Assembly (NCBI GenBank): GCA_002215645.1
Contig: NGFI01000013.1
Span: 1 to 64,000, forward strand
DNA: 64,000 nt
Source of the DNA: Gemmatimonadetes bacterium 2013_60CM_65_52
Lineage (GTDB): Bacteria; Gemmatimonadota; Gemmatimonadetes; Gemmatimonadales; Gemmatimonadaceae
Direction: 5' to 3'
The notes beneath the pieces are model-generated. The model worked only from the letters and a program-made list of their open reading frames with translations. It did not search any database and was not told the DNA's origin. Shown piece by piece: positions 1 to 64,000 of this stretch (position 1 is the first letter of the stretch; each line of letters starts with the position of its first letter). Made by a program: the position numbers and the translations under genes.

Positions 1-88
1 CGTCTGTTTCATGAGGGCCGCTCCTGGGTGTGAGCCATGCTTGCTCGACACTTCCATGGTAGCATTCAGGGGCGTGCTCTCAATATCC
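1..88. other. Left flank of the first cassette core site
   Basis: The stretch ends at the core site GTTATAC (89-95) that opens the first cassette. It lacks the L' box and stem seen before every other core site here, so it does not look like an attC. By position it could be part of an attI site or a non-integron junction. A short minus-strand frame opens at an ATG at 57 and runs off the window edge; 19 codons is too little to identify. No integrase sequence can be recognised. Confidence 0.3.
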
Positions 89-115
89 GTTATACGGCTC
101 CCACACGTCGTCGCA

Positions 116-775
116 ATGAAAGCTCCGCGAACCTTACTTCTCACTCTTGGCGTCGCTGTCTTTCTCGTGGCAGGGTGCGACCGGACAAAGCCGATGAATG
201 CCGCCCTCCGAGCTGAATTGATTCAGATGGACGAGTACGATCAAGCTGTCCGCGCCGAACTCGCCGCCGATGGATCGCTGTTTGAGGGCTATCACCCGCG
301 AATGGCCGCCGTGCACGATGCGAATGCCACGCGCTTGCGCGCAATTATCGAACGGATCGGTTGGCCCACCGAGGGTCTGGTCGGCGTTGAAGGCGCGAAA
401 GCCGCGCATCGGATTGCGCAACATTCGATCAACCATCCCGATTTCATGCGACAATGCCGCCAGCTTCTCGACGAGGCGAGCGCCCGCGGCGAGGTGCCGC
501 GCTCGCAGTACGCGTACGTCGATGATCGCATCCGCGTTTACGAGGGGCTGCCGCAGCGATACGGAACGCAGTGGCACGACGGACCAACCGGCCTGGAGCC
601 GTACCCACTCGAAGACTCGGCGCATGTGGATGCGCGCCGCGCCGACCTTGGACTTCCGTCCCTAGCCGAGCTTCGCGGCACCGCCCCACCGGAGAAGCCG
701 TGGGATCCTGAGGCGTCGCGCCGCTACGAGGAGAAGGAGCTTGCGTGGCGGCGCGCGGTGGGCTGGCTTCGATGA
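116..775 (+). CDS. DUF6624-like lipoprotein (cassette 1)
   Basis: The 219-residue product starts with a lipoprotein signal: basic MKAPR, a hydrophobic stretch, then the lipobox LVAGC (cleavage before Cys22 or so). The ATG at 116 is chosen over an upstream in-frame ATG at 11 because it starts the signal peptide and lies inside the cassette, after the core site at 89. The body is helical, with a GWP motif followed by VG, an AAHRIAQHS segment and a late QRYGTQ motif, the pattern I associate with DUF6624 proteins, whose function is unknown. It would be a membrane-anchored periplasmic protein. Family assignment is from memory of the motif order. Confidence 0.72.
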   Translation: MKAPRTLLLTLGVAVFLVAGCDRTKPMNAALRAELIQMDEYDQAVRAELAADGSLFEGYHPRMAAVHDANATRLRAIIERIGWPTEGLVGVEGAKAAHRIAQHSINHPDFMRQCRQLLDEASARGEVPRSQYAYVDDRIRVYEGLPQRYGTQWHDGPTGLEPYPLEDSAHVDARRADLGLPSLAELRGTAPPEKPWDPEASRRYEEKELAWRRAVGWLR

Positions 776-782
776 GTTCGCC

Positions 783-880
783 GTATAACGATCGTTGAAG
801 CAGGCGACCGATTGTGCGGTAGCGGCGGCTCCGCCGCCGCATTCTATTGATTCGTTCGCTGCTTAACTTGGGCGTTAGAC
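783..880 (+). repeat. attC1
   Basis: R'' GTATAAC (783-789) and R' GTTAGAC (874-880). L'' TTGAAGCAGGCGA pairs with L' TCGCTGCTTAACTTGGGC. The central stem is AGCGGCGGCTCCGCCGCC. R'' is the exact reverse complement of the core site at 89-95, defining cassette 1 as about 90-874. Confidence 0.9.
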
Positions 881-1170
881 GCCGAACCAGCATCTGCATG
901 GGGCGAAGCACTGGTTTGTCCATCAGTCGCAGCACTGTGCGGCGCGCCAGGGTTGACCGCCAAGCGCCAACCGTGCGCGCGTGGAGGCGTCGGCAACCGC
1001 TCTCGCCATCCCCCACCGGCGCAACGCTCGCTAGCCTGCGTTACCGGTTCGGCGGCTTCCGTGGGCGTTCCGGCCGCCCGTGCACCGAGCCGCCCTCATG
1101 GGTGCCTTCGCCTTCGAGGTCGTAGTACCTTGCGAGATCCTATCGAACATCTATGCGGAGGTGTGAGGGC

Positions 1171-1716
1171 ATGGGTAAGCTTGTTTTCGGCATGATGCAG
1201 TCCCTCGACGGCTACGTTGATGGCCTCGCGGACGGGTTGGAATTCCCTCCGCCTAGCGTTGCGCTTGGCCGTCATTTCACGGATCACGTCCGCGGCGCGG
1301 CTGGCGCCTTGTATGGTCGACGGATATACGAGATCATGCGCTACTGGGACGAGGATCGACCGGAGTGGGATGCGGACGACCACCACTTCGCGGCGGCGTG
1401 GCGGGCGCAGCCGAAATGGGTCGTCTCACGTACGCTGAAGTCGGTCGGCGCGAACGCCACACTCGTCGGGGAGAACGTCGACGCGTTTGTGCGCAGACTG
1501 AAGAAGGACGTCGAGGGCGAGATCGACGTCGCGGGGCCCGCCCTGGCGGCGAGCCTGACTGACCTCGGTCTTATCGACGAGTATCGTCTCTACTTCCGCC
1601 CCTTCGTGCTTGGCGGCGGCAAGCCGTACTTTGCCGGCGCGCGGCCACCGCTCCGCATCATTGCCAGCGATCGTATTGGCGACGACGCGGTGCGGCTGAC
1701 ATGTGTCCCAGCCTGA
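1171..1716 (+). CDS. RibD-C / dihydrofolate reductase-like protein (cassette 2)
   Basis: The 181-residue product has the fold signature of the RibD C-terminal/DHFR-like reductases: N-terminal LVFGMMQSLDGYVDG, a GRRIYEIM helix, an WVVSRTL strand, a VAGPALAASLTDLGLIDEYRL segment and FVLGGGKPYF. These are NADPH-binding oxidoreductases of the YwjB/YyaP type, whose substrates are mostly unknown. The start at 1171 is set by a GGAGGTG ribosome site (1157-1163); the frame is open upstream to 1153. The 290 nt between the core site and the gene may carry a promoter but show no clear gene. The 226 nt after the stop hold GC-rich inverted repeats and no convincing ORF. A link with antifolate tolerance is possible for this fold but not shown. 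Confidence 0.88.
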   Translation: MGKLVFGMMQSLDGYVDGLADGLEFPPPSVALGRHFTDHVRGAAGALYGRRIYEIMRYWDEDRPEWDADDHHFAAAWRAQPKWVVSRTLKSVGANATLVGENVDAFVRRLKKDVEGEIDVAGPALAASLTDLGLIDEYRLYFRPFVLGGGKPYFAGARPPLRIIASDRIGDDAVRLTCVPA

Positions 1717-1942
1717 GCATGCTATTCCGCCCGCCTCGTGAGTCTTCTGTTTAAGACCTTCCGGTGGCAATTAGAGAACGTGATCAGCGCCGTTGGTGTG
1801 TCAACGTCGGCGGAGCCGCCGCGTAGTCGAGAAGGGAGTGAGCGAAGACGCCCGGGTCCCGGCTTCACTCCGCGCACGTAGCCGACCGCGAGGCTGCGGA
1901 TCCCTCGTTCGGAAATCATCCGTACGTGTCCAATCGCCCGGC

Positions 1943-2040
1943 GTCTAACGTGCGCTGAAACTGACGGGCGATCTGGGGAATTGCGCGGGCTGCGCCCGCG
2001 CTCTTATTTGACTCGCCCGCACCTTAGCTGGGCGTTAGGC
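1943..2040 (+). repeat. attC2
   Basis: R'' GTCTAAC (1943-1949), exact reverse complement of the cassette 2 core site at 874. R' GTTAGGC (2034-2040). L'' GCTGAAACTGACGGGCGA pairs with L' TCGCCCGCACCTTAGCTGGG. Central stem GCGCGGGCTGCGCCCGCGC. Confidence 0.92.
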
Positions 2041-2064
2041 ATACCACAAACACGGTTGCTTCAC

Positions 2065-2304
2065 ATGCTCCCTGAGCGATATCGGAATGTGAACGGCGAT
2101 TCAGGGGTCACGCACTACGCGATCGGCTCAGACTTCATCGCCGTGCAGTTCCAGGATGCCGCTGTCTACATCTACGATTGGGTCCGTCCGGGCCGGAGCT
2201 ACGTGGAGCAGATGAAGGCGCACGCGATCGCGGGCCGTGGGCTCGGCACCTACATCAGTCGGCACGTTCGGAAAGCCTATGCGCGCAAACAGCAAAGCTG
2301 GTGA
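2065..2304 (+). CDS. Small conserved cassette protein (cassette 3)
   Basis: A 79-residue cytosolic protein with the pattern YAIGSDFIAVQF, a VYIYDW strand, GRSYVEQMK and GRGLGTYIS..V...Y. Short proteins of this pattern recur in cassettes and resemble the KTSC fold in layout, but I cannot confirm membership. The ATG at 2065 is the first start after the core site. The function is unknown. It fills a compact cassette, with 24 nt before the gene and 16 nt after it. Confidence 0.75.
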   Translation: MLPERYRNVNGDSGVTHYAIGSDFIAVQFQDAAVYIYDWVRPGRSYVEQMKAHAIAGRGLGTYISRHVRKAYARKQQSW

Positions 2305-2320
2305 GACCGTCTCCGAGGAT

Positions 2321-2428
2321 GCCTGACGTTGCGTTGCTGCTGCCCAGCGGTCTGTCGGACTGTGGCGGCGAGCTTCGCTCGCTGCCACTTTGGAATGACT
2401 CGCTCGCAGCAGAACTTGGGCGTTATAC
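2321..2428 (+). repeat. attC3
   Basis: R'' GCCTGAC (2321-2327, one change from the expected GCCTAAC) and R' GTTATAC (2422-2428). L'' GTTGCTGCTGCCCAGCGG pairs imperfectly with L' ACTCGCTCGCAGCAGAACTT. Central stem GGCGGCGAGCTTCGCTCGCTGCC in 2362-2389. Confidence 0.88.
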
Positions 2429-2447
2429 GGCACCCACTCTTCAGGCG

Positions 2448-2849
2448 ATGGATGCAATAATCACCGTCTGGGTCATAACGTGGCGGATCGTCTGGCCTGC
2501 GATGCTGGCAACGGTCGGGCTGCCCCTAGTGGCACTTCTTCTTCAGCGTCGCATTGAGCTCGCCCCCGTGGCGGCATTTGCGCTCCCCATTGTCGGGCCG
2601 CTTCTGATTGTCATTTGGTCGGGAGTGTTCTGGGCGGCCGAAGAGCGGGCCTCCACCAGTCCTCATTGGGCGAGCTGGATCCTGACCGCCTTGGTGCTTC
2701 CGAGCGTCGTCCTAGTCATCGGCGTCGCGGTGCGCTACCGAAGAGCCCCGCGCTACTGGGCCGTGATTCTAGGAGCAGTCGCGAGTGGCGTCTTCGCGCT
2801 TGCTGCCGGCTTCATTGGAAGCATGGCGATATCGAACACATGGTTGTGA
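2448..2849 (+). CDS. Orphan four-helix membrane protein (cassette 4)
   Basis: The 133-residue product is almost entirely hydrophobic, with about four transmembrane segments: ITVWVITWRIVWPAMLATVG, a VAAFALPIVGPLLIVIWSGV helix, ILTALVLPSVVLVIGVAV and VILGAVASGVFALAAGFIG. No catalytic motif or known family is evident. The ATG at 2448 is the first in frame inside the cassette; the frame is open further upstream through attC3 but that part is not coding-like. It is presumably an inner-membrane protein of unknown role. Confidence 0.72.
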   Translation: MDAIITVWVITWRIVWPAMLATVGLPLVALLLQRRIELAPVAAFALPIVGPLLIVIWSGVFWAAEERASTSPHWASWILTALVLPSVVLVIGVAVRYRRAPRYWAVILGAVASGVFALAAGFIGSMAISNTWL

Positions 2850-2884
2850 CTCACGAGTGCCTACTCGGCATCGCGACCCGTGCC

Positions 2885-2976
2885 GCATAACGTTCGTTGG
2901 AGCAGACGAGCGGTCTTTGGAAGCTCGCTTCGCTCGCATTGTTTGAGCCGCTCGCAGCTCAACTTGGGCGTTATGC
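2885..2976 (+). repeat. attC4
   Basis: R'' GCATAAC (2885-2891) and R' GTTATGC (2970-2976). L'' GTTGGAGCAGACGAGCGG pairs with L' CCGCTCGCAGCTCAACTTGGG. Central stem AGCTCGCTTCGCTCGC. Confidence 0.93.
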
Positions 2977-3012
2977 CGCCACAGCCTTCTATGACTCGGA
3001 GGTAGTCTTCTG

Positions 3013-3441
3013 ATGTCTCGAAGTTCATTTCGCCTGAGCCGTATCAGTTCTCTTGCGCCGATATTGCTCGCCATCGCCGGTGTCACGTCATGTGATCAAG
3101 GAATCACACTGGATGGTGGAAAGTATTCGCGCATCTTCGTCGTCGGCCGCGTCGTTGATGCGTCTGGCGTTCCAGTCGAAGGTGCTGGCGTGCGCATCTC
3201 CAACCGCATGGTAGGCTGCACGGGCGACCGAGCCATGCAACTGTCGATGACCACGGGTGCGAATGGAAGTTTTCGAGACCAGCTGGTGATGATGGGTGGA
3301 GGACCTTGCGTCACCGTTGAAACGACTCCGCCTGCAGGACGGACTCTGCGCCCGGATAGCCTGTCGTTCCCAAACCCGAATTATCGGTTCGACGAACCAT
3401 TTGATAGCCTTCGTGCAGAGCTGACGCTTCGCGCTCCTTAA
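3013..3441 (+). CDS. Lipoprotein with carboxypeptidase-regulatory-like domain (cassette 5)
   Basis: The 142-residue product has a signal peptide ending in a lipobox (AGVTSC, Cys27). The rest looks like one carboxypeptidase-regulatory-like (CarboxypepD_reg) beta-sandwich: VVGRVVDASGVPVEGAGVRI, then TGANGSFRDQL and an E-T-T-P-P-AG segment. Such domains occur in outer-membrane and secreted proteins and bind no known ligand by themselves. GGAGGT at 2998-3003 supports the ATG at 3013. Base composition is visibly less GC-rich than the backbone genes further right. Confidence 0.78.
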   Translation: MSRSSFRLSRISSLAPILLAIAGVTSCDQGITLDGGKYSRIFVVGRVVDASGVPVEGAGVRISNRMVGCTGDRAMQLSMTTGANGSFRDQLVMMGGGPCVTVETTPPAGRTLRPDSLSFPNPNYRFDEPFDSLRAELTLRAP

Positions 3442-3512
3442 AATGGGCAGACGCGAGTGCCCGCAGCGTAGTCTTCGGATTTGGCGAGAGAATAGGCTCT
3501 GAATGGCGGCCG

Positions 3513-3640
3513 GCACACCGTGCGTTGCACCAGCGGGCGCTTTGCGGCATCATTGGGCGCCCTCGCCGACTGATGTCTGACATTCACGCTGGGGGGTCGC
3601 CGTTACAGATGTCGCGCGCTGGTGACCTTGGGCGTTATGC
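3513..3640 (+). repeat. attC5 (long, variant R'')
   Basis: At 128 bp this is the longest attC. R'' is GCACACC (3513-3519), two changes from the expected GCATAAC. R' is GTTATGC (3634-3640). L'' GCGTTGCACCAGCGGGCG pairs with L' CGCGCTGGTGACCTTGGGC. The central region is long and lacks the usual GCTCGC stem. Confidence 0.78.
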
Positions 3641-3669
3641 CGCAACGACCCTCCCAATCGGGATACTAG

Positions 3670-4233
3670 ATGCTTTCTGATGAGAAGATGGCCGAGGCCG
3701 AGGTCAGCGTTAGACTGGCGCTCTACCTCATTCGCCAGCGCCTCGTTACCGCGGACGTCGCCGTCGCCATCGACGGCGCTCAAGTCCAGACGTCGGGGGC
3801 GGTTCATTTCGCGATGGCGGCCTTCCTTCAGGCGTCCGGCTGCTCCGCACTGGGGGCCCACGCATGGCAAGGTCATCACGTCGTCACGGATGGAGATTAC
3901 CGGATCAGAATCCATTCGTCGTCTGGCTCTGGGGATGTTGTAGCGCCGTTGATTACTGGAGAGGTCCTCCGGGTCGAGAGCAAGAAGGGGCCGCTGAAGC
4001 GCAGCAAGAGCTCAGCCGAGTACCCGCTTATGCGGGAGGCGATCGGTCAGTTAATGACGGTAGATCAAGCTGCTGCAAACGATTTACTTGCGATTGCAGT
4101 TCCGCATTCCGCCAAGTTCGCCGAATTAGCCGAGCGCTGGCGTGATGCGCCCTTAATCCGCCGCCTTGGGTTGCAGCTACTTACGGTCCATCGCGACGGC
4201 GATGTCTCTGGCTTGGTACTGGCTGCGGCATAA
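3670..4233 (+). CDS. PD-(D/E)XK nuclease-like cassette protein (cassette 6)
   Basis: A 187-residue cytosolic protein I cannot name. Residues 86-105 read GSGDVVAPL then TGEVLRVESKKG, which fits the PD-(D/E)XK nuclease core: Asp89 followed 14-16 residues later by Glu103-x-Lys105 on a strand. The following segment, KRSKSSAEYPLMREAIGQLM, could be the helix that follows the core in this fold. The N-terminal 80 residues are helical with a WQGHHV segment. The TAA stop overlaps the R'' box of attC6, a tight cassette. A role in nucleic-acid processing or phage defence is plausible but inferred from four residues and context only. Confidence 0.65.
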   Translation: MLSDEKMAEAEVSVRLALYLIRQRLVTADVAVAIDGAQVQTSGAVHFAMAAFLQASGCSALGAHAWQGHHVVTDGDYRIRIHSSSGSGDVVAPLITGEVLRVESKKGPLKRSKSSAEYPLMREAIGQLMTVDQAAANDLLAIAVPHSAKFAELAERWRDAPLIRRLGLQLLTVHRDGDVSGLVLAAA

Positions 4234-4320
4234 CGTGCGTTGCACTTGTCAAAGGTGCTTTGGTAGCTCGCTGCGCTCGCACTTCATGTGTTCCTTTGCA
4301 AGTGAACTTGGGCGTTATGC
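4228..4320 (+). repeat. attC6
   Basis: R'' GCATAAC (4228-4234) is the exact reverse complement of the cassette 6 core site (3634). R' GTTATGC (4314-4320). L'' TTGCACTTGTCAAAGG pairs with L' CCTTTGCAAGTGAACTTGGG. Central stem AGCTCGCTGCGCTCGC. It is nearly identical to attC8. Confidence 0.95.
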
Positions 4321-4361
4321 AGGTCCACGTTTCTCAGAAAGGACGCTTCCAGCGGTGCGCC

Positions 4362-4730
4362 ATGGACGCTACTGATACACCAATGACTGCATCGCGCACA
4401 CTTCGCGTGCGAAGTGTGCTCAATTCGCTGCTCTGGCTCACCGCCGTCGCTACACCTGTGTTCTTTGGCGCCGCGGTTGCGCTTCGCGACGATTTGCTAA
4501 TCGCGCGAGCTCTGATCGGAGTCGGTTCGCTTCCAATGCTGTCCGTCCTTGGGTGGTTCGGATACTTCGCGCTGCGAAGACCGGAGATGCTCCAGTCCGA
4601 GGATTTTCAGCTGCGTCATGAAGCAATGCAGTTGTCACAGGGACGTAATGATCCCCAAATGGTTCCGCGTAGCGCTGTAGCACTTCCGAATCCCGGCGCT
4701 CGCGTACTCCCAGCGGGGAGCACTACATAA
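4362..4730 (+). CDS. Two-helix membrane protein (cassette 7, first gene)
   Basis: The product (122 residues from ATG 4362) has two transmembrane helices, SVLNSLLWLTAVATPVFFGA and ALIGVGSLPMLSVLGWFGYFAL, then a cytosolic tail with RRPEMLQSEDFQLRHEAMQL, a motif I have seen in small uncharacterised membrane proteins of this layout. The frame also contains an ATG at 4317 inside the R' box of attC6, and one at 4383, so the start is uncertain. Its TAA stop overlaps the ATG of the next gene (TAATG at 4728-4732), so the two are probably translationally coupled within one cassette. Confidence 0.65.
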   Translation: MDATDTPMTASRTLRVRSVLNSLLWLTAVATPVFFGAAVALRDDLLIARALIGVGSLPMLSVLGWFGYFALRRPEMLQSEDFQLRHEAMQLSQGRNDPQMVPRSAVALPNPGARVLPAGSTT

Positions 4731-5035
4731 TGGCATACCCTCAGCTACAATTGCGCGTTCACTCGCTTACGTTTGTCATTGAACGCCACTTAATCCTAAA
4801 GTTACTGGACGGCCGCCCCGAGATTGCCAATTGGTTTGCATATACTCCGCACGGCGTTCTGGTAGCGAGTCAGTATGATGCGCCGACGCTGGCGGACATC
4901 CTGCGGCGTGTGTGGCCAGGAATACTTTTCGTTCTTGCTGAAATTGATCGCTCCAGGATCGATGGATATATCAATCAACCGGTGTGGGATTTTATCAACG
5001 ACCCCAAGCCGTCGGGTCATTGGCCAGCTGCATAA
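4730..5035 (+). CDS. Orphan protein (cassette 7, second gene)
   Basis: A 101-residue soluble protein with no recognised family. It is aromatic-rich, with FVIERHLILKLL, IANWFAYTPHG and DPKPSGHWP. The ATG overlaps the preceding stop by one base and there is no attC between them, so this cassette carries two coupled genes. The TAA stop lies in the R'' box of attC7. The coupling suggests the two products act together, perhaps a membrane protein with a soluble partner; nothing more can be said from sequence. Confidence 0.65.
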   Translation: MAYPQLQLRVHSLTFVIERHLILKLLDGRPEIANWFAYTPHGVLVASQYDAPTLADILRRVWPGILFVLAEIDRSRIDGYINQPVWDFINDPKPSGHWPAA

Positions 5036-5123
5036 CGTGCGCTGAACCAGACGGACGATCTTTGGACGCTCGCTGCGCTCGCATCGTGTTTGATTCGCCC
5101 GCAGATGAACTTGGGCGTTTGCC
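5030..5123 (+). repeat. attC7
   Basis: R'' GCATAAC (5030-5036), reverse complement of the cassette 7 core site (4314). R' GTTTGCC (5117-5123). L'' GCTGAACCAGACGGACGA pairs with L' TTCGCCCGCAGATGAACTTG. Central stem CGCTCGCTGCGCTCGC. Confidence 0.93.
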
Positions 5124-5177
5124 AGCGGCTGGGAGAGTCCTCCTTCACTGAAGCTCCGAGCCGAGCGAGATTGCGAG

Positions 5178-6092
5178 ATGCCGCTTAAGATCGCGAAGGT
5201 GCAAGCCGTGTCGGCGTTGGCCCAGCATCTGTACGAGTACCTCCCTGGGAAGCCTCATCCCATGGCCGATCCTCGGATTTCATTCGAGGGTATCGCCAAG
5301 AGCTGCGGTGTGACGCCGTATTGGTCTGGCGGGAGCAAGTTGCCGGCGATCACGCAGCTTCTTTCCCAGACTCTTGAGCATCAGCCCAAGAAGTTCTGTG
5401 GATTGATTCTTGAGGTTGTCCGTCGTGCCATTGTCTACCGTGCGCGCAAGAATCCTATCGTCGCAACAGACCTCGCCACGCTTCACCAGCTGGTGTATGC
5501 AGCTGGCTTTCGTCTCAAGGATCTCGAGGATACAGAGTCGTTTGGTGAACTGGCGGTGGCTTTCAAGCCACCGAGCGCGCGCCCTCATCTCCAGTTGAGC
5601 GCGACTGACCGCACACGCCTGCGGGAACGACTCGACGACCTCGCGCAGATGACCCCAACAATGCGCGGGCTCGCGTTCGAGACCTTCTTGAATGAGCTGT
5701 TTGCCCTGAGCGGGTTGACGCCTCGGGCGCCCTTCCAAATCATCGGCGAGCAGATTGACGGCAGTTTCGAGGCAGAGAGTCAGACGTATCTCTTGGAGGC
5801 CAAGTGGGAGGGTAAGAAGACTGGGCAGGCGGAACTCCTAGTATTCTCAGGCAAGATCAGCGGAAAGGCACAGTGGACTCGCGGCCTGTTTGTCAGTTTC
5901 GCCGGATTCACAGATGTCGGGCTGGAAGCATTCGCTCGAGGGAAGGCTACAAACCTCGTGTGTATGGATCGCTTCGATATCTTCTTCGTCTTGGCTGGCA
6001 CCGGCTCGCTGCCTGATGTGCTGGCACGAAAGCTACGGCGCGCGGCAGAGGACAACACCGCGTTCGTATCTGCCAAGGCGCTATATGTCTAG
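5178..6092 (+). CDS. Mrr-like restriction endonuclease domain protein (cassette 8)
   Basis: A 304-residue cytosolic protein in two parts. Residues 1-130 form a helical domain of unknown family. Residues 160-285 look like an Mrr_cat-type PD-(D/E)XK nuclease: MRGLAFETFLNELFALSG (the E of FE is a usual conserved residue), IIGEQIDGSFE with Asp194, and YLLEAKW with Glu207-x-Lys209, followed by a beta strand with LFVSFAGFTDVGLEAF. Mrr-family enzymes cut DNA, often modified DNA, and are common in defence loci. No methyltransferase is adjacent. Cut specificity cannot be deduced. The ribosome site before ATG 5178 is weak. Confidence 0.82.
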   Translation: MPLKIAKVQAVSALAQHLYEYLPGKPHPMADPRISFEGIAKSCGVTPYWSGGSKLPAITQLLSQTLEHQPKKFCGLILEVVRRAIVYRARKNPIVATDLATLHQLVYAAGFRLKDLEDTESFGELAVAFKPPSARPHLQLSATDRTRLRERLDDLAQMTPTMRGLAFETFLNELFALSGLTPRAPFQIIGEQIDGSFEAESQTYLLEAKWEGKKTGQAELLVFSGKISGKAQWTRGLFVSFAGFTDVGLEAFARGKATNLVCMDRFDIFFVLAGTGSLPDVLARKLRRAAEDNTAFVSAKALYV

Positions 6093-6113
6093 CAATTGCG
6101 GGGGAGGCCGCTA

Positions 6114-6208
6114 GCTAAACGTGGCGTTGCACTTGTAAAAGGAGCGTCGGTAGCTCGCTGCGCTCGCATCTTATTGTAGTCCTTTGCAAGTGAACTTGGG
6201 CGTTACGC
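6114..6208 (+). repeat. attC8
   Basis: R'' GCTAAAC (6114-6120; GGCAAAC would be the exact match) and R' GTTACGC (6202-6208). L'' TTGCACTTGTAAAAGG pairs with L' CCTTTGCAAGTGAACTTGGG. Central stem AGCTCGCTGCGCTCGC, shared with attC6. Confidence 0.93.
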
Positions 6209-6255
6209 TGCATCACTACCTTCTCAGTGAGGATGCTCTGTTTCGAAGATGGCAG

Positions 6256-6699
6256 GTGGTGCTTGGAATCCTCTGCGTTTCCACGCTATCGCTCGGCGCG
6301 CAGACCGCCACGAAGGACTCTGCCTTTCGTCTCGGCTTCTGTAGCCAAAAGGGCGCCGACAGTTCGGTCTGGAGTCGCCTAGTTGAGACACCCGATGTTC
6401 GCGCACGCATCTCGCGCGACCCGATACCGCACCCGCCACTGGCCTTTCGCGACAAGGATGGGAACTATCGCGGCCGGGTCGTCCTGGCATTGATGGTCGA
6501 CACGACGGGGCGTGTTGTGCCCGGCACAGTGGCAGTTTCTGAGTCCACTGAGTCACGTCTAAGCCTTTGGGCTTGTGCGATCGCCGGGCAACTGTCGTTC
6601 ATCCCGGCCATACTAGGGGGAAAGCTAGTCCTGACTATGGTCGACCAGCCATTGACCTACTTTTATGGAGAGCCGCCGCCCGGCATGACGAAACCATGA
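6256..6699 (+). CDS. TonB C-terminal-like secreted protein (cassette 9)
   Basis: The frame is open from a TTG at 6184, inside attC8, with no in-frame ATG before the signal-like segment VVLGILCVSTLSLGAQ. A GTG at 6256 just before that segment is taken as start, giving about 147 residues; the true start may be further upstream. The C-terminal part (PHPPLAF, GRVVLALMVDTTGRVVPGTV, then LSFIPAILGGKLVLTMVDQPL) fits the TonB_C fold. The protein lacks the usual long N-terminal anchor and proline-rich spacer of energy-transducing TonB, so it may be a periplasmic TonB_C-only protein. Confidence 0.6.
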   Translation: MVLGILCVSTLSLGAQTATKDSAFRLGFCSQKGADSSVWSRLVETPDVRARISRDPIPHPPLAFRDKDGNYRGRVVLALMVDTTGRVVPGTVAVSESTESRLSLWACAIAGQLSFIPAILGGKLVLTMVDQPLTYFYGEPPPGMTKP

Positions 6700-6716
6700 A
6701 AGATCTACCGTATGCT

Positions 6717-6809
6717 GCGTAACGGGCGTTGCAGCCGTCGGGCGATCAACTGGTGGCTCGCTTCGCTCGCTTTTATGAACTCGCCCGCAGCTGAACTTTG
6801 GCGTTAGGC
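6717..6809 (+). repeat. attC9
   Basis: R'' GCGTAAC (6717-6723), exact reverse complement of the cassette 9 core site GTTACGC at 6202. R' GTTAGGC (6803-6809). L'' GTTGCAGCCGTCGGGCGA pairs with L' TCGCCCGCAGCTGAACTTTGG. Central stem GGCTCGCTTCGCTCGC. Confidence 0.94.
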
Positions 6810-6823
6810 CGATTTCAAATGGC

Positions 6824-7561
6824 ATGAGCGACATGGACGCTATCGAAATCCCTCTTCCGGCTGGTCGCATGACCGCCGGCATCGTTCGTGTCGGCGACAC
6901 CGTCAGACGACCGTCCAAGCCCTCGTCGCCCTTCGTGGCGCAGCTGCTCTCTCACCTTCGGGATTGCGGGTGCGAGTGGTCGCCACGCTACCTGGGTCAA
7001 GACGCCCTCGGCCGAGACATTCTCACCTACGTCCCCGGCAGCACACCTGGTTGGACGCGCTTCGCTGATGCTCAGATTCGGGCCGCGGCCACCATCGTGC
7101 GGCAACTCCACGACCTGACGCGTGGGACGCATCTCGCACCGGCGTCTGTCGTGTGCCACAACGATGCTGCGCCCAACAACTTTGTCTTTGCCGACGGCAT
7201 GCCCGTGGCGCTCATCGACTTCGACTTGGCTATGCCGGGGGACCCGCTCGAAGACCTTGGGTACATGGGATGGGCCTGGTGCGTATCCTCCAAGCCCGAG
7301 CGTGGCCCCGTCGCGGCACAGGCTGAACAGGTTCGCGTTCTCGCCGATGCGTACGGGCTGTCCGCGCCCGATCGTGCGCGCCTTCCCGACTGGATCGTCG
7401 AACGACAGGTTAGGAACGTGCGCTTCTGGTCCGCCCGACTCGAGGATCCGGGGAGCACACCAACCAGTCCGCGCAAGATCGCGGAGGTGATCGAATGGTC
7501 GGAGCGTGAGGCTCGGTACGTCGCTGATCACCGGGCTCACTTCATCGCGGCCCTCGCGTAG
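6824..7561 (+). CDS. APH-fold phosphotransferase (cassette 10)
   Basis: A 245-residue aminoglycoside-phosphotransferase-family protein. It has the kinase catalytic loop VCHNDAAPNN (His112, Asp114, Asn119) and the metal-binding ALIDFD segment (Asp132/Asp134), followed by PGDPLEDLGYMGWAW, typical of APH-like enzymes. The N-terminal lobe is short, so it is smaller than the classic aminoglycoside kinases. Such proteins phosphorylate small molecules (aminoglycosides, choline, homoserine, macrolides); the substrate cannot be read from sequence. Its presence as a cassette recalls resistance cassettes, but resistance is not shown. Between the stop and attC10 lie 147 nt with no gene. Confidence 0.87.
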   Translation: MSDMDAIEIPLPAGRMTAGIVRVGDTVRRPSKPSSPFVAQLLSHLRDCGCEWSPRYLGQDALGRDILTYVPGSTPGWTRFADAQIRAAATIVRQLHDLTRGTHLAPASVVCHNDAAPNNFVFADGMPVALIDFDLAMPGDPLEDLGYMGWAWCVSSKPERGPVAAQAEQVRVLADAYGLSAPDRARLPDWIVERQVRNVRFWSARLEDPGSTPTSPRKIAEVIEWSEREARYVADHRAHFIAALA

Positions 7562-7708
7562 ACCTTCGCCGGACCACGCCACGTGACTCCGCCCCGAGTG
7601 GCCGCGAGCTCCGGAGCCGGCCGGTTATCTCTTCCATCGGCTGGCCTGCCCGCATCCCAGCCTTGCTCATGGCCGAGATCGAGTCGCCGTTCCGGCTCCT
7701 CGCGCACG

Positions 7709-7805
7709 GCCTAACGTTGCATGAGCCTGACAGGCGATTGTCGGTAGCGGCGGCTTCGCCGCCGCATTCTGTATGTTCGCCTGCAGGTTATGCTCGGCGT
7801 TAGGC
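7709..7805 (+). repeat. attC10
   Basis: R'' GCCTAAC (7709-7715), exact reverse complement of the cassette 10 core site at 6803. R' GTTAGGC (7799-7805). L'' TGCATGAGCCTGACAGGCGA pairs with L' TTCGCCTGCAGGTTATGCTC. Central stem AGCGGCGGCTTCGCCGCC, as in attC1. Confidence 0.94.
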
Positions 7806-7840
7806 CGCGACATGGCACCGCGGAAGAGGAGGGTATTCCA

Positions 7841-8260
7841 ATGCGCCGGTTTCTTTTTAGTTCGCTCGTCCTCGCCGTCGCGGTGATCGTGCACGTCGAC
7901 TGGCACTTCGCGCGACCGACGCATCACCGTCTCAGCCTTGCCTGGGACCAGCATTGGCTCTTTGCGGCCGGTGCCTTCGGTCTCGTCGGCTGGATCGTCG
8001 CCCGCGTGTGGCCGACACAGGCCTGGCGCCGCGGAGGCCTGATCGCCGCCTTCGGCATTATCGTCGCCCAAGTCATCGAGCCGATAGCCGAAGTGGCGCT
8101 CTATCAGCATCATCTTGGTTATCCGAATGCGCCGGCCCGGTGGGCCGCGTTCTTCACATGCCTTGCCGCAGGGCTGCCCGCGTATGGTTTGGCACTCTGG
8201 CTCTGTCGCTCCGGCCCGGCAGATGCGCCTCATGCTCACCCGCGCCCTAACGAACGCTGA
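7841..8260 (+). CDS. Orphan four-helix membrane protein (cassette 11)
   Basis: A 139-residue integral membrane protein with about four hydrophobic helices (FLFSSLVLAVAVIVHVDWHF, WLFAAGAFGLVGWIVARVW, GLIAAFGIIVAQVIEPIAEV, AAFFTCLAAGLPAYGLALWL). A strong AGGAGGG site precedes the ATG at 7841. No family recognised. The reading frame runs into attC11: the last few codons and the TGA lie inside the attC, so the C-terminus (PRPNER) is encoded by the recombination site. Confidence 0.75.
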   Translation: MRRFLFSSLVLAVAVIVHVDWHFARPTHHRLSLAWDQHWLFAAGAFGLVGWIVARVWPTQAWRRGGLIAAFGIIVAQVIEPIAEVALYQHHLGYPNAPARWAAFFTCLAAGLPAYGLALWLCRSGPADAPHAHPRPNER

Positions 8261-8344
8261 AGCTGGCGAGCGATCTTCGAATGTTGTGCGGGCTGCGCCC
8301 GCGCTCTTATTTGACTCGCTCGCAGCTTAGCTGGGGCGTTATAT
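8245..8344 (+). repeat. attC11
   Basis: R'' CCCTAAC (8245-8251; GCCTAAC expected) and R' GTTATAT (8338-8344). L'' GCTGAAGCTGGCGAGCGA pairs with L' TCGCTCGCAGCTTAGCTGGG. Central stem GCGGGCTGCGCCCGC, as in attC2. It overlaps the 3' end of the cassette 11 gene. Confidence 0.92.
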
Positions 8345-8567
8345 GGCACCAAGCTGTCGATGGAAAGGCGCGCGACGACCGACGACCGCTCTGGTCGCGT
8401 CGGCGGTTGCCCCCCGCCAGCAGGAGCGCGACGGTTGGCGCTGGAGTGCATCCGTTGGCGGATCGCACTGTCGAAGGCCGCGTTGGGAGTCGTGCCGTCG
8501 CGGCCATGGCTACCCACCGCGGACGCTGAATATCTTCCGTCAGAAATCTCTGTGCTGGAGTGTGAAG

Positions 8568-8777
8568 ATGCGGTCGTATACGGCAGTGGTCGAGCGGGAC
8601 ACAGAAACGGGCTTGCTTGTGGGCCATATTCCCGGCTTCCGCGGCGCGCATAGCCAAGGCGAAAGCATGGACGAATTACAGGCCAACCTCGCGGAGGTCG
8701 TCGCCATGCTGCTCGAGGACGGAGAACCACACCTCGAAGCGGAGTTCGTCGGGACCCAGACGGTTCGCGTCGCCTGA
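8568..8777 (+). CDS. hicB: HicB-family antitoxin (cassette 12)
   Basis: A 69-residue HicB-like protein: YTAVVERDTETGLLVGHIPG (the partial RNase H fold strand pair), then GESMDELQANLAEVVAMLLEDGE, the conserved helix of HicB. HicB neutralises the mRNA interferase HicA. The start at ATG 8568 follows GGAG at 8557-8560; the frame is open back to an ATG at 8343 in the attC11 R' box, but that part is not HicB-like. The TGA directly abuts the ATG of the hicA remnant, the usual coupled arrangement. The 220 nt before it hold no other gene that I see. Confidence 0.85.
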   Translation: MRSYTAVVERDTETGLLVGHIPGFRGAHSQGESMDELQANLAEVVAMLLEDGEPHLEAEFVGTQTVRVA

Positions 8778-9361
<584 letters not shown>

Positions 9362-9394
9362 AGCAATAATACATCGCCTTCATTCCTGGGCAGC

Positions 9395-10174
9395 TCACAC
9401 CGTCGGGATGGTGCCACCGTCGATGATGTGCTCAGACCCCGTGATAGTGGCTGCGCGCGGCGATGCGAGAAACACGATCAAGTTCGCAATTTCCTCTGGC
9501 CTCGACGGGCGCCCGATCGGAATTCCCCCCAACGACTTCATGATGATCCGCTTGCCGCCCTCGTAATCCGTGCCCGCTTGCTCAGCCAGCCTCTTCGCCA
9601 TGTCAACGGCGGCGTCGGTCTCGACCCATCCGGGCGCTACACGGATCACTCGAACGCCCTTGGGCGAGACCTCCTTCGACAAGCTCTTGCTATAGGTCGA
9701 CAGAGCAGCCTTCGCGGCAGCATATGCCGTTGTCGATTCGGGCAATGGAAGCCGCGCCTGAATCGACGTAACGTGGACGATGACACCGCTCCCTCGCTCC
9801 AACATCGCAGGCAGAAGCGCACGATCCAGACGGACGGCCGACATCAAGTTCTGATTCAACGCCTTCGCCCACTCGCCATCGTCGAGGGCCGCGAAACCAC
9901 CGGCTGGGCTGCTCGAACCACCCACGACGTTGACGACGATGTCCACCCCGCCCCCGACCTTCACTTCATTCGCTACGACGGCGCACCCAGACGAGGTTGA
10001 GACGTCGGCGGCAACAAACCACACCCCCTCCATCAACCGTTCGGGAGCAGTCCGCGCAGTGGTTATCACCCGAACCCCGGCATCCCGGAAGGCGGCGACG
10101 ACCGCCGCGCCAACGCCCTTGGTCCCGCCCGTGACGAGCGCTTGTCGCCCGAGTAGCCCCAAGTCAAAGTTCAC
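9395..10174 (-). CDS. SDR-family oxidoreductase (cassette 13)
   Basis: A 259-residue classical short-chain dehydrogenase. Near the N-terminus is the cofactor motif [11 protein letters not shown] (TGxxxGxG). The catalytic set is VNVVGG (NNAG position, modified), Ser in [11 protein letters not shown], and YAAAKAAL (YxxxK); a C-terminal [16 protein letters not shown] follows. It would reduce or oxidise a carbonyl/alcohol using NAD(P)H. It reads against the array direction, downstream of the NTF2-like gene and overlapping it by four bases, and both diverge from an HxlR regulator. That trio is a common quinone/electrophile-response layout, so this is probably a regulated detoxification unit. Confidence 0.9.
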
Positions 10175-10497
10175 GACTTGATTTCCAGCAACGCAATCTT
10201 GTCCCCGTCGAGCTCGAAGACGTACCGTAGGTCCACCGGACTCCCGGGGAAGTCACCGGTCAGGCGGCTGGAGACCACGATCTTCTTGCCCTGTTTCTCG
10301 GATGCGAAGGGCTTGCTGGTATACCTGTATCGAGTCGACGTCGACTGCTTCCATCGCCTGATCGCCTGGCGACCGCTGTACGTTTGCTTTTCGTCGATGA
10401 CGACGGCATTCTCCGTGAAGCATTCGGCAACGGCGCTGGCGTCACGCCGGTCCGCCGAGAAATACTCCGCGACTGGCTTTGGCAACTGCAATGTCAT
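10171..10497 (-). CDS. SnoaL/NTF2-like protein (cassette 13)
   Basis: The product is 108 residues long from the ATG at 10497, which follows AGAGGTG. It has the NTF2-like alpha+beta pattern: [41 protein letters not shown] (the usual TYxGRxAI motif), and a C-terminal [15 protein letters not shown]. Members bind small hydrophobic ligands or act as isomerases or hydrolases. The stop overlaps the SDR start by four bases, indicating co-translation. It is divergently transcribed from the HxlR regulator 130 bp away. Confidence 0.82.
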
Positions 10498-10614
10498 GGT
10501 CACCTCTGCGCCTTTCGGCGTTACCCTGTTTGCGGCGGGCACCGATTTCCGGCGCGCCCGACACTCGATTCATGTCGGGGTCTGCTCTCGGTCGCAAGAA
10601 CGCACCTGACAGTA

Positions 10615-10626
10615 GGGTACTTACCC
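10615..10626. promoter_or_regulatory. Palindrome before the HxlR gene
   Basis: GGGTACTTACCC is a perfect 5-bp inverted repeat with a 2-nt centre ending one base before the HxlR start codon. HxlR regulators bind short inverted repeats at their own and divergent promoters, so this is a candidate operator. The 117 bp further left to the NTF2-like gene should hold both promoters. Confidence 0.45.
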
Positions 10627-10959
10627 ATGAGTAAGCAGGAGTACACGCCCGAGTCCGCAGCAATTGGCGTCGAGCAGGCCATCAGCAGCTTCGGAGGCCG
10701 CTGGAAACTCGTGATTCTGTTTCATCTCTTCGGCGGCAACATGCTCAGGTTCTCAGACCTCGAGCGAGCGATACCTGCCGTTTCCCAGAAGATGCTCACG
10801 CAGCAGCTCAGACAGTTGGAGCGCGATGGCATGGTCAGGCGGATCGTGCATGCCCAGGTCCCGCCAAAGGTCGAGTATGAGCTCACTCGCTGGGGACAGT
10901 CTCTTTGCCCTGCCCTTGACGCTCTTCTGACATGGCGCGAGAAGCTCGGCGAGTCGTGA
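10627..10959 (+). CDS. HxlR-family winged-helix regulator (cassette 13)
   Basis: A 110-residue HxlR-type DNA-binding protein: IGVEQAISSFGGRWKLVILF, then LFGGNMLRFSDLERAIPAVS, QKMLTQQLRQLERDGMVRRI and VEYELTRWGQSLCPALDAL, all diagnostic. The family responds to quinones, aldehydes or other electrophiles, often through a cysteine; here the only obvious Cys is near the C-terminus (SLCPAL). It is divergent from the NTF2-like and SDR genes and probably represses them and itself. About 105 nt of non-coding DNA lead to attC13. Confidence 0.92.
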   Translation: MSKQEYTPESAAIGVEQAISSFGGRWKLVILFHLFGGNMLRFSDLERAIPAVSQKMLTQQLRQLERDGMVRRIVHAQVPPKVEYELTRWGQSLCPALDALLTWREKLGES

Positions 10960-11064
10960 TCTGCTCGCACGGCGACGGTCTGATCAGGTTGCAGCCGATG
11001 AACCATGATCGAGCCACTCAAGCGCGCGGGGTAATCCGCGTCGAGTGTAATTGGTGTCGCCGCT

Positions 11065-11164
11065 GCCCAGCTTGCGTTGCAGTTGACAAGCGATCTGGGG
11101 ATTTTCGCGGGCTTCGCCCCCCGCTCTCATGTGATTCGCTTGCAACTGAACTTTGGCGTTCTAC
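11065..11164 (+). repeat. attC13 (variant core boxes, last clear attC)
   Basis: R'' GCCCAGC (11065-11071) resembles the reverse complement of the cassette 13 core (GCCCGAC) but has lost the AAC. R' is GTTCTAC (11158-11164), off the GTTRRRY pattern. L'' CGTTGCAGTTGACAAGCGA pairs well with L' TTCGCTTGCAACTGAACTTT. Central GC stem as in attC2. Confidence 0.85.
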
Positions 11165-11197
11165 CACAACTGGCATCTTTGCGACGTTTGACTGGGT

Positions 11198-11216
11198 GGA
11201 CTTACATTGTAAGTCC
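11198..11216. promoter_or_regulatory. Perfect palindrome upstream of mazE
   Basis: GGACTTACATTGTAAGTCC is an 8-bp perfect inverted repeat with a 3-nt centre, 17 bp before the mazE ATG. A TTGACT hexamer lies just upstream at 11188-11193. MazE/AbrB-type antitoxins autoregulate by binding such repeats, so this is a strong operator candidate and implies a promoter of its own. Confidence 0.65.
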
Positions 11217-11233
11217 CCTTCACCGGTCCGCTC

Positions 11234-11482
11234 ATGCGCTCCAAAATCGTCCGTATCGGCAATTCTCAGGGCGTCCGGCTCCCCAAGCTGATGATCGAAG
11301 AAGCCGGGCTCAACAAGGACGTGGAGCTCCGGGTTGAGGATGGCCAGATCGTCATCGCCGCCTCCCGTATTGCGCGCGCCGGCTGGGCTGACGCCGCGCA
11401 ACGCGCGCACGCCGCCGCCGATGATCAGCTCCAGTCGAGCGGGGCGACCCGCTTCGATGCCACGGAGTGGGAGTGGCGGTGA
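11234..11482 (+). CDS. mazE: MazE-like AbrB-fold antitoxin
   Basis: An 82-residue protein. Residues 1-48 form a SpoVT/AbrB swapped-hairpin DNA-binding domain (MRSKIVRIGNSQGVRLPKLM, then VELRVEDGQIVIA). The acidic/aromatic tail ending in DATEWEWR would wrap the toxin. The last codon overlaps the start of the mazF gene (GTGA at 11479-11482), the normal coupled layout. It follows attC13, so it may be the terminal cassette without an attC of its own, or the first backbone gene. Confidence 0.92.
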   Translation: MRSKIVRIGNSQGVRLPKLMIEEAGLNKDVELRVEDGQIVIAASRIARAGWADAAQRAHAAADDQLQSSGATRFDATEWEWR

Positions 11483-11817
11483 AGCCGGTTGCGCGCGTGC
11501 CGAGTCGCGGGGATGTATTTCTCGTCGAGCTCCATCCCACGCGCGGCAGTGAGATGCGAAAGACGCGCCCGTGTGTCGTGATCTCGCCGGATGAACTCAA
11601 CCATCACCTCGCGACCACTATTGTCGCACCGCTGACTACCGGGTCGGATTCCTACCCGTTTCGTGTGGCCTGTCGCTTCGAGGGCAAAGCGGGACGTATC
11701 GTCGTCGACCAACTGCGCACGGTTGATCGCGAGCGTCTGCGCAAGCGGCTCGGCGTCATCACGCCAGCGACCCTCCGCGCCGTCCTCCAGGTCCTCGCCG
11801 AGCTGTTCGAGCCCTAA
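11479..11817 (+). CDS. mazF: MazF/PemK-like endoribonuclease toxin
   Basis: A 112-residue toxin with the MazF beta-barrel landmarks: RGDVFLVELHPTRGSEMRKT (the conserved RGDV and the catalytic R), RPCVVISPDELN, VAPLTT, and a C-terminal VDQLRTVDRERLRKRLG. MazF cuts single-stranded mRNA at short sites. The GTG at 11479 is preferred because it overlaps the antitoxin stop; GTG codons at 11467 and 11473 are also in frame. All expected motifs are present, so unlike the cassette 12 pair this module appears intact. Confidence 0.93.
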   Translation: MKPVARVPSRGDVFLVELHPTRGSEMRKTRPCVVISPDELNHHLATTIVAPLTTGSDSYPFRVACRFEGKAGRIVVDQLRTVDRERLRKRLGVITPATLRAVLQVLAELFEP

Positions 11818-11829
11818 GTCGCTTCCACC

Positions 11830-12417
11830 ATGACCAACCCCAAACCCGCCGAGCTGCCCGTTCGCCTGTTCAAGGATGACGCGGCATGGGAAGCGTGGCT
11901 CGCCAAGCAGCACGCCAAGTCCGCCGGCCTGTGGCTGCGGATCGCCAAGACAGCGTCGAACGTCAAATCGGTGTCGTACGCCGAGGCGCTCGACGTTGCG
12001 CTCTGCTACGGCTGGATCGACGGGCAAAAGAAGACGTTCGACGACGCGACCTGGCTCCAGAAGTTCACGCCGCGCGGCAAGCGGAGCATCTGGTCGAAGA
12101 TCAACCGCGAGAAAGTGCAGCGTCTCGTCGAGAGCGGCCGCATGCAGTCACCCGGCCTCGAGGCTGTGGACCGCGCGAAGGCGAACGGTCAGTGGGACTC
12201 CGCGTACGACTCGCATCGAACCGCCGGCGTGCCGGACGACCTTCAGCGCGCGCTCGACGCACACCCGAAAGCGAAGGCGTTTTTCGCGACCCTGAACAGC
12301 GCGAACCGATATGCCATCCTGTTCCGGATCCAGACGGTGAAGAGAGCCGAGACGCGCGCGAAGAAAATCGAGCAGTTCGTCGGCATGTTGGAGCGGCACG
12401 AGGTGATCCACTCGTAG
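11830..12417 (+). CDS. YdeI/OmpD-associated family protein
   Basis: A 195-residue soluble protein of the YdeI/OmpD-associated (bacteriocin-protection-like) family: WLAKQHAKSAGLWLRIAK, SVSYAEALDVALCYGWIDGQ, WLQKFTPRGKRSIWSKIN and the late AILFRIQTVKRAETRAKKIE. The biochemical role of the family is unclear; annotation comes from linkage to membrane and peptide-stress genes. It starts 12 nt after mazF and may be co-transcribed with it. Its stop abuts the truncated end of a minus-strand hydrolase gene. Confidence 0.87.
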   Translation: MTNPKPAELPVRLFKDDAAWEAWLAKQHAKSAGLWLRIAKTASNVKSVSYAEALDVALCYGWIDGQKKTFDDATWLQKFTPRGKRSIWSKINREKVQRLVESGRMQSPGLEAVDRAKANGQWDSAYDSHRTAGVPDDLQRALDAHPKAKAFFATLNSANRYAILFRIQTVKRAETRAKKIEQFVGMLERHEVIHS

Positions 12418-12637
12418 CGCGGGCGCGCCTCGCCGCGGCAGCCTCATCGAGATAGCTGCCTCCCGAGCCCGTCAGCATCAGTAGGCCGGTCTGCCGCGAA
12501 GCGCCGACCACGGCATAAAAGCGCCCGACCAGACCGCCCTCGCGCACTTCCGCGCGCTGGACTTCTTGCGTCCGCGCGGGGTGGCTAGCACCAACAGCGA
12601 GAACTAAAAGCATCGATACGACGTACCGGCGGTCCAT
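12418..12637 (-). pseudogene. Truncated secreted alpha/beta-hydrolase, N-terminal fragment
   Basis: On the minus strand a GGAGGAT site precedes ATG 12637, which opens a signal peptide (MDRRYVVSMLLVLAVGASHP) and a segment VREGGLVGRFYAVVG then GLLMLTGSGGSYLDEAAAA. This matches the start of BAAT/acyl-CoA thioesterase-like hydrolases up to the oxyanion-hole strand. After about residue 70 the frame runs into the antisense of the YdeI-like gene, and the nucleophile elbow is absent. The gene was evidently cut at about 12420. Confidence 0.6.
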
Positions 12638-13042
12638 AGGGATCCTCCACTGAATTGGCTTGCTCTCCAATCCCGCGTACTCGCCCGGAACAACTGCTTC
12701 GCGAGAGTTAGACCGCGTAACCGGGTAGATGGTTCGAACCGCCGGCCCTCTGTGCGCCGGCTCTTCTGCGTCGCTCGCGATATCATGGCCGGTCATGATG
12801 CCGCTGCCAGCTTGGTTGTCGCGCTGGTCGCAGCTACACTGTTTTCGCGAGTGTGGCAGAGCGTTTAGTTCCGTACGTTACTACCTAACTTGCGTGACAC
12901 TTGGCAAAGAAGCGTCCGTCTGAGTGCACATGACTCGTGGACACGGGCGAGCTTGCCGCCCCGGTGAGCGAGTGGGTGATCATGGGCTGAGGCGGGCGCT
13001 CTGGAGACCGTTGCGCGGCCCGCTCGTATGGTTTACCCGTAG
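12638..13042. other. 405 bp without a recognisable gene
   Basis: The left part presumably holds the promoter of the truncated minus-strand gene. No tRNA folds around the GGTTCGAACC at 12732. At 12883-12909 ACCTAAC is followed by TTGCGTGACACTTGGCAAAG, very like the R''+L'' half of an attC (compare attC6), but no matching L'/R' follows. The rest shows no ORF with coding character. Confidence 0.4.
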
Positions 13043-13441
13043 ATGAACCATGACACCCCGGAACGCCCGATGAAACCCCGCGTCATGTTGATCGCCGCGT
13101 CCTTGCTCTCGCTTCTCCTCATCATGTTTCACTTGACGGACGACGTCCTCCTCAAGGCCGAGGGAGCGGTCAAATACCCGATTCCGGTCCTCGTCTTCGT
13201 CGTGTGGCTGTACGGCACGCTCATGCTGTCCGATCGAGTGTCGGGATACATCATCACGCTGCTCGGCGGACTGATCGCGGCGGGCATGATCGTCGTCCAC
13301 TCGAGGGGTGGCGTGGTCCCCAAGTCCGGCGGCTTCTTTTTCGTGTGGACGATGTTCGCGCTCAGCGCAACGGGTTGGTTCACCGCGATCCTCTCGGCCC
13401 GCGGATTGTGGCTGGCGGTTCGCGCCAGACGCTCGTTGTGA
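13043..13441 (+). CDS. Four-helix membrane protein
   Basis: A 132-residue protein with four hydrophobic helices: MLIAASLLSLLLIMFHL, IPVLVFVVWLYGTLML, YIITLLGGLIAAGMIVV and FFFVWTMFALSATGWFTAIL. The MFHLTDDVL segment between helices 1 and 2 is acidic. No named family is recognised. The start could also be the ATG at 13070 (MKPRVML). It is followed 44 nt later by the pRiA4b-like fragment. Confidence 0.72.
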   Translation: MNHDTPERPMKPRVMLIAASLLSLLLIMFHLTDDVLLKAEGAVKYPIPVLVFVVWLYGTLMLSDRVSGYIITLLGGLIAAGMIVVHSRGGVVPKSGGFFFVWTMFALSATGWFTAILSARGLWLAVRARRSL

Positions 13442-13484
13442 CTGGTGGATGCGAAGCGGCGGCCTGCGCATCTCAACGACCTCT

Positions 13485-13880
13485 ATGATCCGGAAAGTTG
13501 CCGCGAAGAAGATGCGCCGCTTGCCCATCGAGGCTCGGCGCCGTTTGCATTTCCGTATCACGCTTCGGCATGTCACGCCGCCGATCTGGCGCGAGATCGC
13601 CGTGCCGGAGGACTTCAGCCTCCATCAGCTGCATCGGAGTATCCAACTCAGCTTTGGGTGGCTCGACTATCATCTCTATCAGTTTGAGTGCGGAAAGCGC
13701 CGCTTTCGGCCATCGCACGCAGAAACCGAGGGCGAAGAAGCCGAGGGGATCGGCCTGGACGAGTTGGCTCTCAAGCAGGGAGCGCGACTTACGTACATCT
13801 ACGATTGGGGCGACCACTGGGAGCACGACTGCCACTTGGTGCGGATCGAGGTGTTACCGGTCGATGATTTGGTCGCGGAG
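13485..13880 (+). pseudogene. pRiA4b ORF-3-like protein, C-terminally truncated
   Basis: From ATG 13485 (or 13512) the product reads LHFRITLRHVTPPIWREIAV, FSLHQLHRSIQLSFGW, DYHLYQFECGKRRF and LTYIYDWGDHWEHDC, diagnostic of the pRiA4b ORF-3-like family. The conserved C-terminal part (Cys-rich, with a P-P-E-D-x-G segment) is missing. After about 13870 the frame becomes unrelated and stays open, overlapping the globin gene in another frame until 14156. I read this as a 3' truncation next to the globin gene. The family is often plasmid- or transposon-borne. Confidence 0.65.
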
Positions 13881-13956
13881 CTCGCCGCGAGCTCGCGTCC
13901 CTCGAGCGTGAAGCCTGGGAGGAGAGTTCTAGCGTCCTGTATTCAGCGAGGAATGA

Positions 13957-14424
13957 ATGACGGACCAGATTCCCACATTGTTCGAGTGGGCCGGGGGAAT
14001 GGTCGCGTTGGAGCGTCTCACAGAGCGCTTCTACGCGCGCGTCAAGACCGACGCCATCCTTGGGCCCATCTTCGCCGCAATGGACGCTCGACATCCCCAC
14101 TTTGTCGCGCAATTCATCGCCGAAGTCCTCGCCGGACCACAGGAATACTCGGATGAGCGCGGCGGCCATCCGCACATGATCCGGCAACACCTGGCGCGGC
14201 ATTTGACGGAGGAGCAGCGCAAAGCCTGGCTCGCACTCCTTCTCGATACCGCCGACGAGGTGGGATTGCCGTCAGATCCGGAATTCCGCTCAGCGCTCGT
14301 GGCGTATCTCGAATGGGGCTCGCGCCTCGCGGTGATCAACTCGAAACCGGGCGCCGAGGCGGATGTCAATGCGCCCATGCCACACTGGGGTTGGGGCGTG
14401 CCGGGAGGCCCCTATCGGGGCTGA
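13957..14424 (+). CDS. Group II truncated hemoglobin
   Basis: A 155-residue globin of the TrHbO type: LFEWAGGMVALERLTERFYA, IFAAMDARHPHFVAQFIAEV, then AGPQEYSDERGGHPHMIRQH with the likely proximal His in the GHPHM/RQH segment, and the conserved Trp of RKAWLALLLDTAD. It has a longer C-terminal tail (PHWGWGVPGGPY) than the minimal fold. Group II truncated hemoglobins bind O2 tightly and may detoxify NO or peroxides. AGCGAGGA precedes the ATG. Confidence 0.92.
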   Translation: MTDQIPTLFEWAGGMVALERLTERFYARVKTDAILGPIFAAMDARHPHFVAQFIAEVLAGPQEYSDERGGHPHMIRQHLARHLTEEQRKAWLALLLDTADEVGLPSDPEFRSALVAYLEWGSRLAVINSKPGAEADVNAPMPHWGWGVPGGPYRG

Positions 14425-14493
14425 CGACCACGTTCACAGCGCGCCCTGCTCGAAGTTGCCTCCCATCCCCGCTCGGGCGATCATTCATTCATC

Positions 14494-15186
14494 ATGTCTG
14501 ATCGACGCTATAGCGACGAGGAGATCTCGACCATCTTCTCGAAGGCCGCCGAGGGCCCACCATTGCGGTCGCTTCAGGAGCCGCACGACGACGGCCTGAC
14601 GCTCGTCGAGCTGCAACAGATCGGTCGCGAGGTCGGCCTCTCACCCGATGCTGTTGAGCGGGCGGCACGCTCGCTGGAAGTCCAGCCCGTCGCCGCGCCG
14701 CGCCGGCTTCTCGGACTGCCGATCGGTGTGACGCGGACGGTCACGCTCGATCGATGGCTCACGGACGGCGAGTGGGAGCAGCTCGTCGTTCAGTTACGCG
14801 AGGTCTTCGAGGCGCGGGGGACGGTGAGTGCGCAGGGCAACTTCCGTCAGTGGACCAACGGCAACCTTCAGGCGCTGCTGGAACCGACGCCGACTGGGCA
14901 TCGCTTACGGCTGAGCACCACGAAAAGCTCTGCCCGCGCCGGCATTACCGCGGGAATAGCTGCCATCGGCATGGGCGCGGTCGTTGCGATTTCAGCCGCC
15001 ATCGCCGGTCACGCCGTCGCCGCGACGCCGGGCATCGCAACGATGGTGCTCGCCGGAATAGGCATGATGGCATACAGCGCATTCCCGTTGCCGAAGTGGG
15101 CGCGGCTGCGCGGCCGCCAGATGGATGCCATCGCGGCCGGGCTCACGGTCTCCGAGGCCGAGCCGAGACCGGAGAGGTCAGCGTAG
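14494..15186 (+). CDS. Membrane protein with N-terminal SHOCT-like helix region
   Basis: A 230-residue protein. The first 65 residues (YSDEEISTIFSKAAEG, LTLVELQQIGREVGLSPDAV) form a short helical bundle common at the start of small regulatory-type membrane proteins in this lineage. A soluble alpha/beta region follows. Two transmembrane helices sit at about 150-195 (ITAGIAAIGMGAVVAISAAI, ATMVLAGIGMMAYSAF). Function unknown. Confidence 0.68.
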   Translation: MSDRRYSDEEISTIFSKAAEGPPLRSLQEPHDDGLTLVELQQIGREVGLSPDAVERAARSLEVQPVAAPRRLLGLPIGVTRTVTLDRWLTDGEWEQLVVQLREVFEARGTVSAQGNFRQWTNGNLQALLEPTPTGHRLRLSTTKSSARAGITAGIAAIGMGAVVAISAAIAGHAVAATPGIATMVLAGIGMMAYSAFPLPKWARLRGRQMDAIAAGLTVSEAEPRPERSA

Positions 15187-15207
15187 CGATATCCGGCTTA
15201 TTGCGCG

Positions 15208-15759
15208 ATGAACTTGGTCAAGCCACGGGCCGTTTTTACGGCATGCTCTGCGGTCGCACTTGCTTGCAGCGACGCGACACCGGCCGCGATCGCACCCGTC
15301 GATAGCGCGCGCGTCACGCAGCCAGCCGCGCTTGCGCCATTTGATGGTGCACATCAGCCCGAAGTCGTCGCGCGTCTCGTCGCGACCGGAGCCGGTCAGC
15401 TGGAAGCTGTCCAGGTCATCGTGACTCTGCGCAACGCCGACTCGATTCCGCGAACGCTCCTGCGCACGACGGCATGTCTCATCAACCTTCGCCTCTACGG
15501 GGATTCCGCTCGCGCAATGTCACCGCTCTTCCAGGAGGAATTTCAGACTGGCGGCTGCAAGGGCGTGCTCAGAATGGATACGCTCGCAGCAGGAGCGAGC
15601 AAGGCGTACACAAATACGCCGCGGCCGCTCTCGAGTCTGCACAATCCACTTTCGCCGAGCCTCGTCGCCGGCCGATACTACGCGAGCGTCTCCATCGGCA
15701 TCGTGGAGCTGCTGCCGGTGAACGCCCTTCGTTCTCTGGGTGAGGTGGTCCTTCCCTAA
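15208..15759 (+). CDS. Hypothetical lipoprotein
   Basis: A 183-residue protein with a signal sequence and lipobox-like ALAC (Cys20). The mature part is a beta-rich domain (LEAVQVIVTLRNADSIPRTL, then GRYYASVSIGIVELL) resembling the BsuPI-like or Ig-like domains of secreted proteins. No specific family identified. It lies 21 nt after the preceding gene and may share its transcript. Confidence 0.68.
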   Translation: MNLVKPRAVFTACSAVALACSDATPAAIAPVDSARVTQPAALAPFDGAHQPEVVARLVATGAGQLEAVQVIVTLRNADSIPRTLLRTTACLINLRLYGDSARAMSPLFQEEFQTGGCKGVLRMDTLAAGASKAYTNTPRPLSSLHNPLSPSLVAGRYYASVSIGIVELLPVNALRSLGEVVLP

Positions 15760-15863
15760 GACCGTAGGGCGAGCAAGAGCATCCTGGCGACATTCAAACG
15801 CCGCCTTGCGCGCAACGACCGGGCTGGCATACTAGAGCAACTCTTGCGCAGAGGAGGCCGTCC

Positions 15864-16586
15864 ATGCTCACGCAGACTCCCCTCAGCAACTCGCCGTATA
15901 CGCCGCCACCGCCGGGCCAGCGCTCCGACGACATGTCCGGACACGCACACCGCCAGGTCATCGGCTATCTCGGCCTCGCACTCCCGATCCTGCTGGTGTC
16001 GCTGGTACGCCTGCGCCCTAACGCAGTAGCCGATCTCTGGGCTGGCGGCTCGATCAGCGCGTATTACTGGACGGGAGCCGTGTCACTCTTTGTCGGCCTT
16101 CTCGCGTCCCTGTCGCTCTTTCTCCTCACGTATCGCGGCTACGACAACGAGTCGCAGAAATACGACCGGGGCGCCGCAATCATCGCTGGCGTCGCCGCAG
16201 CGATCGTTGCGATCTTTCCAACATCGCCGCCGGGCGGCGTTGCTCCGCCCTGGTGGGGTGAATGGATCAGCTGGACGCACTCGATTGCCGCCATCACACT
16301 CTTTTCGATGTTTGCGGTCTTCTCGCTCTGGCTCTTCCGCAAGACAGCCCCTGGTGAAGAACCATCAGCCGAAAAGCGGCGTCGCAATGTGATCTACCTG
16401 CTGTGCGGCGTCGCAATCGTCATGAGCATGGGCTGGGCTGTCATCGAGGGCTTGTCGGGCCGATCGATCTTCTGGCCCGAGTCGTTTGCCCTCGGCTTCT
16501 TCGCCTGGTCCTGGCTCGTGAAGGGTCAGGCGCTGCGCTCGGTCAAATCGACGCTGGGCGCCGCGAAAGACAAATTGACCACGTAG
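15864..16586 (+). CDS. Six-helix membrane protein, possibly DUF998-like
   Basis: A 240-residue integral membrane protein with about six helices, including VIGYLGLALPILLVSLVRL, YYWTGAVSLFVGLLASLSLF, AAIIAGVAAAIVAIFPTSPP, SIAAITLFSMFAVFSLWLF and VIYLLCGVAIVMSMGWAVI. The ISAYYW and IFPTSPPGG segments recall DUF998-type proteins, but this is weak. A strong GAGGAGG precedes ATG 15864. Its TAG stop shares a base with the GTG start of the DinB gene. Confidence 0.72.
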   Translation: MLTQTPLSNSPYTPPPPGQRSDDMSGHAHRQVIGYLGLALPILLVSLVRLRPNAVADLWAGGSISAYYWTGAVSLFVGLLASLSLFLLTYRGYDNESQKYDRGAAIIAGVAAAIVAIFPTSPPGGVAPPWWGEWISWTHSIAAITLFSMFAVFSLWLFRKTAPGEEPSAEKRRRNVIYLLCGVAIVMSMGWAVIEGLSGRSIFWPESFALGFFAWSWLVKGQALRSVKSTLGAAKDKLTT

Positions 16587-17116
16587 TGTCTCCTGTCTCC
16601 GATTTGCGGCCGACCATCCTCGCCGCGTGGCGAACCAACAGCCTCGTTACCAGCCGCCTGGTCGAGCACATCCCGACCGCGCTATGGGAGGCATCGATTC
16701 CTGGAATACCACGGCGCACCATCCGAACGGTTGCCGCCCACCTGCACAACGCCCGGAGCCGGTGGATCAAGACGCTCGGCCAGGAACACGGCATCGGTGC
16801 CCCTCCACTCGTGGATTTGCGGCGGGTATCGCGTCGAAGCCTGCTCCCAGCTCTCAAACGGAGTAGCCGAGGTATCGAGGCGCTTCTCGAGCTCGGGATG
16901 GCCTCAGGCGGGCAGGTCCCGCCATCGAAAGGCTACGTCTGGCGCAACTTGCCGCTCGACGTTGGGCATGTGCTATCCTATTTCGTGGCGCATGAAGGCC
17001 ATCATCGGGGACAGATCGTCATGGTCGCGCGTCAACTCGGGCTTCGATTACCGCCAGAGGTGACCAACGGGCTTTGGCAATGGAGCGCACGGGTCCGCGA
17101 ATGGGAACGCGGGTGA
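16586..17116 (+). CDS. DinB-family four-helix protein
   Basis: A 176-residue protein starting at GTG 16586, which overlaps the previous stop by one base. It has DinB/YfiT features: LVTSRLVEHIPTALWEA, TVAAHLHNARSRWIKTL with the metal-ligand His, and a C-terminal VLSYFVAHEGHHRGQIVMVA, the classic HEGHHRGQ metal site. DinB proteins bind a divalent metal and many are thiol S-transferases (bacillithiol- or mycothiol-dependent) of unknown substrate. The earlier ATG-less upstream frame is the shadow of the membrane protein gene. Confidence 0.85.
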   Translation: MSPVSDLRPTILAAWRTNSLVTSRLVEHIPTALWEASIPGIPRRTIRTVAAHLHNARSRWIKTLGQEHGIGAPPLVDLRRVSRRSLLPALKRSSRGIEALLELGMASGGQVPPSKGYVWRNLPLDVGHVLSYFVAHEGHHRGQIVMVARQLGLRLPPEVTNGLWQWSARVREWERG

Positions 17117-17150
17117 GCGGTTACGCCAACATTCTGAACGTGAGCGGCCT

Positions 17151-18398
17151 GTGAGAGCCACGCTGTCCCGCCGCACTACCCTGGCTCTTCCGCTAGTAGT
17201 AGCGCTCTCCTGCGCGCGACACGTGCCGGCTTCCGCCGATCACCCGCAGCAACAACCGTCCCGCTACGTCTTTACCTGGGCCGGTGATGAGGATCGACAG
17301 GACAGCGACTTCCTCGCGGTCATCGATCTCGCGCGAGACGGCGACCGCTACGGAACCATCGTGGCAACAGCACCCGTCGACGAAAAAGGACTCTGGCCAC
17401 ATCACACCGAGCACGAACTCGGTGCGAGCAAGACGCTCTTCGCCAACGGATTCTCGTCCAACCGCAACCTGGTGTTCGATCTCCACGACCCGCTGCATCC
17501 GAAGGTGATCCACCGGTTCGACGGCGTTGCTGGCCTGAGTTTTCTTCACAGCTTCGCGAGACTTCCCAACGGCCATGTGTTGGCAACGTTCCAGGCACAT
17601 GGTTCCGAGAACGTGGGCCCCGGAGGCCTGGCGGAGCTCGACGAAGCGGGAAACGTGCTGCAGTCACGATCCGCGGCCGACGCGTCGGCGGACCAGACCA
17701 CGCTGCGTCCATATAGTCTCGCCGTGGTTCCATCGCTCGATCGAGTCGTTGTCGCATTGACGTACATGGTCATTCCAACGTGGCACCCGCTCCGCGGGTC
17801 CATCGCGCACGATCACGCGGGCAATCAGGTGCAGGTGTACCGACTCTCCGACCTCTCACTGATCAAGACGATCAGGCTGCCGACGAACGACGCGCCCAAC
17901 GAACCGCGCGTGCTGGCAGATGGCCGCACGGTGCTCGTGAACACGGTCGAGTGCCGCCTCTATCATGTCTCCGGCCTCGAAGGGACGGACCCACACCTGG
18001 AGATGGTCCATCAGGAAACGCCGAGGGGATGTGCGACGCCCGTGGTGATCGGAGACTATTGGGTTCAGTCGAACGCCGCCGACCATCGCGTCTTCTCGCT
18101 CGACATCCGCGACCTGAAGAACGTTCGCACGGTGTCGTCCGTTTCTTTCGACGAACGACAGCGGCCGCACTGGCTTGCTACCGACGGCTCACGCGTCGTC
18201 GTCGTCAACGAACCCGCCCCATCGGCCGAGCGTCGCATGTGGATGCTTCAGGTCAACCGAGCGACGGGGCAACTCACGCTGGATCGCGACTTTCGTGACG
18301 CAGGCTCGAGTCGACCGGGCGTTGCGTTCGATCGCGCCAGTTGGCCACATGGCGCAACAGGGACCGCGGTTCCTCACGGCACTGTGTTTGGGTGGTAG
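17151..18398 (+). CDS. Secreted selenium-binding-protein-like (SBP56) beta-propeller
   Basis: A 415-residue protein with an N-terminal signal peptide (LALPLVVALSCARHVPASA; the Cys may be lipidated). The body resembles SBP56/methanethiol oxidase beta-propellers: DFLAVIDLARDGDRYGTIVA, LWPHHTEHELGASKTLFANG, FDLHDPLHPKVIHRF and a late SFDERQRPHWLATDGSRVVV. SBP56 relatives bind copper or selenium and oxidise methanethiol, but a periplasmic version need not share that activity. It starts with GTG and follows the DinB gene by 34 nt. Confidence 0.72.
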   Translation: MRATLSRRTTLALPLVVALSCARHVPASADHPQQQPSRYVFTWAGDEDRQDSDFLAVIDLARDGDRYGTIVATAPVDEKGLWPHHTEHELGASKTLFANGFSSNRNLVFDLHDPLHPKVIHRFDGVAGLSFLHSFARLPNGHVLATFQAHGSENVGPGGLAELDEAGNVLQSRSAADASADQTTLRPYSLAVVPSLDRVVVALTYMVIPTWHPLRGSIAHDHAGNQVQVYRLSDLSLIKTIRLPTNDAPNEPRVLADGRTVLVNTVECRLYHVSGLEGTDPHLEMVHQETPRGCATPVVIGDYWVQSNAADHRVFSLDIRDLKNVRTVSSVSFDERQRPHWLATDGSRVVVVNEPAPSAERRMWMLQVNRATGQLTLDRDFRDAGSSRPGVAFDRASWPHGATGTAVPHGTVFGW

Positions 18399-18419
18399 CT
18401 CTCTCAGTACGGCCGACCG

Positions 18420-19355
18420 TCACCGCTCGAGCACTCGCGCAAGCAGCTCCGGCATCGCGTGCAAGTGGTCGATGTGATCGGGCGCAGAGTTGCCGGCGAA
18501 GCCGAGCAGCTCGAAACGCCCCGAGCGAACCTCGCTGAGCTGCTGCATACCGCGCGGACCCCAGCGCAGCACCGGCGTGCGACGGAGGCCGAGCGCGCGA
18601 AGTAACCAGTCGGCCGTCTCGGTAGTGCTGGCGAAAGTTCCCGGGAAAATCTCCGAGTGGGTGACGACGAACCGCTTCTCGCCGCGCACGGCCGCACGTG
18701 CGAAGTCTGCGAACGCGATGATGTTGGTGGTGTCCAGTGTGCCGCCCGCGGCGAGCACCGTTCCCTCGGGGATATACGACGTGTGCATGCCGTCGAGCAG
18801 CAATACCGCATCCACGCGCGCAAAGTGGCGAGGTTCGCGAAGAATCGCCCGCACCGCGCCGTGGCCGGCAGAGAACCCGACCAGTGTCACACGCCCGAGA
18901 CGCGCCGCCTTCCCGTTCGCTGACACCTCGCGGGTTATGCTGGCCAGGAGTGAGTCGAATGCTACCGGATCGGCGAAGGCGCGATGATAAGCCCCCGAGC
19001 CGGTGCCAAGGTTCACGACCGCTGCTACCAAATGACCACCAGCCTGCGCAACCGCCTGTTCCGGTAGCCAGGCGGCGCCGTGAAAGTGAATCACGAGGTC
19101 GACGACGTCGCGCGAATGCGCGGCCCCGGACACGAAGACCTCGACCTGTTTTTCCGCAGGACCGACGAACGAACGCGTCACGCCGTCGAGCTCTCTCGGT
19201 GTCAGACGCTCGTGCGCCCGCGTCTCTTCCACCATCGGTGACGGATTCTGCGGCGCAGCCGGCGGCGTTGGCGTCTGCGCGCGAGTGAGTGCTGAGGCGA
19301 CGTGCACGCGGCACGCGAGCGCGAGCGATATGGCGACGAGCAGTCGGCTGCGCAT
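18420..19355 (-). CDS. Secreted alpha/beta-hydrolase (esterase-like)
   Basis: A 311-residue protein with a signal peptide ending near VASALTRAQ. It has the nucleophile elbow VTLVGFSAGHGAV (GxSxG), preceded by the oxyanion strand VIHFHGAAW, and a late DHIDHLHAMPELL whose His may complete the triad. The acid may be the Asp of LLLDGMHTSY. It is convergent with the SBP56-like gene, 21 bp away, with no clear terminator between. Substrate unknown. Confidence 0.78.
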   Translation of the reverse strand: MRSRLLVAISLALACRVHVASALTRAQTPTPPAAPQNPSPMVEETRAHERLTPRELDGVTRSFVGPAEKQVEVFVSGAAHSRDVVDLVIHFHGAAWLPEQAVAQAGGHLVAAVVNLGTGSGAYHRAFADPVAFDSLLASITREVSANGKAARLGRVTLVGFSAGHGAVRAILREPRHFARVDAVLLLDGMHTSYIPEGTVLAAGGTLDTTNIIAFADFARAAVRGEKRFVVTHSEIFPGTFASTTETADWLLRALGLRRTPVLRWGPRGMQQLSEVRSGRFELLGFAGNSAPDHIDHLHAMPELLARVLER

Positions 19356-19464
19356 GCTGGAATGGCCCCTGGCGCTCCTCTACATTTCCGGGAATCCTGC
19401 CTGTGACTTCGTCCAACACCGGCGCGACGCGGACTCAACATCGTCTTTGACTCAATAGGCCACA

Positions 19465-20970
19465 ATGCGTCCGACCGTATTCCTAGTCCTCGCGCTTCCT
19501 GCCGCGCTCGTCGCCCAGACCGCGCCAGCGCCCGCCCCGTTCAAGGCCCGGCCCGTGCCCAACGGCCCAGTCAAGGTCGGCCCAGCCAGGGGCACCGTCG
19601 TAGTCGTGGGCGGTGGCGCGATGGGACCAGAGATCTACAAAGCCTTCATCGACGCGGCCGGCGGCCCGGACGCCATCATCCTCGACGTCCCCAACGCCGG
19701 CGGTGCCGACACGGTGTCTCGCAACACCGGACAGCCCTGGCGCAACGCCGGTGCCAGGAACGTCGTGGTGCTCTTCACCAAGGACCGAAAGATCGCCGAC
19801 AGCGATTCCTTCACGGCGATCATACAGAAAGCCGGCGGTGTGTGGTTCGAAGGTGGGCGTCAGTTTCATCTCGTCCAGGACTATGGCGGAACGAAGACCG
19901 AACGCGCGATCATGGATATGCTCGATCGCGGCGGCGTCGTCGGAGGCTCATCGGCGGGTGCATCCATTCTGGGCGACTTCATGGTCCGCGGCGCGCCGTC
20001 CAACGACAACACGATCATGGATTATCCCGGCTATGAGATCGGCTTCGGCTATCTCCGCAACGTCGGCATCGATCAACACGTGGTTGCGCGCTCCCGCCTG
20101 CCCGACCTGGCCGACTCGATCATCACGCGCTACCCCGACATGCTCGGCATCTCCGAAGATGAAGGGACGGCGTGGATCATTCGCGGCGACACAGGACGCA
20201 TCATCGGACGCAACAAAGCATTCGTCTACAATGGCAAGGATGCAACCGATGCCGACGCGCCCTTTCTCACGCTGTATCCGGGCGACCGATACGATCTCAG
20301 CGCGCGGCGCACCATCAACCGAGTAGCGGATCGGTCGCCCGTGAAGTCGGAGCTCGTCAACTCACTATTCGACAAGTACATCGCACCCGGCTCCGGCGGC
20401 GCAACAGTCCTCGTCGCCCAGAGCGGCGACGTGTTCGTCGATCGCGCATTCGGCATTCCAGCTCAGTTGCGATACATGCCGCGGACGACGCTGCCGCAAT
20501 TCCCACTCGGTGACATCACGAGAGTCTTCACGGAGCTGTGTGCGCAGACGCCGAGCATCGAGCGCGGCAGCAGCGGCGGACAGGATTCGACTGCTCGCGC
20601 GCGGAGCGGTCCACCACCCTCGCCGCTGCAACGCTGCGTGACGCGCCTTTCGACGCCGGTTGGTGCGCACCGGACAGTCGCCGCCGACAGCCAGGTGGTT
20701 CAGTCCAGCGTCGACGAGCTCTATCGCTTCGCACTCGGCCTCGACGTGCCGAAGACGTGGCCCACTGCGGACTATGCGAAGGGATGGACATCCGACACGT
20801 ACAAGGGCGTGACGCGACTCGCGGCGTACGCGACCGCGGACGGGAAGCGCGCTGCGTTCGTCCGGATCCCCGATCGTCATGCGACGATCATCATCCTGAC
20901 CAACGACGCGAGCGCTGACGCGCGCGGAATGTCGGAGCGTCTCCTGGATCAGCTGCTGTCTCACCAATGA
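19465..20970 (+). CDS. Secreted cyanophycinase-like S51 peptidase with C-terminal extension
   Basis: A 501-residue protein. A signal peptide (LVLALPAALVAQT) precedes a peptidase S51/cyanophycinase-like domain at about 40-290: GTVVVVGGGAMGPEIYKAFI, the nucleophile motif GGSSAGA with Ser163, and SEDEGTAWI. Cyanophycinases cut the Asp-Arg polymer; many S51 homologues cleave other Asp or isoaspartyl peptides. The extension (VLVAQSGDVFVDRAFGIPAQ and a DVPKTWPTADYAKGW region) looks like parts of a serine beta-lactamase-like domain without an evident S-x-x-K. The TGA overlaps the next ATG (ATGA), implying coupled translation. Confidence 0.8.
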   Translation: MRPTVFLVLALPAALVAQTAPAPAPFKARPVPNGPVKVGPARGTVVVVGGGAMGPEIYKAFIDAAGGPDAIILDVPNAGGADTVSRNTGQPWRNAGARNVVVLFTKDRKIADSDSFTAIIQKAGGVWFEGGRQFHLVQDYGGTKTERAIMDMLDRGGVVGGSSAGASILGDFMVRGAPSNDNTIMDYPGYEIGFGYLRNVGIDQHVVARSRLPDLADSIITRYPDMLGISEDEGTAWIIRGDTGRIIGRNKAFVYNGKDATDADAPFLTLYPGDRYDLSARRTINRVADRSPVKSELVNSLFDKYIAPGSGGATVLVAQSGDVFVDRAFGIPAQLRYMPRTTLPQFPLGDITRVFTELCAQTPSIERGSSGGQDSTARARSGPPPSPLQRCVTRLSTPVGAHRTVAADSQVVQSSVDELYRFALGLDVPKTWPTADYAKGWTSDTYKGVTRLAAYATADGKRAAFVRIPDRHATIIILTNDASADARGMSERLLDQLLSHQ

Positions 20971-23246
20971 GCTTGAATCGCCGCATCGCGCAGGCGCTGC
21001 TCACGTCGTTCGTCGCCGGAGCAGTCGGATGTGGCGGGCGAAGCAACACGTCATCCGACGGCACCAAGCGCATGGCGGACACCCTGGCCAGCCTGTATGC
21101 GCAGGCGATCACGGAGCCGAGTCGCTATGAGTTTCTCAATCGCGAGCGCGCGGTGGCGATGCGCGCCCAGCTCTTCTCACAAGGCAGCGTCGCGGCGCCG
21201 GACTTTCAATTCGAGCTGGCTCGGCAGCTCGTGCTTGCGGGTCAGACGCGCGAAGGAATCGCGGAATTGGAGGACATGCGGCGGAAGACCGGGTTGAGCC
21301 CTGATCCGCGATTCCCGCAGTACAAGCCGTTCTTCGACATGCTCGGGATTGCATATCTGCGCCTCGGCGAGCAGGAGAACTGCAATCTCAACCCGAGCAC
21401 GAGCGTCTGCATCCTCGGCGAGTTGCACCATACGCAGGAGGAGGGTGCACGTACGGCCATCGCCGTTTACGAGCGGATCCTCCAGAGCTTCCCTGACGAC
21501 ATCGGCTCCCGGTGGCTCCTCAACATTGCCTACATGGCGGTTGGCGGATATCCGTCGCTCGTGCCGAAGCAGTATCTGATTCCCGGTCTTCGCCGCCAGG
21601 ATGATGCCTCATTCCCACACTTTACGGATGTCGCGCGGAGCGTCGGCGCGGACATCACCGGTCAGGCTGGCGGACTCTGCATCGAGGATTTCAATCGCGA
21701 CGGCCTGCTCGATCTCTTTACGACGTCGTGGGGATTCAAGGATCCCGTCCACTTTCTCGTGGCGGACGGACATGGCGGGTACGTCGACCGCACCGGGCAG
21801 ACGGGACTTGACGGGATCGTTGGCGGCGCCAACTGTCTGCATGCCGACTACGACAACGACGGCTTCGAGGACATCCTGATTCTCCGCGGCGCCTGGCTCG
21901 GCGACGGCGGCAAGTTTCCCATGTCGCTGCTTCACAACCGCGGCGATGGAACCTTCGAGGACGTGACGTTCAAGGCGGGACTCGGTTCGATGCATCCGAG
22001 GCACACCGCCGCATGGGGCGACTTCAACCTCGACGGCTGCCTCGACCTGTTCGTCGGCAACGAGTCCGGTGTCGCGATGGGGTGGAGCTCGCATCCCTCC
22101 GAGCTGTATCTCAGCAATTGCGACGGCACCTTCACGGAAGTGTCGCACAAAGTGGGCATCGACGTGGACGCTTTCGTAAAGGGCAGCGCGTGGGGCGACG
22201 TCAACAACGATGGCCTTCCCGACCTGTTCGTGTCCGTGTACGGCGCGCCGAATCGGCTGTACATGAATCGCGGCGGGAAGTCGATCGACACGTGGCGCTT
22301 CGAGGAGGTAGCAGCAAGGGCGGGAGTGCAGTTGCCGAACATGTCGTTCCCAACCTGGTTCTGGGACTACGACAACGATGGCTGGGAAGACCTCCTCGTG
22401 TTGAGCTACGACAACCGCGTGCCGCTCCACGAGGCTGTTGCGCGGGAGTATCTCGGGCTGCCACCCGCGAAGACCAACGGTACGGCCTTCGAGCACACGC
22501 ATCTATATAGAAACAAGGGCGACGGCACGTTCGATGACGTCACCGAGAAGGTCGGTCTGGCCGATAAGGCGCTCTACGCGATGGGGAGCAATTTCGGCGA
22601 CCTCGACAACGACGGCTGGCTCGATTTCTATCTCGGCACTGGAAACCCCGATCTGCGCTCGGTCATTCCCAACCGCATGTTCCGCAACGTGGAAGGAAAG
22701 CGGTTCGAGGAGGTTACGCTCGCGGGCGGCTTCGGACATCTCCAGAAGGGACATGGCACCGCCTTCGCGGACCTCGACCGCGACGGCGACCAGGATGTCT
22801 TCATGGTCATGGGCGGCGCGTATCAGGGCGACGTCTCTCACAGCGTGCTCTTCGAGAACCCCGGCTGGCCCGGCCGCAACTGGATTACGCTGGAGCTTCA
22901 GGGCCGCACTGCCAACCGCTCGGCAATCGGTGCCCGCGTGGAAATCGTCGCGGCGGATACGAATGGAAAGACGCGGTCGGTGCATCGGACGATTGGCACC
23001 GGCAGCTCGTTCGGATCGGGGAGTCTGCAACTGCACGTCGGTCTGGGATCCGCCGTGCGTGTTCCGCTCGTCAAGGTGACGTGGCCGGACTCCACCCGGT
23101 CAACGACCTCTTACGCGAACCTCGAGGCCCGAGGTACATACCTTCTCGTTCAGGGCCAGAGCGCGCGAAAGCTCGATCGGCCGCCGGTGCCCTTTCGGCA
23201 TGGGACGCTCTCGTCGACCACCCACAGTCACGCGCCAAACGACTAA
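20967..23246 (+). CDS. FG-GAP/VCBS repeat lipoprotein with ASPIC/UnbV C-terminus
   Basis: A 759-residue lipoprotein (lipobox VAGAVGC near residue 22). Residues 30-210 form a helical TPR-like region (AGQTREGIAELEDM, RTAIAVYERILQSFPDD). Then come FG-GAP/VCBS repeats with Ca-loop motifs such as DFNRDGLLDLF, DYDNDGFEDI, DFNLDGCLDLF, DVNNDGLPDLF and DLDNDGWLDFY. Residues 640-740 match ASPIC/UnbV (NRSAIGARVEIV, SGSLQLHVGLG). This is a CRTAC1-type extracellular propeller, probably a Ca-binding surface protein. It is coupled to the S51 gene by a 4-bp overlap. Confidence 0.9.
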   Translation: MSLNRRIAQALLTSFVAGAVGCGGRSNTSSDGTKRMADTLASLYAQAITEPSRYEFLNRERAVAMRAQLFSQGSVAAPDFQFELARQLVLAGQTREGIAELEDMRRKTGLSPDPRFPQYKPFFDMLGIAYLRLGEQENCNLNPSTSVCILGELHHTQEEGARTAIAVYERILQSFPDDIGSRWLLNIAYMAVGGYPSLVPKQYLIPGLRRQDDASFPHFTDVARSVGADITGQAGGLCIEDFNRDGLLDLFTTSWGFKDPVHFLVADGHGGYVDRTGQTGLDGIVGGANCLHADYDNDGFEDILILRGAWLGDGGKFPMSLLHNRGDGTFEDVTFKAGLGSMHPRHTAAWGDFNLDGCLDLFVGNESGVAMGWSSHPSELYLSNCDGTFTEVSHKVGIDVDAFVKGSAWGDVNNDGLPDLFVSVYGAPNRLYMNRGGKSIDTWRFEEVAARAGVQLPNMSFPTWFWDYDNDGWEDLLVLSYDNRVPLHEAVAREYLGLPPAKTNGTAFEHTHLYRNKGDGTFDDVTEKVGLADKALYAMGSNFGDLDNDGWLDFYLGTGNPDLRSVIPNRMFRNVEGKRFEEVTLAGGFGHLQKGHGTAFADLDRDGDQDVFMVMGGAYQGDVSHSVLFENPGWPGRNWITLELQGRTANRSAIGARVEIVAADTNGKTRSVHRTIGTGSSFGSGSLQLHVGLGSAVRVPLVKVTWPDSTRSTTSYANLEARGTYLLVQGQSARKLDRPPVPFRHGTLSSTTHSHAPND

Positions 23247-23269
23247 CGCCGTCTGCGCGGAGTGTACAC

Positions 23270-23929
23270 TCACGGCGACCAAGGCACCGAGTTCAAGATC
23301 AGACTGACGAGGCCGGCTTTCGGAGCGAACTGCTTCAGGTGCGAAGCCGACCACGCGACGTACGTCCCCGTGCAGTGCGATTCGTCCTGGTACGCCCGGA
23401 TCTCCGTGCCGGCCAGCAACCGATAGTAGCCGATCTTCGTGAATCCGGCTGTGCGCCCTGATGCAGCGCGGAGCACGGAAGCGCACGTCACCGTCGATCC
23501 CTGATACACGCCGATCGACACGCGGGCATTCGTCGGATTCACCAGTTCCGCCGTCACGTATGTCGTATCGTTGATGACGTTGGTGATCTCCAACACGGAG
23601 CGGATGCCGGACACCCGAAGCTTTACCTGGCCGATGTCATCGGGGATGGGAGTTCCGGTCGTGTCCGTCGGCTTTGCGGACGTCCACGTGAGCCACTGCG
23701 CGGCGGGCGAGACCGCGAGTCCGCTGCTGGCGCCGCTGGCGAGAATCAGTGAGACGGTGTCGTCGATCGCAATCGTCACCGGAGCCGCGAGCTCATTGGT
23801 CACGATGAATCGCACGACGGAGTCCGCGGGTCGGCCGGATACACCGACTGCGTCAGCACAGCCTGCCATGGCCGCCAGCAGAAGTGCGTGCCTGAATCCG
23901 TGACTCCGTCTCGACAGAAGCCTGTTCAC
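23270..23929 (-). CDS. Hypothetical lipoprotein
   Basis: A 219-residue protein starting at GTG 23929, with a lipobox AAMAGC (Cys24). The mature part is beta-rich with Thr/Val-heavy strands (VVRFIVTNELAAPVTIAIDD, VLEITNVINDTTYVTAELVN) and a likely disulfide between Cys in STVTCASV and ESHCTGT. No family recognised. It is convergent with the ASPIC/UnbV gene. Confidence 0.7.
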   Translation of the reverse strand: MNRLLSRRSHGFRHALLLAAMAGCADAVGVSGRPADSVVRFIVTNELAAPVTIAIDDTVSLILASGASSGLAVSPAAQWLTWTSAKPTDTTGTPIPDDIGQVKLRVSGIRSVLEITNVINDTTYVTAELVNPTNARVSIGVYQGSTVTCASVLRAASGRTAGFTKIGYYRLLAGTEIRAYQDESHCTGTYVAWSASHLKQFAPKAGLVSLILNSVPWSP

Positions 23930-24043
23930 GTTCGAGCCTTGGTGTAACCATATGGAAGGTCGTCTGAGCTACAGACGACTTTCTCTCGGGTCATGCAAGC
24001 GCATGATGTGCGCCAGTAATGCCACGTCCGGAGGGGAAGCGCA

Positions 24044-24544
24044 ATGAACGACGTGCGAGCTGCCGGAATCCTCGAGGCTTTGAAGGACCAATTGCGGCGC
24101 GCCATGGAAGGGCCCGCGTGGCACGGCCCCTCCGTTCGCGAAGCCCTCGAAGGAATCACTGCGGCGGAGGCCGCGCAACACCCGGTGACGGGTGCCCATG
24201 GCTGCTGGGAGCTCGTCCTTCACCTCTCCGGCAGCTATCATCTCGTCCTTCGACGCCTCGAGGGCGACGCCGCGCCATTTCTCCCGTACGAGGATTGGCC
24301 GCCAATGCCTTCGCTGACCGAAGAGAACTGGCAGCGTGACATGACGTCGCTCTACGCACTCAACGCCCGCATGCAGGCTGCCGTGCGGGCATTCCCGATC
24401 GAGCATCTCTTCGAGCCGATCGTAGATGACCCGCCGTATCCCGCGTTCACGCAGTTCATCGGGCTCACGCAGCATGACCTGTATCATGCTGGGCAGATCG
24501 TCCTCCTCAAGCGTGCCTTACGCCATCACGTCAATGCGACCTGA
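24044..24544 (+). CDS. DinB-family protein
   Basis: A 166-residue DinB-type protein with a strong GGAGGGG site before ATG 24044. Metal-site pattern: QHPVTGAHGCWELVLHLSGS (first His region) and FIGLTQHDLYHAGQIVLLKR (QHDLYHAGQ, the C-terminal two His). Probably a metal-dependent S-transferase-like four-helix bundle of unknown substrate. Its last codons overlap the nucleoside hydrolase start by 11 bases. Confidence 0.87.
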   Translation: MNDVRAAGILEALKDQLRRAMEGPAWHGPSVREALEGITAAEAAQHPVTGAHGCWELVLHLSGSYHLVLRRLEGDAAPFLPYEDWPPMPSLTEENWQRDMTSLYALNARMQAAVRAFPIEHLFEPIVDDPPYPAFTQFIGLTQHDLYHAGQIVLLKRALRHHVNAT

Positions 24545-25553
24545 CTGCGGCAGCACCATCCGGGCGACACTCAGCTTTTGTCTCATCCTTCTGGCGTCCG
24601 CCTGCGCCACGGTGCGTGGTAAACAGGAACAGGCACGCACTCGCGTTCTCCTGGACACCGACGCGAACAACGAGGTGGACGACCAGCACGCGCTCGCGTA
24701 CATGCTCTTCAATGGCGATGCCTTCGACGTCGTGGGCATCACCGTGAACCGAACCCGCAACGGTGGTGACGTCGAGCAGCACGCACGGGAAGCCGAGCGG
24801 ATCGTGACGCTCGCCGGTCTGGAGCGCCGTTTTACGGTTATGCGCGGTGCCAATGGCTCCTTCGAGGAAATTCTCCCAAACATCGACCAGCGCGACTTCG
24901 ACGGAGCCGCCGCGGTCGATCTCATCATCCGGCGCGCACACGAGTCGGGCGGGCAGCTACTGGTGTTGCTTCCCATTGGGAAGCTGACCAACATCGCCCT
25001 CGCGCTCCGAAAGGATCCGTCGATCGCGCCCAAAGTACGAATCGTATGGCTGGGCTCCAACTACCCCGCGCCAGGGGAGTACAACCAGGAGAACGACGAG
25101 GCCGCGCTCCAATACATTCTCGACACGCCCGCTCCATTCGAGATCGTGCTCGTGCGTTACGGGACGCCCACGGGTACGGCCGCGGTGCGCGTTACTCGTG
25201 AAGAGATCCGCGCGAGAATGCCGGGGAAGGGCCCTCGCATCCAGGAATCCGTCGTCGGCCGCAATGGAGGGCGGTTCACCACATTCGGCGACTACTCGGT
25301 GGACCTGTTCGAGCACATCAACCTGGACGGGAATCCTCCGTCGCGCGCGCTCTTCGACATGGCGGCGGTCGCGATCGTGAAGAACCCCGCATGGGCTCAC
25401 CCGGTCCGCATCCCGGCGCCTTGCCTGGTCGACGGAAAGTGGATGGAGCGGCCGAGCAACCCGCGTACCATCGTTCTCTGGGAGAACTTCGATCGCGACG
25501 CCATCATGAGCGACTTCTTCAAGTCGATGGACCGGCCTTTACTCGCGCGATGA
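24534..25553 (+). CDS. Nucleoside hydrolase-like lipoprotein
   Basis: A 339-residue protein: lipoprotein signal (CLILLASAC), then the nucleoside-hydrolase N-terminal aspartate cluster LLDTDANNEVDDQHAL, the family's Ca-binding DxDxxxDD-type motif, and VVGITVNRTRNGGDVEQHA. LLPIGKLTNIALAL and a C-terminal SRALFDMAAVAIVKNPAWA also fit. The family hydrolyses N-glycosidic bonds of nucleosides; an exported, lipid-anchored form suggests scavenging of extracellular nucleosides. ATG 24534 overlaps the DinB gene, so the two are probably co-expressed. Confidence 0.85.
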   Translation: MRPDCGSTIRATLSFCLILLASACATVRGKQEQARTRVLLDTDANNEVDDQHALAYMLFNGDAFDVVGITVNRTRNGGDVEQHAREAERIVTLAGLERRFTVMRGANGSFEEILPNIDQRDFDGAAAVDLIIRRAHESGGQLLVLLPIGKLTNIALALRKDPSIAPKVRIVWLGSNYPAPGEYNQENDEAALQYILDTPAPFEIVLVRYGTPTGTAAVRVTREEIRARMPGKGPRIQESVVGRNGGRFTTFGDYSVDLFEHINLDGNPPSRALFDMAAVAIVKNPAWAHPVRIPAPCLVDGKWMERPSNPRTIVLWENFDRDAIMSDFFKSMDRPLLAR

Positions 25554-25679
25554 TCAGACACCAAATAACCCTTCGGGGTGACGAACATTATATCCAAGGA
25601 AATGTTTGGTTGAGTAGAATGATTGCACCGCACGCTAGGGCGGGATGGTCCCATCTCAGAGACCCAAACCGAGTGACTC

Positions 25680-25883
25680 ATGCGAATCGCCATGTACGTC
25701 GCAGGCCTCCTGTTGATGCTCGTGGGCGGCGTCTGGTTCCTTCAAGGGATCAACGTCCTCCCCGGCAGTTTCATGACGGGCCAAACGAAGTGGGCCGTCT
25801 ACGGCGTGCTTGCGCTGATTGCAGGCATTTGTCTCGTCATCTCGGCGAATCGTTTGCGGGCGAGAGATAAACGTCGCGTTTGA
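25680..25883 (+). CDS. Small two-helix membrane protein
   Basis: A 67-residue protein with two transmembrane helices (MYVAGLLLMLVGGVWFLQGI and AVYGVLALIAGICLVISANR) and a basic tail. The WFLQGINVLPGSFMTGQ loop between them is a well-known small uncharacterised membrane-protein pattern. The 126 nt before it are AT-rich compared with the surroundings and may hold its promoter. Confidence 0.75.
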   Translation: MRIAMYVAGLLLMLVGGVWFLQGINVLPGSFMTGQTKWAVYGVLALIAGICLVISANRLRARDKRRV

Positions 25884-25964
25884 TGCGCTCTGTGTACTGG
25901 TGGAAGTCGGAACCCAATTGAACATTAGGGACAGCGCCGCGTTCCTTCCTTCGACACCCTGAGT

Positions 25965-26237
25965 ATGCCAAAACGACGCCTTTTCAAGGTGAGAGTCGGC
26001 CGCGGCTTCATGGCTGTCGTTGCCTGGATTGTGTGGCCCATTATTGCATTCTTCATCGACCTCATCTACCGGCTCGCTTCTTCCAACAGCCGCCGATGCA
26101 GCATCGAGGGGTGCAATTGGGACGCAGGCATCTGGGACGCGCTGCTTCTCTTTGGACCACCGATCTATCTCACCGTCAGATGGTGGCGTTCCCGTCGTCG
26201 CCGCAATGACAGCGGTGCCCACGACTCACTTCCGTAG
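25965..26237 (+). CDS. Small membrane protein
   Basis: A 90-residue protein with one clear helix (GFMAVVAWIVWPIIAFFIDL) and a second weaker one (WDALLLFGPPIYLTV), a Cys pair between them (RRCSIEGCNW) and a basic C-terminus. No family recognised. It ends 24 nt before the epimerase-GH2 gene. Confidence 0.6.
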   Translation: MPKRRLFKVRVGRGFMAVVAWIVWPIIAFFIDLIYRLASSNSRRCSIEGCNWDAGIWDALLLFGPPIYLTVRWWRSRRRRNDSGAHDSLP

Positions 26238-26261
26238 CTTCGCCGGGAGATCGTTGCAGAT

Positions 26262-29200
26262 ATGATCCGACCCAGACTTCTTGTCCGCATAATTGCGTTC
26301 GTCGCGGTCAGTGCCCACCTCGCTGTCGGCCAGTCCGCATCGGCGACACCACGCGGCGCCACCAAGGGCGCGTTTGGCAAGTTGCCTGATGGGACGCCGG
26401 TGGACGTCTACACGCTGCGAAACGCTCACGGACTCGAAGTCCGGGTGATCACGTACGGCGGCATCATCACATCACTCCGCACACCGGACCGGAACGGCAC
26501 GTTCGGCGACATCGTCCTCGGCTACGACAGTCTCTCGAGCTATCTGCACGAGTCGCCCTACTTCGGGGCCATCGTCGGCCGATATGCGAATCGCATCGCG
26601 AAAGGACAATTCACGCTCGACGGCAAGACATACCAGGTCCCAATCAACAACGGGCCGAACAGTCTGCACGGTGGTGAGCGTGGCTTCGACAAGGTCGTGT
26701 GGCGCGCTACATCGTTCGACCGGCCGACAGGCGTTGGCGTCGTGCTGACGTATCTCAGTCCCGATGGAGATCAGGGCTATCCCGGTGCCGTGCGTGCGCG
26801 CGTGACATACACGCTCACCGACAAGGACGAGCTGGCAGTGGAGTACCACGCCACCTCCGACAAGGCGACGCCGATCAACCTCAGTCAGCACTCGTACTTC
26901 AATCTCACCGCCGATCCGCGCAACGACATCCTCGGCCACGTGCTGTCGCTCGAGGCGGATCGCTACACGCCGGTGGACGGTACGCTGATTCCGACGGGAG
27001 CGCCCGCGCCGGTTGAGGGGACGCCCTTCGACTTTCGCACGCCAACAGCGATTGGCGCGCGCATCGCCGCGAACGACGAACAACTTCGGCGCGGTGGCGG
27101 ATACGACCACAACTTCGTGCTGAACCGCGCGACGTCAGGGCTGACGCACGCAGCGCGCGTCGAAGAGCCGACGCATGGCCGCACGCTCGACATCTACACT
27201 ACAGAGCCCGGCATACAGTTCTACTCGGGCAACTTTCTCGACGGGTCGCTCCACGGCAAATCCGGCGTGACGTACGCGTACCGCACGGGCTTCTGTCTCG
27301 AGACGCAGCATTTCCCGGACTCTCCGAACGAGCCGTCGTTCCCATCAACGATTCTGCGTCCTGGCGGGACGTACGCATCGCGCACCGTCTTCGCGTTCGG
27401 GCGCGTCGCTGCGGGTACGCAGGATTCGTCCCCACATCTGGCGACGCGATGGACGGCGAAGGTCTCCGCTGAGCATCCGTGGCCCGAGTACCCACGTCCG
27501 CAGATGGCGCGTCGCAATTGGACGAACCTGAACGGCCACTGGGACTACGCGATCACGGACAGCGGCTCGCCGCGGCCGGCGACGTTCGACGGGCACATCC
27601 TCGTACCCTTTGCGGTCGAGTCGCAGCTGAGCGGCGTACGTCGCACCGTGAGCGAGAAGCAACGGCTGTGGTATCACCGAACATTTCAGGCGCCGCGCCT
27701 GACGAATGGCGAACGAATGCTGCTGCATTTCGGCGCGGTCGATTGGGAGAGTGACATCTACGTCAATGGCACACGCGTGTTGACGCATCGTGGCGGTTAC
27801 GACCCATTCACCGCCGACATCACCGATGCCCTGAAGTCCTCGGCGCCGAACGGCCAACAGGAGCTGGTGGTGCGCGTGTGGGATCCGACCGACGCCGGCG
27901 ATCAACCGCGCGGCAAACAGGTGCGTCGCCCACGAAGCATCTGGTACACGGCGGTGACGGGCATCTGGCAGACGGTCTGGCTGGAGAAGGTGCCGCGCGC
28001 GTACGTCGAAGCGCTCGACGTCGTCTCCGATCTCGACAGCAGTCTGGTACGCGTGAGGGTCAAGGTCGCCGGTGGTGCGGCGGGAGAGATGGCTCGCGTG
28101 TCGGCTCTCGATGGACGACGCGTCGTGGCCGAAACGCGCGGTACGGCAGGCGATACGCTCGTGCTGCGCCTTCGTGATGTGAAGAAGTGGGAGCCATCGA
28201 GGCCATTCCTGTACGGTCTACGCATCCGCCTGTCGAGCGGCGACTCCGTAGACAGCTATTTCGGGATGCGAAAGATCGGCGTGATGCGCGACAGTACCGG
28301 AACGCTGCGCCTCGCACTGAACGACCGGCCGCTCTTTCAGCTCGGCCTGCTGGATCAGGGATGGTGGCCCGATGGTCTCTACACCGCGCCGACCGACGAC
28401 GCCCTGCGCTTCGACATCGAGACCACGAAACAGCTCGGCTTCAACGTCGCGCGCAAACATGTGAAGGTCGAGCCGGACCGCTGGTACTACCACGCCGACA
28501 GGCTGGGATTGCTCGTCTGGCAGGACATGCCGAGCGCGGACAACAAGACGCCGGAGGGCCGCGCGGATTTCGCGCGCGAGCTCGAACACATGATCGACGC
28601 CCTCCAGAATCATCCGTCGATCGTGATGTGGGTGCCGTTCAATGAAGGATGGGGACAACACGATACGGAGCGATACGTCTCCTGGCTGAAGGGCCGAGAT
28701 CCGTCGCGTCCGGTGAACAATGCGAGTGGCTGGACGGACATGCATGTGGGCGACGTCAGCGACGTACACTCGTACCCCGGTCCCTCAGTACCTGCGCGCG
28801 ATTCCACTCGGGCACTCGTACTTGGCGAGTTCGGTGGTCTCGGTCTGCCACTTGCCGGCCATACGTGGTTGAACAAGAGTAATTGGGGCTACCGCAGCTT
28901 CTCGACGCTCGATCAGCTCGGCGACGCGTATCGCGGAGTGATGCAGCGCGTGCGTCCGCTCATCGGGGAAGGTCTTTCTGCCGCGATCTACACGCAGACG
29001 ACGGACGTCGAGATCGAGGTGAACGGTGTGATGACGTACGATCGTGCCGTCGTGAAGCTGCCGAAGGATGCCGCGGCGGTGCACGCGACACTGTATGCGC
29101 CGCCGCCGTCCCTTCGAGTGGTCATACCGACGTCTCGCGAGGCGCCTCAAACTTGGCGCTACACGACGACGGCGCCGCGTGCGGACTGGATGCAACCGTC

Positions 29201-29579
29201 GTTCGACGATGCGAGTTGGAGCACTGGCCGGGCCGGCTTCGGCTCACGTGCCGTCGAGAACGGTCACGTGCGCACGCCGTGGACGACTCCGGATTTGTGG
29301 ATCCGTCGCACCTTCGACATCACGGATGCTCTTCCGGCACACCCGTACCTCGTGGTGCATCACGACGAGGACGCGGAGATCTACATCAACGGGGCGCGCG
29401 CGGATTCGCTTGGCGGATACACGAATGCGTACATGTATGTCCCACTCACGTCCATGGCGGCACATGCGCTGAAAGCAGGAACGAACGTCATCGCCGTGCA
29501 CGTTCGAAATACACGAGGGGAGCAATACATCGATCTCGGCATCACGGACGTGATCGAGCCGCCGACCCCAAGGCGGTGA
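26262..29579 (+). CDS. Aldose 1-epimerase / glycoside hydrolase family 2 fusion
   Basis: A 1105-residue secreted protein (signal ending VGQSASA). Residues 35-385 are a galactose mutarotase: FGAIVGRYANRIAKGQFTLD, NSLHGGERGFDKVVW, the catalytic His in NLSQHSYFNL and the catalytic Glu in FCLETQHFPDSPN. Residues 400-930 are a GH2 glycosidase: sugar-binding jelly roll (RRNWTNLNGHWDYAI), Ig-like domain, then a TIM barrel with acid/base Glu in MWVPFNEGWGQHDT and nucleophile Glu in LGEFGGLG. A second jelly roll (WIRRTFDITDALP, YINGARADSLGGYTNAYMYV) ends the protein. The two activities would release and mutarotate sugars in the periplasm. The single ORF is continuous, with no stop between domains. Confidence 0.9.
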   Translation: MIRPRLLVRIIAFVAVSAHLAVGQSASATPRGATKGAFGKLPDGTPVDVYTLRNAHGLEVRVITYGGIITSLRTPDRNGTFGDIVLGYDSLSSYLHESPYFGAIVGRYANRIAKGQFTLDGKTYQVPINNGPNSLHGGERGFDKVVWRATSFDRPTGVGVVLTYLSPDGDQGYPGAVRARVTYTLTDKDELAVEYHATSDKATPINLSQHSYFNLTADPRNDILGHVLSLEADRYTPVDGTLIPTGAPAPVEGTPFDFRTPTAIGARIAANDEQLRRGGGYDHNFVLNRATSGLTHAARVEEPTHGRTLDIYTTEPGIQFYSGNFLDGSLHGKSGVTYAYRTGFCLETQHFPDSPNEPSFPSTILRPGGTYASRTVFAFGRVAAGTQDSSPHLATRWTAKVSAEHPWPEYPRPQMARRNWTNLNGHWDYAITDSGSPRPATFDGHILVPFAVESQLSGVRRTVSEKQRLWYHRTFQAPRLTNGERMLLHFGAVDWESDIYVNGTRVLTHRGGYDPFTADITDALKSSAPNGQQELVVRVWDPTDAGDQPRGKQVRRPRSIWYTAVTGIWQTVWLEKVPRAYVEALDVVSDLDSSLVRVRVKVAGGAAGEMARVSALDGRRVVAETRGTAGDTLVLRLRDVKKWEPSRPFLYGLRIRLSSGDSVDSYFGMRKIGVMRDSTGTLRLALNDRPLFQLGLLDQGWWPDGLYTAPTDDALRFDIETTKQLGFNVARKHVKVEPDRWYYHADRLGLLVWQDMPSADNKTPEGRADFARELEHMIDALQNHPSIVMWVPFNEGWGQHDTERYVSWLKGRDPSRPVNNASGWTDMHVGDVSDVHSYPGPSVPARDSTRALVLGEFGGLGLPLAGHTWLNKSNWGYRSFSTLDQLGDAYRGVMQRVRPLIGEGLSAAIYTQTTDVEIEVNGVMTYDRAVVKLPKDAAAVHATLYAPPPSLRVVIPTSREAPQTWRYTTTAPRADWMQPSFDDASWSTGRAGFGSRAVENGHVRTPWTTPDLWIRRTFDITDALPAHPYLVVHHDEDAEIYINGARADSLGGYTNAYMYVPLTSMAAHALKAGTNVIAVHVRNTRGEQYIDLGITDVIEPPTPRR

Positions 29580-29611
29580 CGCTGGTGAGCTGACACGCAC
29601 AAGGAGACCAG

Positions 29612-30073
29612 GTGAACGACAAATCGCTCTTCGTCCAATTCTGGACGACCGAATCCAGGACGACGCGCAACGTGCTCGCACGAATTCCCGAAGGGTCCAT
29701 GTATCGCCCCGACCCGAAGTCACGGACTGCGCAGGAGATCGGCTGGCAGATCGTGTGTGAGGAACTGATGCTCATCGAGGCGCTCGAGAGCGGAAAGGCA
29801 GAGTGGGCGCCGGCGCCAATGCCGGCCACAATGAAGGAAGCGCTCGAGGCCTATGAGACCCAGAGCGCTGCCATGACCGCGCGGTGGGCGGATCTGCCCG
29901 ACGAACGCTGGGATGGCACCCTCGAATTTTTCGGCCAGCAGCGGCCCGCGTCACCGATGGCCTGGGGCTTTCTCTTCGACATCGTGCATCATCGCGGACA
30001 GATCACCACGTATCTGCGGCCGATGGGCTCCAAGGTGCCGCAGATTTACGGTCCGAGCGCGGACGAACCTTAG
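29612..30073 (+). CDS. DinB-family protein
   Basis: A 153-residue DinB-type protein from GTG 29612 behind AAGGAG. It contains FWTTESRTTRNVLARIPEGS, TAQEIGWQIVCEELMLIEAL and FLFDIVHHRGQITTYLRPMG, the last carrying the HHRGQ metal site. The first metal His is replaced (QEIGWQIV), so the metal site may be partial. It follows the epimerase-GH2 gene by 32 nt. Confidence 0.84.
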   Translation: MNDKSLFVQFWTTESRTTRNVLARIPEGSMYRPDPKSRTAQEIGWQIVCEELMLIEALESGKAEWAPAPMPATMKEALEAYETQSAAMTARWADLPDERWDGTLEFFGQQRPASPMAWGFLFDIVHHRGQITTYLRPMGSKVPQIYGPSADEP

Positions 30074-30100
30074 TGGTCCTCTCCCACGGAACACTACAGA

Positions 30101-30583
30101 ATGACCCAATTCGGGATCCTATCGCTGTTCGGTATCGCAGCCTTCGCATGTTCTCAGCCGCGTCTGCCGTCCGCCGGCAATGCCGGAGCCGGCATCGACT
30201 CGTTGAACGCGCGTATCGTGAATGCGTACAGGACTCACGACCCACGTGCATACGCGGCACTGTACACGGACTCGGCTGTGTTTGAATGGCCGGCGTTCAA
30301 CACGGTGCGAGGCCGGGCCGAGCTGGCGGCAATGGCGCGGAGCAACTGGGCGGCGCTGCGCGACATGGATTTGCGTCTCATCGTTGCGACTCGGCGTATC
30401 GCGCCGGATCACGCGATGGAATTTGGCGCCTTTGAGCAATCGTTCCGTGACTCCAGTGGCAAGCGAATGACGGAGTTTGGCAGATACGTCACTTACGTGG
30501 TGCGGCAGCCCGATGGCAGTTGGCGAATGGACCGCTTCTTCGGTTTCGAGGACTCGACTCGGCAGACGTCTCCGCGGCCTTGA
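30101..30583 (+). CDS. NTF2-like (SnoaL/DUF4440) lipoprotein
   Basis: A 160-residue protein with a lipoprotein signal (GILSLFGIAAFAC, Cys17). The mature domain is NTF2-like: IDSLNARIVNAYRTHDPRAY, AALYTDSAVFEWPAFNTVRG, and SSGKRMTEFGRYVTYVVRQP followed by DGSWRMDRFFGFE, the W-x-hydrophobic end strand typical of SnoaL/DUF4440. Function of the exported members is unknown. Confidence 0.8.
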   Translation: MTQFGILSLFGIAAFACSQPRLPSAGNAGAGIDSLNARIVNAYRTHDPRAYAALYTDSAVFEWPAFNTVRGRAELAAMARSNWAALRDMDLRLIVATRRIAPDHAMEFGAFEQSFRDSSGKRMTEFGRYVTYVVRQPDGSWRMDRFFGFEDSTRQTSPRP

Positions 30584-30586
30584 AAC

Positions 30587-30847
30587 GTGATCGTCATTCG
30601 GCAGAGTGTCGAAGACGATTTCGCGACCATTTTGACCATCATCAATGACGCTGCACGCGTGTATCGCGGCGTGATACCGGCGGACCGCTGGCACGAACCG
30701 TACATGTCGACCGATGAGCTAAAGGGTGAGATCGCCAACGGCGTCGTTTTCCGGGTCGCGGAGAATGACGGGCGCCTGTCAGGAGTGATGGGAATTCAGG
30801 ACAAGTCGGAAGTTCGAGCGCTTCTTGAATCCACGGAACCAGCCTAG
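30587..30847 (+). pseudogene. Truncated GNAT acetyltransferase
   Basis: From GTG 30587 the product reads IVIRQSVEDDFATILTIIND, ARVYRGVIPADRWHEPYM then FRVAENDGRLSGVMGIQDKS, the first half of a GNAT N-acetyltransferase. After EV it switches to RALLESTEPA and stops at 86 residues. The acetyl-CoA binding motif (R/QxxGxG/A) and everything C-terminal to it are missing, so the gene has a 3' deletion and is very probably inactive. Confidence 0.75.
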
Positions 30848-30859
30848 CATCCTTGCCCA

Positions 30860-31306
30860 ATGGCGACTCGAGCCGACGTCCGGCGAATTGCGCTGTCGTT
30901 GCCCGCGGCCGAAGAGGCGAGTGATCACTTCGCATTCTCGGTGCCGCGCAACGGAAAGCTCAAGGGCTTCGTATGGGTTTGGATGGAACGAGTCACGCCT
31001 AAGAAGCCTCGGGTGCCAAATCCCGGCGTGATAGCGGTGCGCGTTGCGAATCTCGGGCAGAAGGATCTCTTGCTGACCGCCGAGCCGGCGAAGTTCTTCA
31101 CGGAGCCGCATTACGACGGCTTTCCGGCTGTGCTCGTGCGGTTGGAGGCTGTGAGCGTCGCGGATCTCAAGATGCTCATCGCCGAGGCATGGCGCTGTCA
31201 GGCTCCAGCGAACCTCGTGGGCGTACCGAAGAAACGTGCGGCGACCAAGCGCCCGGTAAGTGGCGGCGAGAAAACCACGAAACGTCCGCGGCGCGACCTT
31301 CCTTGA
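30860..31306 (+). CDS. MmcQ/YjbR-family protein
   Basis: A 148-residue protein of the MmcQ/YjbR fold: RADVRRIALSLPAAEEASDH, a short beta region, DLLLTAEPAKFFTEPHYDGF, PAVLVRLEAVSVADLKMLIA and EAWRCQAP. The family has a DNA-binding-like (CyaY-like) fold but no firm function. A Lys/Arg-rich tail (KKRAATKRPVSGGEKTTKRP) could contact nucleic acid. Confidence 0.87.
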   Translation: MATRADVRRIALSLPAAEEASDHFAFSVPRNGKLKGFVWVWMERVTPKKPRVPNPGVIAVRVANLGQKDLLLTAEPAKFFTEPHYDGFPAVLVRLEAVSVADLKMLIAEAWRCQAPANLVGVPKKRAATKRPVSGGEKTTKRPRRDLP

Positions 31307-31322
31307 TCCATCACAGGCGCCA

Positions 31323-31781
31323 ATGTACCGTCATCGACAAGTCAGCTACCTGCTTCCAGTACTGTTTCTGGTGTCGGCAGCAGCAATCGGTGCCCTCGCA
31401 TGGACGCAGGGGCCTCGCTGGCTCCTTCTGGTCACGGTCCTATTCGTTCTGGTCGCCGCCCTCATGTCATCATTGACCATCGAAGTGAACGACCAGATTC
31501 TGACGAGCTACTTCGGACCCGGCATTGCGCGAAAGACCGTGCGACGTAGCGACATCGCATCCGTGGAGGCATCCAGCAGCTCCGCGCTCGAGGGGTGGGG
31601 CATCCGGCTCACCACACGAGGAATGCTCTACAATGTCACGGGCTCGGAGACGGTTGAAATTCGCCTGTCGTCCGGCGAACGCTACCGCCTTGGGACGGAC
31701 CAGCAAGCGGAACTCCTCCACGCCCTGCGCGCACCGTTGGGAGCGACGGGCGCGCATCGCCAAGGCGATACCAGCATCTGA
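31323..31781 (+). CDS. Membrane protein with PH-like domain
   Basis: A 152-residue protein from ATG 31323. Two N-terminal helices (YLLPVLFLVSAAAIGALAW, WLLLVTVLFVLVAALMSSLT) precede a beta-rich domain IEVNDQILTSYFGPGIARKT, IRLTTRGMLYNVTGSETVEI then RLSSGERYRLGTD, the layout of bacterial PH-domain membrane proteins. Function unknown. Confidence 0.7.
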   Translation: MYRHRQVSYLLPVLFLVSAAAIGALAWTQGPRWLLLVTVLFVLVAALMSSLTIEVNDQILTSYFGPGIARKTVRRSDIASVEASSSSALEGWGIRLTTRGMLYNVTGSETVEIRLSSGERYRLGTDQQAELLHALRAPLGATGAHRQGDTSI

Positions 31782-31846
31782 TTCACGCCCTCGAAACATG
31801 GTCAGCTTCGACTCGTAGGGTCATCGAACCGAACAGTGAGCCCCTT

Positions 31847-32170
31847 ATGACACGACGCGCTCAGCTCTGGCGGATAGTCGCGGCCGTCTTCACCATCATC
31901 AACGCGGTCGGCGCGGGAATGGCCGCCTCCGAGGGTGAACAGCTCCACGCCGGCGGACACGTCGCCCTCACGCTGCTCGGCGCATTCGCCTTCTGGTGGA
32001 TCGACCTGCGTGCTCGACGGCTGGAGTCGCCAGCCTTGCTGATCGGTGACGAACGGCTCGCGCAGCTTCAACAGTCGGTGGATGCCATCGCGATCGAGGT
32101 GGAACGCATCGGCGAGGCACAGCGCTTCAGCGCCAGGCTCCAGTCGGACAAGGTCGAGAAGAAGCCGTGA
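31847..32170 (+). CDS. Membrane protein with AIAIEVERIGE coiled coil
   Basis: A 107-residue protein with two helices (IVAAVFTIINAVGAGMAA and GGHVALTLLGAFAFWWIDL), then a coiled-coil tail LAQLQQSVDAIAIEVERIGE followed by AQRFSARL. The same tail recurs in the protein at 37582-38214, which suggests a conserved membrane-proximal module of this lineage. No family name assigned. Confidence 0.7.
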   Translation: MTRRAQLWRIVAAVFTIINAVGAGMAASEGEQLHAGGHVALTLLGAFAFWWIDLRARRLESPALLIGDERLAQLQQSVDAIAIEVERIGEAQRFSARLQSDKVEKKP

Positions 32171-32191
32171 CGCGCTACCCGGCCGAGACGA

Positions 32192-32737
32192 CTAGCGCAG
32201 CGTGACGTTCATCGTGGTGGAGTAGCTCTGCACGATGCTCGTGGTACCGATCGTGCCAGACCCCGCGACGCTGAAGCCGAGCACTCCGGTGACGACTCCG
32301 CCGGAAAGCGCGCCAGCAAATGAGGTCTTGCTCGTGACCGAGTAGCTGCCATTGGGCACGACGTTCTGATCGGCGAAGCGAAGGTCGGCCGTCGTCCCGG
32401 CAACCGTGGGTGACCAACGAGTGGAAAGATCACCCTTAGCCAAACAGCTCGACCCACCCGCGTGGGCGGTCTCCACCTGCGTTCCGACGACCTGCGCTGA
32501 ACCGACGATCACGCCGCTGACCTGATCGATCGTCATCGTCAGCGTGCCGCTCATCGTATAGGTGTTCGTGCACGGGAAGGTCCCGCCGCCCTGAAGACTT
32601 GTGCTGATAGTCGACTCCACGACCTGAGCCGAGTACGGCCCGGTGTAGGTCTTCGCCGTCGACGAAGCATCGGTCGTGGCGGTCGCCGCGCACGCGGTGC
32701 ACATCAGAATCGACACGATCAGAAGACACGTCCGCAT
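32192..32737 (-). CDS. Hypothetical lipoprotein
   Basis: A 181-residue protein from ATG 32737, with lipobox LMCTAC (Cys near 16). The mature part is rich in Thr, Ser and Gly with alternating beta strands (TMSGTLTMTIDQVSGVIVGS, GALSGGVVTGVLGFSVAGSG), like a small beta-barrel or sandwich. No family recognised. It is convergent with the preceding gene, 21 bp away. Confidence 0.7.
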   Translation of the reverse strand: MRTCLLIVSILMCTACAATATTDASSTAKTYTGPYSAQVVESTISTSLQGGGTFPCTNTYTMSGTLTMTIDQVSGVIVGSAQVVGTQVETAHAGGSSCLAKGDLSTRWSPTVAGTTADLRFADQNVVPNGSYSVTSKTSFAGALSGGVVTGVLGFSVAGSGTIGTTSIVQSYSTTMNVTLR

Positions 32738-32879
32738 GAGGCCTTGCGTCAGAGGAAACGGCTCGCGCCTCAACGGCGCTTGCACGGAAGACTTGGCCGA
32801 GCCTGCGATGGTAACAGCCGCTCTGCTCGATGCGTGCTACCTTTGAGAGGCGACGTCGACAGACCGTGCACTATACACA

Positions 32880-33296
32880 ATGCGCTTCCAGATCGGGGAT
32901 TTCGCCATGGGGTTCCGGGACTGGTTTCGCCGCAGCCCGCCAAGCCGGACAGAGCCGCGCATCGAGTTCGTGGGCGAACAGGATGGCGAGAACGAGCGTC
33001 GTCTCAAGGCCGAGCTTCTACCGCTGCTGGCGCAATATGCAGAGATCGAACGTGCCTATCTCGCTCGCGTCGGATTCCAACCTGGCGATGCGTCGTCCGT
33101 CGCACTCTGCCTCATCACCCGTCATGGCGACAATCAGTCGCTCGTTCGGCGAATTGATGAGGTCTTCAAACGCCTGGTACCGGCGAATGTGTTTCTCGAC
33201 GTAGCATTTCTCACGGCGCTTCAGGAGGAAGACGTCAATCGCGTATGCCGGCCGTTCTATCACCGTGCCACTAGTACCTCTCCGCCTCAACTCTGA
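32880..33296 (+). CDS. SseB C-terminal-domain-like protein
   Basis: A 138-residue protein whose residues 50-130 fit the SseB C-terminal domain: IERAYLARVGFQPGDASSVA, LIDEVFKRLVP-like helix (RRIDEVFKRLVPANVFLDVA) and EEDVNRVCRPFY. SseB relates to serine sensitivity; the domain also occurs in type VII/III-linked proteins. The start may instead be ATG 32907. The TGA overlaps the ATG of the monooxygenase gene by one base. Confidence 0.7.
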   Translation: MRFQIGDFAMGFRDWFRRSPPSRTEPRIEFVGEQDGENERRLKAELLPLLAQYAEIERAYLARVGFQPGDASSVALCLITRHGDNQSLVRRIDEVFKRLVPANVFLDVAFLTALQEEDVNRVCRPFYHRATSTSPPQL

Positions 33297-33640
33297 TGCT
33301 GACGATTGACATGGGCGACCGCCCGATGACGGTCATCAACGTGTTCACTGTCGCACCGGCCGACCAGCAACGTCTCGTTGAGCTCCTCTCTCATGCCACC
33401 GAATCGAGCATTCGTCATATCCCCGGGTTCGTGGGTGCCGCACTGCATCGCAGCCTGGATGGTACGAAGGTGACGATGTATGCACGGTGGGCGACGCCAG
33501 AGGATTACGAGCGCATGCGAGCAAGGCCTGACGCGTCGCCCTTCCTCGCCGAGGCCCTCTCCATCGCGGAGTTTGACCCGGGTATCTACGAAGTTACCGC
33601 TGTGTTCAGCCCCGACGCACCGCTCCCGCCCGCCAAATAG
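33296..33640 (+). CDS. ABM-fold monooxygenase-like protein
   Basis: A 114-residue protein with the antibiotic-biosynthesis-monooxygenase ferredoxin-like fold: VINVFTVAPADQQRLVELLS, HIPGFVGAALHRSLDGTKVT and YARWATPEDYERMRARPDAS. Members are cofactor-free oxygenases or small stress proteins, often dimeric. ATG 33296 overlaps the preceding stop; ATG 33326 (MTVINVF) is also possible and would begin right at the fold. Confidence 0.85.
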   Translation: MLTIDMGDRPMTVINVFTVAPADQQRLVELLSHATESSIRHIPGFVGAALHRSLDGTKVTMYARWATPEDYERMRARPDASPFLAEALSIAEFDPGIYEVTAVFSPDAPLPPAK

Positions 33641-33718
33641 CGAAGCCCGCGCATACCGGTAGCTTGTCCTCGCCATCGGAGTGGGCATAACTTCGGCCAG
33701 TCGACTTCGGAGGGTTCC

Positions 33719-34276
33719 GTGACACAGGCCGCGACGCTCTTCGCTCAGTGGAACAACTTCTATGTCATCGTCGGCTCGTCCGGAGCCGCATTGACCGGAT
33801 TGCAGTTCGTCGTCATGGCCATCGTCGCCGGAGCACAACGAAAGGGCAGCGCCGACACGGTGAGCGCGTTCGGTACGCCAACGGTCGTGCACTTTTGCAT
33901 GGTCCTCGGAACCGCCGCGGTATTGAGCGCTCCATGGCACAGTACGGTGGCGCCGGCCGTCATTCTTGCGATGTGCGGCATACAAGGAATGGGATACGCA
34001 GGAATTGTCACCACGCGCGCGCGCCGGGTGAAAGACTATAGGCCGGTTCTCGAGGACTGGGTCTGGCACAGCATTCTGCCTCTCGTTGCGTACGCGGTGC
34101 TGTTCATTGGCGCGATCGTGATGGCTCGCGGATCAAGCGCCGGCCTGTTCGCGATAGCGGGGACGAGCCTGTTGTTGCTGCTCATCGGCATCCACAATTC
34201 CTGGGACAGCGTCGCCTATGTCGCGACTGAAGAATTCCAGTCCAAGCCGCCGGGAAAGGAGATGGATGGCGAGTGA
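33719..34276 (+). CDS. Membrane protein
   Basis: A 185-residue protein from GTG 33719 behind GGAGGG. About five helices: FYVIVGSSGAALTGLQFVVM, VVHFCMVLGTAAVLSAPW, VILAMCGIQGMGYAGIV, ILPLVAYAVLFIGAIVMA and GLFAIAGTSLLLLLIGIHNS. The N-terminal NFYVIVGSSGAALTGLQFVV segment is a recurrent uncharacterised membrane-protein signature. Role unknown. Confidence 0.75.
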   Translation: MTQAATLFAQWNNFYVIVGSSGAALTGLQFVVMAIVAGAQRKGSADTVSAFGTPTVVHFCMVLGTAAVLSAPWHSTVAPAVILAMCGIQGMGYAGIVTTRARRVKDYRPVLEDWVWHSILPLVAYAVLFIGAIVMARGSSAGLFAIAGTSLLLLLIGIHNSWDSVAYVATEEFQSKPPGKEMDGE

Positions 34277-34321
34277 GGCTGGATCAGCGGAGTGAGTCAG
34301 GTCTCTCTTCGAAGGAGTCTC

Positions 34322-34534
34322 ATGCGTCCAATCGGCTGGATCGGTGCCGCTCTCGTTCTGTGCGGTGCCATCGTTGTGGCAATGCGCGGCGTGAGCTACA
34401 CCAAGCATCGCAACGCCGTAGAAGTCGGGCCATTCAGCTTTGCCACCGTTGAGAAAGGCTTCGTGCCGCCGATTGCAGGCGTCGCGGTAATACTCATCGG
34501 CGCCGGCCTTCTGTTCGTGGGACGCCGGCGGTAG
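34322..34534 (+). CDS. Small two-helix membrane protein
   Basis: A 70-residue protein from ATG 34322, preceded by GAAGGAG. Helices: IGWIGAALVLCGAIVVAMRG and IAGVAVILIGAGLLFVGRRR. The loop VEVGPFSFATVEKGFVPP is a known small-protein pattern of unknown function. Confidence 0.75.
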   Translation: MRPIGWIGAALVLCGAIVVAMRGVSYTKHRNAVEVGPFSFATVEKGFVPPIAGVAVILIGAGLLFVGRRR

Positions 34535-34552
34535 TCGTCGCTCTCGCGGACA

Positions 34553-34990
34553 ATGCTCGATGAGATCAGAATGGTCGCCATATCGGAGGCTCTTCAGGCG
34601 ACGCTTGCCCGCAACGTCGCGCTCGCGCTGATCCTGGGCGCTTTGCTCGCTCGACAGTGGGGCGGTCTTGCCAGATGGCCGATGTTCAGTCTTCTGATGT
34701 TGTGGCCGTCGTTCGGCGGCCACTGGGTGGACGTGTGGTTCCTCAACTGGCTGCGTCCTCGCCTCGCCGGTTCGCGCCCAGTGCAACTGGTTGCGCGTCT
34801 TGTCGTATGGTTTGTGGGCGGTGTCGTCCTTGCGTTCGGCGCGTATGTGACAGCAATCGCGATAGAGTTTCGGCCGCCGCGATGGCCGGCGTGGTGGCTG
34901 GGAGGGCTCGGCTTCACCGGCATCGAGCTGGTGGCCCATCTCGCGCTCTTGGTGCGGGGACGACCCAGCTTCTACGACGGACGCGGATAA
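34553..34990 (+). CDS. Membrane protein
   Basis: A 145-residue protein with about four helices (VALALILGALLARQWGG, MFSLLMLWPSFGGHWVDVWF, LVARLVVWFVGGVVLAFGAY, WWLGGLGFTGIELVAHLALL). Trp-rich loops, no recognised motif. It starts 18 nt after the preceding small membrane gene and is likely in the same transcript. Confidence 0.68.
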   Translation: MLDEIRMVAISEALQATLARNVALALILGALLARQWGGLARWPMFSLLMLWPSFGGHWVDVWFLNWLRPRLAGSRPVQLVARLVVWFVGGVVLAFGAYVTAIAIEFRPPRWPAWWLGGLGFTGIELVAHLALLVRGRPSFYDGRG

Positions 34991-35009
34991 CAACTACCTG
35001 CATCGTGAC

Positions 35010-35966
35010 ATGCGCGACATACGCGTGGCGACCGTACAGTTTCAACATGCGCCCGGCGACAAGACGTACAACCTCGGGCGCGTCCGGCATTTCGTAACGG
35101 AGGCCGCTCGCTCCGCTGTCGAGCTCATCGCGTTTCCCGAGATGTGCCTCACGGGCTACTGGCACGTGCGCAAACTCTCGCGCGAAGCGTTCGAGGCGCT
35201 CGCCGAGCCGGTTCCAAATGGGCCGAGCGCGCAGGAGTTGCTCCGATTATCGCGTGAGCACGGGATGACGATTGGCGCAGGCCTCCTCGAGCGTGGAGAC
35301 GACGGGCGCATCTACAACGCTTACGTAGTGGCGATGCCCGATGGAACGCATGCGGTCCACCGCAAGCTTCATGTCTTCGAACACGCGAACATCTCGGCCG
35401 GTAGTCGCTACACCATCTTCGATACCCCGCATGGCTGCCGCGTGGGGGTTCTCATCTGCTACGACAACAACATCGTCGAGAACGCGCGCGCCACCGCGCT
35501 GCTCGGCGCAGAGATCCTTCTTGCACCGCACCAGACGGGCGGCTGCAACTCGGTGAGTCCGCGCGGAATGAAACCGGTGGATCCCGCCATCTGGGCACGG
35601 AGGGAGGAGGATCCGGCCGCATGTGAGGCGGAGCTCTGTGGTCCAAAGGGTCGAGGATGGCTCATGCGGTGGCTGCCGAGCCGAGCGCACGATAACGGAA
35701 TGTTCCTGCTGTTCAGCAATGGCGTTGGTCCCGACGACGACGAGATTCGCACCGGCAATGCGATGGTGCTCGACCCGTATGGTGAGGTGATCGCAGAGAC
35801 GCGTGCGTCGGGCGATGCGATGGTGGTCGCCGATCTGGACGCCTCGATCCTGCCCACGTCGTCGGGACGGCGATGGCTGCGCGCACGCCGGCCGGAGTTG
35901 TATGAGTTGTTGACGCAGCGCACCGGACAGGAGATGGAAACCATGCGTGTCCGCTTCGGCTACTGA
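35010..35966 (+). CDS. Nitrilase-superfamily amidohydrolase
   Basis: A 318-residue carbon-nitrogen hydrolase with the full Glu-Lys-Cys triad: Glu44 in IAFPEMCLTGY, Lys119 in VHRKLHVFEHANISAG, Cys150 in VGVLICYDNNIVENAR. The DNN after the Cys and the long loop CNSVSPRGMKPVDPAIWARR differ from amidase subfamilies with known substrates, so amide, nitrile or carbamoyl specificity cannot be assigned. Cytosolic. Confidence 0.92.
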   Translation: MRDIRVATVQFQHAPGDKTYNLGRVRHFVTEAARSAVELIAFPEMCLTGYWHVRKLSREAFEALAEPVPNGPSAQELLRLSREHGMTIGAGLLERGDDGRIYNAYVVAMPDGTHAVHRKLHVFEHANISAGSRYTIFDTPHGCRVGVLICYDNNIVENARATALLGAEILLAPHQTGGCNSVSPRGMKPVDPAIWARREEDPAACEAELCGPKGRGWLMRWLPSRAHDNGMFLLFSNGVGPDDDEIRTGNAMVLDPYGEVIAETRASGDAMVVADLDASILPTSSGRRWLRARRPELYELLTQRTGQEMETMRVRFGY

Positions 35967-35974
35967 GGATCGCC

Positions 35975-36394
35975 ATGAAGCAATCGATCGTTCATGTGGC
36001 GCTGGTGGTTCGGGACTACGATGAGGCCATTCGGTTCTATACCGAGAAGCTCAGCTTCACCGTTGTCGAAGACTCGTACCAACCGGAACAGGACAAGCGG
36101 TGGGTGTTGATAGCGCCTCCCGGATCGGATGGACCGGCGCTCCTGCTGGCCAGAGCATCGACGCCTGAACAGGAGCAGGTGATTGGCAAGCAGACGGGCG
36201 GGCGAGTATTTCTGTTTCTGAGCACCGACGATTTTTGGCGAGACTACAACCGGATGGTCTCCGTTGGAATCACCTTCGTCAGAGAGCCAAAGATCGAGTC
36301 GTACGGTACGGTGGCCGTGTTTGAAGACTTGTACGGGAATCTCTGGGATCTGTTGGAGTGGATTCCCCAAGCGCCGTCTACTCCACCGCAGTAG
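35975..36394 (+). CDS. VOC-family (glyoxalase-like) protein
   Basis: A 139-residue vicinal-oxygen-chelate protein: SIVHVALVVRDYDEAIRFYT, EKLSFTVVEDSYQPEQDKRW, LIAPPGSDGPALLLARA and a C-terminal YGTVAVFEDLYGNLWDLLEW. It has the paired beta-alpha-beta modules with metal-ligand positions His (IVHVAL) and Glu (LLEW). Reaction unknown. It follows the nitrilase gene by 8 nt and is probably co-transcribed. Confidence 0.88.
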   Translation: MKQSIVHVALVVRDYDEAIRFYTEKLSFTVVEDSYQPEQDKRWVLIAPPGSDGPALLLARASTPEQEQVIGKQTGGRVFLFLSTDDFWRDYNRMVSVGITFVREPKIESYGTVAVFEDLYGNLWDLLEWIPQAPSTPPQ

Positions 36395-36467
36395 TCCTTG
36401 CGTTCTCTCTTCGTACGTAGCTAACGGGCCATTTCGGGCCGCAGGTTTCAGATCGTTTCACGTCAAC

Positions 36468-37070
36468 ATGACAAACGCCATGCGCCGTACAACTGCTCTT
36501 CTCTCGATCGGCCTGGTGCCGTTCGCTGCCCCTCTCGCAGCACAACAGCCGGTCGTCATTCCTCCCGTCGCCACGCAGATCGCCGCGGCAGTCACACCAC
36601 TTCCGGAGGAGCTGAAATCCGGAGCGGCCGTGCTGGGCTACACTTCTGGCGAGACGCTCGTCACGCTGCGTGAGGGCACAAACGACATGATCTGCCTCGC
36701 GCCGGATCCGGCCGCGAAGCAGTTCCACTCGGCGTGCTATCACAAGGCGATGGAGCCGTTCATGGCGCGAGGTCGAGCGTTGCGCGCCTCAGGAGTGAAG
36801 GGTCCTGAGGTGGACACCGTGCGCTTCGCAGAGGTGAAGAGCGGCAAGCTGAAGGTGCCCGCGCAGCCGTCCATGCTCTATCAAATCTTCGGCGGCACGT
36901 TCGACCCGGGAACCAGGAAGGTCACTGGTGGGTCCCTCCTCTACATCACCTACATCCCGTTCGCCACGACGGCGACGACGGGCCTCTCCAGCAAGCCTTC
37001 GGAGAAATCGCCATGGCTCATGTTTCCGGGAACGCCGAAGGCGCACATCATGTTCTCGGTGGGGATGTGA
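36468..37070 (+). CDS. Secreted hypothetical protein
   Basis: A 200-residue protein with a signal peptide (TALLSIGLVPFAAPLAAQ). The mature part has LPEELKSGAAVLGY, TLREGTNDMICLAPDPAAKQ, FHSACYHKAMEPFMARGRAL with a Cys pair likely disulfide-bonded, and a C-terminal PWLMFPGTPKAHIMFSVGM. No family name is certain; such proteins are recurrent in soil bacteria. The start could also be ATG 36480. Confidence 0.7.
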   Translation: MTNAMRRTTALLSIGLVPFAAPLAAQQPVVIPPVATQIAAAVTPLPEELKSGAAVLGYTSGETLVTLREGTNDMICLAPDPAAKQFHSACYHKAMEPFMARGRALRASGVKGPEVDTVRFAEVKSGKLKVPAQPSMLYQIFGGTFDPGTRKVTGGSLLYITYIPFATTATTGLSSKPSEKSPWLMFPGTPKAHIMFSVGM

Positions 37071-37150
37071 GCGTGAATTGGCCAAGCTGTGGACGCGGAA
37101 CTTTAGTTCACCTGGTCTGACCTAGGCGCGGAACGCACAGACGAGGATCT

Positions 37151-37462
37151 ATGAGACGTCTTGGAGCCGCGCTCATTGCGGGCGGTGCGGTGGTGTGGAC
37201 AACCGGCGTTGTCGCGTGGGTATCCGGCGTTTGGGTGACACTTCCTCCCGATGCCGTTCGCGTTCTGGTGCTGAGCCTCCTGACCGTGAGTGGCGGCTCG
37301 CTCGTAACCGCGGGTGCACTCATCGGCCGCACTCGTCGCGCCCACATGGCCGCTCAACTGCCAGGGGTTCACGATCAACCGCCACAACAGTTGCCTGAAG
37401 CCCCGGTGTCCCTGTCGTCATTGCGGGCCCGCGCAAAACACATCGATGACCGTGTGACTTGA
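37151..37462 (+). CDS. Small two-helix membrane protein
   Basis: A 103-residue protein with two helices (GAALIAGGAVVWTTGVVAWV, VLVLSLLTVSGGSLVTAGAL) and a 40-residue cytosolic tail. GAGGATCT precedes the ATG. No family recognised. Confidence 0.65.
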   Translation: MRRLGAALIAGGAVVWTTGVVAWVSGVWVTLPPDAVRVLVLSLLTVSGGSLVTAGALIGRTRRAHMAAQLPGVHDQPPQQLPEAPVSLSSLRARAKHIDDRVT

Positions 37463-37581
37463 TACGGGAAGGAATGTCTGGATTGTCGGCGGCGGCGTCG
37501 ACACCGGACTGGCGGAGCTACACTTATGAGGTACCGCCCGCGCGCCCACGTTGACCCGACCACCCGACCGAGGTAGTGCCA

Positions 37582-38214
37582 ATGAGCATCCTGACTGGTA
37601 CGCCCATGCGTGAAGTGGCTGACCCCGCCGTGCAGGGCTCGACCGCAGCGCAGCTATCAGCTCTCCAGCATCATCAGCAGGAGCTGCAGTTGCGCGCTGA
37701 CGACATTCGCGTGGAAATCGAGCAACTCCGAGAACAGCAGACGCACGCGTTCACCAGGGCGGACGGAGCGCAATTCAACGGACCCCTCGCTGATGCGCAG
37801 CACCGGCACATGGCGACCATGCTCGACTACGAGGCGACGCACGCGAAGATCAAGGCGCTCGAGAAGACGGATCAGGGAGCCGCGACAGCCACGCTCCAGC
37901 GACCGTCGGACAGATTTCTTGACCGGAACCAATTGGACAAGGCGGGCGTTGGCCTCTTCCTTCTGATGATTCCGATCGTGTTCGCGCTGGCGCGCCGCAT
38001 CTGGGTGCGGGGAATGCCTACGCGACCGACCTATGATCTCGAGTCGAGTCCCCGTTTGCAACGACTCGAAGAGGCCGTCGAGGCGATCGCCATAGAAGTC
38101 GAACGGATCGGCGAGGCCGAGCGGTTTTCGGCGAAACTGTTATCCGAGCGTCGGCCCGCGCCTGATGCGTTGCCAATTGCTCGTCGCGAAGTAGGCACCA
38201 TCACACCGCACTGA
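37582..38214 (+). CDS. Coiled-coil membrane protein sharing the AIAIEVERIGE tail
   Basis: A 210-residue protein from ATG 37582 (a GTG at 37576 is in frame). Residues 20-70 form a coiled coil (LSALQHHQQELQLRADDIRV, EIEQLREQQTHAF), one helix follows near 120-140 (GVGLFLLMIPIVFALARRIW), and the C-terminus has a second coiled coil, LQRLEEAVEAIAIEVERIGE then AERFSAKLL. That tail is almost identical to the tail at 31847-32170. Function unknown; possibly an oligomerising inner-membrane scaffold. Confidence 0.74.
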   Translation: MSILTGTPMREVADPAVQGSTAAQLSALQHHQQELQLRADDIRVEIEQLREQQTHAFTRADGAQFNGPLADAQHRHMATMLDYEATHAKIKALEKTDQGAATATLQRPSDRFLDRNQLDKAGVGLFLLMIPIVFALARRIWVRGMPTRPTYDLESSPRLQRLEEAVEAIAIEVERIGEAERFSAKLLSERRPAPDALPIARREVGTITPH

Positions 38215-38222
38215 CGGCAGGA

Positions 38223-38696
38223 ATGGCCTCCTGGCAGGTAGAGTTTCACCTTGTACCGCGCCGCGCACTCGATGGAGGGCAGTCACTTACGCCCGCCATC
38301 CTCGAACACACGGCGTGGTGGACGAGCGCCACGTTTCCGCCTGATTATCGACGCCGATTATCGTCGGTGGCGGAGCTCGCCCGATCGTCGAGCACTGATC
38401 TGGAGAGATGGGGACTCGAGGATGGCGATCGCGTCGATGTGTGGTCAGTCGATGGACAGGTGAGCCGCGTAACGGTCAGCGTCGACGTGCGTCGCCTGAA
38501 TTCCACGTTCGGCGCGGCCCTGCTCGCGTTCGTGCGAGCGGCAGGTGCCGTGCTCGTGCGCAATGACGGCGTGCTCGTTGAGCCGACCATCAACGCGTAC
38601 GCAGGAGCGCTCCGGGGTTCTCGTGCCTGGCGATACTCAAATGATCCGATGGCGTTTCTTGCGGCACAGGAGGGAATGGCTGACGATGCAGAGTAG
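38223..38696 (+). CDS. Hypothetical cytosolic protein
   Basis: A 157-residue soluble protein: MASWQVEFHLVPRRAL, TTAWW-like motif in LEHTAWWTSATFPPDYRRRL, then VDVWSVDGQVSRVTVSVDVR and a C-terminal SNDPMAFLAAQEGMADDAE. The layout suggests a small alpha/beta protein such as an immunity or adaptor protein, but no family can be named. It begins 9 nt after the coiled-coil gene. Confidence 0.6.
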   Translation: MASWQVEFHLVPRRALDGGQSLTPAILEHTAWWTSATFPPDYRRRLSSVAELARSSSTDLERWGLEDGDRVDVWSVDGQVSRVTVSVDVRRLNSTFGAALLAFVRAAGAVLVRNDGVLVEPTINAYAGALRGSRAWRYSNDPMAFLAAQEGMADDAE

Positions 38697-38748
38697 AGGA
38701 CGTCGATCAAGCCGTCGGCCGAACAGCACTCCCACTCGAGGTAGATGA

Positions 38749-39033
38749 ATGCTGACCGTGCAGATCGAGCACCCGATCAAGGACTACGACGGCTGGTGAG
38801 CCGCCTTCGATCGAGACCCAGCGCGGCGGGAGGCGTCCGGCGTCCGCCGCTACAGGATCAATCGACCGCTGGATGATCCGCTCTACGTGATGATCGAACT
38901 CGACTTCGACACGCGAGACGGCGCGGAGGCCTTCGTCTCGAAGATGCGCGGGATCTGGCAGCAGGTGGACGGGACGCTGGTAACCGGCCCTCGCGCTCGG
39001 ATCGTCGACTGCGTCGACGATCACGTGTACTGA
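38749..39033 (+). pseudogene. Ferredoxin-like-fold protein broken by an in-frame stop
   Basis: From ATG 38749 the frame reads MLTVQIEHPIKDYDGW, then TGA at 38797-38799, then AAFDRDPARREASGVRRYRI, DDPLYVMIELDFDTRDGAEA and so on to TGA 39031-39033. The whole fits a roughly 94-residue dimeric alpha+beta barrel-like protein in which the stop replaces a usually basic residue after DGW. CGA to TGA is a single transition. No start with a ribosome site follows the stop, so I take it as a recent pseudogene. Confidence 0.7.
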
Positions 39034-39149
39034 GGTCCACGCGTCCGTCTCCGGGGGCAAGCGCTCCTTGCTGGGTTCCCGGGAGCGCTGACGGACACGA
39101 TTCGGCCAGCACCCTGAAAAGCTCGGGTCTGGCCCGCCAGTAGACGCCT

Positions 39150-39179
39150 TATTATAGTGTTATAGCACTTACTATAATA
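39150..39179. promoter_or_regulatory. AT-rich palindromic promoter/operator before the Fic gene
   Basis: TATTATAGT (39150-39158) and ACTATAATA (39171-39179) are perfect 9-bp inverted arms around a 12-nt centre containing TATAGC. The right arm includes a consensus -10 hexamer TATAAT (39173-39178), 35 bp before the Fic start. It stands out in GC-rich DNA. It is probably a promoter overlapped by an operator. Confidence 0.6.
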
Positions 39180-39212
39180 GCGTAGCTCTCTATTTCAATC
39201 ATTGCAATAGCG

Positions 39213-40385
39213 ATGGAACGGGGAAGCACGGGGAGATATCTCCATGTGTCGGCTCACGGCGACGAGCGCGTCAGGGCGTTCATTCCGCATCCCCTGCCTC
39301 CGCACCCGCCACTCGACATCGACGCAGGTCTGCGTGCTCGAATGGACGATGCAATTCTGAATCTTGGGCGACTCGACAGCGTCAGCACACTGCTGCCCGA
39401 CACCCACCTCTTCCTCTACATGTATGTGAGGAAGGAGGCTGTTCTATCCTCTCAGATCGAAGGGACGCAGTCGTCCCTGTCGGACCTCCTGCTCTTCGAG
39501 GCGGACGAGATGCCAGGCGTACCGATCAATGATGTGCTCGAGGTGTCGAGGTACGTCGCGGCGCTGGAGCACGGATTGGCCCGGCTACGCACTGGATTTC
39601 CAATCTCCAATAGACTCATTCGCGAGCTCCACGGTGAGCTGCTCGCTCGTGGGCGTGGCTCTGACAAGGATCCGGGACAGTTCCGGCGCTCGCAGAACTG
39701 GATCGGTGGAACGAGACCGGGGAATGCGGCGTTCGTTCCCGCGCCACCGCAGACCGTTCACGAATTGATGGGTGATCTCGAGCTCTTCCTCCACGACAGG
39801 AAGGGTCGGACACCGGCGCTCATCAAGGCAGCCCTGGCACATGTCCAGTTCGAGACTATCCATCCATTCCTCGACGGCAATGGAAGAGTGGGACGCCTCC
39901 TTGTGACTCTCCTGCTGTGCAACGAGCAGGTGTTGTCGGAGCCGTTGCTCTACCTCAGCCTCTATTTCAAACGCCACCGTGCGCGCTACTACGACCTTCT
40001 TGATCGCGTCAGAGCCAATGGCGACTGGGAAGAGTGGCTTGGCTTCTTCGTGGACGGCGTGGCCGAGAGCGCACGGGGAGCCGTGCACACGGCGCGGCGT
40101 CTCTCGAAGATGATCAGCGACGATAGATCCAGACTGCGTTCCGACAGCCGCAGCTCTCATACACTGCTCGAGATTCACAGATGTCTCCAGGAGCGTCCGC
40201 TGACGAACATCGCCAACCTGGCTCGACGCGCCGGCATTACCTTCGCCACGGCGAGCCGGACGCTCGGCATTCTCCAACACATGGGGATGGTCAGTGAAGT
40301 CACAGGGCGGAAGCGCAATCGTGTCTTCAGTTATGAGCGGTACGTCAACATCCTGAGCGAAGGCACGGAGCCGCTTCCGACTTGA
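39213..40385 (+). CDS. Fic-family AMP transferase-like protein with winged helix
   Basis: A 390-residue Fic protein. The Fic core is HPFLDGNGRVGR (217-228), a full HxFx(D/E)GNGRxxR motif. Near the N-terminus is an inhibitory-helix motif, SSQIEGTQSS (79-88), of the (S/T)xxxE(G/N) type, with Glu83 expected to clamp the Fic Arg. The C-terminus, ERPLTNIANLARRAGITFAT then ASRTLGILQHMGMVSEVTGR, is a winged-helix DNA-binding domain. This N-inhibitory Fic plus wHTH layout is common and probably regulates its own promoter, which has the palindrome at 39150. Confidence 0.93.
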   Translation: MERGSTGRYLHVSAHGDERVRAFIPHPLPPHPPLDIDAGLRARMDDAILNLGRLDSVSTLLPDTHLFLYMYVRKEAVLSSQIEGTQSSLSDLLLFEADEMPGVPINDVLEVSRYVAALEHGLARLRTGFPISNRLIRELHGELLARGRGSDKDPGQFRRSQNWIGGTRPGNAAFVPAPPQTVHELMGDLELFLHDRKGRTPALIKAALAHVQFETIHPFLDGNGRVGRLLVTLLLCNEQVLSEPLLYLSLYFKRHRARYYDLLDRVRANGDWEEWLGFFVDGVAESARGAVHTARRLSKMISDDRSRLRSDSRSSHTLLEIHRCLQERPLTNIANLARRAGITFATASRTLGILQHMGMVSEVTGRKRNRVFSYERYVNILSEGTEPLPT

Positions 40386-40436
40386 CCGCTCCCGCCAGTC
40401 CGTACCATTCTCGGCGACGCCAACCAATCTCGAGAC

Positions 40437-41021
40437 ATGTCCAACGACTTGTTCGTCCTCGGCATCCCGCTCGCGGAGAAACTCGTCCGCTCACTTGCGG
40501 TCTACGCGTTTCTCCTCGTCGGCCTGCGCCTCGCCGGCAAACGTGAGCTCGGCCAGCTCAATCCGTTCGACCTCGTCGTGCTGCTCCTGCTGTCGAATAC
40601 GGTGCAGAACGCGATCATCGGGAATGACAACTCCCTCATTGGCGGCATCATCGGAGCGACCGCCCTCCTCATCATCAACTGGGTCGTGGTGCGTTATCTC
40701 TACACGCACCCTGTGGTAGCACGATGGCTCGAGGGCGACGCGGACGTTCTCATCGAGAAGGGCCAGGTCAACGACGCGCGGCTCAAGCGCGAACTGATTA
40801 CGCGCGCCGAGCTGGAGGCCGCGGCGCGGCGCCAGGGGCTCGACGGGCTTCACGAAGTGGAGACCTGTCGGCTGGAGGTCGGCGGCGCGCTGACGTTCGT
40901 CCCGCGAGCACCAACTGAGGACGAAGCGCGACATCAGGAGCTGCTCGGCCACCTCGCGGCGCTCGAGGAGGGGCAGATTCGGTTGCTGGCGCGGGTGAGC
41001 GCCCTCGAGGCGGGTCGCTGA
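40437..41021 (+). CDS. DUF421/YetF-like membrane protein
   Basis: A 194-residue protein with three N-terminal helices (SLAVYAFLLVGLRLAGKREL, LNPFDLVVLLLLSNTVQNAI, IIGATALLIINWVVVRYLYT). The LAGKRELGQLNPFDLVVLLL signature is typical of DUF421. The cytosolic domain WLEGDADVLIEKGQVNDARL, ITRAELEAAARRQGLDGLHE and VEVGGALTFVPR completes the family pattern. YetF proteins are linked to spore/membrane stress, with no clear activity. Confidence 0.9.
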   Translation: MSNDLFVLGIPLAEKLVRSLAVYAFLLVGLRLAGKRELGQLNPFDLVVLLLLSNTVQNAIIGNDNSLIGGIIGATALLIINWVVVRYLYTHPVVARWLEGDADVLIEKGQVNDARLKRELITRAELEAAARRQGLDGLHEVETCRLEVGGALTFVPRAPTEDEARHQELLGHLAALEEGQIRLLARVSALEAGR

Positions 41022-41097
41022 AACTGATTTACACTCCCCGGACCCGACCGTATCTTCGCGACGGCCACAGACCGGGTCCCCTAGCGTCCCCTCACGC

Positions 41098-43464
41098 GTG
41101 CCTTTGGATCTTCGCGACAAGCTCCAGGCTGCACTCGCCGGCACACATACCATTGAACGCGAGCTAGGCGGAGGCGGAATGTCCCGCGTCTTCCTCGCGG
41201 AAGAGACGCGGTTCCATCGAAAGGTGGTGGTCAAGGTGCTGTCGCCGGAATTGGCCGCCGGTGTGAACACGGCGCGATTTGAACGGGAGATCGCCCTCGC
41301 CGCGGGGCTGCAGCAGGCGCAGATCGTTCCGGTCATCACGGCGGGCGAGGTGGAGAGCCTGCCGTGGTACAGCATGCCATTCGTGGAAGGGGAGAGCCTG
41401 CGCGCTCGGCTCGCGCAGGGCCCGATCTCCGTCCCCGAATCCATCGCGATTCTGCGCGACGTCGCACGCGCGCTGGCCTATGCGCACGAGCACGGCGTCG
41501 TGCACCGCGACATCAAGCCCGACAACGTGCTGCTTTCGGGAGGCACCGCAGTCGTCACAGACTTTGGCATCGCCAAGGCGGTAAGCCTGTCGATGACCGA
41601 AGGCGGACAGGAGCGACTTACACTCACTGGCTCCGGACTTGGCACGCCAGCGTATATGCCGCCGGAGCAGGCGGCTGGCGACGACAAAGCGGATCACCGC
41701 GCCGATATTTATTCCTTCGGCTGCCTTGCTTACGAGATATTTACCGGGAAGCCGCCATTCGCTGGAATGACGCCGCAGCAGATGATTGCGGCCCACTTTC
41801 AGAAGACGCCGGATCCCGTGCGCAACGCGCGCGCCGATGTACCGCCGCACATCGCAACGCTCGTCGCGCAATGTCTCGAGAAGGAGCCCGCGCGTCGCCC
41901 ACAGACAGCGCGCGATCTCCTGTACGCTCTCGATCCGGAAGACAAAGTCCCTCTCGCGACCGGACGCCCGCGCCTGGTCGTGATTGCCGGCGCGTTGGCG
42001 GCATTGGTCCTTCTGGCGGTCGTAGCAATCGTTGCGCGCCGTGGAGGGGGCGGCAGCAGTGCCGAGCCGGCCGTGCGATCGCTTGCGGTTCTCCCGTTTG
42101 TAAACGTGGGTGGCGACTCGGCGCAGGAATATCTGGCCGATGGCATTCGTGACGAGCTGGCGACCGCACTCGGCAAGGGCGCCGGTGTGCGCATCATCGG
42201 CCGGAGTGCCGCATTTCAGTTTCGCGGACGCCGCGATCTCGACGTCCGGCAGGTGGGCCGAGTGCTCGGCGCACGCTACCTGCTTCAGGGGACGCTTCGG
42301 CAGGCGAGCGGACACCTGCGTGTGTCGGCGCAACTGAGTGATTCTGCCAGCGGCGCGGAGCTCTGGGCGGACACGTTCGATGGATCGCCGGGTGACCTCG
42401 CGGCGGTGACCGACGGCATCGTGCGGTCCGTTCGCGGGGCACTCAGTCCGTCTTCTGCAAGCCGCACGTCCTCGCGGCAGACGTCGAGCCCCGAAGCATA
42501 CGATCTCTACCTGCGAGGAGAGTTTCTCCTCCAGCGCCGAGGGGCCGGTGTCGAAGGCAGTGTACAAAATTTCTCGAAGGCAATTGCCGTGGACAGCCAG
42601 TTTGCGCGCGCGTGGGCAGGGCTGAGCGCGGCGTACGCGCTGTTTCCGTACTTCAACGGAACCTCACCCATGGAGCTGGTCGAGCGCGTGGAAAGTGCGG
42701 CCCGGCGCGCACTCGTGCTCGATAGCACGCTGGCGGAGCCGCACGTTTCACTGGGCCTGTCCTACTGGCACACCGGACGCACCGCGGAGGCGGAGACGGA
42801 ACTCAAGCGCGCCATCGAGTTGGACGACAACGACCTCAACGTGCATCTCCAATACGGCCGCTTCCTCCTCAGTGAGGGCAGGCTGAAGGACGCCCTCCAA
42901 CAGCTCACACGTGCGAAAACCATCGATCCGGTGTCGCCGATCGCGTCGATCTGGGCAGCGTACGCCCAGTATGGTCTGGGTAATGTTCCTGCCGCCGTGG
43001 CAGAGGCCGATCGGGCGCGTCAAATGGATTCGACGATGCTTCCCGTCGCGAACTTCTCGGCAGCACTGAACCTGCTGATGAAGCGCAAGGACCTCGCACA
43101 GGCCGTGATGTCACACGTGACGATCGGAAACACGATGTCGTATGCGCCCTTCGTGCTGGCTGCTACGGGAGACAGCGCGAAAGCATTCGCCGTTCTCTCC
43201 GCCATGGAGCGTCGGCCGATCCGCCCATGGTTCATCGATGCAGAGTATGCGAGCGTCTATCTCGCCCTCGGTGACACCGCGCGCGCCCTCGCGTCGCTGG
43301 AGCGGTCCGCAAGCCTCATCCCCAATTCGTGGACACTCTTCCTTCCCATCACGGATCCGCTCTACGACAGCGTGCGGGAGAGCCCGCGCTTCGCCGCGTT
43401 GGTGCGGAAAGCGAAGCTCGACCCTGCGAAGTTCGCGGTGGCGGGAGGCGGCAGGGGACGGTAG
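41098..43464 (+). CDS. Ser/Thr protein kinase with TolB-like domain and TPRs
   Basis: A 788-residue receptor-type kinase from GTG 41098. Kinase domain 15-275: glycine loop LGGGGMSRVFLAEE, Lys46, Glu63, catalytic loop HRDIKPDN (Asp138), DFG at 155-157 and the GTPAYMPPEQA activation segment. A transmembrane helix at about 290-315 (VVIAGALAALVLLAVVAIVA) leads to an extracytoplasmic TolB/FlgO-like domain (LAVLPFVNVGGDSAQEYLAD, VRIIGRSAAFQFRGRRDLDV, LLQGTLRQASGHLRVSAQL), then TPR repeats to the end (GLSYWHTGRTAEAETELKRA, YGRFLLSEGRLKDALQQLTR). It probably senses an envelope signal and phosphorylates cytosolic partners. Confidence 0.95.
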   Translation: MPLDLRDKLQAALAGTHTIERELGGGGMSRVFLAEETRFHRKVVVKVLSPELAAGVNTARFEREIALAAGLQQAQIVPVITAGEVESLPWYSMPFVEGESLRARLAQGPISVPESIAILRDVARALAYAHEHGVVHRDIKPDNVLLSGGTAVVTDFGIAKAVSLSMTEGGQERLTLTGSGLGTPAYMPPEQAAGDDKADHRADIYSFGCLAYEIFTGKPPFAGMTPQQMIAAHFQKTPDPVRNARADVPPHIATLVAQCLEKEPARRPQTARDLLYALDPEDKVPLATGRPRLVVIAGALAALVLLAVVAIVARRGGGGSSAEPAVRSLAVLPFVNVGGDSAQEYLADGIRDELATALGKGAGVRIIGRSAAFQFRGRRDLDVRQVGRVLGARYLLQGTLRQASGHLRVSAQLSDSASGAELWADTFDGSPGDLAAVTDGIVRSVRGALSPSSASRTSSRQTSSPEAYDLYLRGEFLLQRRGAGVEGSVQNFSKAIAVDSQFARAWAGLSAAYALFPYFNGTSPMELVERVESAARRALVLDSTLAEPHVSLGLSYWHTGRTAEAETELKRAIELDDNDLNVHLQYGRFLLSEGRLKDALQQLTRAKTIDPVSPIASIWAAYAQYGLGNVPAAVAEADRARQMDSTMLPVANFSAALNLLMKRKDLAQAVMSHVTIGNTMSYAPFVLAATGDSAKAFAVLSAMERRPIRPWFIDAEYASVYLALGDTARALASLERSASLIPNSWTLFLPITDPLYDSVRESPRFAALVRKAKLDPAKFAVAGGGRGR

Positions 43465-43478
43465 CCGTTGAAGCGCGT

Positions 43479-45350
43479 TTACGCGATCCCCGTTGTCCTT
43501 CGCCAATGCTCGAACACCAGCACCATGCTGAGGGTGTCGAGCGCGCAATACTGAAGAAGCAGCTCTCGCCACTGGGCTCGCGCGCGCTCGTCGCGCCGTT
43601 CCGCGCCGTACATCATCGCTTCATATGCGCGAACTGCCCCTGTTCCCTCGTGTACCGACTGTTCCACGCCTGCAATGACGAGCGGCGGCAGCGCCTTGTA
43701 CGGATCCTCCGACGCGCTGACGCGTCGTCCCGTCCATTGTAAGAACTGCTCACGCATGATCGGGTCTGTCTTCCACACAGCGTCGAGCACGACCTTGATG
43801 GACGTGCGGCCTTTCATGCCGGGATGATAGAACTGGTCGCGCGCGCATTTGTGCAGGTCGAAGAAGCGCGTGCCGATGAGATCGCGAATCCAGTCGACGA
43901 GACCGGAATCCAGCGCCTCGAACCGCGGATGCTCCGCAGCGATGTCCTTGAGCTGGCTCGCCTCGAACGCCGTCCATGTGAGCACCGATCCGGCGTCGCC
44001 GAGCGCGTCGCGTAACGTGCGCGCGAACGTGAGGTTCGGCCAGGTGGATTCGGTGTTCAGCCATTCGCTGTGCCGCGGCGTCGAGCCCGGAGCATCGACC
44101 ACGTGGCAGCTCCACTGGAAGGCGACGGGACCGTACGGCCGCATGCCGGCGTGGTAGGGGAGCGCGATGCGCGAGACCTCGAAGTCGATGAAGTAAAGCG
44201 GATAGCTGAGTGCGGCCACCTGATCGCGGAGCTGCGGACCGATCCATATGTCGCCGCTGCGCGTGTGCTCGATCTGCCGGAGCTGGCGGGCGGCAGTCGC
44301 GCCAATCTCTCCCTTTGCCGTGCGAAGGCCGGCCTCGGGGATGTCCAGCAGCGAGGCTTTGCCGGTGGACACGAGATACTCGACGAGAGGGCCGCGGTCG
44401 GGCGACTTCGCAGTCCCGATGCTGAACAGCTCGAGCGCGTGAGGCCGTGCGAGCGCCAGATCGCCCCAGCACTCCTCGAAGCCGTTTGGCTCCACGCCGC
44501 TCCCGACGCGGAATTCGCACGACCCGCATTTTGAGCCGTGATGTGCCCATGAGCGGTCGAACGGCTCATCCAGCATGGACTCGAACACGGATGCCGCGGA
44601 ATCGACATCACCGCGGAGCATCGCGACCTCCTCGGAGACGTCCACCTCGAGCAGGATGTCCAGCTCCGCGAGCTGGTCTCGCGTACCGGTGAATCGCATG
44701 CTGCGCACGCCGGCGCCATCTCGTCCGCCACGCTCGATGTCGAAGAGCGATGGAACATCGTCGATGCCCGAGCGACGACTCGTGTCGACCAACACGAGCC
44801 AGGGCGTCACCGCGGCGTCCGGCAGAAGGCGCTCCAGGAGAATCGTCTGATACGTGACGTCCTCGAGATACTCCTTCCACTCGTTCCTGATGTGATAGGG
44901 TGACTTCACGCCGCGCATGCTGCCGCGTCCACCCTTGGCGACACTGTCGGCGTGCTCGTCGCCCGCGATGGATCCCGTCTTCACTTCCAGCAGACGGATC
45001 GCATTGCCGCGCTTTTCGAGGATATCCGCGCGCGCGAGCCGGCGATTCCAGAGCAGCGTCGCCTGGAACAACGTGACGTCGTCGCGCGCGAGATGCTCCA
45101 TGGTCGTCGCGAAGTCGGCGGCGTGATTGCGCCCGTACTCGAGCGCGATGCCGTCCGGCCGCCGCGCACAGGCGAGCGCGTCGACCATGTAGCCGCCGTA
45201 CGCCAGCAGCTTCAGGTAGTCGTTCATCCCGGTGTTGTCGGGATAGCCGTTCTCGCGAAAGAACAGCTTTGCGTCACATTGCCGCGCGATCTTGTAATCG
45301 GACTTGCTGAGGGTCCTGGCTCCAATCGGCATGCTATCCAATCTCTGCAT
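43479..45350 (-). CDS. DUF2779 nuclease-like protein
   Basis: A 623-residue protein (ATG 45350; 45332 is also possible). The N-terminal part resembles Cas4/RecB-type PD-(D/E)XK nucleases: Cys25 in KIARQCDAKLFF, Asp109 in RADILEK, Glu122-x-Lys124 in RLLEVKTGS, and a Cys cluster KCGSCEFR near residue 300, so an Fe-S cluster site is likely. The C-terminal DUF2779 region YFIDFEVSRIALPYHAGMRP resembles an RNase H/DEDD exonuclease (Asp and Glu of IDFE). Such proteins are linked to DNA repair or mobile elements; activity untested. It is convergent with the kinase gene. Confidence 0.84.
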   Translation of the reverse strand: MQRLDSMPIGARTLSKSDYKIARQCDAKLFFRENGYPDNTGMNDYLKLLAYGGYMVDALACARRPDGIALEYGRNHAADFATTMEHLARDDVTLFQATLLWNRRLARADILEKRGNAIRLLEVKTGSIAGDEHADSVAKGGRGSMRGVKSPYHIRNEWKEYLEDVTYQTILLERLLPDAAVTPWLVLVDTSRRSGIDDVPSLFDIERGGRDGAGVRSMRFTGTRDQLAELDILLEVDVSEEVAMLRGDVDSAASVFESMLDEPFDRSWAHHGSKCGSCEFRVGSGVEPNGFEECWGDLALARPHALELFSIGTAKSPDRGPLVEYLVSTGKASLLDIPEAGLRTAKGEIGATAARQLRQIEHTRSGDIWIGPQLRDQVAALSYPLYFIDFEVSRIALPYHAGMRPYGPVAFQWSCHVVDAPGSTPRHSEWLNTESTWPNLTFARTLRDALGDAGSVLTWTAFEASQLKDIAAEHPRFEALDSGLVDWIRDLIGTRFFDLHKCARDQFYHPGMKGRTSIKVVLDAVWKTDPIMREQFLQWTGRRVSASEDPYKALPPLVIAGVEQSVHEGTGAVRAYEAMMYGAERRDERARAQWRELLLQYCALDTLSMVLVFEHWRRTTGIA

Positions 45351-45521
45351 TTGGTTCTGCTGTTCCGGCGCACAAAGAAATCGCAAAGACCGACCCCGCA
45401 GAAGGCCCGGCGGTGTACCCTTCTGGGAGGCGACCCGGCCCACCGACGGCCTCGCACGTTTGTGCCGTACACCATGTTACGTGACGGCCATGTTACATTG
45501 CTGAGGCCCCTACTCTTCAAC

Positions 45522-45782
45522 ATGGACACACTCGCAGTCATCCGGGAGCTCGCAGAGCGCCAATTCGGCGCGGAGCCGGGGACGGTGGATCCCGACCTCC
45601 CGCTTCAGGACATCGGCATCGACTCGCTGGGCTATCTCGAGTTCCTGTTCGAGCTCGAAGATGCCGTGGGTGTGCCCATTCCTCCCAAGGACGTAACCGA
45701 CGTCCGGACGCTCCGGGAGCTGGCGTCCGTGGTCGATCGGCTCATCGCAGAGCACCCGGCACCGGCAGAACCGCGGCAGTGA
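45522..45782 (+). CDS. Acyl carrier protein
   Basis: An 86-residue ACP: IRELAERQFGAEPGTVDPDL, LQDIGIDSLGYLEFLFELED with the phosphopantetheine Ser in DSL, and VPIPPKDVTDVRTLRELASV. It heads a three-gene operon: its TGA overlaps the GTG of the ketosynthase gene. It is likely dedicated to that ketosynthase rather than to housekeeping fatty-acid synthesis. Confidence 0.93.
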   Translation: MDTLAVIRELAERQFGAEPGTVDPDLPLQDIGIDSLGYLEFLFELEDAVGVPIPPKDVTDVRTLRELASVVDRLIAEHPAPAEPRQ

Positions 45783-47023
45783 CCCGCCGCAGGGTGGTCG
45801 TGACCGGACTTGGCGTGGTCTCGCCGGTCGGGCAGACCGCGAACGACTTCTTCGACAATCTGGTCCGGGCGCGATCGGGAATCGGACTCGTTCCCGACGC
45901 CATGCAATCCAGCGGCGAACCGCTCGTGGCCGGCCAGGTGGCCTTCGATCCAGCGCATTACTGGGCGCCGCATGTGTCGGCACAGCTCGACCGCGCGACC
46001 CAGTTTGCGCTCGTCGCCGCGCGGCAGGCCATCGACGATGCAGCGCTCTCGCTGAGCGAGGAAGAATCCTTTCGTGCCGGCGTCTACTGGGGCACAGGGC
46101 TCGGTGGCGCCACGAGTATCGAAGACTCATACCGTTTGCTGTTCGGCTCACAACCTCCACGCATTCGTCCGACGTCCGTCGTGATGGGCATGAGCAACGC
46201 CGCGGCGGCTCAGATCTCCATCACTCACGGGTTTCGCGGACCGATGTTGAACATCGCGACGGCCTGTTCGTCGTCGGCCGCGAGCACCGGGGAGGCCTAT
46301 CGCGCGATTCAGGCGGGACACGCGGACGTCGCGGTGGCTGGCGGCTCGGAAGCGCTCATCACGCGCGGCAACATTCTCGCCTGGGACGCGATGCGTGCGC
46401 TCGCGCACGCGGACCCGGTGGATCCGTCACGCAGCTGCAAGCCGTTCTCGCTGAATCGCACCGGCATCGTCCTCGGCGAAGGCGCCGCGGCCACGATTCT
46501 CGAGAGCGCGGAGCACGCGGAGCGGCGCGGCGCGCACATCTATGCCGAGGTGGCGGGTTACGGGAATGCGTCCGATGCGCGCCATATCTCCAAGCCGGAT
46601 GCATCCGGCCAGGTGCGTACGATTCGGCTGGCTCTCGAGGATGCCGGACTGACGCCGGATGCGATCGAGTACGTCAACGCGCACGGCACTGCGACGCAGG
46701 TCGGTGACGTCGTCGAGACCGACGGCCTCAAACAGGCGTTCGGCGCGCACGCGCGAAGGCTCTGCGTGTCCTCCACCAAGGCGCTGCACGGGCATCTCAT
46801 GGGTGGAGCCGGTGCCATCGAATTTCTCGCTGCGCTGCTGGCACTCCAGCACAACGTGGTGCCGCCGACTGCACATCTCGATGTCCCGGACCCGAACTGC
46901 GACCTCGATTACGTGCCGACCTTGGCGCGCGAGGTTCCGCTGAGCGCGGTGATGTCGAATTCGTTCGGCTTCGGCGGCATGAACGCGGTGCTCATCGCCT
47001 CCCGTTATCGCGAGGCGAGATGA
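45779..47023 (+). CDS. Beta-ketoacyl-ACP synthase (FabF-like)
   Basis: A 414-residue ketosynthase from GTG 45779. Active-site Cys163 in NIATACSSSAAS, His in VNAHGTATQVGD and His in KALHGHLMGGAG form the Cys-His-His triad; RRVVVTGLGVVSPVG starts the thiolase fold and SFGFGGMNAVLI ends it. It condenses malonyl-ACP with an acyl thioester. Partners on both sides (ACP before, PLP enzyme after, each overlapping by four bases) imply it makes an acyl-ACP substrate for an alpha-oxoamine synthase. Confidence 0.93.
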   Translation: MTRRRVVVTGLGVVSPVGQTANDFFDNLVRARSGIGLVPDAMQSSGEPLVAGQVAFDPAHYWAPHVSAQLDRATQFALVAARQAIDDAALSLSEEESFRAGVYWGTGLGGATSIEDSYRLLFGSQPPRIRPTSVVMGMSNAAAAQISITHGFRGPMLNIATACSSSAASTGEAYRAIQAGHADVAVAGGSEALITRGNILAWDAMRALAHADPVDPSRSCKPFSLNRTGIVLGEGAAATILESAEHAERRGAHIYAEVAGYGNASDARHISKPDASGQVRTIRLALEDAGLTPDAIEYVNAHGTATQVGDVVETDGLKQAFGAHARRLCVSSTKALHGHLMGGAGAIEFLAALLALQHNVVPPTAHLDVPDPNCDLDYVPTLAREVPLSAVMSNSFGFGGMNAVLIASRYREAR

Positions 47024-48228
47024 AGGATCTCCAGGAGCTGGCCGCCTGGTTGGCGTCGCGCGACACCGAGCACGATCCGCTGCGCCCCACGACACTGCCC
47101 GATCCCACGTTCATCAGCGATGGGCGCGAGTTCGTGTCGTTCAGCACCAACAATTACCTGGCACTCGCCAGCAGTGCGCGTGTGAAAGCGCGCGCGGCCG
47201 AAGGGCTCCAGCGCTTCGGAGTCGGCAACTGCGAATCGCGTCTCCTCGGCGGCAATCTCGAGGTGTACGTGGCGCTCGAGGCCAAGCTCGCCGCGATCAA
47301 GAAGAAGGAATCCGCGCTGCTCTTTGCCACGGGATACCTCGCCAATCTCGGAGTCATTCCGGCTCTCGTGCGCTCGGGGCAGCTTGCCCGTGCGTACGGT
47401 TACTCGCCGTCCACCCGATGGAAGCACGCGTTCTTCTCGGACGAGTTCAATCATCTGAGCATTCGCGAGGGCATCCGCGCCTCGGGCGCGCCCTCGTTCG
47501 CCTACCGCCACCTCGACATGGACGATCTCGCCGGGAAGCTGCGTGCATCCACGGCGGAGATACGGATCATCATCACCGATGGTGTGTTCAGCCAGCATGG
47601 CGACATCGTCCCTCTTCCCGACATGCTGGCCCTCGCGGAGCAGTACGACGCGGTGGTCTACATCGATGATGCCCACGGCACCGGCGTGCTCGGTCCCACC
47701 GGAGCGGGGACCACGGAGCACTTCGGCATCGAGGACAGCCGTATCATCCACATGGGCACGCTCAGCAAGGCGTATGGGAGCATCGGTGGGTTCGTGGCGG
47801 TCGACGAGTACGTCGCCGGCATCCTGCGCGTGAGTTGTCCCGCCTACGGGTTCACGTCCACTATCCCGCCCGATCAGGCCTACGGTCTTCTCGAGGCCAT
47901 CGACATGGTGGTGGACGAGCCCGAGCGCCGCATTCGCCTCTGGGAAAATCAGCGCTACTTCGTGCGATGCATGCAGGAGGCGGGTTTCACGCTGTCGTCC
48001 ACGCAAACACCGATCGTCCCGCTGCACGTAGGGGACGAGGGTGCATGCGCGCGACTCGCGGGAGCGTTGCGCGCCGAAGGCGTCCACGTGGACGCAATCA
48101 TGTTTCCTGCCATTGGGCCGGGGGACAGCCGGCTGCGGTTCATCATGAATGCTCACCACACCGCCGAACAGATCGATCATGTGGTGAACCTGCTGAGTCG
48201 GCTGGATGTGACGCGCGGCACAGCATAG
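47020..48228 (+). CDS. Alpha-oxoamine synthase family PLP enzyme (SPT/KBL/BioF-like)
   Basis: A 402-residue fold-type I PLP enzyme. PLP Lys250 is in MGTLSKAYGSIGG; YIDDAHGTGVLG holds the pyridine-binding Asp and stacking His; the DEFNHLSIREGI segment supplies His145; ITDGVFSQHGDIVPLPD is the family's signature strand. Members join an amino acid to an acyl-CoA or acyl-ACP: 8-amino-7-oxononanoate synthase, glycine C-acetyltransferase, 5-aminolevulinate synthase or serine palmitoyltransferase. The dedicated ACP and ketosynthase favour a long-chain acyl-ACP substrate, as in bacterial sphingoid synthesis, but substrate specificity cannot be read. Confidence 0.88.
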   Translation: MKDLQELAAWLASRDTEHDPLRPTTLPDPTFISDGREFVSFSTNNYLALASSARVKARAAEGLQRFGVGNCESRLLGGNLEVYVALEAKLAAIKKKESALLFATGYLANLGVIPALVRSGQLARAYGYSPSTRWKHAFFSDEFNHLSIREGIRASGAPSFAYRHLDMDDLAGKLRASTAEIRIIITDGVFSQHGDIVPLPDMLALAEQYDAVVYIDDAHGTGVLGPTGAGTTEHFGIEDSRIIHMGTLSKAYGSIGGFVAVDEYVAGILRVSCPAYGFTSTIPPDQAYGLLEAIDMVVDEPERRIRLWENQRYFVRCMQEAGFTLSSTQTPIVPLHVGDEGACARLAGALRAEGVHVDAIMFPAIGPGDSRLRFIMNAHHTAEQIDHVVNLLSRLDVTRGTA

Positions 48229-48343
48229 GCGCCCGAGCGACGACGTCCCCGCGACGCGTGTGAATTCTTTGTGACGGTCCCGCGCCGCTGGTGTCTAGAA
48301 TGCGGGTACGACACTGGTACGTCCACTTCAACCTTTCGTAGCC

Positions 48344-48604
48344 ATGTTCGGGAATCTTGGTTTTGGCGAGCTGATGGTCATTCTCGTCATCGTGCTCGTC
48401 CTGTTCGGGGCGAAGCGCGTCCCCGAGATCAGCGCCTCCTTCGGAAAGGGCATTCGTGAGTTCAAGCGGAACCTCAACGACGTGGAAGGCTCGATCCTGA
48501 ATCCGCCGGCGTCGCGTCCTCTCGATTCGACGCCCTATTCGTCCACCGCACCGATGGTCCAGCACGACGATGAATCACGGCCGGAGCCGAAGCGGCTCCT
48601 CTAG
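48344..48604 (+). CDS. tatA: TatA/TatE twin-arginine translocase subunit
   Basis: An 86-residue protein with the TatA layout: N-terminal helix MFGNLGFGELMVILVIVLVL with the FG before it, then LFGAKRVPEISASFGKGIRE (amphipathic helix) and FKRNLNDVEG. The tail is unstructured and acidic. TatA oligomerises to move folded proteins with RR signals. No TatB/TatC is adjacent. The next gene starts inside its 3' end. Confidence 0.93.
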   Translation: MFGNLGFGELMVILVIVLVLFGAKRVPEISASFGKGIREFKRNLNDVEGSILNPPASRPLDSTPYSSTAPMVQHDDESRPEPKRLL

Positions 48605-49280
48605 GCTTCGCGCGACGACCCAGCGCTGGACGCTCCTGCTCGCGGTTTCCGCGGCGGGAATCTGGTCATGCGAGGGCAGCACGCCGGATGCCGGACTGCA
48701 CGAATCGTCGCTCGATGCGGCGGCAACCAACCGCGAATCGCGCGCGTCGCTCAGCGGCGACGCCGCTCCGGGCGCCCAGAGCTACTCCTATCGCGGCTTG
48801 TACGCCGGCATGTCGCGCGCTCGTCTCGAGACCCACGTGCCTCGTGCAGCGCGGCCTGACACCGCGTGTCATCCGTCGACAACAGCGCAGGACGTCATCG
48901 ACTGTCACTACGACGCCGTGCTGGGATCCGACTCTGCCGCCGTGGCGCTCGACGTCTCGTACGCGGCTGAGTCGGGACGCGATACCGTGGCGCGCACCAT
49001 CACGGCATTGCGCGCACTTCCAATCGACGTGGATGGCGTCCGGCTGTCGCATCTCCTCGCCGACGCCTTCGAGCGACAGACGAGCCTTCTCGACAGACGC
49101 GACGTAACGTTCGGGCGCAACGCGGCGCGCGTACGCATGGGCACGGTGAACGGCGCGCGGCAGAATTTCGTGGACGTCACGGTCGAAACGCGGTCGGGCC
49201 GCGAATGGCTCACCGTGCGTTTGAGCCGCGGGGCTGAAGTGCGGCCAACACGTTCACCTGCGCGAGCGTCGAAACCATGA
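48570..49280 (+). CDS. Hypothetical lipoprotein overlapping tatA
   Basis: A 236-residue protein starting at ATG 48570, 35 bp inside tatA. A basic N-terminus and hydrophobic stretch end in a lipobox-like IWSC. The mature part holds SYRGLYAGMSRARLETHVPR and a Cys pair (ACHPSTTAQDVIDCHYDAVL) likely disulfide-bonded, and a beta-rich C-terminus (NFVDVTVETRSGREWLTVRL). No family named. The overlap suggests co-transcription with tatA. The start could be later, but the signal would then be lost. Confidence 0.65.
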   Translation: MNHGRSRSGSSRLRATTQRWTLLLAVSAAGIWSCEGSTPDAGLHESSLDAAATNRESRASLSGDAAPGAQSYSYRGLYAGMSRARLETHVPRAARPDTACHPSTTAQDVIDCHYDAVLGSDSAAVALDVSYAAESGRDTVARTITALRALPIDVDGVRLSHLLADAFERQTSLLDRRDVTFGRNAARVRMGTVNGARQNFVDVTVETRSGREWLTVRLSRGAEVRPTRSPARASKP

Positions 49281-49285
49281 GCCGC

Positions 49286-50671
49286 TCAGGGATTTGACGT
49301 CTCCCCCGCGATCGTGTACATCGGCGTCGCCCGGTAGGCAATGTTCCCGCCATCGAACGTGAGCCGCCACGCAACGGAGCCGTCCGGGCGCGCCTCATAC
49401 GCGGCCATGGGGCCGGTTGCTCCTGCAAATCCGCCCTTCATGCCGAAATAAACGAGCGTATTGCCGTTTTCGAGACGGCGCGCCGCGCCCACATAGGGCG
49501 CATAGATGTCGGGAGTCGGGCGAAAGGACCATACCAGATGCCCAGCACCATGCGGCTGGAACGCGACTTCCGCAGCGCGCGAGAGCCGCTCGGTGCCCGT
49601 ACGATCGCGACCGTTATCGAAAACCAGCAGATGTCCGTTCGGCAGCACGGACGCAGTGTGCTGACCCTGAAACTTCGCATCGGCGTCGAGCGCCACCGTG
49701 CTCGTCGTCCCGCCAATTCGCCACTCGAACGAGTGCCAGTCGGGCGCGATCGAAACCACCTGACTGATCCAGTTGAGCGAGAGGATGATGTTTCCGTGAT
49801 CGCCCAGGGCGAGCGAATTCCCGTGCAGCCAGTCGGACCGAGTGGAGCGGGGACCCACATCCACTGTGGGATCGAGAAAATCGAACGCGGTCCATCGCTT
49901 CTGAATCGTGCCCGCTTCAGGGCTCCACTCCCAGATCGCTTCGCCGGTGATGATGGTGTCGCCGGAAACGCGGGCATCCTGGGCGATGAAGAGCAGCGTG
50001 TTGGCCGGCGTCGCGATGACGTCGTGATGTGGCGCCCGATCGCCGTTCGGCAGCGGCTCGAGTTGGTGCACCGTCCGTCCATCGGGCGTCACTTCGGAGA
50101 GGCCGTATACGCCATCGAGAAAGACGAAATTGCCGTTCGCGCGTCGCGTGAATCCCTGCGGGCGGCCGCGAGTACGCCAGTGCCATACAGGCTCGCCTTC
50201 GCCATTCACCGCGACGAAGCCGGAGAACGAACCGGCTACCTCGAGCATCGCGTAGGGCGCGCCAAGCGTGCCGATGGCGGAGAGGTTGAGCAGTTGGAGG
50301 TCGGACGAGATGATCGGTGACGAGAACTGCCCGTGCGTCGGCGGCCCCGTGACACCGGCGTCATTCACCGCCGATACGTCATACTCGTACACGCGCCCAG
50401 GTCGCACGGCAGGAACGAGCACCGTGGCGTTCATGCTCGGACTCGTGGTGCGATAGCGCATCTTGTGCGCGCTGTCAGTCCAATACACCACGTCGATGAT
50501 GCTGGCAGCCTCGGGAACGACGTGAAGGAGAATGTCGTCGTCCTGATTCGTGTCAGCCGCGACGCTCCGAACGGCAATGAGGGGCGCCGGTCGCGTCAGG
50601 TCCGAAGTACACGCGAGAATGACGAGCAGCGCGACGCCGGCTGCCGGGAGACGAACGAATTGTGCTGGCAC
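49286..50671 (-). CDS. Arylsulfotransferase (ASST)-like lipoprotein
   Basis: A 461-residue protein from GTG 50671. A lipobox-like LVILAC and an Ig-like N-terminal domain (VIDVVYWTDSAHKMRYRTTS) precede an ASST beta-propeller: LEVAGSFSGFVAVNGEGEPV, WHWRTRGRPQGFTRRANGNF, NGDRAPHHDVIATPANTLLF, DWLHGNSLALGDHGNIILSL and QHTASVLPNGHLLVFDNGRD. The HHDV, LHGN and QH positions match the His-rich active-site funnel of arylsulfate sulfotransferases, which move sulfate between phenols. Assignment is by fold; activity is unproven. Confidence 0.82.
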   Translation of the reverse strand: MPAQFVRLPAAGVALLVILACTSDLTRPAPLIAVRSVAADTNQDDDILLHVVPEAASIIDVVYWTDSAHKMRYRTTSPSMNATVLVPAVRPGRVYEYDVSAVNDAGVTGPPTHGQFSSPIISSDLQLLNLSAIGTLGAPYAMLEVAGSFSGFVAVNGEGEPVWHWRTRGRPQGFTRRANGNFVFLDGVYGLSEVTPDGRTVHQLEPLPNGDRAPHHDVIATPANTLLFIAQDARVSGDTIITGEAIWEWSPEAGTIQKRWTAFDFLDPTVDVGPRSTRSDWLHGNSLALGDHGNIILSLNWISQVVSIAPDWHSFEWRIGGTTSTVALDADAKFQGQHTASVLPNGHLLVFDNGRDRTGTERLSRAAEVAFQPHGAGHLVWSFRPTPDIYAPYVGAARRLENGNTLVYFGMKGGFAGATGPMAAYEARPDGSVAWRLTFDGGNIAYRATPMYTIAGETSNP

Positions 50672-50803
50672 GTGCTGTGGAGTGACGTTCTTCTGCCTCT
50701 GGTGCGTCGTCGCAGCAGGCAGACGTTGGGCCGGGCCCGGTGTTAAGACAACCGTAAAACTCCCTACCCTACCCTCGCGCTAGTAAATCACCAAACGAAT
50801 CTC

Positions 50804-53419
50804 TCACGCGCTCAGCAGCTCGGCAAGCCGCGACAGCGTTCCGGCGAGATCTGGAACATCCGTCAGCACGCCGGCGACCGGGTCGTGGCCAAGGCGTTCC
50901 ATTCGTTGCACGGCGTTCACCATTGTGAAATGGCGCGGATTCAACCCCTCGCTCACCTCGTCCCACAGCAACGGCATGGAAACCGGAGCGCCCGGAAGGG
51001 GACGCAGACTGAAAGGCGCCACGATCGTCTGTCCGTGCCGGTTCTGGAGATAATCGAGGTAGACCTTGTCGCCGCGCCGGGTTACATGCCGCGTAATCGT
51101 CGCGATGTCCGCAACTTCCCGCAAAATTACACGTGCCAGCAGCTCGCCCAGTGTACGCGACTGCTCGTAGGTGCACAGGCGCGCGAGCGGAATCATGATG
51201 TGCAGCCCCGTCTTGCCCGTGGTCTTCACGTAGTGCGGCAGTCCGATCTGCTCGCACAGGGCGTGCAATGCTTGCGCACATCGGATCACATCGGAAAACG
51301 GCGCCTCCTTCGGATCCAGATCGATGACACACCAATCGCATTGCTCGAGCGAGCCGATGCTGCTGGCCCAGATGTGAATCGGAATGCAGCCGAGGTTCGC
51401 GATGTAGAGCAGCGAGTCCAGATCGTCGCAGACGAAGAAACGAATGTCGCGTTGCGTGTCATTGCTCCAGATAGGGTGCGTGCGGATCCAATCGGGCGCG
51501 AACTCCGGCGCATCCTTCTGATAGAACTGCTTGCCCTCGATGCCGTCTGGAAAGCGTGTCATCACGAGCGGACGATTCTTCAGATAGGGAAGAATCCACG
51601 GTGCGATGTCGCGGTAATACGCGATGAGATCGCCCTTGGTGTACTTCTCCGCCGGCCAGTAGATCTTGCCGAGGTTGGAAAACGTGAGCTTCTTCGCTGT
51701 AGGCGAGGCAGCGTCCTCGGCCGGCGTCGAGGCGGGTGGCGGCTCCGCCGATTCGGGAAATAGCTCTACCGGCCATACCTGTCGCACGCATTCCTCCGGG
51801 CGCTTGTCGTCGCGCAGACGCAGAAACGCCGCATGACGCAGCAGTCCATCCGGCGTCATCTCACGATACCGCACCTCCACCACGTACTTGGGCTCCACCC
51901 ACGTGGTCGTCTTCGTATCGGGAATCTGCTCGCTCGGCAACGGCTCCTTCGACGGCGACGTCGCCATGCCGTGGCAGGGCGGGTCGCGTCGGATGAGGGG
52001 CATCAACATCTCCATCAACTCGGAGAGGAGCCTGTCGTCCATACCCGTGCCGACACGTCCCACATAGACCAACCGGCCGTCGGCGAATTCGGCGAGTTGC
52101 AAGGCGCCGAGATGCACGCGGCTGCCCTTCGGCTGCGTGAATCCGACGATGGCGTAGTCGCCCGTGCGCTCCGCCTTGATCTTGAGCCAGTTCGACGCGC
52201 GGCCGGCCGCGTACGCGCTATCCGACTTCTTGGCGATGATGCCCTCGAAGCCGAGTCGCCCCACCTCACGCATGAGGAGCTCGCCCTCGCGCTCGAGGTA
52301 ATCCAATCCGCGGACGATTCCCAGCTTCGGCGCGAGCTCAAGCACCAGCTTGCGTCGCTCGATGAGCGGCACCGGGCGAACGTCGAAGTCCTCGAAGGCA
52401 ATCAGGTCGAACGCGAAATACGTCGCGGGAAGCTCCACGGCGGCGTGTCCGACGTCGATCGACGATTTCAGCCGGCCGCGACGCTGGAGCCGCGAGAAGC
52501 TCGGCCGTCCCTGATCGTCCAGGACGACAACTTCACCGTCGAGGATGCACGCGTCATATGGAAGCGCCTTGACAGCCCTCGCGACCTCCGGAAACACATC
52601 CGTGTAATCGTTGCCGTTACGCGTCAGAAGAAGCACGTCGTTGCCGCGCTTGGCCGCGAGCAGACGGTAACCGTCGAGCTTGAGCTCGAACAGCCAGCCG
52701 TCACGCGTAAAAGCGCCCTCGTGTTGCTCCGCGAGCATCACCTTCACCGTGCGCGGGTCGAGCGAGCCCTGCACGGCACCCAACGATTCGAGTCGCTCGC
52801 GAATCCCACTCGACGGACGGACGCCGTCTTTCACCTGCTCGACGGTGAGCCCCGAGAGCACCGAGGCCTCATCGAACTCGTCGCCCGGCGATTTGACGTA
52901 GGCGTCGCGCTCCTTGATGAGGAGCCAATCCTTCTCGCTCTTCTTGATCTTCACCAGCGTCCACTTGCCACGGAGCTTGTAGCCCTTCAGCTCGAACAGC
53001 AGCTTCCCCTTCTCGAGTCCCTCGCGCCAATCCTCGAGTGCCACCCACTCGCCGCGGTCCCAGACGATGATGCCGCCCGCGCCATAATTACCCTTCGGAA
53101 TGACGCCCTCGAAGTCGCCGTACTCGAGCGGATGATCTTCGACGCGCACCGCAAGCCGCTTGTCCGCCATGTCGTACGAGGGGCCACGCGGCACCGCCCA
53201 CGACTTGAGCACGCCGTCCATCTCGATGCGAAGGTCATAGTGGAGGTGACTCGCCGCGTGCTTGTGGACGACGAACAGCCGCCCGCCAGTCACCTTCTCC
53301 GCGGTGCCGACGGGCTCGGGCGACGAATCCTCCGAACGCTTCGCGCGGTAGGTGGCGAGGCTGTCCGCTGGCTCGGCGGCGAGCTTCGGCGTATCTTCGG
53401 AATCGCCCCTTGCTGTCAT
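50804..53419 (-). CDS. ligD: Multidomain DNA ligase D (PE-ligase-polymerase)
   Basis: An 871-residue LigD (ATG 53419; a GTG at 53425 is in frame). Domains in order: 3'-phosphoesterase at 45-180 (FVVHKHAASHLHYDLRIEMD), ATP-dependent ligase at 230-530 (motif I FELKLDGYR with the adenylated Lys at about 247; ILDGEVVVLDDQGRPSF; EGIIAKK), then the primase-polymerase at 590-870 (KLTFSNLGKIYWPAEKYTKG; VIDLDPKEAPF with the metal Asp pair; KTGLHIMIPL). It performs non-homologous end joining with Ku. This domain order differs from the Pol-PE-Lig order of mycobacteria but matches other bacteria. It is divergent from ku. Confidence 0.96.
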   Translation of the reverse strand: MTARGDSEDTPKLAAEPADSLATYRAKRSEDSSPEPVGTAEKVTGGRLFVVHKHAASHLHYDLRIEMDGVLKSWAVPRGPSYDMADKRLAVRVEDHPLEYGDFEGVIPKGNYGAGGIIVWDRGEWVALEDWREGLEKGKLLFELKGYKLRGKWTLVKIKKSEKDWLLIKERDAYVKSPGDEFDEASVLSGLTVEQVKDGVRPSSGIRERLESLGAVQGSLDPRTVKVMLAEQHEGAFTRDGWLFELKLDGYRLLAAKRGNDVLLLTRNGNDYTDVFPEVARAVKALPYDACILDGEVVVLDDQGRPSFSRLQRRGRLKSSIDVGHAAVELPATYFAFDLIAFEDFDVRPVPLIERRKLVLELAPKLGIVRGLDYLEREGELLMREVGRLGFEGIIAKKSDSAYAAGRASNWLKIKAERTGDYAIVGFTQPKGSRVHLGALQLAEFADGRLVYVGRVGTGMDDRLLSELMEMLMPLIRRDPPCHGMATSPSKEPLPSEQIPDTKTTTWVEPKYVVEVRYREMTPDGLLRHAAFLRLRDDKRPEECVRQVWPVELFPESAEPPPASTPAEDAASPTAKKLTFSNLGKIYWPAEKYTKGDLIAYYRDIAPWILPYLKNRPLVMTRFPDGIEGKQFYQKDAPEFAPDWIRTHPIWSNDTQRDIRFFVCDDLDSLLYIANLGCIPIHIWASSIGSLEQCDWCVIDLDPKEAPFSDVIRCAQALHALCEQIGLPHYVKTTGKTGLHIMIPLARLCTYEQSRTLGELLARVILREVADIATITRHVTRRGDKVYLDYLQNRHGQTIVAPFSLRPLPGAPVSMPLLWDEVSEGLNPRHFTMVNAVQRMERLGHDPVAGVLTDVPDLAGTLSRLAELLSA

Positions 53420-53502
53420 GCGCACCTTTGGAGACCGTAAGGAGTTGTCATCCTGCGCGACGGAATCGCGCCCGGAATGCCGTCACCCCGACGTATCCGA
53501 CC

Positions 53503-54312
53503 ATGCCTGCCCGCTCCATCGCCAACGCCACGATCTCCTTCGGGCTCGTCTCCGTTCCCGTCAACCTGTACTCGTCCGCCGAAAGCAAGGCGAGTGTCTC
53601 GTTCAATATGCTGCACAAGAAGTGCGGCGGGCGGCTCAAGCAGCAATACATCTGCCCGAAGGACAACAATGAGGTCGTCGAGCGCGCGGAGACCGTCAAG
53701 GGTTACGAGTTCTCGAAGGATCAGTACGTGGTCTTCACGCCGGACGAGCTGAAGACCCTGGAAGAGAAGTCCACGAACATGATCGACGTCATCGAGTTCA
53801 TTCCGCTCGCGCAGGTGCAACGCGAGTACGTGGACAAGGTCTACTATCTGGGTCCCGACAAGGGCGGCGACCGCGCGTATCGTCTGCTCACGGAAGCGCT
53901 CATGGACACCGGCCGGGCGGCACTCGGCCAGTATGCGTCGCGGGGACGTCAGTATCTCGTGCTCCTGCGTCCCGTCAACGGCATCCTCGCCATGGAAACG
54001 CTGCACTACGCCGACGAAGTGCGCTCCACGAATGAGGTTCCCGTACCAGAAGGTCAGGTCAAGCCGCAGGAGCTCGCACTGGCGCGGCAGCTCATCGAGG
54101 CCGCGTCGAACGACGCGTTCGAGCCCTCGAAGTACAAGGACACCGTGCGCGAGCGCGTCATGGAGTCCATCCAGCGCAAGGTGGAGGGCCAGGACATCAC
54201 GGCCGAAGCCCCGGCCGCGGCGGGCGGCAAGGTCATCGATCTCATGGAAGCGCTCAAGGCGAGCCTCGCCGGCGTGAAGTCGGAGGGCAACGCCAAGGTC
54301 AAGGCGTCGTGA
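53503..54312 (+). CDS. ku: Ku homodimer protein
   Basis: A 269-residue bacterial Ku: ARSIANATISFGLVSVPVNL, Zn-free bridge KKCGGRLKQQYICPKDNNEV, GYEFSKDQYVVFTPDELKTL, IDVIEFIPLAQVQREYVDKV, LGPDKGGDRAYRLLTEALMD, and a C-terminal KVIDLMEALKASL tail for LigD contact. It binds DNA ends and recruits LigD. ATG 53503 follows the divergent region of 83 bp; the frame is open upstream to 53410. The next gene's GTG overlaps its stop. Confidence 0.96.
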   Translation: MPARSIANATISFGLVSVPVNLYSSAESKASVSFNMLHKKCGGRLKQQYICPKDNNEVVERAETVKGYEFSKDQYVVFTPDELKTLEEKSTNMIDVIEFIPLAQVQREYVDKVYYLGPDKGGDRAYRLLTEALMDTGRAALGQYASRGRQYLVLLRPVNGILAMETLHYADEVRSTNEVPVPEGQVKPQELALARQLIEAASNDAFEPSKYKDTVRERVMESIQRKVEGQDITAEAPAAAGGKVIDLMEALKASLAGVKSEGNAKVKAS

Positions 54313-55028
54313 AGCTGCTCACCGGCACGAGCGGCTTCGCGTTCAAGGAGTGGAAGGGATCGTTCTACCCGAAGGAATTGAAGGACGATGCCATGCTCGG
54401 CTACTACGCCGGCAAGTTTCCGACGGTCGAGATCAACAACACCTTCTATCGGCTGCCGAAGGAGCAGGTGCTCATTGATTGGGCGTCGCGCGTGCCGGAC
54501 TCGTTCACGTTCGCGATCAAGGCAAGCCAGCGGATCACGCACTACGCTCGTCTCAAGCCCGAGAGCGTCGGCCACGTCGAATATCTGATGAAGAGCACCG
54601 CCGTCCTTGGCGCGCGGCTCGGGCCGGTGCTGTTTCAACTGCCGCCCAACTTCCAGAAGGACGTCGAGCGCCTCAAGGTCTTTCTCGAGTGCCTGCCGCT
54701 CGACCGTCGGTCCACGATCGAGTTCCGCCACGAGAGCTGGTTCGACGAGACCGTGTTCGACGCGCTGCGTGCCCGCGACGTCGCGATGTGCATCAGCGAG
54801 CAGCCTGACTTCGCGTCGCCCTTCGTGGTGACGGCCGGCTGGGGATATGTGCGCCTCCACAAGCTGGACTACGATTCGGCCGGGCTCACGGAGTGGGCTC
54901 GGCGGCTGAAGCAGCAGCCGTGGACGGAGTCGTACGTCTACTTCAAACACGATGAGGGAGAGGGATCCGGTCCGCCGGCCGTGAGCGCATTCATCGAGCA
55001 ATTCGGGGCTGCCGCGTCGCACAGCTAG
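54309..55028 (+). CDS. DUF72-family TIM-barrel protein
   Basis: A 239-residue DUF72 protein: LLTGTSGFAFKEWKGSFYPK, YYAGKFPTVEINNTFYRLPK, SFTFAIKASQRITHYARL, LFQLPPNFQKDVERLKVFLE and FRHESWFDETVFDALR, then YVRLHKLDY and YVYFKHDEG. The YxRLH and YVYFNN-like motifs define the family, an uncharacterised TIM barrel often near DNA-repair genes. GTG 54309 overlaps the ku stop by four bases, so it belongs to the NHEJ operon. Confidence 0.94.
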   Translation: MKLLTGTSGFAFKEWKGSFYPKELKDDAMLGYYAGKFPTVEINNTFYRLPKEQVLIDWASRVPDSFTFAIKASQRITHYARLKPESVGHVEYLMKSTAVLGARLGPVLFQLPPNFQKDVERLKVFLECLPLDRRSTIEFRHESWFDETVFDALRARDVAMCISEQPDFASPFVVTAGWGYVRLHKLDYDSAGLTEWARRLKQQPWTESYVYFKHDEGEGSGPPAVSAFIEQFGAAASHS

Positions 55029-55046
55029 GCCACCGCGCTCCGCGCC

Positions 55047-57428
55047 ATGCTCGCATCTGACGATCTCCTCTGGGGGTGGGATCCCACTCCGGGAATCGTT
55101 TCCGTGTGGGCGGACAATTCCGGTCGTGCGCACGTCTGGCGCCGCGATCCTGCCACAGGAGAACTGCGACACGAGCGCGAGAGGTTCCGTCCGTGGCTCC
55201 TTCTCGACCGTCTCGACGACCTCGGGCATCTCGGCGATGCATTTGGTCCCGAATCCAGGGCCAGCCGTCCATTTCAATTCCGTGAGCTGAACGGGCCTGG
55301 CGCGCTGCGGTTCCACGTGAGTGCGGATGACGGCCGCGCTCTGGTCAATGCAATTCTCGCTGGCGCGTCGCGGCGATTGGACCGAAGGCTCACGAGTCTC
55401 CGCGACCTATCGTCGCAGGGTGTGCTCGAGCTGCCGCCTGAGGAGCAGTACCTCGTTGCAACCGGCCGGACGTATTTTCGCGATCTCGCGTTCGATCAGT
55501 TGCATCGACTCCAGTTCGATCTGGAGACGACCGGACTCTTCGCGCAGCGCGATCGAATGTTCATGGTTTCCGTTCGGTACCACGACGGATCCACCGAAGT
55601 GCTCGAAGCGCACGGCGAGGGCGACGCGGCGGAGGCGGATCTCATTCGCCGCCTCGTTGACCGCATCCAGCGCGCCGACCCCGACGTCATCGAGAATCAC
55701 AACCTCCACGGATTCGACCTTCCCTTTCTCGACCGGCGCGCGCGCCGGCTGAGCGTTCCGCTGATGCTCGGACGTGTCGGTCCGCCGGGCCTTCGACAGC
55801 GCGGTGCGCGGCGGGGAGTTGTAGCCGGCAATCCCGATGAGCCGCGTCGCGTGCGGTTCGTGGCGCCGGGCCGCGAGCTCATCGACACCCTCGACGCGGT
55901 CCGGCGACACGACTTCTCGACGCGCGAGCTGCCGGGCCACGGGCTGAAGGTCGTCGCCAAGCACCTCGGCATCGCGGCGCCAGATCGCGAGTACATTCGC
56001 GGCGATCTCATTTACGCCACGTACCTCACGGACCCCGAGCGCGTGCGCCGCTACGCGACCGATGACGTCGAGGAGGTCGCCGGTATCTCGCGTGTGCTGG
56101 GCGGAGCCGCCTATGCGCTGGCGCAGATGACACCGCGCCGATATGAGCGTCTCGCCGATGCGGGTCCCGCCACAGGAGTCATCGACCCATTGCTGGTGCG
56201 CGCATACATGCGCGCAGGCACAGCATTGCCGGCGCATGAGGACAGCGACGGCACACCACACAGCGGTGCCGCGCTCTACCTGTTCGCCTCCGGCGTCGCC
56301 CATCGCGTCGTCAAGGCGGACGTCGCCAGTCTGTATCCGTCGCTCATGCGTGCCTATCGCATCGGCCCCGCTCGTGATCGTTTAGGCGCGCTCCTCGCGC
56401 TCGTTGACGGCCTCGTCGAGCGCAGGCTCGACGCCAAGGCAAAAGCTCGCCAGGCGCCGGCCGGATCCGCCGAGCGTCATACGCATGAGGCGATGTCCGC
56501 GGCGCTCAAGATCGTGGTGAACTCCGCGTATGGGTATCTCGCTGCTGGCGGCGGGCTGACCCGATTCGCCGACGTCCATGCGGCGAATGAAGTGACGCGA
56601 CGTGGACGGGAGGTCCTTGGCTTCATGTGCCGGGAGCTCGAGGCGCGCGGCGTGACGTTGCTGGAGGCCGACACCGATGGCGTCTACTTCGCCGTACCGG
56701 ACACCTGGACCGAGGCGGATGAGCGTCGCGTCGTCGCCGACGTGGGAGCGCTGCTTCCTCCTCTCGTGCAGCTCGAGTTCGATGGTCGTTACGCCGCGAT
56801 GCTCTCCCACGAGCCGAAGAACTACGCGCTGCTCGGCTATGACGGCACCCTGTTACTGCGTGGTGTCGCGTTTCGGTCGAGCCGGTCCGAGCCCTTCGGT
56901 GAACAATTCATTCGCCGGTCGCTCAAGCGGCTTCTCGTGGGAGATGTCGTTGGTGTCCGCGACATCTATCTGGCGACCATCGACGCGTTGAAATCTCGTA
57001 CGGTGTCGACACACGATGTCTCGTCGCGCGTGCGTCTCACGAAGAGTCCCACACAGTATGAGCGCGTGCGTGCGCGACGTCGCGAGCTGCCCTATGAGGC
57101 CATGCTCGCCAACGGCCGCGGCGACTGGAGCGTCGGCGACCGCATCCGTGTGTACCGTAAGCAGAACGGCGAGGGCGGTCTCGTCGACACCGCGGGAGAT
57201 GATCCGATCGCGGAGCCGGCGAGAGACTATGACGCGGAGTACTACGTGCGGCTGCTGCGCGAGACGTACGCGGCGCGCATGGCGCGTGCGTTCACGAAGG
57301 AGGACTTTGGGACGATGTTCGCTGATCCCGATCAGTTCTCCCTGTTCACGCCGCCGATCGAGTCGATCTGTCCGATTCTGACTTCGTTACCGCGTGGAGC
57401 TTTCGAGATGAGCGGCGCCGAGGCCTGA
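55047..57428 (+). CDS. Family B DNA polymerase
   Basis: A 793-residue PolB. The 3'-5' exonuclease has LQFDLETTGLF (Asp158/Glu160), VIENHNLHGFDLPFLDRRAR (Asp224) and RRYATDDVEEV. The polymerase has KADVASLYPSLMRA (motif A), KIVVNSAYGYLAAGGGLTRF (motif B, Lys/Tyr) and LLEADTDGVYF (motif C, DTD). It is shorter than E. coli Pol II and could fill ends during repair. It starts 19 nt after the DUF72 gene, so it is likely in the ku operon, an unusual pairing in a bacterium. Confidence 0.95.
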   Translation: MLASDDLLWGWDPTPGIVSVWADNSGRAHVWRRDPATGELRHERERFRPWLLLDRLDDLGHLGDAFGPESRASRPFQFRELNGPGALRFHVSADDGRALVNAILAGASRRLDRRLTSLRDLSSQGVLELPPEEQYLVATGRTYFRDLAFDQLHRLQFDLETTGLFAQRDRMFMVSVRYHDGSTEVLEAHGEGDAAEADLIRRLVDRIQRADPDVIENHNLHGFDLPFLDRRARRLSVPLMLGRVGPPGLRQRGARRGVVAGNPDEPRRVRFVAPGRELIDTLDAVRRHDFSTRELPGHGLKVVAKHLGIAAPDREYIRGDLIYATYLTDPERVRRYATDDVEEVAGISRVLGGAAYALAQMTPRRYERLADAGPATGVIDPLLVRAYMRAGTALPAHEDSDGTPHSGAALYLFASGVAHRVVKADVASLYPSLMRAYRIGPARDRLGALLALVDGLVERRLDAKAKARQAPAGSAERHTHEAMSAALKIVVNSAYGYLAAGGGLTRFADVHAANEVTRRGREVLGFMCRELEARGVTLLEADTDGVYFAVPDTWTEADERRVVADVGALLPPLVQLEFDGRYAAMLSHEPKNYALLGYDGTLLLRGVAFRSSRSEPFGEQFIRRSLKRLLVGDVVGVRDIYLATIDALKSRTVSTHDVSSRVRLTKSPTQYERVRARRRELPYEAMLANGRGDWSVGDRIRVYRKQNGEGGLVDTAGDDPIAEPARDYDAEYYVRLLRETYAARMARAFTKEDFGTMFADPDQFSLFTPPIESICPILTSLPRGAFEMSGAEA

Positions 57429-57436
57429 GGTCAACG

Positions 57437-57826
57437 TCACACGGACGAGATCACCAGCTTGAAGCCGTCGGGATCCGTCAGCCGGAACATGCGTGCTCCC
57501 CACGGCATATCGGCGGGCTCGGAGTCCAGCGTGCCGCCGTGCGCCTTGATCCGCGTTGCAACCTCGTCGATGCTCTGATCCGTTGAGAGCTGGATCGAGA
57601 ATCCCTGGCCTTTCACGCGGTCCACGCCTTTGGCCCCGTCGTCCTGATTCACCAGGATGCGCACGGCGCCGGCCTTGAGCGAGACCGCTCTCAGCACTCC
57701 GTTCCGCTCGTGCTCCTTGTCCACTGCGAAGCCCAGTACGTCGCGATACCAGCCGACGCTCGTCTTCAGGTCCTTCGCAGTGAGCGAGATCGCGAGGCTG
57801 CGCGCGTTGAAGGAATCGTCACTCAT
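57437..57826 (-). CDS. VOC-family protein
   Basis: A 129-residue glyoxalase-like protein: ARSLAISLTAKDLKTSVGWY, RDVLGFAVDKEHERNGVLRA, VDRVKGQGFSIQLSTDQSID and MFRLTDPDGFKLVIS. The metal-ligand Glu/His pattern is weak (end strand KLVIS), so it may bind ligands without metal. It is convergent with the polymerase gene, 8 bp away. Confidence 0.88.
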   Translation of the reverse strand: MSDDSFNARSLAISLTAKDLKTSVGWYRDVLGFAVDKEHERNGVLRAVSLKAGAVRILVNQDDGAKGVDRVKGQGFSIQLSTDQSIDEVATRIKAHGGTLDSEPADMPWGARMFRLTDPDGFKLVISSV

Positions 57827-57947
57827 TTCGGTTCTCGAATCGGCGGTTGTTGTGTTGATGACCGACGCTGATTTGGAAAGCGCACATGCGCGGCGGCCGA
57901 CCGGTCAACATACTCCGTGCTGTCAGCCTTGCGCCAGAACTCTCGTT

Positions 57948-58763
57948 TCAATGTGCAGGATTTCTCCTTGGTTCTCCCACGATGGATGACCGCGAGCTCG
58001 TTATTGCCGTCTGATGGTTTAGGGCCATGAACTTTTGGACGTAATCGTCACTGTTTTCTGCCCATCGCAGTGCTTTCACGCGGTTGACGAGGATTTCACC
58101 GTGAGACAGATCTGATTCGTCGAGGATCTGCATCACCTCCGCGATATAGTCAGCCAGCGGCAGGGCGGTGGGGTCGGTCGCCTGACTGGGCCCACCAAGC
58201 TCTGTTTGCACGTACGGCGGTATCAGCTCCAGGACTTCCACGGGCGTTTCTCGGAGCTGAAAGCGGAGCGACTGAAGCCAGGAGTGAAGGAATGCCTTGC
58301 TGGCGCAGTAAGTCGGTAAATTGGCACGTGGAACGAAGGCCAACCCTGAGGAGGTAGTGATGATAGTTGAATGCGCCTGCTGTTTGAGCGTTGGGAGCAG
58401 TGCTGCAGTCAGCTGAAGCACGCCGACGATGTTGGTCTGAAGGATGGACAGCGCCGTGAAAAAATCGACAGTGTCGGCGGCGAGGTCCTCGGTCCTCGAG
58501 ATTCCTGCATTGTTGACGAGAACATTGAGCTGAGGAAACTGCGCCCGAATGCGCGCCGCGAAGGCGTCGACTTCCCAAGAGTCGTCGACGTCGAGTCGCA
58601 TGCCAAGCATGCCGGGGTGGGCAGCAGTGATCTCGTCGAGAAGACACTGACGGCGACCGGCGATGATGACCTGATTGCAGCGCCGATGGAAAACCTCAGC
58701 GAGGGCGCGGCCGATACCGCTGGTACCGCCGGTGATGAGGACGGTGTTGCCGGTTGGACGCAT
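57948..58763 (-). CDS. DltE-like SDR oxidoreductase
   Basis: A 271-residue SDR: NTVLITGGTSGIGRALAEVF (TGxxxGIG), VLVNNAGISRTEDLA (NNAG), IITTSSGLAFVPRANLPTYC with Ser and Tyr, ASKAFLHSWLQSLRFQL (YCASK gives YxxxK). The YCASKAFLHSWLQSLR pattern is typical of DltE-type reductases. It is the second gene after the NmrA-like gene on this strand, six nt apart, controlled by the same divergent TetR gene. Confidence 0.9.
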   Translation of the reverse strand: MRPTGNTVLITGGTSGIGRALAEVFHRRCNQVIIAGRRQCLLDEITAAHPGMLGMRLDVDDSWEVDAFAARIRAQFPQLNVLVNNAGISRTEDLAADTVDFFTALSILQTNIVGVLQLTAALLPTLKQQAHSTIITTSSGLAFVPRANLPTYCASKAFLHSWLQSLRFQLRETPVEVLELIPPYVQTELGGPSQATDPTALPLADYIAEVMQILDESDLSHGEILVNRVKALRWAENSDDYVQKFMALNHQTAITSSRSSIVGEPRRNPAH

Positions 58764-58769
58764 GGGTTC

Positions 58770-59666
58770 TTACCTCTCGGCCAGCTGAAAGACCGCGGGC
58801 TTCAATACTTCCTCGCACCACTGCCGGAAGCTCGTCGGGGTGGTGGACTGGGGAGTGCGCGGCTCGGCGTTGTCGAGGCCCTCGTTCTTGGCCGCCGCCA
58901 TATCGACCATGCCTTGGGCCATTGCGTCGGACATCCCGCTCTGGATCAATCCGGCCTTGTACGCCTCGAATGAGATTTGCTGGAAGCGCACTGGCCTCTC
59001 CAGCACCTCGGACATGATTTGCCCCATGTCGTTGAAGGAAAGATCCTCGGGACCCAGTACGGCCACGCTGCTCTGTCCGCTCCAGAACGGATCGAGGAGC
59101 AACCGGACGGCAACAGCGGCGATGTCGCGAGTGGCGCACGTCGGCAGCTTGCGATCACCGGAGATCGGAGAGAAAAAGGTGCCCTGACTTCTGATCGGCT
59201 CTACCTGGCGAAGGATGTTGTCCATGAACGAAGGCATCGTCAGGGCGCGAAAGCTCAGGCCTGTGTTCGCGATCAGGTCGTCCATCTTTAGCGACGCGGT
59301 GACATGGCCGGCATTCCTGGCCATCACCGTCCCCCGGCCAAGCGCCGAGACTGCGACGACCTGTTTTACTCCCCGGTTCCGAAGAGCGTCGGCGGCCGGC
59401 CGAGTGAAGTCGACGTAGGCAGCATCGACGCTCTCGGCGCGAGGATCCGGTGGACACAGCCAGAAGACGGAGTCAGCGCCCTCGAACGCCTCGTTGACGA
59501 CACCGATTTGACCGTGCGACCCTTGCACGACCTCGATGCGTCTGCGGATTGGGAGGGGGATGCTCGATGGGTCGCGCGCGATGACGCGGACGGGCTCGGC
59601 GCCGCCGACGATGTTCTCCAGAACCTGCTGGCCGATCGTGCCAGTTGGCGTGGTGACGACGATCAC
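58770..59666 (-). CDS. NmrA-like NAD(P)-binding protein
   Basis: A 298-residue atypical SDR: MIVVTTPTGTIGQQVLENIV (TGxxG at the N-terminus), VRVIARDPSSIPLPIRRRIE, ADSVFWLCPPDPRAESVDAA, QVVAVSALGRGTVMA and YKAGLIQSGMSDAMAQGMVD. It lacks the SDR catalytic Tyr-x-x-x-Lys, as NmrA/HSCARG-type redox sensors or isoflavone-reductase-like enzymes do. The start lies 27 bp from the first direct repeat, so it is the first gene controlled there. Confidence 0.88.
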   Translation of the reverse strand: MIVVTTPTGTIGQQVLENIVGGAEPVRVIARDPSSIPLPIRRRIEVVQGSHGQIGVVNEAFEGADSVFWLCPPDPRAESVDAAYVDFTRPAADALRNRGVKQVVAVSALGRGTVMARNAGHVTASLKMDDLIANTGLSFRALTMPSFMDNILRQVEPIRSQGTFFSPISGDRKLPTCATRDIAAVAVRLLLDPFWSGQSSVAVLGPEDLSFNDMGQIMSEVLERPVRFQQISFEAYKAGLIQSGMSDAMAQGMVDMAAAKNEGLDNAEPRTPQSTTPTSFRQWCEEVLKPAVFQLAER

Positions 59667-59692
59667 GGCATTTGCTCCATTGCTGACCTCGG

Positions 59693-59738
59693 ATGTAAAC
59701 TACACTGTACCGTTTCAAATGTAGACTATACCGTACCG
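59693..59738. promoter_or_regulatory. Direct-repeat operator between NmrA-like gene and tetR
   Basis: ATGTAAACTACACTGTACCG (59693-59712) and ATGTAGACTATACCGTACCG (59719-59738) are direct repeats with 3 mismatches in 20, starting 26 bp apart. They lie between the divergent starts at 59666 and 59761 and overlap AT-rich promoter-like DNA (TATACC, GTATAC). They are probable binding sites of the TetR protein or an activator. Confidence 0.6.
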
Positions 59739-59760
59739 TATACCTTCGTCAAGGGGGCAG

Positions 59761-60393
59761 GTGACAACCACCACGCCAAGAAGGGGCAATAAGCTCCGTG
59801 AACACATCCTCTGGGCCGCCAAGGACGTGTTCCTCGAGATGGGGTTCGAGCGAGCGTCGATGGATGTGGTTGCGAGTCGCGCGGAAACCTCGAAACGATC
59901 TCTCTACGCTCACTTCGAGAGTAAAGAGAAGCTGTTTCTCGCGGTCATCGAGATGGTGCGGGGGCTCTTCCTCAGCCGGGTGGGGATGCCCGGCGACTAT
60001 TCAGAGAAGCCAGCTGAAGCCCTCGCGAGGTTCTGCGGCCGGTATCTCGAGGTGCTGCTCTACGAGAGCCAGGTTCGGATGATTCGAGTGAGCACGGCCG
60101 AAGCCGAAAGATTTCCCGAGCAAGCGGCGCAGTATTTCGACGTACTGTTCACACAGGTCCATGTACGCCTGAGCGGATATCTGAAGACAACGTTCCGGCT
60201 CACGAGCCGCGCCGGTGACGAGGCAGCGCACCGATTTCTCGAGCAGGTTCTCTACCCGCGATTCGCTCGGGCTCTCTTCGGCCTGGACCAGTTGGCCAAG
60301 AGCATCGACCGCGAGACCCTGTCGCCGGACTTCGATCTTAGACCGATTCGCAAGGCCGTCGCAGACGTAATAGAGTCATTGCAGAAGCGTTAG
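59761..60393 (+). CDS. TetR-family regulator
   Basis: A 210-residue TetR protein from GTG 59761. The N-terminal wHTH reads KLREHILWAAKDVFLEMGFE, ASMDVVASRAETSKRSLYAH then FESKEKLFLAVIE, a canonical TetR DNA-binding domain. The C-terminal ligand/dimer domain is of the AefR type (RFCGRYLEVLLYESQVRMIR, AERFPEQAAQYFDV). It probably represses the NmrA-SDR pair and itself through the direct repeats. Confidence 0.93.
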   Translation: MTTTTPRRGNKLREHILWAAKDVFLEMGFERASMDVVASRAETSKRSLYAHFESKEKLFLAVIEMVRGLFLSRVGMPGDYSEKPAEALARFCGRYLEVLLYESQVRMIRVSTAEAERFPEQAAQYFDVLFTQVHVRLSGYLKTTFRLTSRAGDEAAHRFLEQVLYPRFARALFGLDQLAKSIDRETLSPDFDLRPIRKAVADVIESLQKR

Positions 60394-60420
60394 TGGCGCT
60401 GGTCGCTGAAATAACCGGCG

Positions 60421-60798
60421 CTATCGCTTCCTGGGTGGAGCTTTCAACAGTGCACGCATACGCGCCAACTCGGCCGCCGAGAGCTTCCGCTGCTCCACGA
60501 GGTGCGCAAGCATCTTGATCGGTGACCCGCCGTAAAGCTTGTTCAGCACCCGGCTCAGTGTCGACTCACCGGCGGTTTCCGCGTCGATCGCGGGGAAATA
60601 GATGTGCGTCTTTCCTTCACCACGCCGGTGCGACACGTAGCCCTTGAGCTCGAGCGTGCGGATCATGCTCGAGATGCTCGTGTACGCGAGCTCAGGATCG
60701 ACGCGGTCGCGTACCTCCGTCACGGTTGCCTCGCCCAGATCCCAGAGCACGCTCATGATGTCCAGCTCGCGCTGCGTCAGATGCAGATCGTCACTCAT
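60421..60798 (-). CDS. BlaI/MecI-family repressor
   Basis: A 125-residue winged-helix repressor: HLTQRELDIMSVLWDLGEAT, VTEVRDRVDPELAYTSISSM, IRTLELKGYVSHRRGEGKTH then YFPAIDAETAGESTLSRVLN. The IYFPA cleavage-region segment is where the partner protease cuts in the Bla/Mec systems. It lies downstream of, and overlaps by four bases, the M56 peptidase gene; in most lineages the repressor comes first, so the order here is reversed. Confidence 0.93.
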   Translation of the reverse strand: MSDDLHLTQRELDIMSVLWDLGEATVTEVRDRVDPELAYTSISSMIRTLELKGYVSHRRGEGKTHIYFPAIDAETAGESTLSRVLNKLYGGSPIKMLAHLVEQRKLSAAELARMRALLKAPPRKR

Positions 60799-61730
60799 CG
60801 CGGCATCGCTGAGCTCGACGTCGTGCGTGCGTGTGCGTGCGTATGGTTCGCTAGTACCGGATGCGGCGTCATCAGCACGAGAACGAGGAGTACGGAAGCG
60901 GCCACCGGCAGCAGGAGACGTTGGACGAGACGCAGAGGTGCCGGTGCAAGCAGCACGGTAAGTCGGCGTTCGAGCATTCCCGTCCCGCCAAGCAGCGCGG
61001 GCTGAAGGCGCGGACCGCGATTCGACGCGTGCCCAACCGCGAGCAAGAGGCTCCCGTATGCATGCGGATCACCGAGCGTCGAGACGACCCGTCTGTCGCA
61101 ATCCATCTCGACCGCCAGGCTGAAGCGACGAAGCTGCCACCAGAGTGCGGCGTTCCAGGGAATCAGGATCACCACCAGCGACGCGAGGAAGAGAAGCGTA
61201 GCATCGTGCGACCGGCGGTGCTCGTCCTCGTGGCGCACGATATACTGGCGTTGGGAGTCCGGTAGCGCCAGCACCCATCGGGGCAGGATGACGCGCGACC
61301 GCCACACGCCAACGGTTGCCGGTCCGAGCGAATCGGTGATGACGACGGGAACGCCGCCGATGGCCGACGGTACCGACCCACGCAGGCGGGTGCGAGACAC
61401 GCGCACCATGTGCGAGACCCATCCCGCGTTCACAAGCGCCCAAAGAGCGAGCAATCCCGTCGCGATCGTCCACACATGTCCGATAGCGATGTCGAGCGCG
61501 CTGATCTGGCTCGCAAGGCCAGCGTCGAGCACGACCATTGCCGCGTCGGATGTGCCTCCGACGGCGAACGCGTGATGGTAGCGGTAATACCCCGGCAGAG
61601 CGATGGACGCCAGAAGGATCACGCACCAGATCCATCGACGCGCCATTGTCGTTGGCAGCAGGCGCTCGACGAGCACGCCAATGTTGCCAAGCAGGAAGCC
61701 GACGGCATTCACGTAGAGGATGCAGAGCAA
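60795..61730 (-). CDS. M56 (BlaR1-like) membrane metallopeptidase
   Basis: A 311-residue integral membrane peptidase. Hydrophobic helices at the N-terminus (RWIWCVILLASIALPGYY, VWTIATGLLALWALVNAGW) precede the catalytic domain with the zinc motif RHEDEHRRSHDATL (HExxH) and the LAVEMDCDRRVVST segment with its third ligand. It lacks a large extracellular sensor domain. It probably cuts the BlaI-like repressor on signal. The only in-frame start here is a TTG at 61730 (a GTG at 61712 would also do), a weak start. Confidence 0.88.
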   Translation of the reverse strand: MLCILYVNAVGFLLGNIGVLVERLLPTTMARRWIWCVILLASIALPGYYRYHHAFAVGGTSDAAMVVLDAGLASQISALDIAIGHVWTIATGLLALWALVNAGWVSHMVRVSRTRLRGSVPSAIGGVPVVITDSLGPATVGVWRSRVILPRWVLALPDSQRQYIVRHEDEHRRSHDATLLFLASLVVILIPWNAALWWQLRRFSLAVEMDCDRRVVSTLGDPHAYGSLLLAVGHASNRGPRLQPALLGGTGMLERRLTVLLAPAPLRLVQRLLLPVAASVLLVLVLMTPHPVLANHTHAHARTTSSSAMPR

Positions 61731-61787
61731 CCGAGCGTGTCCTCACTCTCAGGAGGTATCGCCGACGGCGAAGGGCGACCGAAAGAT

Positions 61788-61804
61788 GGATAACTAAGTC
61801 CTTA
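61788..61804. promoter_or_regulatory. ATAACTAAG element upstream of the M56-BlaI operon
   Basis: GGATAACTAAGTCCTTA lies 58-74 bp before the M56 start. Its core ATAACTAAG (with CTTAGTTAT on the other strand) also occurs as a near-palindrome upstream of the haloperoxidase gene. It includes a small TAAG-TC-CTTA symmetry. A candidate BlaI-type operator. Confidence 0.4.
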
Positions 61805-61881
61805 CGAATACCGTCTGTCCATCCCTACGCCGCGGAATGGCGGTTCGTTTCAACAGACGATCCGCCATTCCGGGGCACGTG

Positions 61882-63150
61882 TCAGGGGGTGCGCGCCACT
61901 CCTGCGGTACGCCAGGCGTTCAACCCTCCACGCCGCTCGCGTTCCACGTCGTACCGGGCCACCACTCTCCCGAGTGCCAGGCCTCCGTCGTTGTCGAAGC
62001 GATAGTGAATTCCTCCGAAGAGCCGAGACATGGCTTGCTCTTCGGCGATCCGGGTGAACTCCGCGCGCTCTTCGGGGAAGTAGTGCCCGAGTGCGGCGTC
62101 GAATGCGCCGGCGCTGCACGCGTGGCCCGAGGGATACGACGGAAAGTTCGGCAGGCCGACGTTGTCAGCAAGCTTGAGGGTCGTGTCGGTCTGTGACGGT
62201 CGGATCGTCCAGTAGTGATACTTGGCCTCGAAGCACACGATGACGGCATCCGACGCGCCGACGTTCATCACAGCGAGCACCCGCGCGGCGTCGGCGTCCG
62301 ACGTGCGGTGGCGGAGAATCGCGGCGGATGCGGTCTCGTTCCACGGTGCCCACGGGTCCACGGCATTCCATTTTTGCGCGATCGCCGTCTGTTCAGACGT
62401 CCGCTCCCGTGCGACCCGTTGCACCTCCTCGATTGCCGCCCGCCACGCGGGCGAACCGTACGCCGGAGGCGGTGCTGGACGGAACTGTGATGCCGAGTCG
62501 ATCAACCATCCGCGTGCCTTCGCCAACATGATTCCTATCGGAGGGACGCCGGGTGCGCTGTACCACATTCCCGGTCCCGTGGGAACGGTGCCGTTCCAGG
62601 GTGCAACGAGGTTCAGTGGTGGTGCCCAGGCGATCACGCCACGGGCGACGTCTTCTCCCAGACGCGTGCCGGCGCTTACCCGCTCCGCTCCGCGTGATCC
62701 GCTTCGCGCCCGATCGATGTCGCGAGCCAGCTCTCGCGCAATCGAGGCGCGCACTGTGGAATCGGTGAACAGCTCGGTGAGCACGGTGGCTGACGCGCTG
62801 GCAACGGCCACCTCGGGAGAGGCGGCGCGGTTGTCCCGCACGGCTTGCACCGCGGCGTACTGCGCGATGCTGAGAATCGTGTAGACCCGCATGAGGAACG
62901 GCGGCGGGGTCCGCGCGAGTCGGCGGAGCGCGACGGTGTCGCCGGCCGCGGCGGTCCTGGCCGCACGTCGGCTCGCGGCATCTTCATCGACGAATCCAGG
63001 CACGAGCCGGTTCCAACGAATGGTGGCCGGGATGCTGTCTGCTGTGGCTCGCGGAGAGGCGGGCGCAGGCGAGACGTGCGCGCTGAGCATCGCGCGCGCC
63101 GGAAATCCGATGATTAGAGGGAGCACGAGCAGTCGAGTGGAAATTCGCAT
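61882..63150 (-). CDS. Vanadium haloperoxidase / PAP2-like secreted protein
   Basis: A 422-residue protein with a signal peptide (LLVLPLIIGFPARAML). The C-terminal PAP2/haloperoxidase motif reads LPNFPSYPSGHACSAGAFDA, the vanadate/phosphate-binding PSGH box with the catalytic His, followed by a late RYDVER region for the second box. An upstream YHYWTIRPSQ segment is usual in these enzymes. They are vanadium-dependent haloperoxidases or acid phosphatases; the reaction cannot be chosen. A palindrome lies 85 bp upstream. Confidence 0.85.
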   Translation of the reverse strand: MRISTRLLVLPLIIGFPARAMLSAHVSPAPASPRATADSIPATIRWNRLVPGFVDEDAASRRAARTAAAGDTVALRRLARTPPPFLMRVYTILSIAQYAAVQAVRDNRAASPEVAVASASATVLTELFTDSTVRASIARELARDIDRARSGSRGAERVSAGTRLGEDVARGVIAWAPPLNLVAPWNGTVPTGPGMWYSAPGVPPIGIMLAKARGWLIDSASQFRPAPPPAYGSPAWRAAIEEVQRVARERTSEQTAIAQKWNAVDPWAPWNETASAAILRHRTSDADAARVLAVMNVGASDAVIVCFEAKYHYWTIRPSQTDTTLKLADNVGLPNFPSYPSGHACSAGAFDAALGHYFPEERAEFTRIAEEQAMSRLFGGIHYRFDNDGGLALGRVVARYDVERERRGGLNAWRTAGVARTP

Positions 63151-63234
63151 GAGAGCCTCGGGGCGAGAAAGGGGTACCGGGAGGCCGCGACCGAGCCGTC
63201 GCGCGCCGCCATGCTCGCCACTACGACATGCGGT

Positions 63235-63254
63235 ATAACTTAGTTTCTAGTTAT
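63235..63254. promoter_or_regulatory. Palindrome upstream of the haloperoxidase gene
   Basis: ATAACTTAGTTTCTAGTTAT has perfect 6-bp arms (ATAACT/AGTTAT) and near-symmetric inner bases. It sits 85 bp before the haloperoxidase start and shares ATAACT(T)AG with the element before the M56-BlaI operon. On the minus strand a TTGATA hexamer overlaps it, so it may cover the promoter. Confidence 0.5.
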
Positions 63255-63300
63255 CAAAGGGTTTGTCCGCCGCTGAAGTCTCGACGCACGGGACACCAGG

Positions 63301-63999
63301 TCACCCCGGCAATCCCCTCACCCACTCGGCGCTCGTCGCAGCAATGTCCCGCATCACCTGCGCATCCGTCGTCCCCGACGACTTGAGCACATGGAAACTG
63401 TGGTCCGCCCCCTCGATCCACCGCATGTCCCACGGCGCCTTCACTGTCTTGAGCGCCTCCTTCATCAGCGCCGGCGTACAGAGTGGATCCCTCGTTCCGC
63501 TGAACGCGATCACCGGCATCGTGATTTGCGCCAAATGCGCATCACGCAGCTTCTCCGGCCGCCCCGCGGGATGCAGCGGATACGCCAAGAGCAGGAGTCC
63601 ATCCGCCGTGAACCCCTCAGCCGCCAGCATCGACGCCGCGCGGCCGCCGTACGACCGCCCGCCGATCACCAGCTTTTTTGGCGCGAATTCCCGACGCACA
63701 CGATCCACGACGGCGACCATCGCCTCCATTGCCTTGGGCATGGGATCAGGCCGCCCGCTCTTCTTCTCCGAGTACAAAAAGTTGAACCGCACGACCCCGA
63801 TTCCCTCCGCACGCAGCGCATTCGCCGTCGCGAGGACACCGCGGTCGGACATGTTGCCGCCAGCGCCGTGCGCGAAGACGAACAGCGCGACATCCTCACC
63901 GGACGTCGCAGACTCGTAGACGGCACTCGTCGTCTCCCGCCCGACGGTGACCTGGAGATGGACGCTGCGCGATGCGCTATCAGTTGGTTGGGATGACAT
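63301..63999 (-). CDS. Alpha/beta-hydrolase (KANL3/Tex30-like)
   Basis: A 232-residue cytosolic hydrolase: FVFAHGAGGNMSDRGVLATA (oxyanion strand), LVIGGRSYGGRAASMLAAEG with the nucleophile Ser in GRSYGG, GLLLLAYPLHPAG, MPVIAFSGTRDPLCTP with the acid Asp, and EGADHSFHVLKSSG with the His. The triad is complete, so it is probably active; the dienelactone-hydrolase-like GRSYGG branch (KANL3/Tex30) has poorly known substrates. The ATG at 63999 is one base from the window edge, so a longer N-terminus cannot be excluded. Confidence 0.9.
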   Translation of the reverse strand: MSSQPTDSASRSVHLQVTVGRETTSAVYESATSGEDVALFVFAHGAGGNMSDRGVLATANALRAEGIGVVRFNFLYSEKKSGRPDPMPKAMEAMVAVVDRVRREFAPKKLVIGGRSYGGRAASMLAAEGFTADGLLLLAYPLHPAGRPEKLRDAHLAQITMPVIAFSGTRDPLCTPALMKEALKTVKAPWDMRWIEGADHSFHVLKSSGTTDAQVMRDIAATSAEWVRGLPG

Positions 64000-64000
64000 C

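Follow-up and report, generated by a model that had tools for sequence, protein, structure and literature searches.

A conserved ACP-ketosynthase-oxoamine synthase operon of Gemmatimonadaceae that may make an amino-ketone lipid

What does an alpha-oxoamine synthase (AOS) do when its gene shares an operon with genes for an acyl carrier protein (ACP) and a beta-ketoacyl-ACP synthase (KAS)? The characterised AOS enzymes each serve a distinct metabolite class, namely heme, biotin, threonine breakdown, sphingolipids, sulfonolipids, and CAI-1 signals, and the question here is whether such a triad belongs to one of these classes or to another. It is raised by a 64,000-nucleotide stretch of DNA (the window) from a Gemmatimonadaceae genome (G000) of 4.2 Mb that is 97% complete. 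The initial annotation read the three genes as an operon for a possible amino-lipid, resembling sphingoid-base synthesis. We consider that the triad works as a single operon dedicated to an amino-ketone lipid, whose substrates, product, and role we infer, and give this reading a probability of about 0.52.

The operon and its conservation in Gemmatimonadaceae

All three genes lie on the + strand. The ACP gene (45522..45782) is an open frame of 86 codons' worth of protein (86 aa) with a Pfam match, the KAS gene (45779..47023) encodes 414 aa from a GTG start at 45779, and the AOS gene (47020..48228) encodes 402 aa from an ATG start at 47020. The exact frames confirm that starts and stops overlap throughout the triad, as the initial annotation had it: the ACP stop and the KAS start share GTGA, and the KAS stop and the AOS start share ATGA. 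A divergent DUF2779 gene flanks the triad upstream and a TatA gene downstream, the latter after a 115-base gap. The gap between the DUF2779 and ACP genes (45444..45521, + strand) holds a direct repeat, CATGTTAC, with copies at 45473 and 45489 and nowhere else in the window. The repeat is not conserved in the relatives and was for that reason dropped as an operon-specific regulatory motif. No sigma-70-like site was found in this gap by a promoter scan, and the window has no Rfam match.

Orthologues of the AOS (68-76% identity) are present in 6 of the family's 179 genomes (counting that of the window), spread over three genera, and in 6 of the 395 genomes sampled in the phylum. The order ACP-KAS-AOS is kept in all five Gemmatimonadaceae genomes, again counting the window's, whose upstream side is visible (relative loci L033/L039, L035, L040/L112, and L113/L134); in the sixth genome, the assembled sequence stops about 180 bases before the AOS gene. 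Genes of the homologous loci were called by their codon-position GC. ACP homologues of 49-60% identity head the operon in the relatives. The nearest counterparts come from Gemmatimonadetes MAGs, L005 (Gemmatimonadaceae bacterium Bin8.6), of the same genus as the window genome, and L004 (palsa_1239). When the window is compared with L033, pN is 0.29 for the ACP, 0.18 for the KAS, and 0.16 for the AOS gene, pS being saturated at about 0.63-0.68, and purifying selection is seen in each gene. Because the gene order is kept in relatives and selection acts on all three genes, the arrangement is more than chance: the operon is real and conserved, and its AOS belongs to an uncharacterised clade.

The catalytic residues, described as intact from the start, are so in all three proteins. 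The ACP matches Pfam PP-binding (E 2.7e-13), with its phosphopantetheine serine, Ser35, in IDSL, and differs from the housekeeping ACP, which adjoins FabF on contig C13. The KAS is a complete ketoacyl synthase (Pfam ketoacyl-synt N 2.8e-47, C 3.6e-35), in which the triad Cys163, His302, and His339, accompanied by Lys334, is conserved. It scores 448 bits with the KAS II subfamily model PRK07314 (cut-off 387) and 453 bits with the FabF equivalog TIGR03150, below the cut-off of 494, and is 42% identical to the window genome's FabF-like copy. With both the Cys-His-His triad and the KAS II match that characterise elongating FabF-type enzymes, it is predicted to be a FabF-type condensing beta-ketoacyl-ACP synthase. 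Pfam and the AOS tree described below agree that this dedicated ACP and KAS adjoin a true alpha-oxoamine synthase, as had been proposed.

An unnamed clade of alpha-oxoamine synthases

The AOS has the class I/II aminotransferase fold (Pfam Aminotran_1_2, 4e-42) and the hallmarks of the alpha-oxoamine synthase superfamily, namely a fold-type I PLP fold, the Schiff-base Lys, the PLP Asp and His, and the substrate Arg. The Schiff-base Lys250, Asp216, His219, His145, Arg371, and Ser73 are invariant over 82 members of the clade. The AlphaFold2 model (pLDDT 93) shows an ordinary AOS fold that matches AOS structures with Z scores of 42-52. Its closest PDB entries are ThAOS of Thermus thermophilus (PDB 7POA, 8S1Y; PMC11906848), at Z 52.1 and 36-37% sequence identity, and the Sphingobacterium serine palmitoyltransferase (SPT; 3a2b), at Z 51.9. 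The two scores are tied, and the fold therefore does not choose among subfamilies.

When 34 non-redundant members were placed in a tree with BioF, KBL, and SPT for comparison, they formed a single clade on a long stem (support 100/100), separate from all three; KBL and ThAOS stand nearest to it in the tree, at weak support. Grouping of the AOS with SPT was rejected (AU p 0.00055) with the E. coli BL21 and Sphingobacterium SPT added. The clade is marked in sequence by G-N-C-E-S-R and by a 15-residue insertion (residues 124-138; codons 47389..47433, + strand) between the Gly-rich helix and the S-D-E-x-N-H strand. The insertion has the same length in 82 of 82 members and is missing from every BioF, KBL, and SPT sequence aligned here. 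The comparison of the PLP enzyme with SPT, BioF, and KBL, which the initial annotation had proposed as a check, thus gives it a clade of its own, neither BioF nor KBL.

Scores against named models point the same way, as neither the window AOS nor any of six relatives tried reaches an NCBIfam equivalog cut-off. The best-scoring named model is that of BioF (TIGR00858), at 344 bits against a cut-off of 426, and the AOS falls outside the clade of E. coli BioF; the KBL model gives 312 bits against 460, so that it is not KBL either. The three SPT models give 300, 246, and 191 bits against cut-offs of 640, 500, and 670, and the model for hydroxyketone autoinducer synthases (NF005526; CqsA/LqsA/JqsA) gives 168 against 428. 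By these comparisons the window AOS belongs to none of the named AOS families and represents an unnamed clade. No published work on the clade was found among the open-access papers searched (with histidine kinases, Gemmatimonadota, Massilia, or Duganella).

That the AOS is a misannotated BioF or KBL, with ACP and KAS beside it by accident, is close to refuted. The ranking of BioF among the named models and the weakly supported proximity of KBL and ThAOS in the tree speak for it; against it are the score below the BioF cut-off, the conserved operon, and the clade-specific insertion, and the rest of the genome adds to these. Of two further AOS in the window genome, on contigs C10 and C9, the one on C10 is a KBL (473 bits over 460) beside threonine dehydrogenase (TDH). 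No bioB (TIGR00433) above cut-off was found in the 97% complete genome, where the best score is 37 against 225 bits, though a copy could lie in a part that the assembly lacks. A place in the BioF clade with biotin genes nearby, named at the outset as what would overturn the amino-lipid idea, is thus not what was found. That the BioF and KBL roles are absent or filled elsewhere supports a separate role in making an amino-lipid.

The clade is widespread. A homologue scan of 84,980 species genomes yielded 73 loci with AOS 54-76% identical, in six phyla: Pseudomonadota (alpha, beta, and gamma), Bdellovibrionota, Planctomycetota, Verrucomicrobiota, Bacteroidota, and Gemmatimonadota. Cultured carriers include Duganella, Massilia, Zoogloea, and Bradyrhizobium. 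The plasmid collection yielded no clade member (best match 39.8% identity). Outside Gemmatimonadaceae the ACP and KAS are mostly missing; among the exceptions are two MAGs, one betaproteobacterial (L054) and one of Parvibaculum (L057). Since most proteobacterial homologues lack a linked ACP and KAS, a dedicated carrier is not essential to the chemistry of the enzyme, which counts against the amino-lipid reading.

Possible products of the triad

The residue that bears on the amino acid substrate is Ser73, which aligns with Val79 of ThAOS. This position helps determine which amino acid is chosen: SPT and E. coli AONS have Ser there, KBL has Val, and ALAS has Thr (PMC11906848). As Ser73 is invariant in the clade, the amino acid is probably serine or alanine, not glycine; the residue is compatible with either and favours such a substrate. 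The same alignment separates the window AOS from ThAOS, which also lacks the insertion. We know of no ACP-KAS pair linked to ThAOS. In vitro, that enzyme acts on short acyl-CoAs (PMC11906848). The cysteate acyl-ACP transferase SulA (PDB 7U7H; PMC9304779) is an AOS that uses acyl-ACP and yields a 3-keto amino-lipid base. It has Lys281 in place of the Spt alanine (PMC9304779), whereas the corresponding residue in the window is Ser280, and among the 82 members 43 have Ser, 38 Cys, and 1 Ala; Ser280 was placed by its distance (30 residues past the Schiff-base Lys) and by the Sphingobacterium SPT alignment, SulA itself not being aligned.

A pathway that accommodates these features can be outlined. 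The KAS would condense malonyl units onto an acyl chain and, together with housekeeping reductases, shape the acyl group on the dedicated ACP. The AOS, by the chemistry of its family, would then join the acyl-ACP, with loss of CO2, to a small L-amino acid at its alpha-carbon, serine or alanine being more probable than glycine, resulting in a 2-amino-3-keto long-chain compound. An ACP-fed AOS is plausible because there are precedents in the SPT enzymes that prefer a dedicated acyl-AcpR (PMC9386255) and in SulA, which takes acyl-ACP (PMC9304779). The scheme would amount to sphingoid-like chemistry carried out by a non-SPT enzyme. The product is probably an unusual amino-lipid, neither biotin nor the cell's ordinary ceramide; an amino-ketone lipid is a reasonable idea and our best guess, although what the KAS supplies might not be a saturated acyl chain.

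The fate of the ketone may vary among relatives. In L035 (G022), an extended SDR of 328 residues (11415-12401 of that locus) starts inside the AOS stop codon, with orthologues no more than about 3 kb from the operon in L040 and L134 (L040 was taken as G269, its ACP and KAS matches equalling those of L112). The three genomes belong to one genus. Broadly, this SDR is of the Epi type (28-31% over part of its length), and in these relatives it may reduce the ketone to an amino-alcohol. No convincing orthologue was found in the window genome (best 36%), where the amino-ketone might be used unreduced or be reduced by an unlinked enzyme. The original remark that the ketoreductase and other usual neighbours are missing therefore stands for the window locus and fails as a trait of the system: since relatives of one genus carry a linked SDR, absence of the reductase is a trait of some loci. 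The missing SDR orthologue still counts against the amino-lipid model in the window genome, as does the lack of an adjacent N-acyltransferase or head-group gene.

A triad with no reductase also invites a different outcome. In prodigiosin synthesis a KAS, an ACP, and an AOS act together (PigJ/PigH), and by analogy the window KAS would make an unreduced beta-ketoacyl-ACP that the AOS condenses with an amino acid directly, the 2-amino-3,5-diketone then closing to a hydroxypyrrole or pyrrolone. Such a route needs no ketoreductase, matching an operon of condensing KAS, ACP, and AOS with zero reductases, and AOS amino-ketones are convertible to pyrroles in vitro (PMC11906848). However, the KAS is FabF-like and scores 94 bits with the PigJ model against a cut-off of 900, and the ACP is a separate gene, whereas PigH has its ACPs fused to it. 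The route also leaves unexplained the linked SDR of three relatives, which favours ketone reduction, and the members without a KAS would require another source of beta-ketoacyl-ACP. We regard it as quite unlikely.

The amino-ketone lipid reading has also to be set against the ceramide-type genes of the same genome, which turned up when such genes were sought outside the window, as the initial annotation had advised. The AOS on contig C9 comes last in a 1647-residue fusion of fatty acyl-AMP ligase (FAAL), acyl-CoA dehydrogenase (ACAD), ACP, and AOS domains, and the fusion gene adjoins an extended SDR, a PAP2 protein, and a homologue of E. coli YghO. Compared with the ceramide genes of BL21 (references taken from PMC9386255), the identities are 34% for the FAAL domain with AasR, 26% for the SDR with Epi, and 31% for the YghO-like (aca-like) protein with its counterpart (E 4e-66). 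By these matches C9 holds a full ceramide-type gene set, and the window triad is therefore not the genome's sole candidate for such chemistry. No homologue of aasR, epi, or aca lies beside the triad, which is probably not the genome's ceramide synthase and is a second, different AOS system parallel to the C9 locus.

Could the triad nevertheless be a second serine palmitoyltransferase, one that gives the ceramide pathway a special acyl chain? The closest parallel is the rhodobacterial acpR-spt arrangement (Caulobacter CC_1162/CC_1163; E. coli BL21 ECD_02851-02854; PMC9386255), which shares with the window a dedicated ACP upstream of the AOS and Ser at the amino-acid-selecting position; its epi-type extended SDR also has a linked counterpart in some window relatives, and epi and aca homologues are at hand on C9. 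In spite of these similarities, a KAS, lying between ACP and AOS, takes the place of the acyl-ACP synthetase AasR in the window, adjacent epi and aca are lacking, and the C9 locus owns its fused FAAL-ACAD-ACP-AOS. The window AOS is only 32% identical to BL21 SPT, carries the 15-residue insertion, and lies in another clade, as the AU test and the three SPT model scores agree. A second SPT is thus very unlikely. The sphingoid-base comparison is a plausible one as far as the chemistry goes and wrong as to the family of the enzyme; as a link to sphingoid-base synthesis as such, it gives way before the position of the AOS outside the SPT clade and the separate ceramide-type set on C9.

Sensor-kinase neighbours and the meaning of the clade

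In several members the neighbours are two-component genes, and the AOS might instead be a signal synthase, making a diffusible amino-ketone, perhaps converted later to a hydroxyketone, for the neighbouring kinases to sense, following the logic of CqsA/CqsS, LqsA/LqsS, and JqsA/JqsS. The arrangement is AOS-RR-HK in Massilia, RR-HK-AOS in Duganella, hybrid HK-AOS in Zoogloea and relatives, ACP-KAS-AOS-HK-RR in Parvibaculum, and HK-AOS in Gemmatimonadaceae Bin8.6. A histidine kinase lies within 1 kb in 8 of 31 loci (26%), against a fraction of 0.10 in control stretches, and a REC domain within 2.5 kb in 12 of 31 (39%), against 0.18. AOS-kinase linkage is also known from JqsA of Oxalobacteraceae, a CqsA/LqsA homologue linked to a kinase and a regulator (PMC3566124). 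However, both enrichments are modest, and the kinases are diverse (CopS-like, dCache-PAS hybrid, HAMP with an NtrC-type regulator, DUF4118-GAF, and Reg_prop). Kinases of such differing types imply no single co-evolving receptor and may reflect regulation, not signal reception. The window locus itself has no adjacent kinase-regulator pair, its AOS stays far below the autoinducer synthase cut-off, and the fold match to CqsA/LqsA/JqsA is clearly lower, at Z about 43. A signal synthase is accordingly an unlikely reading. The CusA/CzcA-type RND pumps found by the AOS in L033, L034, L042, and L062 were considered as a functional link and dropped, the count within 1-2.5 kb of the AOS (2 of 31 loci) being no higher than in control stretches (0.06-0.08).

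The clade recurs in at least six phyla and is unclaimed by curated NCBIfam equivalog models among the members tried. Its most self-contained version to express is the Gemmatimonadaceae operon, with an ACP and a KAS of its own, and because the operon is self-contained its product could be found by ordinary lipidomics. More tentatively, and with the odds against it, the triad may found a new class of amino-ketone lipids or lipid signals in bacteria, whose synthesis by an undescribed AOS clade is wired to envelope sensor kinases. If true, this would be a class distinct from sphingolipids, sulfonolipids, and CAI-1-type signals.

Neighbors of the ACP-KAS-AOS operon

In three genomes, all of one genus, an extended short-chain dehydrogenase (SDR) is linked to the operon of acyl carrier protein (ACP), ketosynthase (KAS) and PLP-dependent alpha-oxoamine synthase (AOS) (loci L035, 11415-12401; L040, 4412-5377; and L134, 5887-6858), and in one of them it overlaps the AOS stop. 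The linked SDR is a candidate for the ketone reductase of the pathway. In a Parvibaculum MAG (L057, 8357-14502), two-component genes come after ACP-KAS-AOS on the same strand, coding for a histidine kinase and a response regulator of the NtrC type. Elsewhere the AOS adjoins a CusA/CzcA-type RND efflux operon, whose permease scores above the TIGR00914 cut-off (L033, 11713-19750; L034, 6247-10591; L042, 4365-9893; L062, 4248-9934); the hosts are Gemmatimonadaceae, a gammaproteobacterial MAG and Rugamonas. At L033, a copper-type P-type ATPase comes after the efflux operon.

Immediately 5' of the window ACP lies a direct repeat, CATGTTAC (45473-45496, 16-base period). The window has no second instance of it, and it is not conserved among relatives.

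Other gene sets of the window genome

Window 50804-57428 possibly encodes an extended end-joining set: LigD and Ku genes in divergent orientation, followed by genes for a DUF72 protein and a family B DNA polymerase. Contig C3 carries a large NRPS or PKS cluster at about 188-232 kb, with 12 phosphopantetheine-binding domains within long open frames.

Ceramide-type and SPT-like genes

A ceramide-type locus on contig C9 of the window genome (about 328.6-339.2 kb; L037, 1568-12187) encodes a 1647-aa fusion protein, FAAL (fatty acyl-AMP ligase)-acyl-CoA dehydrogenase-ACP-AOS, along with an extended SDR, a PAP2 protein and an N-acyltransferase resembling YghO. The fusion is notable in its own right, joining acyl-ACP synthetase, ACP and AOS in a single chain. 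The AOS of many other Gemmatimonadota genomes (L007-L032) group with the serine palmitoyltransferase of Sphingobacterium (24 rows, 100/100), which suggests widespread sphingolipid synthesis in the phylum.
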